Shown: positions 1 through 38,745 of the stretch, in pieces
Position numbering within the stretch: the first letter of the stretch is position 1
Layout: every line of letters starts with the position of its first letter
Origin: Candidatus Saccharimonadota bacterium
GTDB taxonomy: Bacteria > Patescibacteriota > Saccharimonadia > Saccharimonadales > Saccharimonadaceae
Assembly (NCBI GenBank): GCA_016286785.1
Contig: JAEEUB010000008.1
Span: forward strand, 1 to 38,745
Length of the DNA stretch: 38,745 nt
Direction of reading: 5' to 3'
The notes under the pieces: model-generated
What the model saw: the letters and a program-made list of their open reading frames with translations, nothing else
Database searches by the model: none
Told to the model about the DNA's origin: nothing
Program-made: the position numbers and the translations under genes

Positions 1-109
1 ATTCAGAATAGGTCACGACCTTTTTGCCTTGAGACTCAAAGTACTCTTTTAGCATTTTTGCTTGCGTATCTTTACCTGTACCGTCTTGACCCTCAATAAC
101 TATATACAT
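1..109 (-). CDS. tmk: Thymidylate kinase, N-terminal part (cut by window edge)
   Basis: This is the first 36 codons of a leftward gene that leaves the window. The N-terminus reads MYIVIEGQDGTGKDTQ, a beta-strand followed by a P-loop in the position and style of dTMP kinases (usual form EGxDGxGKTTQ). The family phosphorylates dTMP to dTDP for DNA synthesis. The residue after the P-loop lysine is Asp instead of the usual Thr/Ser, followed by Thr, which is atypical for Walker A. The start codon at 109 lies 6 nt after a TATAAT box (121-116), so the mRNA should be leaderless. It is divergent from ung with 14 bp between start codons. Only the N-terminus is visible, so another deoxynucleoside monophosphate kinase is possible. 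Confidence 0.8.
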   Translation of the reverse strand, partial: MYIVIEGQDGTGKDTQAKMLKEYFESQGKKVVTYSE

Positions 110-111
110 GT

Positions 112-121
112 TATAATTATA
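112..121. promoter_or_regulatory. Palindromic shared -10 element for tmk and ung
   Basis: The 10-bp palindrome TATAATTATA contains TATAAT on the plus strand (112-117) and TATAAT on the minus strand (121-116). Each box is followed by 6 nt and then a start codon (ung 124, tmk 109). Transcription in both directions would start at or within a base of the AUG. A possible plus-strand -35, TTGACC at 86-91, has a long 20-nt spacer. No clear minus-strand -35 is visible. Confidence 0.7.
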
Positions 122-123
122 GC

Positions 124-771
124 ATGCATGAAAGCTGGAGGCCATTTCTAAAAAACGAGTTTAAAAAGCCATATTTTAAAGAATTAGCGAGTTTCTTGCA
201 TAGTGAGTACGAGGATAAAACTATCTTTCCACGCAAGGAACTCGTATTCCGAGCCTTCGCAACCGATTTAAACGACGTAAAAGTGGTCATACTAGGCCAA
301 GATCCATATCACACACCGGGTGCGGCAGAAGGACTGGCTTTTTCCGTACCAAACTCAGAACCAATACCCCCCAGCCTCGTTAATATTTATAAAGAAATTG
401 ACGCAGACATCGGCAAACATACAAATCCACACGGAAGTTTAGTTAATTGGCAAAAACAAGGCGTATTACTGCTAAACACAGTTTTAACAGTCGAAGCTCA
501 TCGTCCAAAATCACATAGTAAAAAAGGATGGGAAATCTTTACGACCGAAACAATCAAATACCTAAACGACAATAGACCACATCTAGTATTCATGTTGTGG
601 GGCAGAGACGCCAGGAACAAAAAGGAATTAATCAATACATCAAAGCATTTAGTATTAGAATCAGCACACCCATCACCATTATCGGCGCATAATGGATTCT
701 TTGGAAGCAAGCCATTTTCAAAATGCAATAATTTTTTAAAAGCAAACGGAATGGAAGAAATAATCTGGTAA
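124..771 (+). CDS. ung: Uracil-DNA glycosylase (family 1)
   Basis: It removes uracil from DNA to start base-excision repair. The 215-aa length fits family 1 UDG. The water-activating motif GQDPYH is at residues 58-63 (Asp60), LLNTVLTVE is near 116-124, and the HPSPLSAHN minor-groove loop with the catalytic His182 is at 182-190. The ATG at 124 is preceded by a -10 box ending 6 nt upstream and no Shine-Dalgarno sequence, so translation is probably leaderless. It ends 1 bp before the convergent gene at 773. Its neighbours tmk and the dCMP deaminase both affect dUMP/dTMP supply, which fits a uracil-in-DNA theme, although the three are not one operon. Confidence 0.96.
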   Translation: MHESWRPFLKNEFKKPYFKELASFLHSEYEDKTIFPRKELVFRAFATDLNDVKVVILGQDPYHTPGAAEGLAFSVPNSEPIPPSLVNIYKEIDADIGKHTNPHGSLVNWQKQGVLLLNTVLTVEAHRPKSHSKKGWEIFTTETIKYLNDNRPHLVFMLWGRDARNKKELINTSKHLVLESAHPSPLSAHNGFFGSKPFSKCNNFLKANGMEEIIW

Positions 772-772
772 A

Positions 773-1270
773 TTATCTACTATCCGCATATCCCTCGTCG
801 TAAGCATCCTCTATAATTTCCCGACAGAGAGCATTGCAATCTTCAGCGTATTCCAGTGTTGCGCCATAGTAACCAAACTGTCCATCATAAAGTCCAGCAG
901 AATAAGCCTCATCTTCTAGATCGTCCCAACAACGTCCACCTTCTTCATGATAACAAATCGCAGTAGTAGATGGTTGCGTGTAAGGCTGACTTAGAACTGA
1001 GTTTGGAGTGGATCCTGGCTCTTCAGGCTCTGTTTTCTCAGTTGAATCACTAGACGAAGAAGAATCACTAGACGAAGAATCGTCAACAGGTTCAGTTGCG
1101 TCATCAGAAACGTCAGTAAAATCATAATCATCAATAGTGGAAGTAGGTTCATCTGTTATCGGGGTCGCTGATTCTTCCTTTGGAACTAAGAATATAACAA
1201 GCAAAATGATTACACAAAGTAGCAGCATTGCACCACCAAGAGAAATCCAAAAATCATTCTTCTTTTTCAT
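773..1270 (-). CDS. Single-TM protein with acidic Ser-rich linker and Cys-containing C-terminal domain
   Basis: Function unknown. Residues 1-8 are basic and cytoplasmic, and residues 9-30 form one hydrophobic helix. Residues about 31-95 are a Ser/Asp/Thr/Glu/Pro-rich linker partly encoded by a tandem 18-bp repeat. The C-terminal 60 residues form a compact domain with four Cys (CYHEEGGRCW and DCNALC) and two similar segments (EAYSAGLYDG and DAYDEGYADS). The likely topology is Nin-Cout, with the C-terminal domain on the cell surface and possibly disulfide-bonded. Its start codon overlaps the stop of the upstream dCMP deaminase by 4 nt (ATGA), so the two should be translationally coupled, with no obvious functional link. 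Low-complexity linkers of this kind are common in CPR surface proteins. Confidence 0.75.
   Translation of the reverse strand: MKKKNDFWISLGGAMLLLCVIILLVIFLVPKEESATPITDEPTSTIDDYDFTDVSDDATEPVDDSSSSDSSSSSDSTEKTEPEEPGSTPNSVLSQPYTQPSTTAICYHEEGGRCWDDLEDEAYSAGLYDGQFGYYGATLEYAEDCNALCREIIEDAYDEGYADSR
1044..1079. repeat. Two perfect tandem copies of an 18-bp unit
   Basis: GAATCACTAGACGAAGAA is present twice in tandem (1044-1061 and 1062-1079), inside the Ser/Asp linker of the preceding gene. It is in frame (6 codons), so gain or loss of a unit would change linker length without breaking the protein. Confidence 0.85.
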
Positions 1271-1821
1271 TTTTTAATCCATTGAGCAAGACGCTCATAT
1301 TCGACAGAATCCGTAGAATAAGAATTCAAAATATCCTCTGTATAAGTCTTACCATTACTAAGATTTAATGTTTCGACTTCCGGAGCAGACGCAAGTAAGC
1401 GTATTACAGCTTCGTCCGTATCTATATTGGTCATGGAGTTTTTTGGGTCAACCGTATGAGAATTAACGCGAAGCTCTTTATAAACAAACCTCTTAATTCC
1501 AGCCTGAAGACAATACTTAAGACAATTCTCACACGTAGCAACACGATTATAAATGGTGCAGCCAGACAAATCTTGATGAGCAAAAATCAATGCATTCATT
1601 TCGGAATGAATTACAAAATAATACTTCATCGGACGCTCAGAAAGAGTCATCTTGGACTCATCGGAACCCTGAACTAAACCATTATAACCAGTAGAAACAA
1701 CTCGGTTATTTTTATCAACAATAACGCAACCCATCTTACTTGATGGATCTTTAGATTTAGCAGAAACCGCCTCAGCAATTCCCATAAAGTATTCGTCCCA
1801 ATCTCGTTGTTTTTTATTCAT
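1267..1821 (-). CDS. dCMP deaminase family protein
   Basis: A 184-aa zinc-dependent cytidine/deoxycytidylate deaminase. The zinc site is H72-S-E74 (HSEMNALI) plus C97xxC100 (TCENCLKYC). The N-terminal block SKDPSSKMGCVIVD and STGYNGL match dCMP deaminases (ComEB/Dcd1 type), which convert dCMP to dUMP for thymidylate synthesis. The consensus HAE is HSE here and PCxxC is TCxxC, both mild deviations. The start at 1821 has a Shine-Dalgarno GGAGG 4 nt upstream and a TATAAT -10 (1847-1842), giving a short leader. It is the first gene of a two-gene unit with the anchored protein at 773-1270. Other members of the deaminase superfamily cannot be excluded. Confidence 0.88.
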   Translation of the reverse strand: MNKKQRDWDEYFMGIAEAVSAKSKDPSSKMGCVIVDKNNRVVSTGYNGLVQGSDESKMTLSERPMKYYFVIHSEMNALIFAHQDLSGCTIYNRVATCENCLKYCLQAGIKRFVYKELRVNSHTVDPKNSMTNIDTDEAVIRLLASAPEVETLNLSNGKTYTEDILNSYSTDSVEYERLAQWIKK

Positions 1822-1889
1822 ACATCCTCCAATACAACTATATTATATACTATTTAGCCATTTTTATAAGCATAAGTAGATATAAAAAG

Positions 1890-1919
1890 TTGCGTTTCGT
1901 ACTGATTCATGCATATAAT
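1890..1919 (+). promoter_or_regulatory. Promoter of the cutinase-VWA gene
   Basis: TTGCGT (1890-1895), an 18-nt spacer and TATAAT (1914-1919) predict a start near 1926. That gives a leader of about 19 nt carrying the Shine-Dalgarno AAGAAAGGAG (1931-1940). This is a conventional leadered transcript, unlike most housekeeping genes here. Confidence 0.65.
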
Positions 1920-1944
1920 TTCGCCACATTAAGAAAGGAGCAAA

Positions 1945-3663
1945 ATGCGAGACAAAACAGCCTCAACTAAAAAAGATAAAAGAATAAAAATAATATATCT
2001 ATTATTTATAGTTGCGTTTCTTGCAGCCGTTCCACCATGGAAACAGGCAAAAGCAATGGATTGCCCAGATTTAAGGGTGATCTTTGCAAGGGGTTCTGGA
2101 GGAGAGCGAAACAATGACCCAAATTACTTAGAATTTAAATCGGCCCTAGAAAAAAGACTGAAAGAAGACGACATCTCTTATGACTTTATCGATTTAGACT
2201 ACCCAGCAATTGGAGTAGGGATAGACAACCTTGAAGTAACTCTTGGTGCATTCTTTGGCTCTGGAGATGCTTACGAATTTGGCGAAAGCGTAAATAATGG
2301 AGTAAAAAAATTAAAAGACATGGTTAATGGCGTTAGCTGCCCTAGCACAAAATACGTTATTGGTGGCTATTCTCAAGGAGCCATGGTAGTATCTAAATCT
2401 CTAGCCGACTTAAAGCCAGATCGAATCATTTATGCCGCCACTTTCGGCGATCCAAAAATCTACCTACCAGAAGGCGAGGGCTTTGATCCACCGGCATGCA
2501 AAGGCAATGATTTATCAGACTATCGCATGTACGTCCCAGACTGTTACGCGTACAAAGGCTTACTTGGTGCCTACGAACCATATGAGCCAGAAACGTTAAT
2601 TGGCAAAATAGGGACATGGTGCAATAAAACAGACATTTTTTGTAGTTCACACCTAGGAATTAATGATCACACAAAATACATTTCAGACAATTTATATGAA
2701 GATGCAGCCAAGGTTATATATTCCAAAATAATTAATCATTTTGGACTAGAAAGTAAAGTTGCATCCGACCACGACACGGCAATACTGATTGATTCGACAG
2801 GTTCAATGCAAACGTTAATTGACAAATACAAAAACGAAGCATATAGGCTAGCCAAAGAAACTCTTGAATCTGGCGGCAGAGTAGCCTTATTCGACTACCG
2901 AGATTTACATGACCCATACCCACTCAACGAAAGATGCAATTTTGATACCTGTACATTAGAAACTTTTCAAGAACAACTAAACGCCATTAACGCAAAAGGA
3001 GGCGGCGACCCATTCGAATCTCTACTATCCGCCTCATTTAACGCTATGCAAACCTTAACATGGCGATTTGGCGCGACCAAATCCATCGTAGTATTAACCG
3101 ATACTGGATTTCTAGAACCAGATCGAGACGGCATTAAAACTAGCGATGTAATAAGCCTCAGTAAATCAATCGATCCCGTAAACTTTTATATTATTACTGA
3201 ACCCAAAAACGAAGCGTTTTATCAGGAATTAGCAAACGCCACCGACGGAAAAGTAGTCACTAATCTAGATGAATTAAGCTTATTAACGGATTACATTATA
3301 GAACGATTTGATAGCCTGCCAAGAGTCGAAGAAGAAACTAACCACGAAGAAAAATCAACATTAAACATAGAATCAACGCACCAAGATAGACAAAACGAAA
3401 TCTCAATTAATTACAATTCTAATGGTGTCAAAAACCTAGTTGTCTTAAATGATCGTATCCTAGGCATCACAACAGAAAAAAGCATCACAATATCAGATTT
3501 AGATACTTCCGTTGATAATATCATCACTCTAATTCCATTATCTGACAATTTCCGCGGCGAAAGCAAATCTATAGAAGTAAAAAAGACAAATACCGCCCCA
3601 AACGAAGCTATCAACACATCCAGCATAGTACCAAAGGTTCCCAATACCGGAAAAGCTAGGTAG
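1945..3663 (+). CDS. Secreted cutinase-fold hydrolase fused to a VWA domain
   Basis: A 572-aa exported protein. Residues 1-38 are a signal peptide or N-terminal anchor (basic start, hydrophobic 17-30). Residues about 39-265 are a cutinase-family serine esterase domain: nucleophile motif GYSQG at 141-145 (Ser143), Asp230 between two Cys (WCNKTDIFC) and His242 (NDHTKY), so the Ser-Asp-His triad appears complete. Residues about 276-450 are a von Willebrand A domain with MIDAS motif D283-S-T-G-S287. The tail is charged and beta-rich and ends VPNTGKAR, which resembles a sortase motif but has no following membrane helix. Likely role: surface-bound or secreted esterase with an adhesion module, perhaps acting on host-cell envelope lipids (inference). 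Its 3' end overlaps the next gene, on the opposite strand, by 8 bp. Confidence 0.85.
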   Translation: MRDKTASTKKDKRIKIIYLLFIVAFLAAVPPWKQAKAMDCPDLRVIFARGSGGERNNDPNYLEFKSALEKRLKEDDISYDFIDLDYPAIGVGIDNLEVTLGAFFGSGDAYEFGESVNNGVKKLKDMVNGVSCPSTKYVIGGYSQGAMVVSKSLADLKPDRIIYAATFGDPKIYLPEGEGFDPPACKGNDLSDYRMYVPDCYAYKGLLGAYEPYEPETLIGKIGTWCNKTDIFCSSHLGINDHTKYISDNLYEDAAKVIYSKIINHFGLESKVASDHDTAILIDSTGSMQTLIDKYKNEAYRLAKETLESGGRVALFDYRDLHDPYPLNERCNFDTCTLETFQEQLNAINAKGGGDPFESLLSASFNAMQTLTWRFGATKSIVVLTDTGFLEPDRDGIKTSDVISLSKSIDPVNFYIITEPKNEAFYQELANATDGKVVTNLDELSLLTDYIIERFDSLPRVEEETNHEEKSTLNIESTHQDRQNEISINYNSNGVKNLVVLNDRILGITTEKSITISDLDTSVDNIITLIPLSDNFRGESKSIEVKKTNTAPNEAINTSSIVPKVPNTGKAR

Positions 3664-3847
3664 AACTTAGGTGCCAATGGTCACCATATTCGCATTTATA
3701 AACCGATAAATGGCTAACACCATGATCATATTCCGCAACTCTTGCCGCAAGTTCAGCCTCTTCGTGAGTGGCATAGCAAATTTTTTGGACATCACCAACC
3801 CAGCATCTTTCTGGTTCATAAATTTGGGACTGTTTCCTATGCGACAT
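3656..3847 (-). CDS. Small Cys/His-containing protein
   Basis: A 63-aa protein of unknown function. It has a central helix (THEEAELAARVAEYDHG) followed by a strand and a WHL-containing end (YKCEYGDHWHLSST), a pattern I associate with small proteins that end in a zinc-ribbon-like or CxxxxWHL element. The few Cys make true zinc binding uncertain. It is supported as a gene by a TATAAT box (3860-3855) ending 7 nt before its ATG, the same leaderless spacing as its neighbours, and by its divergent arrangement with typA. Its 3' end overlaps the cutinase-VWA gene by 8 bp. Confidence 0.6.
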   Translation of the reverse strand: MSHRKQSQIYEPERCWVGDVQKICYATHEEAELAARVAEYDHGVSHLSVYKCEYGDHWHLSST

Positions 3848-3854
3848 GATTAAT

Positions 3855-3860
3855 ATTATA
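3855..3860 (-). promoter_or_regulatory. -10 box of the small gene at 3847
   Basis: TATAAT on the minus strand ends 7 nt before the ATG at 3847, predicting a leaderless transcript. Confidence 0.55.
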
Positions 3861-3892
3861 CTATACTTATTGAAGTTAAAGACAAAAAATGT

Positions 3893-3898
3893 TATAAT
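3893..3898 (+). promoter_or_regulatory. -10 box of typA
   Basis: TATAAT ends 7 nt before the ATG at 3906. This position supports the 3906 start over an in-frame ATG at 3846 and predicts a leaderless mRNA. Confidence 0.65.
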
Positions 3899-3905
3899 AA
3901 CACTT

Positions 3906-5726
3906 ATGACTTTGAATAAAGATTTAATTAGAAATGTAGCAATTATCGCACACGTAGATCACGGTAAGACAACCCTCGTAGATGGACTTTTAAAGCAATC
4001 TCACACCTTTCGTGAAAACCAAGCCGAAATGTCCCAGACTCTAATTATGGACTCCATGGACCAAGAACACGAACGCGGTATCACAATTACTGCTAAACAA
4101 ACCTGCGTTTACTATAACGGCTATAAGATAAACATTATCGACACACCAGGTCACGCTGATTTTAGCGGAGAAGTAGAGCGCACCCTAAATATGGCAGATG
4201 GCGTACTATTAATCGTTGATGCTCAAGAGGGACCAATGCCACAAACTAAATTCGTGCTCCAAAAAGCCCTAGAATTAAACTTAAAACCCGTAGTTATTAT
4301 TAATAAAATCGATAAACCAGCGGCAAGAATTAACGAGGTTTTATCAGAAGTCGAAAGTCTATTTCTGGAGCTCGCAACCGACGAGTCTCAGCTATTTTAC
4401 CCAGTATACTATGCAATTGCGCGCGAGGGAAAAGCAGGCAAAACCACCGATCTGGATGACGATCTTCATGTAATATTTGAATCCATCATAAATGATATTC
4501 CAGCCCCAGACGTAGATAGTGATGCAGAATCCGCACAACTACTAGTTGCGGCCCTTGCTGGCGATAATTATCTTGGCAAATATTGTATCGGCAAAATCTC
4601 GCGCGGCAAATTAAAAAAAGGCCAGAGCGTCAAAATACTCCATGAAGGCAGCGCCATAAAATCAAGTAAAATAGACCAGATTTTTGCTTATCGGGGACTC
4701 TCGAAAGAAGAAGTAACAGAAGCAATCGCCGGAGACATTATTGCGCTAACTGGAGTTGGTCAAGCCAATATTGGCGACACGATCGCAACTGGCGACAACC
4801 CAGAACCCTTACCGGGCATAGAACTAGAAGCCCCAACACTATCTATTTACATTGGTCCTAACACCTCACCCCTAAAAGGACGCGAAGGGGAATTTACTAC
4901 CTCAAGACAAATAGCGGAAAGATTAGAAAAAGAGCTTGAAACAAACATCGCTTTAAGACTCCAACCGGATGGATTGGGATACAAAGTGTCTGGTCGCGGA
5001 GAATTGCATCTTTCAGTACTAATCGAAACCATGCGACGTGAAGGCTACGAGCTAGAAGCGGGGCGTCCAGAAGTAGTTTATCGAGAAATCGACGGCAAAA
5101 AAAGTGAGCCAATGGAAGATCTCACAATCGAAGTCGCACCAGAATTCGTGGGTGCAGTCTCTCAAGAGCTAGGCATCAGAAAGGCCGAATTAAAAACTCA
5201 GGATATTACTTCCTCTGGATCAACTAGGTTTGTTTATGAAATATCGACAGCAGCACTAATCGGACTTCGTAATAATCTTCTAACAGCCACTAAAGGTACT
5301 GTAATTATGTCTAGTATTCCTAGTGGTTATAGACCAGTAGAAAACCATTATCGCCCAGAACGAAATGGCGCTCTAGTAGCATTCGAAGACGGAGTCTCCA
5401 CTGCCTATGCACTAGACGCAGCTCAAGCAAGAGGGACCCTTTTCATTCCGCCTCAAGTTCCAGTTTATCAAGGAATGATCGTGGGACTTTCCAATAAGAA
5501 AGAGGATATTGATATTAATATTTGCCGCGAAAAACAACTAACCAATATGCGAACCCACGCCTCGGACGGAGCAATCCAGCTCACTCCTTATACGCAACTT
5601 TCGCTCGAACAATGTCTGGACTTCTTACTCGATGACGAGCTACTAGAAGTCACACCAAAATCCTTGAGACTTCGCAAGAGACAATTAGATCCAATCAAGC
5701 GAAAGCGAGAAAATCGTGTTAATTGA
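3906..5726 (+). CDS. typA: Ribosome-associated GTPase TypA/BipA
   Basis: A 606-aa translational GTPase of the EF-G/LepA superfamily that helps 50S assembly and growth under stress. The G1 motif AHVDHGKT is at residues 15-22, followed by the switch I segment RGITI, DTPGHADF (G3) and NKID (G4). Domains II, III and V and the TypA C-terminal domain follow (GRGELHLSVLIETMRREG, then a basic end). I chose the ATG at 3906 because the upstream in-frame extension is AT-rich and non-homologous, and because a TATAAT box sits 7 nt before 3906. The length matches the family. The 3' end overlaps the GTG start of tatD by 11 nt, so the two are probably cotranscribed. Confidence 0.96.
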   Translation: MTLNKDLIRNVAIIAHVDHGKTTLVDGLLKQSHTFRENQAEMSQTLIMDSMDQEHERGITITAKQTCVYYNGYKINIIDTPGHADFSGEVERTLNMADGVLLIVDAQEGPMPQTKFVLQKALELNLKPVVIINKIDKPAARINEVLSEVESLFLELATDESQLFYPVYYAIAREGKAGKTTDLDDDLHVIFESIINDIPAPDVDSDAESAQLLVAALAGDNYLGKYCIGKISRGKLKKGQSVKILHEGSAIKSSKIDQIFAYRGLSKEEVTEAIAGDIIALTGVGQANIGDTIATGDNPEPLPGIELEAPTLSIYIGPNTSPLKGREGEFTTSRQIAERLEKELETNIALRLQPDGLGYKVSGRGELHLSVLIETMRREGYELEAGRPEVVYREIDGKKSEPMEDLTIEVAPEFVGAVSQELGIRKAELKTQDITSSGSTRFVYEISTAALIGLRNNLLTATKGTVIMSSIPSGYRPVENHYRPERNGALVAFEDGVSTAYALDAAQARGTLFIPPQVPVYQGMIVGLSNKKEDIDINICREKQLTNMRTHASDGAIQLTPYTQLSLEQCLDFLLDDELLEVTPKSLRLRKRQLDPIKRKRENRVN

Positions 5727-6459
5727 TACACACTGCCATCTTCATGACAAAGATTTTTTCACGGACGAACAAGCCAAAGAGATGCTCGCTCGTGCAGAAA
5801 AAAACGACATCAAAAAAATCATTTGCATCGGTACTTCGCATCAAGATTCACTAGCAGCCAAAAATTTCGCATCTAAAAACAGCCAGGTTTTTTGGACCTA
5901 CGGCATCCATCCGTCCGAAACCAGTAATCCAAATTTTAGTTTCACTCCCAACCTCTCTTTGCCGCAAGATCCCAAACTGGTCGCCATTGGCGAAGTCGGA
6001 CTAGACTATCATTTTGATGGATATAATAAAAAAGCTCAGACTAAACTCTTTGAACAAATGCTTCAGCTTGCAGCCACCTATAATCTCCCGGTGTCGTTCC
6101 ATATACGTGAAGCATTTCCGGATTTTTTTGCAGTAATTAATAATTTTTCAAAAGTTCGCGGAGTCGTTCATTCTTTTACTGATAACAAAAAAGTTTTAAA
6201 AAGAATATTAAATGAGACTAATTTCTACGTAGGTGTAAATGGCCTGGCAACCTATTCAACTTTACCCACTCCGCCACTAGACAGAATTTTACTCGAAACC
6301 GATGCTCCATTCCTAGCTCCTTTGCCTCATCGTAAAGAAACAAACGAGCCTTCATATATCCTTGAAATCGCAAACTGGCTAAGCGTCAAATTGGAAAAAG
6401 ACTTAAAAACCATTAAAAAAGAGACCACCAGAAACGCTAAGGCTCTATTTAACATATAG
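5716..6459 (+). CDS. tatD: TatD-family metal-dependent hydrolase/DNase
   Basis: A 247-aa TIM-barrel amidohydrolase-type nuclease. Metal ligands are visible in DTHCHLHD (His6, His8), GEVGLDYH (Glu), FHIREAF (His), VHSFT (His) and LLETDAPFLAP (Asp). TatD enzymes are Mg-dependent 3'-5' exonucleases implicated in DNA repair or degradation. The start is a GTG at 5716 inside the last codons of typA. Other family members also begin MxIDTHCHL, so no further upstream start is needed. It ends 21 nt before the next gene, which has its own -10 box. Confidence 0.92.
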   Translation: MLIDTHCHLHDKDFFTDEQAKEMLARAEKNDIKKIICIGTSHQDSLAAKNFASKNSQVFWTYGIHPSETSNPNFSFTPNLSLPQDPKLVAIGEVGLDYHFDGYNKKAQTKLFEQMLQLAATYNLPVSFHIREAFPDFFAVINNFSKVRGVVHSFTDNKKVLKRILNETNFYVGVNGLATYSTLPTPPLDRILLETDAPFLAPLPHRKETNEPSYILEIANWLSVKLEKDLKTIKKETTRNAKALFNI

Positions 6460-6468
6460 TTTTTATGT

Positions 6469-6474
6469 TAAAAT
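6469..6474 (+). promoter_or_regulatory. -10 box of the membrane protein at 6481
   Basis: TAAAAT ends 6 nt before the ATG at 6481, in the leaderless spacing. Confidence 0.5.
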
Positions 6475-6480
6475 AAGAAC

Positions 6481-6999
6481 ATGGAAGAGCAGTCATTAAA
6501 AGAAGTTTCAAAGAAAAATGTTCCCCCAAACGAATTAGCCAAGGCCTTTAAACCAGAAAAAAAATCCAAAAAGAAGTTGGCAGCTATAGTCATAATGATT
6601 ATCGGTTTACTCACGCTAGCTGCCGGAATAATCTTTTTGATACTAAAGCTAAATGCCGCACCTGCTATTCAGGACGGAGAGTTCTTAATCTTTGCTAAAG
6701 AATGGGTACTTAACGATAATGCAAACTGCAACTCGGACGATGATCAAGAAACCAATTGTACCCCTAGTGTTATATGGAAATTCACAGAAATCGGAAAAGG
6801 CACACTAACCACCAACAATCACATTAATGATTACGATTTTTCCTGGGCAATTAAAGACAAAAAACTACAAATTGAAACTACATGGCTCTACAATCTCGAA
6901 AATGAATATGATTACGAATTAAATCAAAATGATAAAACCTTGACATTAAAAAATGGTGAGAAAGAATTCAATTTTACTGCCGTATTTGAAACTGAGTAA
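6481..6999 (+). CDS. Single-TM protein with extracytoplasmic beta-rich domain
   Basis: A 172-aa protein of unknown function. Residues 1-35 are basic and cytoplasmic, 36-58 form one hydrophobic helix (KKLAAIVIMIIGLL followed by LAAGIIFLI), and 60-172 are predicted outside. The outer domain is strand-rich with two Cys (NCNSDDDQETNC) that could form a disulfide across an acidic loop. It resembles lipocalin-like or DUF4923-like small beta domains only in its general strand pattern. It is expressed from its own TAAAAT box 6 nt upstream, without a Shine-Dalgarno sequence, and lies between tatD and the cysteine desulfurase in the same orientation. Confidence 0.75.
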   Translation: MEEQSLKEVSKKNVPPNELAKAFKPEKKSKKKLAAIVIMIIGLLTLAAGIIFLILKLNAAPAIQDGEFLIFAKEWVLNDNANCNSDDDQETNCTPSVIWKFTEIGKGTLTTNNHINDYDFSWAIKDKKLQIETTWLYNLENEYDYELNQNDKTLTLKNGEKEFNFTAVFETE

Positions 7000-7007
7000 A
7001 ATTATGT

Positions 7008-7013
7008 TATAAT
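7008..7013 (+). promoter_or_regulatory. -10 box of the cysteine desulfurase gene
   Basis: TATAAT ends 6 nt before the ATG at 7020. No Shine-Dalgarno sequence is present, so the mRNA should be leaderless. Confidence 0.65.
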
Positions 7014-7019
7014 AATAGT

Positions 7020-8168
7020 ATGATTTATCTTGATCATGCAGCAGCTACACCTATCTCTAAAAAAGTCCTCAAAAAAATGGAGCCTTATTTTTTGCATGAT
7101 TTCTTTAACCCATCCGCAGCTTATATGCCCGCAAAAAAAGTAAACGCCAAATACGAAGCCGCCAAAGCCAGCATAGCACATACGATAGGAGCCAAATCAT
7201 CCGATCTAATTATTACCGCAGGAGCAACTGAGGCAAACAATCTAGCATTTACCGCCATAAAAAAACCTCAGGGCGCAAAAAAGGTTCTTTATCTAGAAAC
7301 TGAACATGATTCGGTCCGACAAATAGCCCAAAAATATGGTGGTGAAAAAATCAAAGTTCATAGTAGCGGAATCATCGATCTAAATGATCTAAAAAACAAA
7401 ATTACAGACGAAACGGAACTCATATCAATTGCGCTAGTAAATAATGAAATTGGCACAATTCAGCCCTTAGCCGAAGTGTCGGCAATTATTCGTGACGTTA
7501 AAATCCAAAGATTAAAGAAAGGGATAAAAACCAAATTATTGCTCCATTCAGACGCATCACAAGCGCTTAATCTAATAGACATCAATGTGGCCCGTCTCGG
7601 CATAGACCTTCTTACCATGAATTCGGCAAAAGTGTATGGACCAAAAGGAGTAGGCGCTCTATACGTTTCGCATGATGCCAAACTAAATCCCATAATCCTA
7701 GGTGGAGGTCAAGAAAATGGCTTAAGGAGTGGGACGGAAAACGTTCCAGGAGTAATAGGATTCGCCGAAGCTCTAGAAGAAGCAAAAAAACACCTAGCAT
7801 CAAACCGCAAAAAATACGCCACCTGGAAAAAGGTATTATTAAAAGAGCTACACGATTATGAGCTCATCAACAAAAAGCATACACTTGACAACTTTATAGT
7901 TATATGCTATAATAGAATAGATGCGGAAAGATTAATCTTTCTTCTTGAAGAAAAAGACGTTTATGTCTCTACTGGGGCCGCCTGCGCTGCTTCTAAGGGG
8001 GTACGTTCACACGTACTAAAAGCTATCGGCTTATCTGATACTCAAATTGCTGGATCGCTCAGAATAACCCTTGGTGAAACCAATGATGAATCCCAGATTA
8101 AAAAAGCAGCCAAGATTATTAACGAAGTAGTAGAAAAAGAGCGGGAGAGAATTAAAAATGCCGGCTAA
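7020..8168 (+). CDS. iscS: Cysteine desulfurase (IscS/NifS family)
   Basis: A 382-aa PLP enzyme that takes sulfur from cysteine as a persulfide. Visible elements: LDHAAATP at the N-terminus, GATEANN (68-74), cofactor-stacking His96, NNEIGTIQP (141-149), PLP-binding Asp178 in HSDAS, Schiff-base Lys204 in NSAKVYGPKGVGAL, GLRSGTENV (234-242), and the sulfur-carrying loop STGAACAAS with Cys322. The residue before the PLP lysine is Ala, where E. coli IscS and NifS have His. The last 11 nt overlap mnmA, and no scaffold gene (iscU) is adjacent. The main partner is therefore probably MnmA for tRNA thiolation, although iron-sulfur assembly is possible. Confidence 0.94.
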   Translation: MIYLDHAAATPISKKVLKKMEPYFLHDFFNPSAAYMPAKKVNAKYEAAKASIAHTIGAKSSDLIITAGATEANNLAFTAIKKPQGAKKVLYLETEHDSVRQIAQKYGGEKIKVHSSGIIDLNDLKNKITDETELISIALVNNEIGTIQPLAEVSAIIRDVKIQRLKKGIKTKLLLHSDASQALNLIDINVARLGIDLLTMNSAKVYGPKGVGALYVSHDAKLNPIILGGGQENGLRSGTENVPGVIGFAEALEEAKKHLASNRKKYATWKKVLLKELHDYELINKKHTLDNFIVICYNRIDAERLIFLLEEKDVYVSTGAACAASKGVRSHVLKAIGLSDTQIAGSLRITLGETNDESQIKKAAKIINEVVEKERERIKNAG

Positions 8169-9261
8169 AACCCACCCTAGTAAGAATCCTAAAACCGTAT
8201 TTGTCGGCATGAGCGGCGGCGTAGATTCAAGTGTGTCTGCTATGCTCCTAAAAAACCAAGGTTATAAGGTCGTAGGTATCTATATGAAAAACTGGTCCGA
8301 GGATTTACCAGGCATGAAATGTCCTTGGGCAGAAGACCTTGCAGATGCCAAAAGAGTTGCGGTTAAGCTCGGCATAGATTTTGAAGTTTGGGATTTTGAA
8401 AAAGAATATAAAAAACGGGTTGTAGATTACATGCTAAATGAATTTAAGGCCGGCAACACTCCTAACCCAGACATCATGTGTAACCAAGAAATTAAATTCA
8501 AACTATTTTACGAGAAAGCCATGTCGGCCGGAGCAGACTATATCGCTACTGGGCATTATGCCAGAATTAAAACCATCTCAAATCATCCTGCCCTCCTAAG
8601 AGGAATCGACGAGAAAAAAGATCAAACGTATTTCCTCTATCGCATTTCAGAAGAATCCTTAGCTCATACAATTTTCCCAATTGGCGAGATGACAAAACCA
8701 GAAGTCAAAAAATTAGCAGAAGAAAATGGCTTACACAACGCATATAAAAAAGAATCGATGGGCGTTTGCTTTATTGGAGAAGTCGGTATAAAAGATTTCC
8801 TCAAAGAATACATCGACATTAACCCCGGCGAAATTCGCGAAATCGAAAGTAATAACATTTTGGGATACCATGAAGGCGTAATTTTTTATACAATAGGCCA
8901 ACGGCATGGATTATATCTTAATGGCGAAAAAGGCAAAATTAATGACGGCATGCCTTATTATGTTGTCAAAAAGGATATCAAAAACAACATTATTTATGTG
9001 TCAAAAAACTTAAATCACGAAGCAATCTGGACCAAAACTTTAGAGTTAAAGGATATTCTCCTTCGCTCGTCCAAATTAATTCTAAATCCAGCCAAAAACT
9101 ATCCGGTTATGGTTCGCCTTCGTCACTTAGCACCTCTTGTGCCAGCCACAATAAACGGCAAATTCCTAACGTTCAAAGAAGAAATAAAGAGACCAGCACC
9201 AGGCCAATCTGCCGTTTTGTACGAAGACGAAGAATGCCTGGGCGGTGGCATTATTTGCTAA
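8158..9261 (+). CDS. mnmA: tRNA-specific 2-thiouridylase
   Basis: A 367-aa enzyme that adds the 2-thio group to U34 of Glu, Gln and Lys tRNAs using ATP and persulfide sulfur. The PP-loop SGGVDSS is at 19-25, catalytic Cys108 is in NPDIMCNQEIKF, TGHYARI is at 131-137, KDQTYFLYR at 154-162, and the second catalytic Cys204 is in GVCFIGE. The C-terminal beta-barrel region follows. The ATG at 8158 lies inside the end of the desulfurase gene, with GGGAGAG (8143-8149) 8 nt upstream. A sulfur donor and acceptor encoded with an 11-nt overlap strongly suggest a dedicated relay. The TAA stop abuts the foreign AT-rich island. Confidence 0.96.
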   Translation: MPAKTHPSKNPKTVFVGMSGGVDSSVSAMLLKNQGYKVVGIYMKNWSEDLPGMKCPWAEDLADAKRVAVKLGIDFEVWDFEKEYKKRVVDYMLNEFKAGNTPNPDIMCNQEIKFKLFYEKAMSAGADYIATGHYARIKTISNHPALLRGIDEKKDQTYFLYRISEESLAHTIFPIGEMTKPEVKKLAEENGLHNAYKKESMGVCFIGEVGIKDFLKEYIDINPGEIREIESNNILGYHEGVIFYTIGQRHGLYLNGEKGKINDGMPYYVVKKDIKNNIIYVSKNLNHEAIWTKTLELKDILLRSSKLILNPAKNYPVMVRLRHLAPLVPATINGKFLTFKEEIKRPAPGQSAVLYEDEECLGGGIIC

Positions 9262-9312
9262 AAAAATACTCCCGAAGAGAGAACTTAAATAAGGACAAAA
9301 TTGTTCTTATTT
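9261..9312. repeat. Left end of the island: candidate terminal inverted repeat with hairpin
   Basis: AAAAAATACTCC (9261-9272) is followed after 15 nt by a near-palindrome, AAATAAG-G-ACAA-AA-TTGT-T-CTTATTT (9287-9312). Both parts recur inverted at the right end. The first A is the last base of the mnmA TAA stop. Confidence 0.6.
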
Positions 9313-9408
9313 GGTTCTTCCTTATTTTATTGGTACTTTAATAGCTTGATATGGTATAAAATTTTAATTCATTTTGTAGCGAAAATAAATTTTAGGAGGT
9401 TTTTAGTT

Positions 9409-9618
9409 ATGAGAGATATAACTTATCATAAAGAAGGAGATTATTATATTCCTGACTTATATTTAGCTGAGGATGAATACGAAAAAAATTATCATATTGG
9501 AAAGTATGGTCATTTAAGACTATCCTATTTAAAAAAACATAAGAAATCTGATTATATTATAATGCTTATGGACGGAACTTTAAGAAAACATATTGTAGTC
9601 TTTTATTATTTACTATAA
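9409..9618 (+). pseudogene. TnpV-like transposon protein, C-terminally truncated
   Basis: A 69-aa reading frame from the ATG at 9409 with Shine-Dalgarno AGGAGG (9394-9399). It begins MRDITYHKEGDYYIPDL and continues IGKYGHLRLSYLKKHKKSDY and LRKHI, the pattern I recognise from TnpV-family proteins of clostridial transposons (YTKxGDYYIPxL, IGKYGxxRxxYLxEH). Full-length relatives are roughly 110-120 aa. Here the match ends at about residue 61, followed by an unrelated hydrophobic end (VVFYYLL), so the 3' part is lost. A longer reading upstream from 9301 has no family resemblance and lacks a ribosome site. The molecular role of TnpV is not well defined. It serves here as a marker of the element's origin. 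Confidence 0.7.
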
Positions 9619-9639
9619 AATTGTTTTTCATTCGTTATA

Positions 9640-10401
9640 TTAATCTTTAAAAATCCATATATAATCTTCTCGTTTTGTTAATTTTTTGTTTCCATTTGCA
9701 ATGTTTAATATTTTATTTCTTATATCATTAATTTCATCTGATGAAATATTTACAAATTGTTCATGTTTAAAAAATTCAATTATTGTTTTACCATTTTCAT
9801 TCATGTTTTCTATTCCAGAGATATCTATATCTGAATTGACTATTTCCACTTCATATTTTACATTTTTCTTAGATAATATTTTTTTTATATTCGTTGATAG
9901 TGTGTCTTTATTATTGTATTTTTTTAAACTATCTGTTACTTTTTTATCATCACTATAATCGTTACTTACCACTATCAAAGCTATTCCTTTAGTATTTAGT
10001 GATTTTATGACTTTATCTAAAAAACTTTCTAAATTTTCAATATAACATACTACATGAGCTATTAAAATAAAATCTGATTTTGGTAATTTATCCAAAGATT
10101 CTACATTCCTATTTATAAAATTAATGTCATGATTTGTTCTTGATTTAAAGCATTTTATTAGTTCAGTAGATGTTTCTATACCAGTAACTTCAAGTTGGTA
10201 TGATTCACCTAATTTTTCTATAATTTGAGTCGTAACAACACCATCCGCACATCCAATATCAAGTAACATTAATTTTTTTGAAGTGTTATTTTCTAAAATT
10301 TTTTTACATACCTTGTTAATTAATATTGGTTTTTGATTTGTTAGTGCAATGTACCTCTGAAATATTGATGGGTTTTCTCTATATATTTTTAAATTATGCA
10401 T
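9640..10401 (-). CDS. Class I SAM-dependent methyltransferase (island cargo)
   Basis: A 253-aa Rossmann-fold methyltransferase. Motif I is LLDIGCADG (residues about 46-54), followed by an acidic residue after strand 2 (GIET), the strand 4 segment SDFILIAHVVCYI, and the post-motif GIALIVVSND. The substrate is unknown. It has an AAGGAG Shine-Dalgarno sequence 9 nt upstream of the ATG at 10401 and a promoter with a symmetrical operator-like dyad. Codon use is extremely AT-rich, matching the island and not the resident genes. It is the only apparently intact gene in the island, so it may be retained cargo, perhaps a small-molecule or antibiotic-modifying methylase (speculative). Confidence 0.82.
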   Translation of the reverse strand: MHNLKIYRENPSIFQRYIALTNQKPILINKVCKKILENNTSKKLMLLDIGCADGVVTTQIIEKLGESYQLEVTGIETSTELIKCFKSRTNHDINFINRNVESLDKLPKSDFILIAHVVCYIENLESFLDKVIKSLNTKGIALIVVSNDYSDDKKVTDSLKKYNNKDTLSTNIKKILSKKNVKYEVEIVNSDIDISGIENMNENGKTIIEFFKHEQFVNISSDEINDIRNKILNIANGNKKLTKREDYIWIFKD

Positions 10402-10434
10402 CTTTATTATCTCCTTTTCTTCTTGTAAAATTAT

Positions 10435-10462
10435 ATTATAAAATTACAATTAAACTGTAATT
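10435..10462 (-). promoter_or_regulatory. Methyltransferase promoter with operator-like dyad
   Basis: On the minus strand, a TATAAT box (10440-10435) lies directly downstream of a perfect dyad: AATTACA (10442-10448), 7 nt, TGTAATT (10456-10462). No good -35 is visible. A dyad placed in the -35/-10 spacer with a weak -35 is typical of MerR-type activation, but other repressors could bind here. No regulator gene remains in the island. Confidence 0.45.
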
Positions 10463-10472
10463 AATATTAATA

Positions 10473-10698
10473 CTATTTTTTTACTCCAAATGCAGGTACA
10501 TTAATAGTAACAGCTTCAAAATCTCCTTCAGCAGAATAGATTGTATTTTTATCCAAATACAATACATCTCCACTGTCACAATGGACTTTTTGATTATCTA
10601 TTATAAAGCTAACATCTGCACTAATAAAGTATATCTGCTGAATGCACTTCACTAATTTTTCTTGTAATTTTTTCATTATTTGATATTTTCTTATACAT
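10473..10698 (-). pseudogene. Small cupin-domain protein, frameshifted
   Basis: The downstream frame encodes a cupin-like beta-barrel piece (VSFIIDNQKVHCDSGDVLYL, then TIYSAEGDFEAVTINVP). Its only ATG in that frame (10676) has no ribosome site. The proper start is the ATG at 10698 with AGGAGG (10710-10705) 6 nt upstream. From it the frame reads MYKKISNNEKITRKISEVHSADILY and stops at TAG (10623-10621). A one-base shift near 10621-10632 would join the two parts into a protein of about 75 aa. I therefore read it as a frameshift-inactivated cupin gene. Cupin function is usually small-molecule or metal binding, and none can be assigned here. Sequencing error at an AT-rich site is an alternative. 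Confidence 0.62.
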
Positions 10699-10797
10699 AT
10701 TCTACCTCCTAAAATTACTATTTTTCTTCATTAAACTTGCACGAAATATTACAAAGCTCTACACTAATACATTTAACAAATTATTTCTTCTTTTTAA

Positions 10798-11001
10798 ATT
10801 TTTTACCTTCAATTACCAGAAATAATAAATGAATTAATTGATAAAATATTAGTCCACCAACAAACAAAAGTTGATGGAAAGAAATATCAACAAATAGATA
10901 TATATTACTCAGAAGTTGGAATTATATCAGTTTCAGCAAATGAATATGATTTTGAAAAAGAATTTCAAAATATGTTAAAAGATAAAATAAAAACAGCATA
11001 A
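10798..11001 (+). pseudogene. C-terminal remnant of a large serine recombinase
   Basis: A 67-codon open frame without a start, following a stop at 10795. It encodes PEIINELIDKILVH, then QQTKVDGKKYQQIDIYY, and ends at TAA (10999-11001). This resembles the extreme C-terminus of clostridial large serine recombinases (TnpX/DUF4368 type), where a strand pattern like ELIDKIxVH is followed by GKxxQxIxIYY. The catalytic serine domain is absent. In Tn4451-like elements the recombinase lies near one end, which fits its position next to the right inverted repeat. It is non-functional as it stands. Confidence 0.6.
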
Positions 11002-11010
11002 AAAAAGCCT

Positions 11011-11069
11011 TAGGAGCATTTTTAATAAGAATTGTCCTTATTAAAATGCTCCTAGGAGTATTTTTTTTT
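11011..11069. terminator. Long hairpin and T-run at the right end of the island
   Basis: An 18-bp stem with one bulge (11011-11029 with 11037-11054, loop AATTGTC) is followed by GGAGTA and nine T. It should terminate rightward transcription. Its inner part and the GGAGTATTTTTT end also match the island's left end in inverted orientation, so it doubles as the right terminal repeat. Confidence 0.7.
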
Positions 11070-11079
11070 ATTTAAGATT

Positions 11080-11283
11080 CTACACAATCATCATAACCGC
11101 GTTAGCGCATAAAAGAGCGCCAGCTACGATAGCCATTGCTGAAATGGCATAGATATGCATCTTTTCAGCCTGAGTGACGCACTGCTTTTTAGTGGTCTTC
11201 ATGCATGCTTTGCGATGAGCCTGCTGTGGCCTCGAAGTAGATTTTTTTGTTCTTGTGGCTTGTTTCTTTTTTGCTTGTGCCAT
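11080..11283 (-). CDS. Small basic single-TM protein
   Basis: A 67-aa protein of unknown function. The first 43 residues are strongly basic (Lys/Arg/Gln/Thr-rich, MAQAKKKQATRTKKSTSR), and the C-terminal 22 residues form a hydrophobic helix (IYAISAMAIVAGALLCANAV). The likely topology is a basic cytoplasmic N-terminus anchored by a tail helix, and the basic part could bind nucleic acid (inference). I chose the ATG at 11283 because an AAGGA site precedes it and because the longer upstream reading (to 11376) would overlap the alaS start and adds unlike sequence. It is divergent from alaS. Base composition matches the resident genome, so it lies outside the island. Confidence 0.6.
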   Translation of the reverse strand: MAQAKKKQATRTKKSTSRPQQAHRKACMKTTKKQCVTQAEKMHIYAISAMAIVAGALLCANAVMMIV

Positions 11284-11347
11284 AATAATTCCTTTTATTA
11301 TTCTTATGCTAATAGTAGCACTAATTGCGAAAAAATGCAAGAAATAG

Positions 11348-11353
11348 TATAAT
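11348..11353 (+). promoter_or_regulatory. -10 box of alaS
   Basis: TATAAT ends 7 nt before the ATG at 11361 with no Shine-Dalgarno sequence between them, so leaderless expression is likely. Confidence 0.6.
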
Positions 11354-11360
11354 TTAGCGC

Positions 11361-13241
11361 ATGGATGCAAATACAATTAGAAAAAAATTCCTAGATTTTG
11401 AAGTTTTAAAAGGCCACAAAATAATTCAACCAGCCCCGTTAGTACTAGAAGGTGATCCAACCACTTTATTTACCGGGTCGGGCATGCAACCACTCCTACC
11501 TTATTTACTAGGAAAAGAGCATCCGCTCGGCAAAAGACTGTGCGACTCCCAACCCTCTATGCGATTACAGGATATTGAAGACGTCGGCGACCCACGCCAC
11601 ACCACGGTGTTCGAAATGCTCGGCAACTGGTCTCTAGGTGATTATTTCAAAGAAGAACAAATTCGTAACTTTTTTGAATTTCTAACTAAAGAAGTGGGGC
11701 TTGACCCTACTAAAATATATGTCACTTGTTTTATCGGCAACAAAGAATATGGTATTCCAAAAGATACTGAAGCGGCAAGCATCTGGCAAAAAGTTTTTGA
11801 AGAAGCTGGTATAGAAGCTAAAATCGCAGAAATCGGTACAGCCGAAAGCGGCGATAAACGCGGCATTAAACCAGGAGAACGAATCTTCTTCTACGATGAC
11901 CACGAAAACTGGTGGAGCCGTGGTGGAGGCTGTGAGTCCACGCCAATCGGCGACCCCTGCGGTCCAGATTCCGAAGTATTCTACGACTTTGGCGAAGAAT
12001 TGCAGGATGAAGCTAAATATGGATTAGCTCACCCAGCATCAGACGGTGCTCGTTTCATGGAAATCGGCAACCAGGTTTTTATGCAATACCGCCGCAATCA
12101 AGATGGTAGTTTTTCTGAACTCGAAAAGAAAAATGTTGATTTTGGCGCAGGCCTAGAGCGTATCGCCGCAGCCGCCATCGGCTCCTTTGATGTCTTTAAA
12201 ATCTCTTTAATAAAACCAATTATTGAGAAACTTGAAGAAATATCAGGGAAATCCTACGACAATAACACCGACGAAATGCGTGTAATCGCAGACCATATTC
12301 GAGGCGCATATCTTTTAGCTGCTCAAGGCCTAGTACCGTCCAATAAGACACAGGGCTACGCCATGAGAAGACTACTTCGCCGAGCCATTTTGAGAGCTCT
12401 AGATCTTGGAATTTCTGATAATTTCTTAGCCGAAATTGTACCCATCGTGGCTAAAAACTATACGACTTTGCCAGACTCCATCTTAACTCATCGCGAGACC
12501 GCCCTAGAAACAATGTTAAAAGAAGAAAGCGCCTTTAGAAAAACTCTTAAAAAAGGCATCAAAGAACTTAATAAAATGGCCAAAAACCACAAGATTCTTG
12601 ACGGTAGAGACATCTTTAAATTGCAAGACACCTACGGATTCCCGATGGAGTTATCGGTCGAAGAATGCTATCGAGAGGGAATTGAGCTAACCAAAAACTA
12701 CCGCAAGGAATTTGAAGAGGCCCTAAAAGAGCAACGCGAACGCAGCCAAACCGCGTCAAAAGGTATGTTTAAAGGCGGCCTAGAAGATCACGGTGAACAA
12801 ACTATTAAATATCATACAGCTACCCATTTACTTCTTGCGGCATTGCAAAAAATCGTCTCGCCAGACGTTTGCCAAAAAGGCTCCAATATTACAGCAGATC
12901 GTGTAAGATTTGATTTTAACTGCAATCATAAATTATCCGAAGAAGAAAAACAGGCCTTAGAAAATCAAGTAAACGAATGGATTGAGGCTGATTTGCCGGT
13001 GGTATTTGACGAATATGACAAAGATTACGCAAAAAACGTTCTCAAGGCACATGGGCAATTCTGGGATAAATATCCAGAAAAATTAAAAGTTTACACGATT
13101 GGCGATTTTAATAACCCAATCTCGCGCGAAGTTTGCGGTGGCCCACACGTAGAACATACCGGTACAATTGGTCACTTTAGAATCAAAAAAGAAGAGTCTT
13201 CCTCGGCTGGAGTCCGAAGAATCAAGGCAGTGATAGAATAA
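11361..13241 (+). CDS. alaS: Alanyl-tRNA synthetase lacking the C-terminal C-Ala region
   Basis: It charges tRNA-Ala. The class II catalytic core is clear: motif 2 around DPRHTTVFEMLGNW (77-90) and motif 3 around DFGAGLERIAA (260-270). The tRNA-recognition helices follow (about 300-460). The editing domain keeps its zinc-type signature: His485 and His489 (HTATH), Cys592 and His596 (CGGPH). The protein stops at residue 626 just after the editing domain (SSAGVRRIKAVIE). Typical bacterial AlaRS is about 870 aa and carries a coiled coil plus DHHA1/C-Ala domain, which is absent here. No continuation is seen downstream, since the convergent FtsA-like gene ends 2 bp later. Mischarged Ser/Gly should still be edited in cis. 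Confidence 0.95.
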   Translation: MDANTIRKKFLDFEVLKGHKIIQPAPLVLEGDPTTLFTGSGMQPLLPYLLGKEHPLGKRLCDSQPSMRLQDIEDVGDPRHTTVFEMLGNWSLGDYFKEEQIRNFFEFLTKEVGLDPTKIYVTCFIGNKEYGIPKDTEAASIWQKVFEEAGIEAKIAEIGTAESGDKRGIKPGERIFFYDDHENWWSRGGGCESTPIGDPCGPDSEVFYDFGEELQDEAKYGLAHPASDGARFMEIGNQVFMQYRRNQDGSFSELEKKNVDFGAGLERIAAAAIGSFDVFKISLIKPIIEKLEEISGKSYDNNTDEMRVIADHIRGAYLLAAQGLVPSNKTQGYAMRRLLRRAILRALDLGISDNFLAEIVPIVAKNYTTLPDSILTHRETALETMLKEESAFRKTLKKGIKELNKMAKNHKILDGRDIFKLQDTYGFPMELSVEECYREGIELTKNYRKEFEEALKEQRERSQTASKGMFKGGLEDHGEQTIKYHTATHLLLAALQKIVSPDVCQKGSNITADRVRFDFNCNHKLSEEEKQALENQVNEWIEADLPVVFDEYDKDYAKNVLKAHGQFWDKYPEKLKVYTIGDFNNPISREVCGGPHVEHTGTIGHFRIKKEESSSAGVRRIKAVIE

Positions 13242-13242
13242 A

Positions 13243-14481
13243 CTATTTTTGTAACAGCTTAGCGATTTTAGCTTTAAGTTTATTTTCTTCGGGTGCACCA
13301 GCGAGCGTATCAACACCCACCCTCAAAAGCCCGAGAGCCGTAGCAAAAGAATGATCCAGCTCACTAGTTGCCTCAACATTTAAACGCTCAATATCAAGAT
13401 CCGGTAATTCATTCACGTCAATCAAGTGAATAACCGGTCTACGAGAAAAAGGCAAATTCGTATACCAGTCCGAAATCGCAAGCTCTTCCTGAAGCAAAGA
13501 AAGACTAGCGCCACCACCACAAAGCATAATATTTCGCGGCAAGCTCCCTACATTGTTGAATTCTTCAAGCGCAACTTCAACCCCAGTGAGCCAAACGCTA
13601 AGATTGCGAGAAATCGCAGTTTCTACTTTAGATTTAACCCGGTCATCTAGTTTACTAGTATCGTAATCTAGCTTATAATTCTCGGCCGTATCAAAATCTA
13701 CACCCATAGCCTCGGCAATTTGGTGAGTAAAGCTTCGCCCGCCAATGCCAAACATCTTGGTGCCTTCCACACCACCATCATCTATGACGGCAACATCGGT
13801 TGTTCCACCACCTATGTCCATTACTATCCCAGAAAAGCTTGACTCCAAATCATCACCAAGGCAAGCCCTACATACGGCAAAAGGTTCAACCGCAACAGTA
13901 AGCAAGTCAAGATTAAGTTCGGCGCACACCTTCTCAATTGCCGCCACATGAATTAAAGGAGCAAACGCAGTATAAAACTGTATTACAATATCAGAACCCT
14001 TAAAGCCAATTGGATTAGAAATCTTATAGCCATCTATGGTTAACGAAACAATTGCAGAATTAATTAGACGAACCTCTACATTCTCATTCCCGGTTTCTAG
14101 TGCAACCGTCTTTTTTGCGACTTCGCCAGACTTTTGCTGGACCTTTTTAATAATCTCATTCATTTCGGAATCTGTAATCGGCTTATTAGGGTTTTTGCGA
14201 GAATAATTTACAGTAGTAGTATTACCCTGAATCAACTCCCCCGCAATCCCAACTACAGTTAATTCGGCTCGCTCACCCGCCTGTTCCTCAACCTTCATTA
14301 AAGCCTCTTCGCAAACATTGACCACGGCAGGAATATCGGCCACGGCCCCAGCATGCATATTTCCTTCAACCTGTTTTGCCTTGCCCACTCCAAGAATTTC
14401 TAGGTTACCTTTTTTTGTAGGCTTAGCCAAAACCGCTTTTACAAATTCAGTACCGATGTCTAAAGCTAAGATCGTGCTCAT
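13243..14481 (-). CDS. FtsA/PilM-type actin-like ATPase
   Basis: A 412-aa actin-fold protein. Phosphate-1 motif LALDIGTEFVKA is at 5-16, an SHS2/1C-like insert occupies about 75-165 (VVGIAGELIQG, then a helix rich in charged residues), phosphate-2 motif DIGGGTTDVAV is at 222-232, and a GGGA adenosine loop (MLCGGGASL) lies near 325. The insert and spacing fit FtsA and PilM better than MreB or DnaK. The C-terminus is a short basic amphipathic helix (NKLKAKIAKLLQK) that could bind membrane, as in FtsA. Likely role: tethering the division ring or a type IV pilus machine to the membrane. The ATG overlaps the upstream pseudouridine synthase stop by 4 nt, and an internal TATAAT box could drive it separately. 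Confidence 0.82.
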   Translation of the reverse strand: MSTILALDIGTEFVKAVLAKPTKKGNLEILGVGKAKQVEGNMHAGAVADIPAVVNVCEEALMKVEEQAGERAELTVVGIAGELIQGNTTTVNYSRKNPNKPITDSEMNEIIKKVQQKSGEVAKKTVALETGNENVEVRLINSAIVSLTIDGYKISNPIGFKGSDIVIQFYTAFAPLIHVAAIEKVCAELNLDLLTVAVEPFAVCRACLGDDLESSFSGIVMDIGGGTTDVAVIDDGGVEGTKMFGIGGRSFTHQIAEAMGVDFDTAENYKLDYDTSKLDDRVKSKVETAISRNLSVWLTGVEVALEEFNNVGSLPRNIMLCGGGASLSLLQEELAISDWYTNLPFSRRPVIHLIDVNELPDLDIERLNVEATSELDHSFATALGLLRVGVDTLAGAPEENKLKAKIAKLLQK

Positions 14482-15203
14482 GGCTTTATTATAACATATT
14501 TTCCAGGCTTTAAGCTCCCTAGTTCATACTTACCAAATTGAATACGATGCAGCCCCGTCACTTTATACCCAAGCGCAGCAAAAGTACGCCTTATCTGGCG
14601 GTTCCTTCCTTCAGATAAAATAACAGTATATAGTTCACGGTTAGAGGCTTTTGATTTCGACAAAGCAGAACTGCTCCGCATCACTTTAAATTGACTAGGT
14701 CCATCATCTAACATCACGCCATAGTCAGAAATCATCTGTTGATGGAGCGGCTCTAGTATTTTGTCTAATTGAACTTCGTAAACTTTATTTTTCCGAAATT
14801 TAGGATGAGTCATTAAAAAAGCAAAGTCACCATCGTTGGTTAACAAAATGATGCCAGAAGAGTCTTTATCAAGACGCCCAACCGTCTTAAGTTTAAAATA
14901 TTCTTTTGGTAAAAGTTGGTACAAAGTTGGGGTAGACCCCTGCGCATGTCGCGAACAAACATATCCAACAGGTTTATGAAAAGCAATATAAGTATAATTA
15001 GCCTGACGAGGCACTACCTTACCATTATAACACACTTTATCGGAGTTGTCAATATCATCTAAAAGTTTCACTCTATCACCTAATTTTGCGATTGTTCCAT
15101 TGATCGTTATTTTTCTATCAGAAATTAACCCATCAGCCTCGCGGCGTGAAATACCTAATCTTTCCGCTAAAAACTTATTAAGCCGAACCGGTTGCTTGTC
15201 CAT
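14478..15203 (-). CDS. RsuA/RluB-family pseudouridine synthase
   Basis: A 241-aa rRNA-modifying enzyme. An N-terminal S4 RNA-binding domain occupies residues 5-48 (VRLNKFLAERLGISRREADG). The catalytic domain has GRLDKDSSGIILLTNDG (109-125, nucleophile Asp112) and the family C-terminal signature EGRNRQIRRTFAALGYKV. Such enzymes isomerise a uridine in 23S rRNA (RluB/RluE) or 16S rRNA (RsuA), and the exact target cannot be read from sequence. It overlaps the end of the response-regulator gene by 26 nt and the start of the FtsA-like gene by 4 nt, so it lies in the middle of one leftward operon. Confidence 0.92.
   Translation of the reverse strand: MDKQPVRLNKFLAERLGISRREADGLISDRKITINGTIAKLGDRVKLLDDIDNSDKVCYNGKVVPRQANYTYIAFHKPVGYVCSRHAQGSTPTLYQLLPKEYFKLKTVGRLDKDSSGIILLTNDGDFAFLMTHPKFRKNKVYEVQLDKILEPLHQQMISDYGVMLDDGPSQFKVMRSSSALSKSKASNRELYTVILSEGRNRQIRRTFAALGYKVTGLHRIQFGKYELGSLKPGKYVIIKP
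14488..14493 (-). promoter_or_regulatory. Internal -10 box before the FtsA/PilM-like gene
   Basis: TATAAT (14493-14488), inside the 3' end of the pseudouridine synthase gene, ends 6 nt before the ATG at 14481. The spacing matches the other leaderless starts, so the last gene of the operon may also be transcribed alone. Confidence 0.5.
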
Positions 15204-15777
15204 TATTAATCTCTGGCTGAGGTTGAACTAAATTAGAGTCCATACCTGATAGAACACCGGGGTTAGCAATCTCAGGGGCAGGTGCGGTTTCTGGCGCTGC
15301 CGCCTCAAAAGAGGCCTGCGTTGCAACGGTATCGTCAAAAGCGGATGGGGCAGCTGAATTTCCAGTCGGATTTACGGCCTCGCTGCTAGAAGGAGTCGCC
15401 GCAACCGGTTTATCACCAAGTACCTCATGTATTGTGTTAATCACATCCTCAATTCCGACCTGCGATTTTACTAGGTATCTATCCGCACCTAGCCTCTCGC
15501 CACGTTGACGTTGATCATCCGCAGAAAGTGCAGTCATCATTACGACCTTAATATGCGCTATTTCTGGAGTCGAACGCAAAATATCTAGCATGTCAAAACC
15601 CGAAATTTTAGGCATCATAATATCAGACAGAATCAAATCAGGTTTTTCACGTACAGCTACGGCCAATGCCTCTTCTCCATCACCAGCAGAAACCACTTCA
15701 TAGCCCTCAGCCGTAATACGAATACTGTAAATCTCCCGTAAAGACGCATCGTCTTCTACTACCATTATTTTAGTCAT
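15178..15777 (-). CDS. Single-domain response regulator with Ala/Pro-rich tail
   Basis: A 199-aa protein. Residues 1-120 form a receiver domain with acidic pair Glu8-Asp9-Asp10, phospho-acceptor Asp52 (LILSDIMMP), switch Thr82 and Lys104. Residues 121-199 are a disordered Ala/Pro/Glu/Asn-rich tail with no DNA-binding or enzymatic output domain. It therefore probably signals through protein contacts. Its ATG overlaps the stop of the histidine kinase gene by 4 nt, which identifies the partner kinase, and the FtsA/PilM-like ATPase further downstream is a possible target (inference). The similar Pro/Ala-rich tails on kinase and regulator are unusual and might let them meet. Confidence 0.9.
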   Translation of the reverse strand: MTKIMVVEDDASLREIYSIRITAEGYEVVSAGDGEEALAVAVREKPDLILSDIMMPKISGFDMLDILRSTPEIAHIKVVMMTALSADDQRQRGERLGADRYLVKSQVGIEDVINTIHEVLGDKPVAATPSSSEAVNPTGNSAAPSAFDDTVATQASFEAAAPETAPAPEIANPGVLSGMDSNLVQPQPEINNGQATGSA

Positions 15778-17288
15778 TTTTCTCCTCCGTTTAGGTTGTT
15801 ATTAATTTGGTTTTGAACTGATTGATTAGGCGCGGTCGGCATAGTGGGTGGCGCAGTGGGTGGAACAGCCGACGAGGTGACAGGCGTCGCGGTCGGTGGC
15901 GCAACTGGAGATCTAACCGGCATCGCGACCGGTGGTGCAACCGGAGTTCCAGCCGGCGTCGCGGCCGGTGGTGCAACCGGAGTCGTAGCCGGCGGCACAA
16001 CCGTAGGCCCAGCCGATGGTGTAGCTGGTGGCACAATAGGCGATGAAGTAGCAGAGGAAATCGATTCAAGTGCATTACCTAAAGGATTCACTGGCAAAGA
16101 AGAGATGGGCTGCGGTTGCAATTTTGCATTCCTAACCACAATCATGCGCTTCTCGTATTCATCATTAGAAAGTCGCGGCAATGACACATAAAATGTTGAG
16201 CCCTCGCCAAAAGCCGACTCCGCCCAGACCTTACCGCCCATCGCTTCGGCACGTTGTTTAACCAAATAGAGACCTAGTCCATTGCCACCAATGGTGCGGG
16301 TGTCAGAATTATCCGCACGGTAAAACTTTTGAAAAATATGGCCTAAATCTTCGGGCGAGATACCGATGCCAGTGTCCGTAACATTAATCAGTACTCTATC
16401 TCCATCACCACGCACATTTACATAAACCGAGCCACCTTCAGGCGTATATTTAAGCGCATTGTCTATTAAATTATCTATTATTTCACGCAAAAAATTGGTA
16501 TCCACAAAACCATACACAACCTGCTTTAAGTGATTCTCGCCAAAAGCAGAAGATTCCGATCCAAAAGTAAGTTTAATTTTTAAATCCTTTGCCCGTGATT
16601 CATAATCAGCAACCGTCTCGCTCATCCAATCCGTCATCTCAATCGGTTGCATATTGGGGCAGATTCGATTATCGTCCAATTTTGTTACATCAAGTAAATC
16701 TTGAAACAGTTTACCGAGATGCTTAGAGGCCGCCTGCGCTGCCACTAAATAACCTTTTGCCCGTTCATCAATAGTCGCTGTTTGTGGATTTAGGCATAGA
16801 GATAAGTAACCATCAATAGTAGCCACAGGAGTACGCATTTCGTGCGACGCCGTCGAAATAAACTCGGCCTGCTCACCTTCTTCTTCTAACTCTTTAGTGA
16901 TATCCCTCAAAGTAATGATTCTTTCTTGCGGAGCATTCTCCTCAATCACGACGTTAATCGCAACTGGAATACGATTATTAGATTGCGAAACAATCAACGT
17001 AGCCTGAAAAGACTCTAATGGTTGTCCGGTATTCATAGCTAAAGTCAAAGGATTTTCATTAGGCAAAAGCTCACGCCCTTCCTTAGATTCAAGTTTAATT
17101 ACTAAACCATAATCTAGACCCACAGCTTTCTCGCCATAACCAGTCATTTGAGCAGCAGCAGGATTAATAAATTCAATCACACCCTTTTTATCAGTCATTA
17201 CGACGCCATCATGAATTGCGCGCAAAGCCATCTCGGCTAAATTGGCTTGATCGGTTTTCTTCATGTTTCTTCGTCTCAGTAGGCTCAT
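15774..17288 (-). CDS. PAS-domain histidine kinase with Pro-rich repeat tail
   Basis: About 504 aa. The N-terminal PAS domain is at residues about 15-125 (DGVVMTDKKGVIEFINPAAAQMTGY), the HisKA H-box FISTASHEMRTP has phospho-His149, and the HATPase domain has N box DNLIDNALKYTPEGG, G1 box DTGIGI, the F box and G2 GGNGLGLYLV. The last 125 residues are Pro/Ala/Val/Thr-rich, with 12-aa repeats. No membrane segment is present, so it is a cytoplasmic sensor and PAS probably binds a small ligand or redox cofactor. I prefer the ATG at 17288 because a TAAAAT box ends 8 nt before it. The ATG at 17264 is possible. It is the first gene of the operon with the receiver protein, pseudouridine synthase and FtsA-like ATPase. 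Confidence 0.9.
   Translation of the reverse strand: MSLLRRRNMKKTDQANLAEMALRAIHDGVVMTDKKGVIEFINPAAAQMTGYGEKAVGLDYGLVIKLESKEGRELLPNENPLTLAMNTGQPLESFQATLIVSQSNNRIPVAINVVIEENAPQERIITLRDITKELEEEGEQAEFISTASHEMRTPVATIDGYLSLCLNPQTATIDERAKGYLVAAQAASKHLGKLFQDLLDVTKLDDNRICPNMQPIEMTDWMSETVADYESRAKDLKIKLTFGSESSAFGENHLKQVVYGFVDTNFLREIIDNLIDNALKYTPEGGSVYVNVRGDGDRVLINVTDTGIGISPEDLGHIFQKFYRADNSDTRTIGGNGLGLYLVKQRAEAMGGKVWAESAFGEGSTFYVSLPRLSNDEYEKRMIVVRNAKLQPQPISSLPVNPLGNALESISSATSSPIVPPATPSAGPTVVPPATTPVAPPAATPAGTPVAPPVAMPVRSPVAPPTATPVTSSAVPPTAPPTMPTAPNQSVQNQINNNLNGGEK
15886..15993. repeat. Three tandem 36-bp repeats in the kinase tail
   Basis: Units at 15886-15921, 15922-15957 and 15958-15993 are similar to each other and in frame, each encoding 12 residues of Pro/Ala/Val-rich sequence. 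Partial related copies flank them. The region is locally GC-rich and could change length by slippage or recombination without a frameshift. Confidence 0.8.
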
Positions 17289-17296
17289 TTGAATAT

Positions 17297-17302
17297 ATTT
17301 TA
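17297..17302 (-). promoter_or_regulatory. -10 box of the histidine kinase operon
   Basis: TAAAAT (17302-17297) ends 8 nt before the ATG at 17288. It supports that start and a nearly leaderless operon mRNA. It is divergent from the -10 box at 17325. Confidence 0.5.
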
Positions 17303-17324
17303 GCACAAGCTAAACAAATTGTGT

Positions 17325-17330
17325 TAAAAT
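17325..17330 (+). promoter_or_regulatory. -10 box of the surface protein at 17337
   Basis: TAAAAT ends 6 nt before the ATG at 17337. No Shine-Dalgarno sequence is present. Confidence 0.55.
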
Positions 17331-17336
17331 TATAGC

Positions 17337-19124
17337 ATGAATAAAGATGTGCTCTATATTGAACCAGAAGACGATATCACCGATATCATAACTAAAATTG
17401 AAAATGCTAAGTCAAAAATCGTTGCCCTCGTCCCGCCTAAAAAAGCAGGTGTATTTAGGAGCATCGTAAACATTAAACTTATTACCAAGGCTGGAACTTC
17501 GGCCGAAAAAACCATCGTACTGGTTACAACGGATCCATCAATCAAAAAACTTGCAGCCGCAACCAAGCTACCAGTAGCTAAAAATCTACAAACCGCACCG
17601 GTTATTCCTAAAGCAGATGCAGAAGATTCTGCAAATGACAATAATTCAGAAGAGCCAAGCGAGCAAAGCGATATAGAAGACGAGGAAGAGGAAGAGAACA
17701 AAGAGCCAAGCGAGCAAGGCGAAGACGAAGCAGACTCGAATGACGACGAAGAAGAGGAAGAAGATACAAAAGCAAAGGTAAAAGATAAAAAAGAAAGAAG
17801 TGGCCTCAAAGTTAAAAACACCACCAACAAATTCATTCTTTGGATTATGGCCCACAAAAAATTAGCCATTCTGTCTGGTATTGGTATAATAATCCTTATT
17901 ATATTCTTGATTTGGGCATTTATTATTGCGCCATCAGTCACCGTAACCGTTGACATTAAAACAAATTCAAATAATTTTTCTCAAAACGTCAGTTTCACCA
18001 CTAAGCTAGAAGAAGAAGATATCGAAACCGGCAAATTATATCTCCAAGAAAAGAAGCTCGAATCATCTCAAGAGGTAAAATTCGAAGCCACCGGCAAAAA
18101 GAACATCGGAGAGAAAGCTCACGGCAATGTTGAAATTTACGCCTATTTCCCACTCAATCTAAAAGCCTCAACCAAGGTAAATGAAGGCGACACATTTTCC
18201 ATTTCAGGGCTAACTTACGTAGCCACTAAAACCGTCACCCTAGATTATAGTGGTCAAGGCAAAGAAGAGTGCGTAAATAAAACGAATGCCGAAGGGCTAG
18301 TAGACTATGGCTGTAGAATCAACGGGAAAGTCCCAGTAACAGCCAGTGAATCAGGTGAAAGATTCAACATCGCAGCCTCAAGCACTGGATGGGATACTAA
18401 CGCAAGAGTATTTGCCTATTCTGATGAAGCTATGAGCGGCGGCACAGATGAAGAAATAACTATTGTTACCCAAGCAGACATAGATAAAGCAAAGACAGAA
18501 TTAGCTGCCGCCGACCAAGAAAAAAGTAAAGAAGCCCTAAAAGAAGACATTGGCGAAGGTAACATGATGATTGACTCTAGCTTTAAAGTCAAAACATCTG
18601 ATGCGGTATCGACACCGGCTGTGGGTGAAGAAGTAAAGGAAGGAGTAACTCCAACACTAAAGGCAACAACTATAGCTTCGGTATTCGTATTAGACAAAAC
18701 AAAGGTTGACGAATTTATCACCAAAAAAGCTGATCTTGGCGAATCTCAAAAAATATACGAAATGAAGAATCCATTTATAGAGAGCTTTATGGAAAGCGAT
18801 TCTGGTTACACCGGAAAGCTCAAAACTTCATACGCCACCGGCCCCAAAATTACCGAAAATGACGTAATCGAAAAAATTAAAGGAAAAGGTCTGGGCGAAG
18901 CCCAACACGACTTGAGAGATATTGACGGAATATCAAGTGTATCAATCGATAAGTCACTTCCTTGGGTAACCACAATCCCTGGCGATCCGAATAAAATCAC
19001 GATTATATTTAATATCAAAGATCAAAATGGCAACGAGATTAAACCAGTAAAGGAAGACGACAAAACAGAAAGCTCGAAAGAAGACAACAAAGACGAAGAA
19101 ACCTCGGCCGAAAAGTCAGAATAA
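17337..19124 (+). CDS. Large anchored surface protein with cytoplasmic Rossmann-like head
   Basis: A 595-aa protein of a type I associate with Saccharibacteria/CPR genomes. Residues 1-90 form a cytoplasmic alpha/beta domain (KIVALVPPKKAGVFRSIVNI, then TIVLVTTDPSIKKLAAATKL). Residues 95-155 are highly acidic with a repeated EEPSEQ motif. Residues 176-198 are one transmembrane helix. Residues 200-575 are extracytoplasmic, beta-rich domains with a baseplate-J-like pattern (VPVTASESGERFNIAA, GGTDEEITIVTQADIDKAK), and the tail is acidic. Function unknown. The architecture suggests a surface appendage or adhesin component with an internal coupling domain. It is encoded just upstream of wall hydrolase genes in the same orientation. 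Confidence 0.8.
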   Translation: MNKDVLYIEPEDDITDIITKIENAKSKIVALVPPKKAGVFRSIVNIKLITKAGTSAEKTIVLVTTDPSIKKLAAATKLPVAKNLQTAPVIPKADAEDSANDNNSEEPSEQSDIEDEEEEENKEPSEQGEDEADSNDDEEEEEDTKAKVKDKKERSGLKVKNTTNKFILWIMAHKKLAILSGIGIIILIIFLIWAFIIAPSVTVTVDIKTNSNNFSQNVSFTTKLEEEDIETGKLYLQEKKLESSQEVKFEATGKKNIGEKAHGNVEIYAYFPLNLKASTKVNEGDTFSISGLTYVATKTVTLDYSGQGKEECVNKTNAEGLVDYGCRINGKVPVTASESGERFNIAASSTGWDTNARVFAYSDEAMSGGTDEEITIVTQADIDKAKTELAAADQEKSKEALKEDIGEGNMMIDSSFKVKTSDAVSTPAVGEEVKEGVTPTLKATTIASVFVLDKTKVDEFITKKADLGESQKIYEMKNPFIESFMESDSGYTGKLKTSYATGPKITENDVIEKIKGKGLGEAQHDLRDIDGISSVSIDKSLPWVTTIPGDPNKITIIFNIKDQNGNEIKPVKEDDKTESSKEDNKDEETSAEKSE

Positions 19125-19152
19125 TAACAAGATCTAGAGCGTAAGGAGAAAA

Positions 19153-20636
19153 ATGCGAATAATATGTTTAGACGTAGGAGAAAAGCGCATCGGCGTTGCA
19201 AAAGCCGATTCGAACACACGCATTGCGGTGCCAGTTGGTTTTATAACTGTTGACGGCTCAGAATGGCAACAACTAGCGCGAATCGCCAATCTAAACAATA
19301 CGTCATTCTTCGTGCTAGGCTTGCCTAGAAGCAACGAAGGGAACGAGACCGCTCAATCGCTATATGTTCGCAACTTCGCTAAAACTCTCATCGAAAAAAT
19401 ACCAGGCGCTAGAATCCGTTTTCAGGACGAATCGCTCACCTCAGTAATAGCAGAAGAGCGTCTAAAAAAACGCGGCAAAAAATACGAAAAAGGGGAAATC
19501 GATACCGAAGCAGCAACCGTCATTTTACAAGACTTTCTCGAAAATTTTAATAGCCCCAGTTATGGCACAAAAGGAGAAAATCTTGGCCTATCAACCAAAA
19601 ATAATAATCCTTCAGAAAACAGCAATCTCTCTGTAAGAAAGCGAGCAATTCAAAAAGTTAACGAATTAGCTCAAACCGTTTCAGAAACAAAAGCGGGACA
19701 AGAACTCTCAAACGTTAAAGGAGTGGCCCAAAAAGAAGCAAATAAAGTTAAACTAAATACTAAAAAAGCAAGGCACAAAATGAAAACAGTCACCAAATGG
19801 ATTTCTGGCGCCTCAATTCTAATTATCGTCGCCCTACTCACTGCCGGAGGAATCCTAATCTATAAAGATATAAAAGCAAAAGAGCGCGCCGAAGAATACG
19901 CCCGTATAGAGGCCGAAATGAAAGCCGAAGTTTTTAATTTCACAATTTTACCCGGGCAAACCATTTTCGATGTAAAAACTAATCTTAAAGAAGCCGGATA
20001 TCAAGATGAGGAAATCGAAGAAGCCTTTAAGGCTGATTACAATTTTGATTTCCTAAAAAACCGCCCAGAAGGAGCTACGTTAGAAGGATATCTCTTTGGG
20101 GAGACACACGAATTCTACAAATCAGATACGGTAAAAGACGTAATAACTAGATTTCTCGAGGGAACCAACCAAATCATATCAGAAAACGACTTAAAAAATA
20201 AGTACGAAAAACAAGGTCTCTCCTTATACGAGGGCATTACCCTAGCCTCTATGGTTCAAAAAGAGGCGCCTACTGCCGAAATGCCTACCGTAGCACAAGT
20301 CTTTTTATCTCGCTTAAAATCAAATATTCCACTAGGTAGCGATGTAACGGTTTCCTACGCATTAGACATAATCGACCCTAGTAGAAAAGTCTACTCAGAT
20401 AATCAATCCGCCCTCGAAGTCGAATCCTGTTATAATACCAGAAAATACGCCGGCCTTCCTTGTGGGCCAATCGCAAACCCAGGCATATCCGCTCTCCAAG
20501 CAGTAGCCAACCCGTCCGATACCTCTTATTTTTACTTCTTGACAGGAGATGATGGAATAATGTATTATAGTTATACAGAGTCTGAGCATAACCAGAATAT
20601 CTACAGTCATTGCCAAGACCTCTGTAACGTATCATT

Positions 20637-20640
<4 letters not shown>
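19153..20640 (+). CDS. ruvX-mltG: RuvX-MltG fusion: YqgF nuclease domain joined to endolytic transglycosylase
   Basis: One 495-aa frame encodes two proteins that are normally separate. Residues 1-133 are RuvX/YqgF (pre-16S rRNA nuclease or Holliday junction resolvase): Asp7 in CLDVGEKRIGVA, GLPRSNEG, Glu93 in QDESLTS, and Asp117 in GEIDTEAA. Residues 134-212 are a linker rich in Asn/Ser and Lys. Residues 214-237 are a transmembrane helix. Residues 260-495 are MltG/YceG, with the catalytic Glu371 in ASMVQKEA, then VAQVFLSRL, YNTRKYAGLPCGPIANPG and the final HN segment. The topology puts RuvX in the cytoplasm and MltG outside. The start at 19153 has Shine-Dalgarno AAGGAG (19143-19148). In Bacillus the two genes are neighbours, so fusion by loss of a stop is plausible. 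The 3' end overlaps the CHAP gene by 4 nt. Confidence 0.9.
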
Positions 20641-23128
<2,488 letters not shown>

Positions 23129-23134
23129 TCAGTA

Positions 23135-23279
23135 CAAAAACGGCCTTTCGGCCGTCCTTGTTGCTGTTACGCGCCCACCCTTGGGGCACATTGGTTTGTT
23201 TTAATCCGCTGTTTATTTTAATGTAAGTCTCCACACTCCACTAATTGCTCAGTGGAACCCCTGTGAAGCGTACCAGCTT
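23135..23279 (-). ncRNA. Predicted structured small RNA of about 145 nt upstream of obgE
   Basis: The RNA would begin near 23279, about 7 nt after a strong -10, and end in a terminator. It shows a long-range closing stem: GCTGGTACGC (23277-23268) pairs with GCGTAACAGC (23172-23163), 9 of 10 positions. Inside it, TTCACA pairs with TGTGGA and CCACT with AGTGG to form a hairpin arm, and GTGCCC pairs with GGGCGC in a second possible arm. Between the arms is an A-rich segment of about 40 nt. There is no convincing ORF. It does not show SRP, RNase P or tmRNA signatures. 6S RNA is a possibility from the overall layout, but I cannot confirm it. An attenuator leader for obgE is an alternative. Confidence 0.62.
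23136..23155 (-). terminator. Intrinsic terminator of the ncRNA
   Basis: ACGGCC (23140-23145), loop TTTC, GGCCGT (23150-23155) form a 6-bp GC-rich hairpin. On the minus strand it is followed by a short U-run (23139-23136). Confidence 0.7.
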
Positions 23280-23285
23280 ACTTTT

Positions 23286-23314
23286 ATGTTAAACCATAAG
23301 CGTGTAGTTGTCAA
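23286..23314 (-). promoter_or_regulatory. Strong promoter of the ncRNA
   Basis: TTGACA (23314-23309), 17-nt spacer, TAACAT (23291-23286). It has a consensus -35 and ideal spacing, one of the best-looking promoters in the window, and faces left into a region without a protein gene. Confidence 0.7.
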
Positions 23315-23385
23315 GTATTTTTTGTGCTTTTTTTCGTTTTTACAAAAACCGTCTCGCTCTTCTAATTCGCAAAAGTAGATGATTC

Positions 23386-23414
23386 TTGACAGAAGTAAAT
23401 AAAAATGGTATTCT
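23386..23414 (+). promoter_or_regulatory. Promoter of the YdcK-like gene
   Basis: TTGACA (23386-23391), 17-nt spacer, TATTCT (23409-23414). The predicted start is near 23421, giving a leader of about 67 nt with a Shine-Dalgarno sequence, the longest leader in this part of the window. Confidence 0.65.
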
Positions 23415-23487
23415 GTAAAAACAATCTATCCAAAATCAACCACGAAAGGATAATCGGACCTTAAAATTGCTTTAGAGTAGAGGAGTA

Positions 23488-24774
23488 ATGGTAAGTAGGC
23501 CAACAAGAAACGGAGAGACAATGGTCAGTAAATACAAGACACTGAGCCTAAAGTGGCTCATGTCTCAACTTATCCACACGCAAAATGATCCTGGAGAGGA
23601 GCGAAAATACGAACTCACAGACGAACAGGCGTTCTATAAAGGACACACTCTTTACCAAATACGCGCCCTAAGGGACTTCGGCGACGTCAAAAAGGGAGAC
23701 CGTGGAGGCTTCGTCGAGGGCGAACACAATCTATCGCACCGTGGAATAAGTTGGGTTTACAACAATGCCATGGTTTACGACTTTGCAAGGGTCGAAGGTG
23801 ATGCGAAACTAAAAAACAGCGCCAAGCTGCATGGTTTTTCGCTAGCATGCGAACAGGCCGAAATCCTCAATCTTGCAGATGTTGGCGGCAGGACAAGGGT
23901 GTCTGGCCACGCCAGAATACTTAACGCTACAATCATCAACGGTGGCACACTCCTAGAGTATGCAGAAATCAAAGACGATGCGATTATCGAAGGGCATGTC
24001 GAGATACATGGCCCAGCCGATATCTCCGGCAAAACGATAATTACTGGCAACGCCAAGCTGCGCGGCTACGTAGTTGTCTGCGATGCAACAGTTGGAGGCG
24101 ACACCGAGCTTAGCTATCACGTTTACGTGCAAGGCGGCGCCCAAATATGTGGCAAGGCCAAGCTCAGCCATCACGTTTATGTCTACGGCAACTCATGCAT
24201 CTCTGGAGAAGCCGAGCTCAGCAACTACGTTTACGTATTTAGTGGCGCATGGATTTTCGGGAACGCCAAGCTGTGCGATATCGCCATGGTCAGCGAATCC
24301 ATAATTTGCGATCATGCAAAGATCAATCATTACGCATTCGTCTATGGGCTGTCGACAGTTGGCGATAATGCAGAGCTGTGCAATCATGTGGCACTTCAAG
24401 ATGCAATTGTTACCGCAAATGCTAGGCTCATTAATCACGTCTATGTTTCAGGAGGCGAAACCATAGGAAAAAACACGGTACTACGCGACTATGTCACAAT
24501 TCAGGGCGCCCACGCAACTACGATTGAGAACGCCCGCATGGATAACGCCCGGATTTATGGACGAGTGGCGGTCGCGAATCACGCTAAACTGCACAAAGTC
24601 ATTATGCTAGGTGAAGGCGCAACGGTCATAGACGACTTCAAGCTGAGTGCGTACGCCGAAGCCTGCGGTGAGGCACTAGTAGAAGTTAGCACCGACCCTA
24701 GCACCGGCAACACCCGGCTAAGCTATCACGTACTTCCTCGCGGCATCCTCAGCGATTACATATCCTGGGACTAA
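23488..24774 (+). CDS. YdcK-like repeat protein (predicted left-handed beta-helix)
   Basis: About 428 aa. After about 60 residues comes a domain with the signature LYQIRALRDFGDVKKGDRGGFVEGEHNLSHRGISWVYNNAMVYDFARV, which I recognise from E. coli YdcK and many prophage proteins. The remainder is a long series of short imperfect repeats (for example GNAKL, GKAKLSHHVYVYG, GEAELSNYVYVFSG) typical of a hexapeptide-type beta-helix. There is no signal peptide or enzymatic motif, and the function is unknown even in the family. Local GC is higher than in neighbours (24121-24180 has 32 G/C in 60), a possible sign of different origin. The start is uncertain: 23488 has GAGGAG only 2 nt upstream, while the in-frame ATG at 23521 has GGAGAG 3 nt upstream. 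Confidence 0.8.
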   Translation: MVSRPTRNGETMVSKYKTLSLKWLMSQLIHTQNDPGEERKYELTDEQAFYKGHTLYQIRALRDFGDVKKGDRGGFVEGEHNLSHRGISWVYNNAMVYDFARVEGDAKLKNSAKLHGFSLACEQAEILNLADVGGRTRVSGHARILNATIINGGTLLEYAEIKDDAIIEGHVEIHGPADISGKTIITGNAKLRGYVVVCDATVGGDTELSYHVYVQGGAQICGKAKLSHHVYVYGNSCISGEAELSNYVYVFSGAWIFGNAKLCDIAMVSESIICDHAKINHYAFVYGLSTVGDNAELCNHVALQDAIVTANARLINHVYVSGGETIGKNTVLRDYVTIQGAHATTIENARMDNARIYGRVAVANHAKLHKVIMLGEGATVIDDFKLSAYAEACGEALVEVSTDPSTGNTRLSYHVLPRGILSDYISWD

Positions 24775-24816
24775 AGCAAAAAGACCAACTCATAAAGAGT
24801 ATGGGTTAACATTCAG

Positions 24817-24845
24817 GCGCCGCCCAGTAAAGGGTGGCGCTTTTT
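24817..24845 (+). terminator. Intrinsic terminator after the YdcK-like gene
   Basis: A 9-bp stem, GCGCCGCCC (24817-24825) with GGGTGGCGC (24832-24840), one G-U pair, 6-nt loop, followed by TTTTT. It is one of the few textbook terminators in the window. Confidence 0.85.
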
Positions 24846-24886
24846 GTGCGCATATTGCAATAGTGCAAAAAGCAATCCGCCCTCCC

Positions 24887-24915
24887 TTGAATAACTATCA
24901 AATTTATGTTATGAT
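24887..24915 (+). promoter_or_regulatory. Promoter of trmD
   Basis: TTGAAT (24887-24892), 17-nt spacer, TATGAT (24910-24915). The -10 ends 6 nt before the ATG at 24922, so the transcript should be leaderless. Confidence 0.6.
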
Positions 24916-24921
24916 AAAAAA

Positions 24922-25605
24922 ATGATTAAGTTTACAATAGTAACCCTATTTAGAGAAGCCATTGAGCCATATCTTAAAACATCCATGATGTGGAAAGCAA
25001 CCGAAAAGGGCTTAGCTGAGTTTAATTTTGTAAATCTTCGCGACTTTGGCCTAGGGCCACATAAATCAGTAGACGATACTCCCTATGGCGGTGGGGATGG
25101 AATGTTGCTACGCTGCGAACCTGTTTTTGATGCAATTGAAAGCGTAAAAAAGGAAGATAAAAGTGCAAAAGTAATACTCCCTACCCCAGTAGGTCAAACA
25201 TGGAATCAAAAACTAGCCAAATCAATGGCAGCTAGGCAGTCTAAAAGCAGCATCGCAAAGTGTCAGCATTACATTATCCTTTGTCCCCACTACGAAGGGT
25301 ATGACGAAAGAATCCTAACCATCGTAGATTATAAGATTTCGCTTGGCAAATATATCTTAACTGGCGGGGAATTGCCAGCTCTCATTATCATAGACTCGGT
25401 AGTCCGCCTAATCCCCGGAGTTCTAGGTGGCAGTGAGTCGGCAATAATTGAATCATTTTCTGATGGAGACAACCTAGAATATCCCCAATACACCCGACCA
25501 GAAGATTTTAGGGGAATGAAAGTCCCAGAAGTTCTTCTTTCGGGCAATCACGGCGAAATCGCTAAATGGCGCAAAGAGCATTCCGGCAAAGCGAATCTGA
25601 TATAA
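24922..25605 (+). CDS. trmD: tRNA (guanine-N1)-methyltransferase TrmD
   Basis: A 227-aa SPOUT-class enzyme that makes m1G37 in tRNAs reading CNN and some other codons, preventing +1 frameshifting. Visible family motifs: VTLFREAIEPYL at the N-terminus, LRDFGLGPHKSVDDTPYGGGDGM (37-59), LCPHYEGYDERI, ISLGKYILTGGELPALIIIDS (trefoil-knot SAM site), and the EYPQYTRPEDFRG segment. The C-terminal helical part is short but complete. Its mRNA looks leaderless. The TAA stop is contained in the TATAAT box of recG. Confidence 0.96.
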   Translation: MIKFTIVTLFREAIEPYLKTSMMWKATEKGLAEFNFVNLRDFGLGPHKSVDDTPYGGGDGMLLRCEPVFDAIESVKKEDKSAKVILPTPVGQTWNQKLAKSMAARQSKSSIAKCQHYIILCPHYEGYDERILTIVDYKISLGKYILTGGELPALIIIDSVVRLIPGVLGGSESAIIESFSDGDNLEYPQYTRPEDFRGMKVPEVLLSGNHGEIAKWRKEHSGKANLI

Positions 25606-25606
25606 T
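25601..25606 (+). promoter_or_regulatory. -10 box of recG overlapping the trmD stop codon
   Basis: TATAAT spans the trmD TAA (25603-25605) and ends 6 nt before the recG ATG at 25613. Confidence 0.6.
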
Positions 25607-25612
25607 TTAGAC

Positions 25613-27628
25613 ATGAGGCTATTTGCACCGGTCGAAGAGTTAAAAGGCATAGGCCCAAAAACTGCGGACACTCTTAAAAAATACGGCATCAACACCGTTC
25701 GAGATTTTTTGTACAATTTACCAAAAGACTACGAAAACTTTGAAAAACCAGTCTCAATCTCAGAAATCCGACCCGGAAAAATAGTAATAAAGGGGAAAAT
25801 AGACAATCTCTCAATGAGACGCGCCAAAAGACGCAATCTATCTATCGTAGAAGGAATCATTAAGGATAAAACCGGCTCCATAAAAGTGGCATGGTTTAAT
25901 CAAAGCTATCGCCTAAAACAGTTTGACAAAGAGAAAGAATACTTTTTTTTAGGCAACTATGAGCTAAAAAATGGCCGTTATAGCCTAATCTCACCATCGG
26001 CGGCCCTAGTATCCGATATTGACCCATCAATTGGCCTAAATCCCATCTACGTAGCTCACGGGAGCCTAAAATCTTCAGATTTTAAGCGTCTCGTCAATAA
26101 ATCAAAGAGTATTTTTGATGAAATCCCCGACTTTTTACCCACTGTAGCGCCAGGAATACGTAAAAAAGCATTGTTTTATGCTCATTTTCCAAATTCAGCA
26201 GAATCCATAAAAAAAGCACACGATTACCTTGCCTACGAAGAGTTATTTGAATTAATCCTGGCCGCCAAACTCAATCGTAGGGAAAATGAAAAGCTAAAAG
26301 CAATTAGCATCCCTTTTAACCTAGCAAAAATCAAAGATTTTCTAAGAAAGCTTCCGTTTACTCTTACCGACGCTCAAAAGAAAGCCGCCTGGGAAATCTT
26401 TCAAGATATGGAAAAAAATACCCCCATGAATCGGCTTTTACAGGGTGATGTTGGCTCAGGTAAAACTATGGTAGCAGCAATTAGTGCTTACGAAGCTGCC
26501 CTGTCAGGCGTTCAAATTGCAATACTAGCCCCAACCGCCATTTTAGCTACGCAACACTATCAAAATCTCAATAGTTTATTAAAATCATTCGGAATTCAAA
26601 CCGTTCTTTTAACTGGGGCTACAAAAGAGAAAAAAGATATAAAAGAAAGGATTAAAAACGGAAATATCGACCTAGTAATCGGAACTCACGCCCTGCTAAC
26701 CGACGACACCATTTTTAACAAATTAGGTCTCGTCATAATCGACGAACAACACCGTTTTGGGGTAGAACAAAGACAAAAACTAGCACTTAAGTCCCCAGAA
26801 GGGCTAGCCCCACATCTTCTTACCATGACTGCTACCCCTATTCCGCGCTCTTTACAGCTTACCGTTTTTGGAGATCTAAATGTATCAGTCTTAAATCAGC
26901 TCCCAAAAGGTAGACAAAAAATCACCACTCATATTATTCGTGAACTCGACGCTCGCGAAAAATTATACCCGGTAATTAGTGAAACCATAGCAAAAAAACA
27001 GCAAGTTTACTGGATTTGTAAAGCCATCGATGATAATCCAAAATCCGAAACTACATCTGTTAAGACGCGTTACGAAAAATTAAAACAGCTATTTCCTAGG
27101 GCTAAAATTGAATTTTTGCATGGACGCATTAAGCCGGCCGAAAAAGACAGAATAATGACACAATTTTCAGACAAGGAAATAGATATCTTGGTCTCCACTA
27201 CAGTTATAGAAGTGGGGGTTGATGTTCCAAATGCATCACTAATCGTCATTGAAAACGCCGAGATGTATGGGCTAGCACAGCTCCACCAACTTCGCGGGAG
27301 AGTTGGTCGCGGTAGCGTAGCGTCTTACTGCTACCTTTTAACTTCTGGAGAAAATCGCCCTTCAAAAAGGCTCCAAGAGCTCGAAAAATCTACAGATGGC
27401 TTTCACCTTGCAGAAATAGACTTAAAAATGCGTGGTCCAGGGGAGATTTACGGGTCCCTGCAACATGGCGCACTAGATCTTAGAATAGCCACTTTATCAG
27501 ATACAAAACTCATAAATCGCGCCCAAAACGATGTATTAAAATTCCTTAAAACCCCAGAGAATCTGCTACAATGGAAGGAGTTAATGCAGGGGATCACAAA
27601 ATATCAGCAAATAACAACTTTGAACTAA
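25613..27628 (+). CDS. recG: ATP-dependent DNA helicase RecG
   Basis: A 671-aa superfamily 2 helicase that remodels stalled forks and Holliday junctions. The N-terminal wedge domain has an OB fold (about 60-160) with an early helix-hairpin-like segment (LKGIGPKTADTLKKYGI). Helicase motifs: DAQKKAAWEI (Q-like), GDVGSGKT (Walker A), DEQH (motif II), TATPIPRSL (III), FLHGRI (IV), STTVIEVGVDVPNA (V) and LHQLRGRVGRG (VI). The C-terminal TRG region follows (KMRGPGEIYG). The length is close to the usual 680-690 aa. It appears to have a leaderless start. The next gene, rsmD, begins 35 nt downstream. Confidence 0.96.
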   Translation: MRLFAPVEELKGIGPKTADTLKKYGINTVRDFLYNLPKDYENFEKPVSISEIRPGKIVIKGKIDNLSMRRAKRRNLSIVEGIIKDKTGSIKVAWFNQSYRLKQFDKEKEYFFLGNYELKNGRYSLISPSAALVSDIDPSIGLNPIYVAHGSLKSSDFKRLVNKSKSIFDEIPDFLPTVAPGIRKKALFYAHFPNSAESIKKAHDYLAYEELFELILAAKLNRRENEKLKAISIPFNLAKIKDFLRKLPFTLTDAQKKAAWEIFQDMEKNTPMNRLLQGDVGSGKTMVAAISAYEAALSGVQIAILAPTAILATQHYQNLNSLLKSFGIQTVLLTGATKEKKDIKERIKNGNIDLVIGTHALLTDDTIFNKLGLVIIDEQHRFGVEQRQKLALKSPEGLAPHLLTMTATPIPRSLQLTVFGDLNVSVLNQLPKGRQKITTHIIRELDAREKLYPVISETIAKKQQVYWICKAIDDNPKSETTSVKTRYEKLKQLFPRAKIEFLHGRIKPAEKDRIMTQFSDKEIDILVSTTVIEVGVDVPNASLIVIENAEMYGLAQLHQLRGRVGRGSVASYCYLLTSGENRPSKRLQELEKSTDGFHLAEIDLKMRGPGEIYGSLQHGALDLRIATLSDTKLINRAQNDVLKFLKTPENLLQWKELMQGITKYQQITTLN

Positions 27629-27663
27629 GATTTAAAATCATAAAATATGGGAAGTCTAATAAT

Positions 27664-28224
27664 ATGAAAAAGACAGGTCCAGGAACCGTCAAAATCACGT
27701 CTGGAGAACTAAAAAGAAGGAACATAAAAACACCCGGAGACGGCACTCATCCAATGGGGGAACGAGAAAGGTTGGCACTTTTTAATATGATTTCCGAAAA
27801 ATTACCCGGAGCCACAATACTTGACGCATACGCGGGCTCCGGAGCCCTTGGCCTCGAAGCTATCTCTAGAGGTGCCAAAAAGGTTTGTTTTATAGAAAAA
27901 GCAAAAAAAGCCATTGAGATCATCAGGGGGAACTGCCTTGCCCTAAATATTCAAGAAGATAAAACCTCTTTCTTTTTGGGATCAGTAAATAAATATTACG
28001 AAAAATTCAAAGAGGAACCACACCTAAAAGACATAATCCTCGCCGACCCACCATATGATGATTTAAACACGGAAGAAATAAGTCTTTTAACTCATTTTTT
28101 AAAACCCAGTGGCATCTTTGTCTTATCTCATCCAGGCACATCACCCATATTTTCTGGTTTAGAACTCTTAAAAACCCAAAAATACGCATCCGCCCACCTA
28201 TCTATCTATAAAAAACTCGGCTAA
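27664..28224 (+). CDS. rsmD: 16S rRNA (guanine-966-N2)-methyltransferase RsmD
   Basis: A 186-aa SAM methyltransferase for G966 of 16S rRNA. The N-terminal VKITSGELKRRNIKTPG matches the RsmD basic start, and MGERERLALFNMI the following helix. SAM motif I is LDAYAGSGALGLEAISRGA, and the catalytic DPPY motif is in LADPPYDDL. The His in GTHPMGER stands where TRPT is typical. I chose the ATG at 27664 since conserved sequence begins just after it and GGGAAG (27649-27654) lies upstream. The longer reading from 27571 overlaps recG in another frame and is not conserved. It is followed by a weak terminator. Confidence 0.92.
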   Translation: MKKTGPGTVKITSGELKRRNIKTPGDGTHPMGERERLALFNMISEKLPGATILDAYAGSGALGLEAISRGAKKVCFIEKAKKAIEIIRGNCLALNIQEDKTSFFLGSVNKYYEKFKEEPHLKDIILADPPYDDLNTEEISLLTHFLKPSGIFVLSHPGTSPIFSGLELLKTQKYASAHLSIYKKLG

Positions 28225-28234
28225 ACCCCAATTT

Positions 28235-28259
28235 ATACCATATCTGGTATTGCTTTTTT
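28235..28259 (+). terminator. Weak intrinsic terminator after rsmD
   Basis: ATACCA (28235-28240), loop TATC, TGGTAT (28245-28250), then TGC and six T. The short AT-rich stem suggests incomplete termination. Confidence 0.5.
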
Positions 28260-28278
28260 GCTAAAAGTGTGATATAAT
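28250..28278 (+). promoter_or_regulatory. Promoter of the Ser/Asn-rich protein gene
   Basis: TTGCTT (28250-28255), 17-nt spacer, TATAAT (28273-28278). It starts a leader with AAGGAG (28287-28292) 6 nt before the ATG at 28299. Confidence 0.6.
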
Positions 28279-28298
28279 TTAATTATAAGGAGTTTTTT

Positions 28299-28832
28299 AT
28301 GTATTATCAAGATGAAGCCGATCGCAAAGAGCGTCGCAAAATCATTACCGTAGCCACCGTTGCAGTGATTTTGATTTTACTTTTAATCATTGCCATCATC
28401 GTGGTTGCAACCAAAAAATCAAGTAAAGCTAACAATACCGAATCAAACAATACGATACAGGTTGTAGAAGATAGCAATAAGACGAACAATTCCTCGTCCA
28501 GTTCCAATAATTCTTCCAATAACAATAACTCAAACAGCTCAAGTAATTCAAGTAATTCAAGCAATTCGAGTAATTCAAGCAATTCTAATAGCTCGAGCAG
28601 TTCTAGCAATTCCAGTAATTCTAGTAGTAGCTCTAGTAGCTCATCCAGTAAATCGGAATCATCGAGTTCGTCTAGTTCTAACAAAAACAGTGCCGCTACC
28701 GCTTCTAGCGATTCGCCAATGCCGAGCACTGGCCCAGAAGAAGCTTTACCAGTTGCACTAATACTTGGCCTATTAACAACGTATGCCGGTTCTGCTATTC
28801 TAGCAAAAAGAAACGCTTACAAGAATCAATAA
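28299..28832 (+). CDS. Ser/Asn-rich surface protein with PSTG-type sorting signal
   Basis: A 177-aa low-complexity protein. Residues 1-14 are charged, and 15-38 form a hydrophobic helix (IITVATVAVILILLLIIAII). Residues 40-135 are almost entirely Ser and Asn. The C-terminus carries MPSTGPEE, then a hydrophobic helix (ALPVALILGLLTTYAGSAIL) and a basic end (AKRNAYKNQ), the layout of a sortase-type cell-wall sorting signal with MPSTG in place of LPXTG. Two membrane segments could also make a loop anchored at both ends. It has a full promoter and a good Shine-Dalgarno sequence. Possible roles are a flexible spacer or mucin-like coat (inference). It is transcribed toward the tRNA-Leu gene. Confidence 0.8.
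   Translation: MYYQDEADRKERRKIITVATVAVILILLLIIAIIVVATKKSSKANNTESNNTIQVVEDSNKTNNSSSSSNNSSNNNNSNSSSNSSNSSNSSNSSNSNSSSSSSNSSNSSSSSSSSSSKSESSSSSSSNKNSAATASSDSPMPSTGPEEALPVALILGLLTTYAGSAILAKRNAYKNQ
28491..28681. repeat. Degenerate 9-bp repeat array encoding the Ser/Asn linker
   Basis: Variants of AGTAATTCA/AGCAATTCG recur in frame through this stretch, with a purer block at about 28539-28585. In-frame units of 9 bp allow linker-length changes by slippage. Confidence 0.7.
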
Positions 28833-28866
28833 TTATCTTATTATTTCTTGATATCTAACATAAAAC

Positions 28867-28901
28867 ACATAAAAATGAGCCCCAAAGGCTCATTTTTATG
28901 T
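28867..28901. terminator. Perfect 15-bp hairpin, bidirectional terminator
   Basis: ACATAAAAATGAGCC (28867-28881), loop CCAAA, GGCTCATTTTTATGT (28887-28901). A-run and T-run flanks allow termination in both directions. The tRNA -10 box starts at the next base. Confidence 0.8.
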
Positions 28902-28907
28902 TATAAT
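28902..28907 (+). promoter_or_regulatory. -10 box of tRNA-Leu
   Basis: TATAAT ends 8 nt before the mature 5' end at 28916, so little or no 5' trimming would be needed. It directly abuts the upstream terminator hairpin. Confidence 0.6.
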
Positions 28908-28915
28908 ATAAATAA

Positions 28916-29000
28916 GCCCGAGTGGTGAAACTGGTATACACGTATGCCTTAGGAGCATATGCAGCAATGCGTGCAGGTTCAAGTCCTGTCTCGGGCACCA
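28916..29000 (+). tRNA. tRNA-Leu (anticodon UAG)
   Basis: 85 nt. Acceptor stem GCCCGAG (28916-28922) pairs with CTCGGGC (28990-28996), and the discriminator is A, with CCA encoded (28998-29000). Anticodon stem TATGC/GCATA encloses loop CTTAGGA, with anticodon TAG at 28950-28952. A long variable arm (about 28960-28973, GCA/TGC stem) marks a class II tRNA, as expected for leucine. The T-loop is TTCAAGT. It reads CUA and, by wobble, other CUN codons. Confidence 0.97.
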
Positions 29001-29021
29001 ATCTCGTGTTTTCGATCTGAT

Positions 29022-29044
29022 TTCCGTATAAGCGGAAGTTTTTT
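29022..29044 (+). terminator. Terminator after tRNA-Leu
   Basis: TTCCG (29022-29026), loop TATAAG, CGGAA (29033-29037), G and six T. Short stem, but well placed 21 nt after the tRNA. Confidence 0.55.
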
Positions 29045-29117
29045 ATTGCCAAGCATAATACGACGTATAAGCAAGCTAAAAAAGAGCCAAATAATTAGAA
29101 ATACAATAGGATTATTC

Positions 29118-29145
29118 TTGACTAAATTAAAAGATATGTTATAAT
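29118..29145 (+). promoter_or_regulatory. Promoter of the membrane protein at 29204
   Basis: TTGACT (29118-29123), 16-nt spacer, TATAAT (29140-29145). The predicted start is near 29152, leaving a leader of about 52 nt that contains the A8G9 tract. Confidence 0.6.
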
Positions 29146-29181
29146 TACAAATAGTTGCTTCATTGTGAGGGAATGACATTT

Positions 29182-29198
29182 AAAAAAAAGGGGGGGGG
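29182..29198. repeat. A8-G9 homopolymer tract at a ribosome binding site
   Basis: Eight A (29182-29189) run into nine G (29190-29198), then AGGAC and the ATG at 29204. The G-run merges with the Shine-Dalgarno GGAGG (29197-29201). An upstream ATG at 29173 is 31 nt before the main ATG, so a -1 change in tract length would put the two in frame. Confidence 0.85.
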
Positions 29199-29203
29199 AG
29201 GAC

Positions 29204-29776
29204 ATGTTTAGCTCCATATCAGAAATGACAACCTGGCTAGTTATTGGTTGGGTTATTTGGCCTGGTTCGTTTTTCCTCTTGGCGTTAATAGGAGAATCAA
29301 GAATGCCGCCGCTCTGGAAAAATCAGTCCAAAGCATTCTTTCCGGGAGATTTAGCTCTTCCGGTAATATGGATAGCAATGTTCAGATTAAACAAGGACAC
29401 GCCAGTTAGCCCGTCAGCTTTCGTCATACTATTCATCATTGAAGCTGTTATTTTTGGGATGGTCACCAAAATAGCAGTGGAAGATCGGAAAAACTACCCG
29501 CGCAAGTCAGCAAACAGCCCCACGAAGATCTACCACGATCTAGTTGGGTACTACGTATTCCCACTGAGTGTTGTGCCACTATGTGTTTCCTATGCGGCCA
29601 ACCTCATAGAAAATCACGCATGGCCATCGCGGTCCTTGTTATGGGTCGTCGTACCGCTTATATTTTACATTTCGTGCGTAATGTACGATATGCATAAAGG
29701 CTTTACTGTCGAGAATATCGAAGCTCGGCACCCGTCAAATTGGAAGCCAATTTGGAAGTCAAGGACCCTAGAATAA
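29204..29776 (+). CDS. Polytopic membrane protein of unknown function
   Basis: 190 aa. About five hydrophobic segments: 9-29 (WLVIGWVIWPGSFFLLALIG), about 47-60, about 69-90, 117-135 (YYVFPLSVVPLCVSY) and 146-162 (LLWVVVPLIFYISCVMY). A charged C-terminal tail (KGFTVENIEARHPSNWKPIW) follows. No known family is recognised. The spacing of GGAGG to the ATG is only 2 nt, so initiation may be weak or depend on the homopolymer length. Codon use looks more GC-tolerant than in the flanking housekeeping genes. It ends before a strong terminator and is a one-gene transcription unit. Confidence 0.7.
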   Translation: MFSSISEMTTWLVIGWVIWPGSFFLLALIGESRMPPLWKNQSKAFFPGDLALPVIWIAMFRLNKDTPVSPSAFVILFIIEAVIFGMVTKIAVEDRKNYPRKSANSPTKIYHDLVGYYVFPLSVVPLCVSYAANLIENHAWPSRSLLWVVVPLIFYISCVMYDMHKGFTVENIEARHPSNWKPIWKSRTLE

Positions 29777-29824
29777 AAGCGTGACGGCAATTCACACCAT
29801 TCCACCTCTGATTCAGCGCACATT

Positions 29825-29852
29825 AAAAAGGCCGGCAAACGTCGGCCTTTTT
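29825..29852. terminator. Intrinsic terminator after the membrane protein gene
   Basis: AAAAAGGCCGGC (29825-29836), loop AAAC, GTCGGCCTTTTT (29841-29852). An 11- to 12-bp stem with A/T flanks, so it can work in both directions. Confidence 0.85.
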
Positions 29853-29911
29853 ATATCAAGAATTAGAAACGAAAATCCATTTATATTTTAATTGCATTTT
29901 TCTTCAATTTC

Positions 29912-29925
29912 TGTCATTCATGACA
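29912..29925. promoter_or_regulatory. Small palindrome upstream of the ABC exporter
   Basis: TGTCAT-TC-ATGACA has perfect 6-bp arms, about 64 bp before the exporter's -35. It might be an operator. The rest of 29853-29988 shows no other structure. Confidence 0.25.
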
Positions 29926-29988
29926 TAACATAGATGCAAACCGAGCAATTATTAGCAAAAGGGTTTTCGAATTAAGAAAAAACAGTGT

Positions 29989-30017
29989 TTGACTAAGCCA
30001 AATAATCGTGCCATAAT
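29989..30017 (+). promoter_or_regulatory. Promoter of the ABC exporter
   Basis: TTGACT (29989-29994), 17-nt spacer, CATAAT (30012-30017). The -10 ends 6 nt before the ATG at 30024, in leaderless spacing. Confidence 0.65.
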
Positions 30018-30023
30018 ATAAAT

Positions 30024-31790
30024 ATGGAAAAAGGCAAAAACATCAGAAGAACCCTGTACTATTTTTGGCGAACCTTAATGCAATGCAAAGTAAGGACTTT
30101 TTTGCTTCTAATTTTGGTGCCAATATGGATTTTCCTTTCCAACGTCGCTGTACCCTACGGCACTTCACAGATAATCGGACAACTATCAGGTGGTGATTTC
30201 GCAATCGAAAACTACGTAAGCATTTTGCTTCTCACAATTTTGTCCGCAAGCGTAAATAATCTTTTTGTCGTTAGAGCAATTGATTGGCTAGACTGGTCAA
30301 TTGATGCAATAGGTGGGGAATACCTATCTAGATTGGCCTTCAAAGCGGTAATCAACCAATCCATGACATTTCATAACGACAGATTCTCCGGCTCACTAAC
30401 TAGTGCCGCCAATAAACTACCCCGTGGCTTTATTGTGTTAAAATCCAATTTTGTCTGGGATTTATATCCTTTACTTTTAACGGCCATCTATTCAATTGGA
30501 GTAACGGCAACAATCTGTGGGCCTTTTGCGGCAATTTTAGCCATATATACCGCCGTATATGTAACTGTAGCTATCGCTACATATTACAAAACACGCAAGG
30601 TTGACGAAAAAATGGCCGACGCCGAAAACAAACAAACCGGACAACTAGCCGACGCAATCACCAATGAAATGTCCGTAAAATCATACGCTAGGGAAAAACT
30701 CGAAGAAAACCGTTTTGGCATTACTACTAGACACACCAAAAAAGCCACCATGAAAGTCGCGAAAGTATCTTTTTGGCGAAATCTCTCCATGAGCATCGTT
30801 AACATGGTAACTTTTACAGGGCTATTGGTGCTAATCGTAATGAGCCACAACTGGTTTGGACTCACCATCTCCAGCATGGTGCTTCTTTATTCTCTCTCAA
30901 ATTCGCTCCTCTCTAACGTCTGGACAATTAACCATATCTTAAGAGCAGTAAACCAATCATTTGGCGATGCCAAAGAAATGGTATCAATACTAGATCTACC
31001 CCAAATCGTTGACGATAAAACCGATAAGCCACTAAAAATATCGCAAGCCAAAATCAAGTTTTCGGATATTAGTTTTTGCCACAAAGAACAGAAAAAACCA
31101 CTATTTGAGAATTTTGAACTAGAAATTCCAGCTGGAAAAAGTATCGGACTAGTTGGCGTATCTGGCTCCGGTAAAACAACCCTAACTAAACTATTACTTA
31201 GATTTGACGATGTCTCGGACGGAGCAATCTTTATTGATGGGCAAGATATCAAGAATGTCACACAAAAATCACTTAGAGAATCAATCGCATACGTACCACA
31301 AGAATCATCATTATTCCATCGCTCCATTTATGAAAATATCGCCTATGGAAAAGAAAATGCCACCAAAAATGAAATCTACAAGGCCGCAAAACTAGCCAAC
31401 GCAGACGAATTCATTCGCGAGCTACCAGATGGATACGATACGCTCGTAGGTGAAAGAGGCGTAAAGCTGTCTGGCGGGCAAAGACAGCGAATAGCGATCG
31501 CAAGGGCAATTCTTAAAAACGCTCCAATACTAGTATTAGACGAAGCAACTTCGGCACTAGATTCAGAATCGGAAAGTCAAATCCAGGGAGCTCTTGCCAA
31601 TTTGATGCAAGGTAGAACCTCGATCGTGGTAGCGCATCGTTTATCAACGATTGCCGGTCTAGACGAAATCATCGTATTAAAAAACGGAAAAATAATCGAA
31701 CGAGGCTCGCATGACGAACTGTTAAAAGCGGATAAAGAATATGCCAAGCTCTGGTCAAAACAAAGCGGAGCGTTTTTAAAGGTTTCCTAA
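30024..31790 (+). CDS. ABC exporter half-transporter (ABCB/MsbA type)
   Basis: 588 aa. The N-terminal membrane domain (about 20-310) has roughly six helices, followed by a nucleotide-binding domain: Walker A GVSGSGKT (378-385), Q-loop in YVPQESSLF, signature LSGGQ (482-486), Walker B ILVLDE (502-507), H-loop VAHRLST. It should act as a homodimer and export a hydrophobic compound, lipid or peptide. The substrate is unknown, and no peptidase C39 domain or partner gene is present. It is transcribed alone from its own promoter, and its 3' end overlaps the convergent Cys-rich gene by 15 bp. Confidence 0.93.
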   Translation: MEKGKNIRRTLYYFWRTLMQCKVRTFLLLILVPIWIFLSNVAVPYGTSQIIGQLSGGDFAIENYVSILLLTILSASVNNLFVVRAIDWLDWSIDAIGGEYLSRLAFKAVINQSMTFHNDRFSGSLTSAANKLPRGFIVLKSNFVWDLYPLLLTAIYSIGVTATICGPFAAILAIYTAVYVTVAIATYYKTRKVDEKMADAENKQTGQLADAITNEMSVKSYAREKLEENRFGITTRHTKKATMKVAKVSFWRNLSMSIVNMVTFTGLLVLIVMSHNWFGLTISSMVLLYSLSNSLLSNVWTINHILRAVNQSFGDAKEMVSILDLPQIVDDKTDKPLKISQAKIKFSDISFCHKEQKKPLFENFELEIPAGKSIGLVGVSGSGKTTLTKLLLRFDDVSDGAIFIDGQDIKNVTQKSLRESIAYVPQESSLFHRSIYENIAYGKENATKNEIYKAAKLANADEFIRELPDGYDTLVGERGVKLSGGQRQRIAIARAILKNAPILVLDEATSALDSESESQIQGALANLMQGRTSIVVAHRLSTIAGLDEIIVLKNGKIIERGSHDELLKADKEYAKLWSKQSGAFLKVS

Positions 31791-32477
31791 AACATAGTTT
31801 GCTACCACCTGTTTTAACCTAAAGTATTCAGACTTTTCAAATTGCATATTTAAAATGCAATATTTAGCCGATGCAATATGAGCACAAAACATGCATTCAT
31901 ATAAATCATAACAATCTTGGATAAAAAGCGAATTAATAATTTTATTGCTACATATTACATGATAACTATTACTTGAATTTCCAGAATCGTAAGCCTTAAT
32001 GCAAAAATTACAATTAGCAGAGCGAGCCGAAGCAAGCAGATATTCGGAGTTTGCACAGCCCTCAACAAAAACGATATTCTTGCAACTATGGCAGTCTGCG
32101 CAACGGTATACATTTTCACATGCATAAATCGGATCACTCATGTTAAAATTTGACGAATTAAAATTTCGCTCAGCAGAAACAATATTTATATCGTCCCATC
32201 GTTTTAATATATCTTCAATCCCACCGATCTGAACATATGGCCTCCTCCAGCCTTTATCAACGTCCACTTTAGCAATATTTGATTGGGCACTAACTTTAAC
32301 CGGCCGATTTGTAATCGACCATGTTGTTTTACCAGTAATACTATCCTTAACCGGCTGAGGCAACCGCAAACCGAAGGCTAGCTTGTTAAATAATTCATTT
32401 AAATCATATCCGGAAGGCGCATCAAAAACCATTTGAAAAATCTTTTCAACAACTTTGCTAGCATCTTTATCATCCAT
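31776..32477 (-). CDS. Cys-rich protein next to a HerA/VirD4-like ATPase
   Basis: A 233-aa protein of unknown function. The first 90 residues are ordinary globular sequence with a basic WRRPYVQIGG segment. From residue about 115 it has regularly spaced Cys pairs and short repeats (YRCADCHSCKNIVFVEGC, ANCNFCIKA, DLYECMFCAH, AKYCILNM), then EKSEYFRLKQ. I associate this KYCILNxQxxKxEY pattern with a Cys-rich family common in CPR genomes. It may bind metal or form stacked beta repeats. Its ATG is the base after the stop of the ATPase gene, so the two form a tight operon and probably work together. Confidence 0.78.
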   Translation of the reverse strand: MDDKDASKVVEKIFQMVFDAPSGYDLNELFNKLAFGLRLPQPVKDSITGKTTWSITNRPVKVSAQSNIAKVDVDKGWRRPYVQIGGIEDILKRWDDINIVSAERNFNSSNFNMSDPIYACENVYRCADCHSCKNIVFVEGCANSEYLLASARSANCNFCIKAYDSGNSSNSYHVICSNKIINSLFIQDCYDLYECMFCAHIASAKYCILNMQFEKSEYFRLKQVVANYVLGNL

Positions 32478-34202
32478 TTATCCTCCTTTAATTGGAACAA
32501 AATCTAATACGCTTGCTTTAAAAGCAGGAAAAAGTTTGCCACCTATACTTATTCTAGCTACGCATTCGCGATCATTTAGTCTTGATAGAAATTCAACCTT
32601 ATGCTCTTTTGTGTTGTTAGTAGGAATTTTCAAATTTAAATTGTCAGCCAAAAGTTTCGCTTCCAGTTGTGACAAACGAAACATATAGTAATTTGTAACA
32701 TTCGCAAAAATGGAATTTTTCAATTCTTCCGAGAATTGATTCAAAAATTGACCAACTAAAAACAACGACAAATTGTACTTACGCGCTTCAGAAAGAAGAC
32801 GCGCCAAAATAGGATTTTCAATAACAGCTACCTCATCAACGATAAAAATGATATGTTGTTGCTGGTTTACTCCCTCAACAAAAGTCAACAACTGCTCCAT
32901 AACCAAACCAGAAATTGTTCGCGTAACCTTAGTACCAAGGCGCGCACGGTCTAAAGAAAAAAGGGTAAGAAAATTTTGATTAATAGTGCTGGCAAGATTT
33001 TCGTCAAAAAATGTTTGAGAAAAAGCTGGGACCATCTCCATCTCATCTAAGAAAGCTATAATCGGAGAAATGGCCTCAGAATAAGACTTAGTGCGAAGAT
33101 CATTAAAATCAGAAAGAAAAAAATCAACAATACTAAACGGAAGATTTGGAGTCAATTTCTTTATTAGAAGATTCCGGTATTCTAAATCTGTCAACAATTT
33201 TCGTAGATTAGGATAGTTTAAAATCTTTCCAACTAGTAAAAGATAGACCGAGTGCCTTAAAACTCTTTCGAGTTTCGAATTATACTGATCCATAAGAAGA
33301 GTTTTAAATAGATCTAGTATCAGCTCAGAAGAAGAATTGACATCCTGCCCAGTATCAGAAAACAAGTTAATCGAGGATTCTGGTTTTAAAAAATCAATCA
33401 CTTTGCCAAGAACCCCAATGTCTTCCTTCATAGAGTCATGCGGGTCAATCACTACAATTTTATATTTTGAACAAAAACTCGAATCACGGTATAAATTACA
33501 AATAAAAGAACTTAGGAATTTAGATTTACCAGACCCAGACGAACCAAGCACAAGCGAATGTTTAGCGAAATCGTAATCCGAAAGTTTAAGGAAATTTTGA
33601 TCCATAACGTATGGAAAAGTATCTATCGAAAAAATCGCGAAACGCTGATCGTCGTGCAAATGTTCTAAGATTTTACTAGTTTCGGTATATTCAGGCGGGG
33701 ATTTATAAATATAATTTTTACTAGCCGCAAAATCAAAAGCTAGAAGCTCTGCCGGTGATTGCGCAAACGATTGATGAAGATAAAATAGGCTATTTTTAAA
33801 AAAATAAAAATGCGTTTTAGAATAATAGTTTCCACCGAGAAGTGCGCGAAAATCAATAACAATATACTGCAACTCCCCGTAGCCATGGATATGAGCATAA
33901 TATGCCAAACCAGCCAAATTGTCCCGATGGGTGAATGGTCGAAAACCTGAACGAGCCGCAGGCAACTCTGGCAAAGAAACGGATTTAAATATAAAAGATG
34001 ATAAATTATTGATAGTCGCAGATATAGTAAATGGAGCTTTTAGATAATAATGAATTCGCTGTCTTATGACCGAAACAACAATCTGCCAATCTCCTAAAAA
34101 ACCATTTACCCTGCTAAGCTCAAAAAACAAAGCCCCCCATTCATCGGCGGAAGCAGACTTCTTGGTCGGAAAAATCTCCGAAGTATAATAATTTTTATCC
34201 AC
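32478..34202 (-). CDS. HerA/VirD4-like AAA ATPase
   Basis: 574 aa. The N-terminal 210 residues are unassigned (mixed alpha/beta, Phe/Tyr-rich, no clear membrane helix). The motor domain has Walker A GSSGSGKS (220-227), VVIDPHDSM after strand 2, Walker B IIFIVDE (451-457), and the FLVGQFLNQF sensor segment typical of HerA, TraD and VirD4 pumps. It ends with a beta-strand-rich segment (FPAFKASVLDF). Such ATPases move DNA or couple substrates to type IV secretion. The start is GTG at 34202, with TATATT ending 6 nt upstream. It is the first gene of a two-gene unit with the Cys-rich protein. No relaxase or VirB gene is in the window. Confidence 0.83.
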   Translation of the reverse strand: MDKNYYTSEIFPTKKSASADEWGALFFELSRVNGFLGDWQIVVSVIRQRIHYYLKAPFTISATINNLSSFIFKSVSLPELPAARSGFRPFTHRDNLAGLAYYAHIHGYGELQYIVIDFRALLGGNYYSKTHFYFFKNSLFYLHQSFAQSPAELLAFDFAASKNYIYKSPPEYTETSKILEHLHDDQRFAIFSIDTFPYVMDQNFLKLSDYDFAKHSLVLGSSGSGKSKFLSSFICNLYRDSSFCSKYKIVVIDPHDSMKEDIGVLGKVIDFLKPESSINLFSDTGQDVNSSSELILDLFKTLLMDQYNSKLERVLRHSVYLLLVGKILNYPNLRKLLTDLEYRNLLIKKLTPNLPFSIVDFFLSDFNDLRTKSYSEAISPIIAFLDEMEMVPAFSQTFFDENLASTINQNFLTLFSLDRARLGTKVTRTISGLVMEQLLTFVEGVNQQQHIIFIVDEVAVIENPILARLLSEARKYNLSLFLVGQFLNQFSEELKNSIFANVTNYYMFRLSQLEAKLLADNLNLKIPTNNTKEHKVEFLSRLNDRECVARISIGGKLFPAFKASVLDFVPIKGG

Positions 34203-34208
34203 ACAAAA

Positions 34209-34214
34209 AATATA
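34209..34214 (-). promoter_or_regulatory. -10 box of the HerA/VirD4-like gene
   Basis: TATATT (34214-34209) ends 6 nt before the GTG start at 34202, in leaderless spacing with a GTG codon. Confidence 0.45.
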
Positions 34215-34266
34215 TCAAAAATCAAGGTATACCGACTGACTTTTACCTTAAATAAAATATCAGCGG

Positions 34267-35061
34267 CTATTCGATAGGAACGAGAAAATCAGTAGTTTTA
34301 TCGTGATAGCGTTCGAGTTCGGGAAGCTCGCGAAGGATATATTTAGAAGAAGGCAAAAACTCCGAATAAAATTGCAGAGACAAAGCCTGAATTTTAGCAG
34401 CTTCCCTAGACCCAACATCAAATTTTAGCCATCTACTTTTAGGAATATTAATCCGCGTAAAACCAGAAATTTCTTGCTCCCAAAGGCAATAATATCGCTT
34501 ACTCTGCTGGCGACCAGAATCATACAAAACGGCACCATATTTAACCGGACCATAAATTGGTTCGTATTCATTAATCATCCGACGAAACAACTGCGGCGCA
34601 TCTTTTGAAATGCTATCATTGCCCGTATCAACACCGATGCCAAAAAGAGTAAAGTCCGGGAGCGTGATGATCTCGTAATTTAATGTTTTTTCTTGTCGAG
34701 GAGTATCGTCAAAAATAAGGCGAGGATAATTTGAAAGCTTAGTTGTCTTATTTACCTGACTCGGTTTGATGCCATGGAATTTTTCAAAGGCACGCGAAAA
34801 TGCCGTTGCGTTATCGTAACCATATTTAATTGCTATATCTACCACCCGAGGATTATTAGCATACAAATCCTGGCCTGCCAAAGAAAGGCGACGTTTTCGC
34901 ACATATTCAGAAAAAGACTGGCCAGAAAAAACAGAAAAAATTTTACCAGCCGTATATAAATTTGTATGTAAAAATTTAGTCAATATTTCTGGATGAAGAT
35001 CATCGTCGATATGCTTTTCGATATATTCGGTAAGTAAATTAAGCTGTTTATAAATATTCAT
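34267..35061 (-). CDS. AraC-family regulator with GyrI-like effector domain
   Basis: 264 aa. Residues 1-105 are an AraC/XylS DNA-binding domain with two helix-turn-helix units (LHPEILTKFLHTNLYTAGKIF and VVDIAIKYGYDNATAFSRAF, ending KFHGIKPSQV). Residues 125-264 are a GyrI-like/Rob-type ligand domain (beta-rich, LPDFTLFGIGVDTGND, YYCLWEQ, RWLKFDVG). Proteins of this type activate efflux or stress genes upon binding amphipathic compounds. A TATAAT box (35093-35088) predicts a short leader without a clear Shine-Dalgarno sequence. Possible targets nearby are itself and, less directly, the ABC exporter. Regulators of this type are uncommon in reduced CPR genomes, so transfer is possible. Confidence 0.9.
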   Translation of the reverse strand: MNIYKQLNLLTEYIEKHIDDDLHPEILTKFLHTNLYTAGKIFSVFSGQSFSEYVRKRRLSLAGQDLYANNPRVVDIAIKYGYDNATAFSRAFEKFHGIKPSQVNKTTKLSNYPRLIFDDTPRQEKTLNYEIITLPDFTLFGIGVDTGNDSISKDAPQLFRRMINEYEPIYGPVKYGAVLYDSGRQQSKRYYCLWEQEISGFTRINIPKSRWLKFDVGSREAAKIQALSLQFYSEFLPSSKYILRELPELERYHDKTTDFLVPIE

Positions 35062-35141
35062 AGATTCATCTTATTTTTGCAAATAACATTATACCTTTTA
35101 AAAAACTAAAAACAAGAACGAAAAGGCCAATTCTATCAGCG

Positions 35142-35225
35142 AAAAAGGCGGAACCCCACCAAGTGCAAAGATACATAAAACCGCATCAAGTGTGCATATT
35201 ATAACATAAAACCGCAACAAATCAA
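35142..35225 (-). promoter_or_regulatory. Short leftward transcription signal: promoter plus terminator
   Basis: On the minus strand, TTGATT (35225-35220), 16 nt and TATAAT (35203-35198) are followed 38 nt later by a GC hairpin, GGTGG-GGTT-CCGCC (35160-35147), and TTTTT (35146-35142). A transcript of only about 50 nt would result. It could be a tiny RNA, or a premature terminator upstream of the AraC gene. A 16-codon ORF from the ATG at about 35184 is possible but unsupported. Confidence 0.4.
35173..35216. repeat. 13-bp direct repeats flanking a -10 box
   Basis: ACATAAAACCGCA occurs at 35173-35185 and 35204-35216, 31 bp apart (about three helical turns), on either side of the leftward TATAAT (35203-35198). 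AraC-type regulators often bind spaced direct repeats, and the AraC gene lies about 110 bp away. Confidence 0.55.
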
Positions 35226-35278
35226 ACAAAGTCGTTTCGCACCAAGCATTACAATTATCACTTTAAGCCAAGATAATG

Positions 35279-35284
35279 TATAAT
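35279..35284 (+). promoter_or_regulatory. -10 box of the small protein gene at 35302
   Basis: TATAAT, predicted start near 35291, with Shine-Dalgarno AAAGGAGG (35291-35298) at the very 5' end of the message. Confidence 0.5.
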
Positions 35285-35301
35285 AGATAAAAAGGAGGTC
35301 T

Positions 35302-35526
35302 ATGGAATTTGTAAGATTAAAATATGCCAACAATAAACTAATTAGCGCCGAAATCAAAGAGCATCGCGAAGTTATTGAAGAATACGTAAACAAAAAAGGC
35401 TACAAGTATATTGGATTTATACCCGTCCTATTTGGCCCCAGCGGCAAAATGTTAGAACTAGATTTAATATTTAAAAAACCAGAAAACCAAACCGCAAAGG
35501 ATAAAGATAATAAGAATAAAAAATAG
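35302..35526 (+). CDS. Small protein, DUF4177-like
   Basis: A 74-aa protein of unknown function. The core shows a strand, helix, strand pattern (EVIEEYVNKKGYKYIGFIPV, then GKMLELDLIFKKP) that recalls the small DUF4177 fold, a weak resemblance only. The last 14 residues are Lys/Asp/Asn-rich. There is no signal peptide or membrane segment. It has a promoter and a strong Shine-Dalgarno sequence 3 nt from the ATG, which supports it as a real gene. It lies 35 nt upstream of the FAD oxidase gene, which has its own -10 box. Confidence 0.6.
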   Translation: MEFVRLKYANNKLISAEIKEHREVIEEYVNKKGYKYIGFIPVLFGPSGKMLELDLIFKKPENQTAKDKDNKNKK

Positions 35527-35545
35527 CAAACAGCATTTTTCGTGT

Positions 35546-35551
35546 TATAAT
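35546..35551 (+). promoter_or_regulatory. -10 box of the FAD-linked oxidase gene
   Basis: TATAAT ends 10 nt before the ATG at 35562, leaving a leader of about 3-4 nt. Confidence 0.5.
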
Positions 35552-35561
35552 CATAAGCAGG

Positions 35562-37145
35562 ATGGGGAAAATTGCAAAATATCTAAATCAGTTAATTGTC
35601 GGAAATGTTTTTGATACACCGGAAATAATAGAAGAATATTCGACCGACCGCTCTGCTCTAAGAATCAAACCCAAAATCGTAGCTTTTCCAGAATCCACTG
35701 ATGACATCCAAAGATTAATGCGTTTTTTTAACCAATTATCGCAAAAAGATATTCCAGTTTCCGTTACGCCTCGTGGTTCGGGTACAGACGAAGGCGGCGC
35801 AGATCTAACTAACGAAATCGTAATATCCACAAAAAAGCTAAACCGCATGCTAGAAATTGATCCACGAGAAAAACTAGTACGCGTACAATCCGGAATTACA
35901 CTTAAAGAACTAAACACCGCACTTTCCGTGGGCGGACTTACCATACCTATCGGCGGAAGAGATAATGAAACAATTGGCGGGTTAATTTCAAACCGCCCGG
36001 CCGATAATTATTCTGGTAAATATGGCGGAATCATGAACTATGTTGAGCGAATAGAAGTAGTTCTAGCCAGTGGCGACTGCCTACAAACTAATCGTCTAAA
36101 AAAATACATAGTAGCGAAAAAGGCAGCCGAAAAAACAACGGAAGGCGAAATTTACTGCAAAATTTCTAAACTCATCAAAGAAAACGAAAGACTGATTAAG
36201 GGGCTGTCGAATAACCACTCGCTCGCAGGATATCCATCCATTAAAGACGCCAAAAAACGCGAGACTCTCGACTTGATGCCACTATTCTTTGGGGCCGAGG
36301 GAACCCTTGGCGTCATATCCGAAGTCATCCTACGCGCCGTTCCGTTAAAGTCGCGAACTCTCCGCATTGTGGCAACTTCTAGAGATATCGGTACAGCCAC
36401 AAAAATATTAGAAGCACTTAAGCCCATAAAACCTCGTAAATTAGACTTGTACGATTTAAAAATCATCATGGAAGCAAGAGAAGCCGGAAAGAATCTAGAC
36501 GGCATCATTAAAAAACCTAGTGATGGCTATGCGGTTTTTGCTAGTTTTGACGAAAAGCCAAATGCTGCCCTAAGAAAAATTAATATTCTAAAGAACACCT
36601 TGCCACGAGGCGCAAAGTTCATCATCGAATCAGCGAATAACACATATACCCTAAATGAATTCGAAAACGCACTAACAAACTATCTGGGTAATATTCGAAA
36701 TGGCGAGCGCGTTCCAATTCTAACCAACTTCTATCTACCCGAATGGAATATAGGAAACTTTTTAAACGATATTAAAATCTTGCAAGAAAAACTAAAACTA
36801 GACCTAGAGCTATTCGGCTCATACAATTCATCAATATACAGTTTGCGCCCAAAATTCAATCTCGAAGATAATGATTTTAATAAAAAAGCCACAACTTTTC
36901 TAAAAGCCGGTGCTTACATCATTAATCGCCAAGGCGGAGAACTCGCAGGCGGTACGCCAGAGGGAAGATTAAAAGCCGTAGTAACAAACGTAGATATGCA
37001 GGGGCCAGAACGCATCTTGTACACGGAGCTTAAAAAAATATTCGACCCAAATAATATTTTAAATCCCGACGTTAAACTAGGAGCTACCTCCAAATTTACC
37101 CTGACACACTTCAGGGATTCGACTTTACCCAGAACTGTGGTATAA
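35562..37145 (+). CDS. FAD-binding (PCMH/VAO-type) oxidoreductase, GlcD/D-lactate dehydrogenase-like
   Basis: 527 aa. The N-terminal FAD domain has KPKIVAFPESTDDIQ (39-53), the pyrophosphate loop VTPRGSGTDEGGA, LNRMLEIDPREKLVRVQSGITL, and IGGLISNRPADNYSGKYGG. A second FAD segment, LFFGAEGTLGVISEVILRAVP, is near 245-265. The C-terminal substrate domain ends DPNNILNPDVKLG, typical of the D-lactate/glycolate oxidase subfamily. It probably oxidises a 2-hydroxy acid and passes electrons to an unknown acceptor. No Fe-S subunit (GlcF) is adjacent. It could also be an alditol or other VAO-family oxidase. Its TAA stop is contained in the TATAAT box of tig. Confidence 0.88.
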   Translation: MGKIAKYLNQLIVGNVFDTPEIIEEYSTDRSALRIKPKIVAFPESTDDIQRLMRFFNQLSQKDIPVSVTPRGSGTDEGGADLTNEIVISTKKLNRMLEIDPREKLVRVQSGITLKELNTALSVGGLTIPIGGRDNETIGGLISNRPADNYSGKYGGIMNYVERIEVVLASGDCLQTNRLKKYIVAKKAAEKTTEGEIYCKISKLIKENERLIKGLSNNHSLAGYPSIKDAKKRETLDLMPLFFGAEGTLGVISEVILRAVPLKSRTLRIVATSRDIGTATKILEALKPIKPRKLDLYDLKIIMEAREAGKNLDGIIKKPSDGYAVFASFDEKPNAALRKINILKNTLPRGAKFIIESANNTYTLNEFENALTNYLGNIRNGERVPILTNFYLPEWNIGNFLNDIKILQEKLKLDLELFGSYNSSIYSLRPKFNLEDNDFNKKATTFLKAGAYIINRQGGELAGGTPEGRLKAVVTNVDMQGPERILYTELKKIFDPNNILNPDVKLGATSKFTLTHFRDSTLPRTVV

Positions 37146-37146
37146 T
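37141..37146 (+). promoter_or_regulatory. -10 box of tig overlapping the preceding stop codon
   Basis: TATAAT contains the TAA stop (37143-37145) of the oxidase gene. The leader is short and includes TAGGAG (37160-37165) 5 nt before the ATG at 37171. Confidence 0.55.
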
Positions 37147-37170
37147 TAATACAAATTTATAGGAGTAGTT

Positions 37171-38448
37171 ATGAAAACAAAGTTCAAAAAACTTTCTGAT
37201 TCGCGTGTAGAAATAACCGTAACATTAGACGCAAAAGACTTAAAACCAGCCGCCGATAAAGCCCTAGAAAAATTGGCTAAAGAAATAAAAGTTGAGGGTT
37301 TTAGAAAAGGAAAAGTACCGATTGAGGTTGCAAAAAAATTCATCCCAGAAAACGACTTAAACTCAGAGACCGTAGATTTTGCCGTACGTTCAACCGTAAT
37401 CGAAGCCTTCAAAAAAGAGGAAAAAAGTCCACTAGTTTTACCTAGTGTTAATGTAGTAAAGTATGTTCCTGGAGAGCTAGTTGAGTATACTGCAACCGCC
37501 GACATCATCCCAGAAATCAAACTCGGCGATTATAAAAATCTCGGCGTCAAAAAAGAAAAAGTTGAAGTAGCCGAAAAAGACATTAAAGAGATCTTAAATA
37601 ACCTATCAAACTCATCATCAGAAAAAAAGGCCGTTAAGCGCGCCGCAAAACTAACCGACGAAGTAATCATTGATTTTGTCGGCAAAAAAGATGGCGAAGC
37701 TTTTGAAGGTGGCTCAGCAAAAGATTATAGGCTCGTGCTCGGTTCGAATTCCTTTATCCCGGGATTCGAAGATGGCATTGTCGGTCACGAACCAGGCGAC
37801 AAATTCGATCTAAAACTTACTTTCCCCAAAGACTACGGCGCAACTAAGCTAGCAGGAGCCAAAACCGTTTTTGAAATACTATTGAAGCAAGTAAACGAAG
37901 TTAAAAAAGCTAAAATCGACGACGAAATGGCTAAAAAATGCGGACCATTTAAAACATTAGACGAACTAAAAGAAGATATCAAAAAGAACCTAGAAACCCA
38001 AAACGAGCACAAAGTAAACGAGAAATTTAAAGACGATTTAGTTAAAGCACTCGTAAAAAAATCAAAAGTTGCCGCACCAGAAATCCTAATTAGCGACCAA
38101 ATTCACGCAATCCGCGATGATATTACTAGGAATGCTTCTTCTCAAGGGTTAAGTTTTGAAGAATTTCTAGACGTAAATCATGAAACCCTAGAAAACTGGG
38201 AAAAACAAGCCCGTAAAATCGCCGAGGAGCGAGTTAAAGCATCCATGGCTTTGCAAACCCTAGCCGTTGAGCAAAAAATTACTGTTTCAGACGAATTAGT
38301 CAATGCAAAACTCGCCGAACTTCGAGAAGTCTACAAAAAATCACCCGAAGCTCTAAAAAATCTCAAAGATCCAAATGTCAAAATGGACATCAAAAATCGC
38401 ATGATTATCGAGGCCGCGCTAGACTATTTAGTAAAGAACAATTGCTAA
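37171..38448 (+). CDS. tig: Trigger factor (ribosome-associated chaperone)
   Basis: A 425-aa chaperone and prolyl isomerase acting on nascent chains. The ribosome-binding loop GFRKGKVP is at 43-50. The FKBP-type PPIase domain is at about 155-245 (VIIDFVGKKDGEAFEGG, FIPGFEDGIVGHEPGD). The helical C-terminal arms (about 250-425) hold the substrate. Length fits the family. It has a Shine-Dalgarno sequence, unlike many neighbouring housekeeping genes. It is followed by a promoter and hairpin of the next gene. Confidence 0.96.
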   Translation: MKTKFKKLSDSRVEITVTLDAKDLKPAADKALEKLAKEIKVEGFRKGKVPIEVAKKFIPENDLNSETVDFAVRSTVIEAFKKEEKSPLVLPSVNVVKYVPGELVEYTATADIIPEIKLGDYKNLGVKKEKVEVAEKDIKEILNNLSNSSSEKKAVKRAAKLTDEVIIDFVGKKDGEAFEGGSAKDYRLVLGSNSFIPGFEDGIVGHEPGDKFDLKLTFPKDYGATKLAGAKTVFEILLKQVNEVKKAKIDDEMAKKCGPFKTLDELKEDIKKNLETQNEHKVNEKFKDDLVKALVKKSKVAAPEILISDQIHAIRDDITRNASSQGLSFEEFLDVNHETLENWEKQARKIAEERVKASMALQTLAVEQKITVSDELVNAKLAELREVYKKSPEALKNLKDPNVKMDIKNRMIIEAALDYLVKNNC

Positions 38449-38470
38449 AATCCATCTTTTATGATATACT
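38442..38470 (+). promoter_or_regulatory. Promoter of the last gene
   Basis: TTGCTA (38442-38447), overlapping the tig stop codon, 17-nt spacer, TATACT (38465-38470). The predicted start is near 38477. Confidence 0.55.
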
Positions 38471-38483
38471 TGCAAAGTAGTTT

Positions 38484-38509
38484 CTTATGCGCCCGCATGG
38501 GCGCATAAG
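38484..38509 (+). promoter_or_regulatory. Stable hairpin in the 5' leader of the last gene
   Basis: CTTATGCGCCC (38484-38494), loop GCAT, GGGCGCATAAG (38499-38509), a perfect 11-bp stem without a T-run. If transcription starts near 38477, it lies at the 5' end of the leader and could stabilise the mRNA. It may also help end tig transcripts. Confidence 0.55.
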
Positions 38510-38545
38510 TGGTTAGTACATCAAAGCTATCGAGAGAGGAATAAT

Positions 38546-38745
38546 ATGGATTTCCATGGGGTTATGATAATAGCGCATATCTTCTCCGCATTAGCAGTAA
38601 GCATGTGGATCATCCATAATCGGAAGGGTCATCGGCTAAAAGGTATGATCGGCGGCTTGACGGCATTGTGCACTACAATGTTCGTAACTGGGATTTACCT
38701 CGTGCTCGGCAATCTCCTAGGGGTCGCCACCTTTGGCCTTGTGTC
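38546..38745 (+). CDS. Membrane protein, N-terminal part (cut by window edge)
   Basis: 66 residues are visible. Two hydrophobic helices are predicted: MDFHGVMIIAHIFSALAVSM (about 5-22) and, after the basic loop HNRKGHRLKG, LTALCTTMFVTGIYLVLG (about 38-56). Shine-Dalgarno GAGAGAGGA (38532-38540) lies 5 nt before the ATG. Family not recognised from this fragment. Like the genes at 23488 and 29204, it has a -35/-10 promoter, a leader of about 70 nt and a Shine-Dalgarno sequence. Confidence 0.65.
   Translation, partial: MDFHGVMIIAHIFSALAVSMWIIHNRKGHRLKGMIGGLTALCTTMFVTGIYLVLGNLLGVATFGLV

Follow-up and report, generated by a model that had tools for sequence, protein, structure and literature searches.

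The window analysed here is a stretch of 38,745 nucleotides from a Candidatus Saccharimonadota (CPR) genome of 766,527 bases, whose size and related genomes are in keeping with CPR. The interval between mnmA (8158-9261) and a small gene convergent with it (11080-11283, minus strand) contains a block with 21-25% GC across 9301-11100; elsewhere in the window GC is about 35-50%. The initial annotation had described this block as very AT-rich, which it is, and had let it begin with the final base of the mnmA stop codon; the start lies further downstream, bases 9262-9275 being resident and the element beginning at about 9277. The insertion occupies 9277-11052 (1776 bp, ~1.78 kb), 15 bp 3' of mnmA. 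It derives from a Tn4451-type mobilizable transposon (TnpV/TnpX, the latter a DUF4368 large serine recombinase), of which it is a non-autonomous copy with an internal deletion. The transposon family is already known, and the window copy is a non-autonomous variant of it. The convergent gene reads as a small lysine-rich membrane protein, and a similar gene is found at the same place in several relatives. The features of the locus are the following.

9260-9272, plus strand: resident DNA, 5' arm of the split mnmA terminator (AAAAAAATACTCC); the joined empty site folds as a hairpin
9277-11052, plus strand: non-autonomous Tn4451-type element; ends aligned to L037, L041, L086-L088 and L003
9278-9324, plus strand: left terminal sequence and hairpin (AGAGAACTTAAATAAGGACAAAATTGTTCTTATTTGGTTCTTCC; family consensus GGGAGAACTTAAATAAGGACAAAAT); fold -19.4 kcal/mol, z -4.2
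9409-9618, plus strand: tnpV, N-terminal half only; PF14198, E=1e-14, profile positions 1-55 of 111
9640-10401, minus strand: cargo, class I SAM-dependent methyltransferase, 253 aa, uninterrupted frame; E=6.7e-12
10473-10708, minus strand: cargo, small cupin-like gene, frameshifted (two frames), weak assignment; Cupin_3, E=0.22, below the cut-off
10813-11001, plus strand: tnpX remnant, last ~61 aa (DUF4368); PF14287, E=9.4e-14, profile positions 30-66 of 67
11002-11052, plus strand: right terminal sequence and hairpin (..TTGTCCTTATTAAAATGCTCC), an inverted repeat of the left tip; fold -27.7 kcal/mol, z -6.5
11055-11069, plus strand: resident DNA, 3' arm and T-run of the split terminator (GGAGTATTTTTTTTT); joined fold, with a hairpin in nine relatives

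The truncated TnpV and the C-terminal stub of a serine recombinase that had been read from the sequence are both confirmed by the Pfam matches. The tnpV product in the window has 69 aa and is at most 90% identical to clostridial TnpV; homology to the element family stops near 9598, so that of a tnpV near one end, as an autonomous element carries it, about 63 codons remain. The tnpX stub is 98% identical over 61 aa to the C-terminus of a clostridial TnpX (L087). Full TnpX, with catalytic, recombinase and DUF4368 domains, is found in the relatives L041, L087 and L003; in the window only the last ~61 aa of it remain. No reading frame matching Mob_Pre/TnpZ or TnpW occurs within 9277-11052, and both are present in L041. 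Both ends of the parent family are retained while the parent genes are deleted inside, as in a non-autonomous Tn4451-type derivative, and both halves of the target are kept beside the element. The earlier term "remnant" says too little: what is left is a delimited non-autonomous element with its two terminal sequences and its target halves. Apart from the right-end palindrome, which matches itself, no second copy of the element was found in the host genome.

A BLASTN search of plasmid records matched one family. The left 320 bp are 78% identical to a sequence in IncHI2 plasmids that is annotated TnpV, and the right part is 80% identical at the DNA level to the end of the IncHI2 recombinase gene; the tips match. 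This Tn4451-like relative (pD610-HI2, L003) carries tnpV, aac(6')-Ie-aph(2'')-Ia, mob, tnpW and a DUF4368 recombinase gene. Its limits are set by the empty site in R478 (GACCGTTTAGAGCG), against which the junctions of L003 are TT/TT. It differs from the window copy in that it is full length, bears resistance cargo and lies in a plasmid gene, not in a terminator.

Closer relatives are found in Clostridia. A scan of GTDB genome contigs for the left tip gave 21 loci, mostly in MAGs titled Clostridia, Clostridiales, Clostridium or Lachnospiraceae. The copies in small-genome Clostridia MAGs are 92% identical to the window element over the left 320 bp and 97% over the right 238 bp, so the comparison with Tn4451-type elements that the initial annotation had proposed bore out the kinship it expected. 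One of the loci, L041, is a complete 6.5-kb element encoding TnpV, Mob_Pre, TnpW and a TnpX with Resolvase, Recombinase, Zn-ribbon and DUF4368 domains. Short forms exist as well. L037 is a clostridial mini-element of 1.28 kb whose tips are 100% identical to those of the window element over 36 and 52 bp, and L121 is a 3.0-kb clostridial copy with the same tips. The L037 mini-element (L037:6560-7842) encodes a single cargo protein of 212 aa with no Pfam match at E<=0.01. Another clostridial element, L088 (G698:C28:42400-50200), measures 7.07 kb and has the same tips and a terminator target; TnpX was not found in it, and its cargo reads by eye as putative UvrA-like and RarA-like proteins, an ATPase and an HxlR-like regulator.

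With Tn4451 and Tn4453 of Clostridium (TnpX, TnpV, TnpW, TnpZ), the window copy shares the TnpV and TnpX (DUF4368) pieces, terminal inverted repeats and a small target dinucleotide, while its full-length relatives share the element layout. It differs from them in being devoid of the catalytic part of the recombinase, of mob and of tnpW, and its relatives differ in having AA/TA or TT by their ends and in sitting in terminator loops. The target dinucleotide of Tn4451 is GA. A GA core may be read in the window, as 9277-9278 paired with 11056-11057; a GA core as in Tn4451 is unsupported by the R478 empty site. The dinucleotides adjoining the window element are AA on the left and TA on the right, and since these differ the exact crossover position is not fixed. 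MITEs and other non-autonomous elements likewise keep their ends, have lost the recombinase and are presumably moved in trans; unlike them, the window element carries genes as cargo, and its movement would require a large serine recombinase.

The methyltransferase had been predicted to be intact and is so. The only relative found for it is a full-length protein, 50% identical over 250 aa, from the clostridial genome G861. An exact 8-mer scan of GTDB genome contigs for this gene was empty, and it was a later whole-genome search that gave this one relative. The latter (L152; G861:C37, 5930-6695, minus strand) is chromosomal, beside a YlqF-like GTPase, and not on an element. No methyltransferase relative was detected in the 294 other genomes of the host's family (at E<=1e-10), by tblastn among 72,556 plasmids, or in viral sequences, and the sequence has no resemblance to those of solved structures. 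The cargo of the window element was not found on the clostridial copies in any of the loci compared, the middle 1.2 kb being without a DNA match; its methyltransferase function is putative. As for the second cargo gene, the predicted frameshift is real, while its identification as a cupin is weak. The claim of strong AGGAGG ribosome sites stands in part: each of the three island genes, and seven of the 24 resident genes checked, has AGGAG or GGAGG upstream, but AGGAGG itself is present at two of the three island sites.

The insertion target escaped the initial annotation. The resident bases 9262-9275 and those from 11055 on are the two halves of a terminator. Joined in the inferred empty site, the arms AAAAAAATACTCC and GGAGTATTTTTTT give a 12-bp stem, a 4-nt loop and a T-run. 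A hairpin lies directly 3' of mnmA in nine relatives of the host, mostly with an A-run and a T-run. The comparison with unoccupied relatives that had been suggested earlier thus yielded the hairpin but not the exact empty site, for which these relatives are too distant (best mnmA identity 77-80%), and the empty site of the window is inferred from its flanks. Since the split arms join into a hairpin like the one that relatives have at the same place, the insertion splits the intrinsic terminator of mnmA within its loop.

The same junctions bear on whether clostridial sequence was artificially joined to a CPR contig during assembly or binning. The assembly is of the metagenome type, with 25 contigs and 4.06% estimated contamination, which leaves room for such a chimera. 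Both junctions, however, fall exactly at terminal sequences that were defined independently in Clostridia and in the IncHI2 plasmid, and the flanks join into one terminator hairpin like that of the nine relatives. An artificial join would not break precisely at the two tips with the matching target halves still in place; we therefore regard a chimera as very improbable. The block is, with high confidence, a cargo-carrying mini-derivative of a Tn4451-type transposon from small-genome gut Clostridia, integrated in a CPR terminator loop.

Of 295 genomes of the host's family, 1 has the left tip of the element; in the clostridial order to which the genome of L041 belongs, the tip occurs in 38 of 385. 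Of 380 genomes in the host's phylum, the window's own is the one in which TnpV exceeds the cut-off. Because the tip and TnpV are nearly absent from the host's group and the tip is far more frequent in the clostridial order, the sequences point to Clostridia, or a shared third party, as the source, and to Clostridia-to-CPR as the direction of transfer. The earlier proposal of gene flow from a distant phylum is upheld by these counts, together with the 92-97% identity of the ends to clostridial elements. It had left the setting at mouth or gut; several titles of donor-type MAGs name animal gut material (rumen, reticulum, cecum), which makes the gut more likely and the mouth less so. A phage origin was rejected, the element tip having no copy in viral contigs and the methyltransferase no viral relative. 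A plasmid origin of the cargo was rejected as well, given the empty tblastn result among the 72,556 plasmids. A PF07508 recombinase is absent from the host genome, so that the copy is probably immobile in its present host. At this locus a mobile element passed recently and cleanly from Clostridia to a reduced genome of the CPR type, a setting otherwise nearly devoid of such genes.

The following scheme would account for the element. An autonomous ancestor would have carried tnpV, cargo, mob, tnpW and tnpX. A deletion would have removed the stretch from about codon 63 of tnpV to the last ~61 codons of tnpX, where the methyltransferase and the cupin-like gene now lie. With its terminal recombination sites retained, the mini-element could be excised as a circle by the TnpX of a full element and then integrated. 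The short clostridial copies with the same tips (L037, L121) suggest such mobilization in trans. A role in excision has been suggested for TnpV (PMC3158075). The element may have reached the CPR genome by uptake or by conjugation, and serine-recombinase exchange would then have occurred at a loop dinucleotide of the terminator shared by the convergent mnmA and 11080-11283 genes. The recipient being without such a recombinase, the element would now be fixed. Since its end hairpins fold strongly and the resident T-run follows the right one, the element's own hairpins may take over termination, which may thus be restored.

The deletion could instead have followed insertion: a full element would have entered first and then been deleted internally in the CPR host, the decaying remnant never having been mobile as a mini-element. 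Both tnpV and tnpX are truncated and the cupin frame is broken, which speaks for this order; the element's ends are nevertheless still 92-97% identical to those of clostridial copies, and short copies exist in Clostridia. We consider such a history rather unlikely as an account of the locus. Regarding the order of events as such, there is one copy only, and the chance that deletion preceded transfer is no lower than that of deletion in the host. If cargo-only mini-elements do move between hosts, they would explain how single genes cross gut phyla with no recombinase left behind.

Terminator targeting appears to be a habit of the family. For 17 insertions a left end could be matched with its right end; 3 of them, from a subfamily that uses a fixed coding target, were set aside, leaving 14. 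A site was scored as a terminator if a stem of 11 or more pairs, 2 or more of them GC, spanned the junction, preceded by an A-run and followed by a T-run. This was the case for 11 of the 14 paired sites, whereas random positions qualify at 0.18% in the clostridial loci, 0.11% in the window and 0.22% at AT-rich positions. Among positions of the clostridial loci with A5, AA and T5, 4.5% qualify. The binomial P against this 4.5% null is 5e-13 (2e-11 with the coding-site subfamily counted), but as the rule was fixed after the first examples had been seen, weight should be placed on the effect size rather than on exact P-values. In a swapped-flank test, the total folding energy of the true left/right pairing was never matched in 20,000 permutations. 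The three exceptions are L003, in its plasmid gene, L139 and L148. The joining of L092 and L091 as one insertion was rejected, as their flanks do not match. The coding-site subfamily (eight loci) sits at one fixed site (..NGETADDIAKRKG..), and its TnpX, as represented by L137, is 68-76% identical to TnpX of terminator-targeting elements.

DUF4368 large serine recombinases are multi-targeting, and the site of one of them, Cp36, is A-rich / AA / T-rich (PMC10083194). Terminators are unmentioned in that paper (0 occurrences; PMC10083194). The TnpX of the window element's relatives resembles Cp36 in domain content and in its many-site target of the same type, but the native sites of the element family are mostly intrinsic terminators. 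TnpX might accordingly seek an A-rich / AA / T-rich sequence that terminators merely supply, with no role for the hairpin. To this we give a little under an even chance. A recombinase of the same clade has just that motif (PMC10083194), and many of the sites have A-runs on the left and T-runs on the right. The motif fits a bidirectional terminator, but alone it predicts hairpins at a few percent of sites, and hairpins of the observed quality, seen in 11 of 14 insertions, occur at 4.5% of A-run/AA/T-run sites; moreover, inner stem bases beyond the runs also pair. Selection against insertions elsewhere could still contribute to the bias. A precedent for stem-loop targets is IS1272, an IS with a DDE transposase, which targets inverted-repeat stem-loops of varying sequence (PMC5678879). 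It differs in that it replaces the target repeat, while the window element leaves both arms and belongs to a serine recombinase family.

We put forward, tentatively and as a somewhat doubtful generalization, that intrinsic terminators have become general safe-harbour targets for a TnpX clade in the course of its evolution: integration would take place in the loop, both arms would be left, and the end hairpins would restore termination on both sides. Terminators being present in most bacterial phyla, elements and cargo-only mini-elements could then settle in distant hosts, CPR included. No description of terminator targeting by TnpX-type/DUF4368 recombinases was found in the open-access literature searched; as far as found, the habit is thus undescribed for recombinases that now serve as genome-integration tools, and it is directly testable. 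Elsewhere in the window, 28299-28832 encodes a protein, probably a surface protein, that has a long Ser/Asn repeat stretch and a C-terminal end resembling a membrane anchor.
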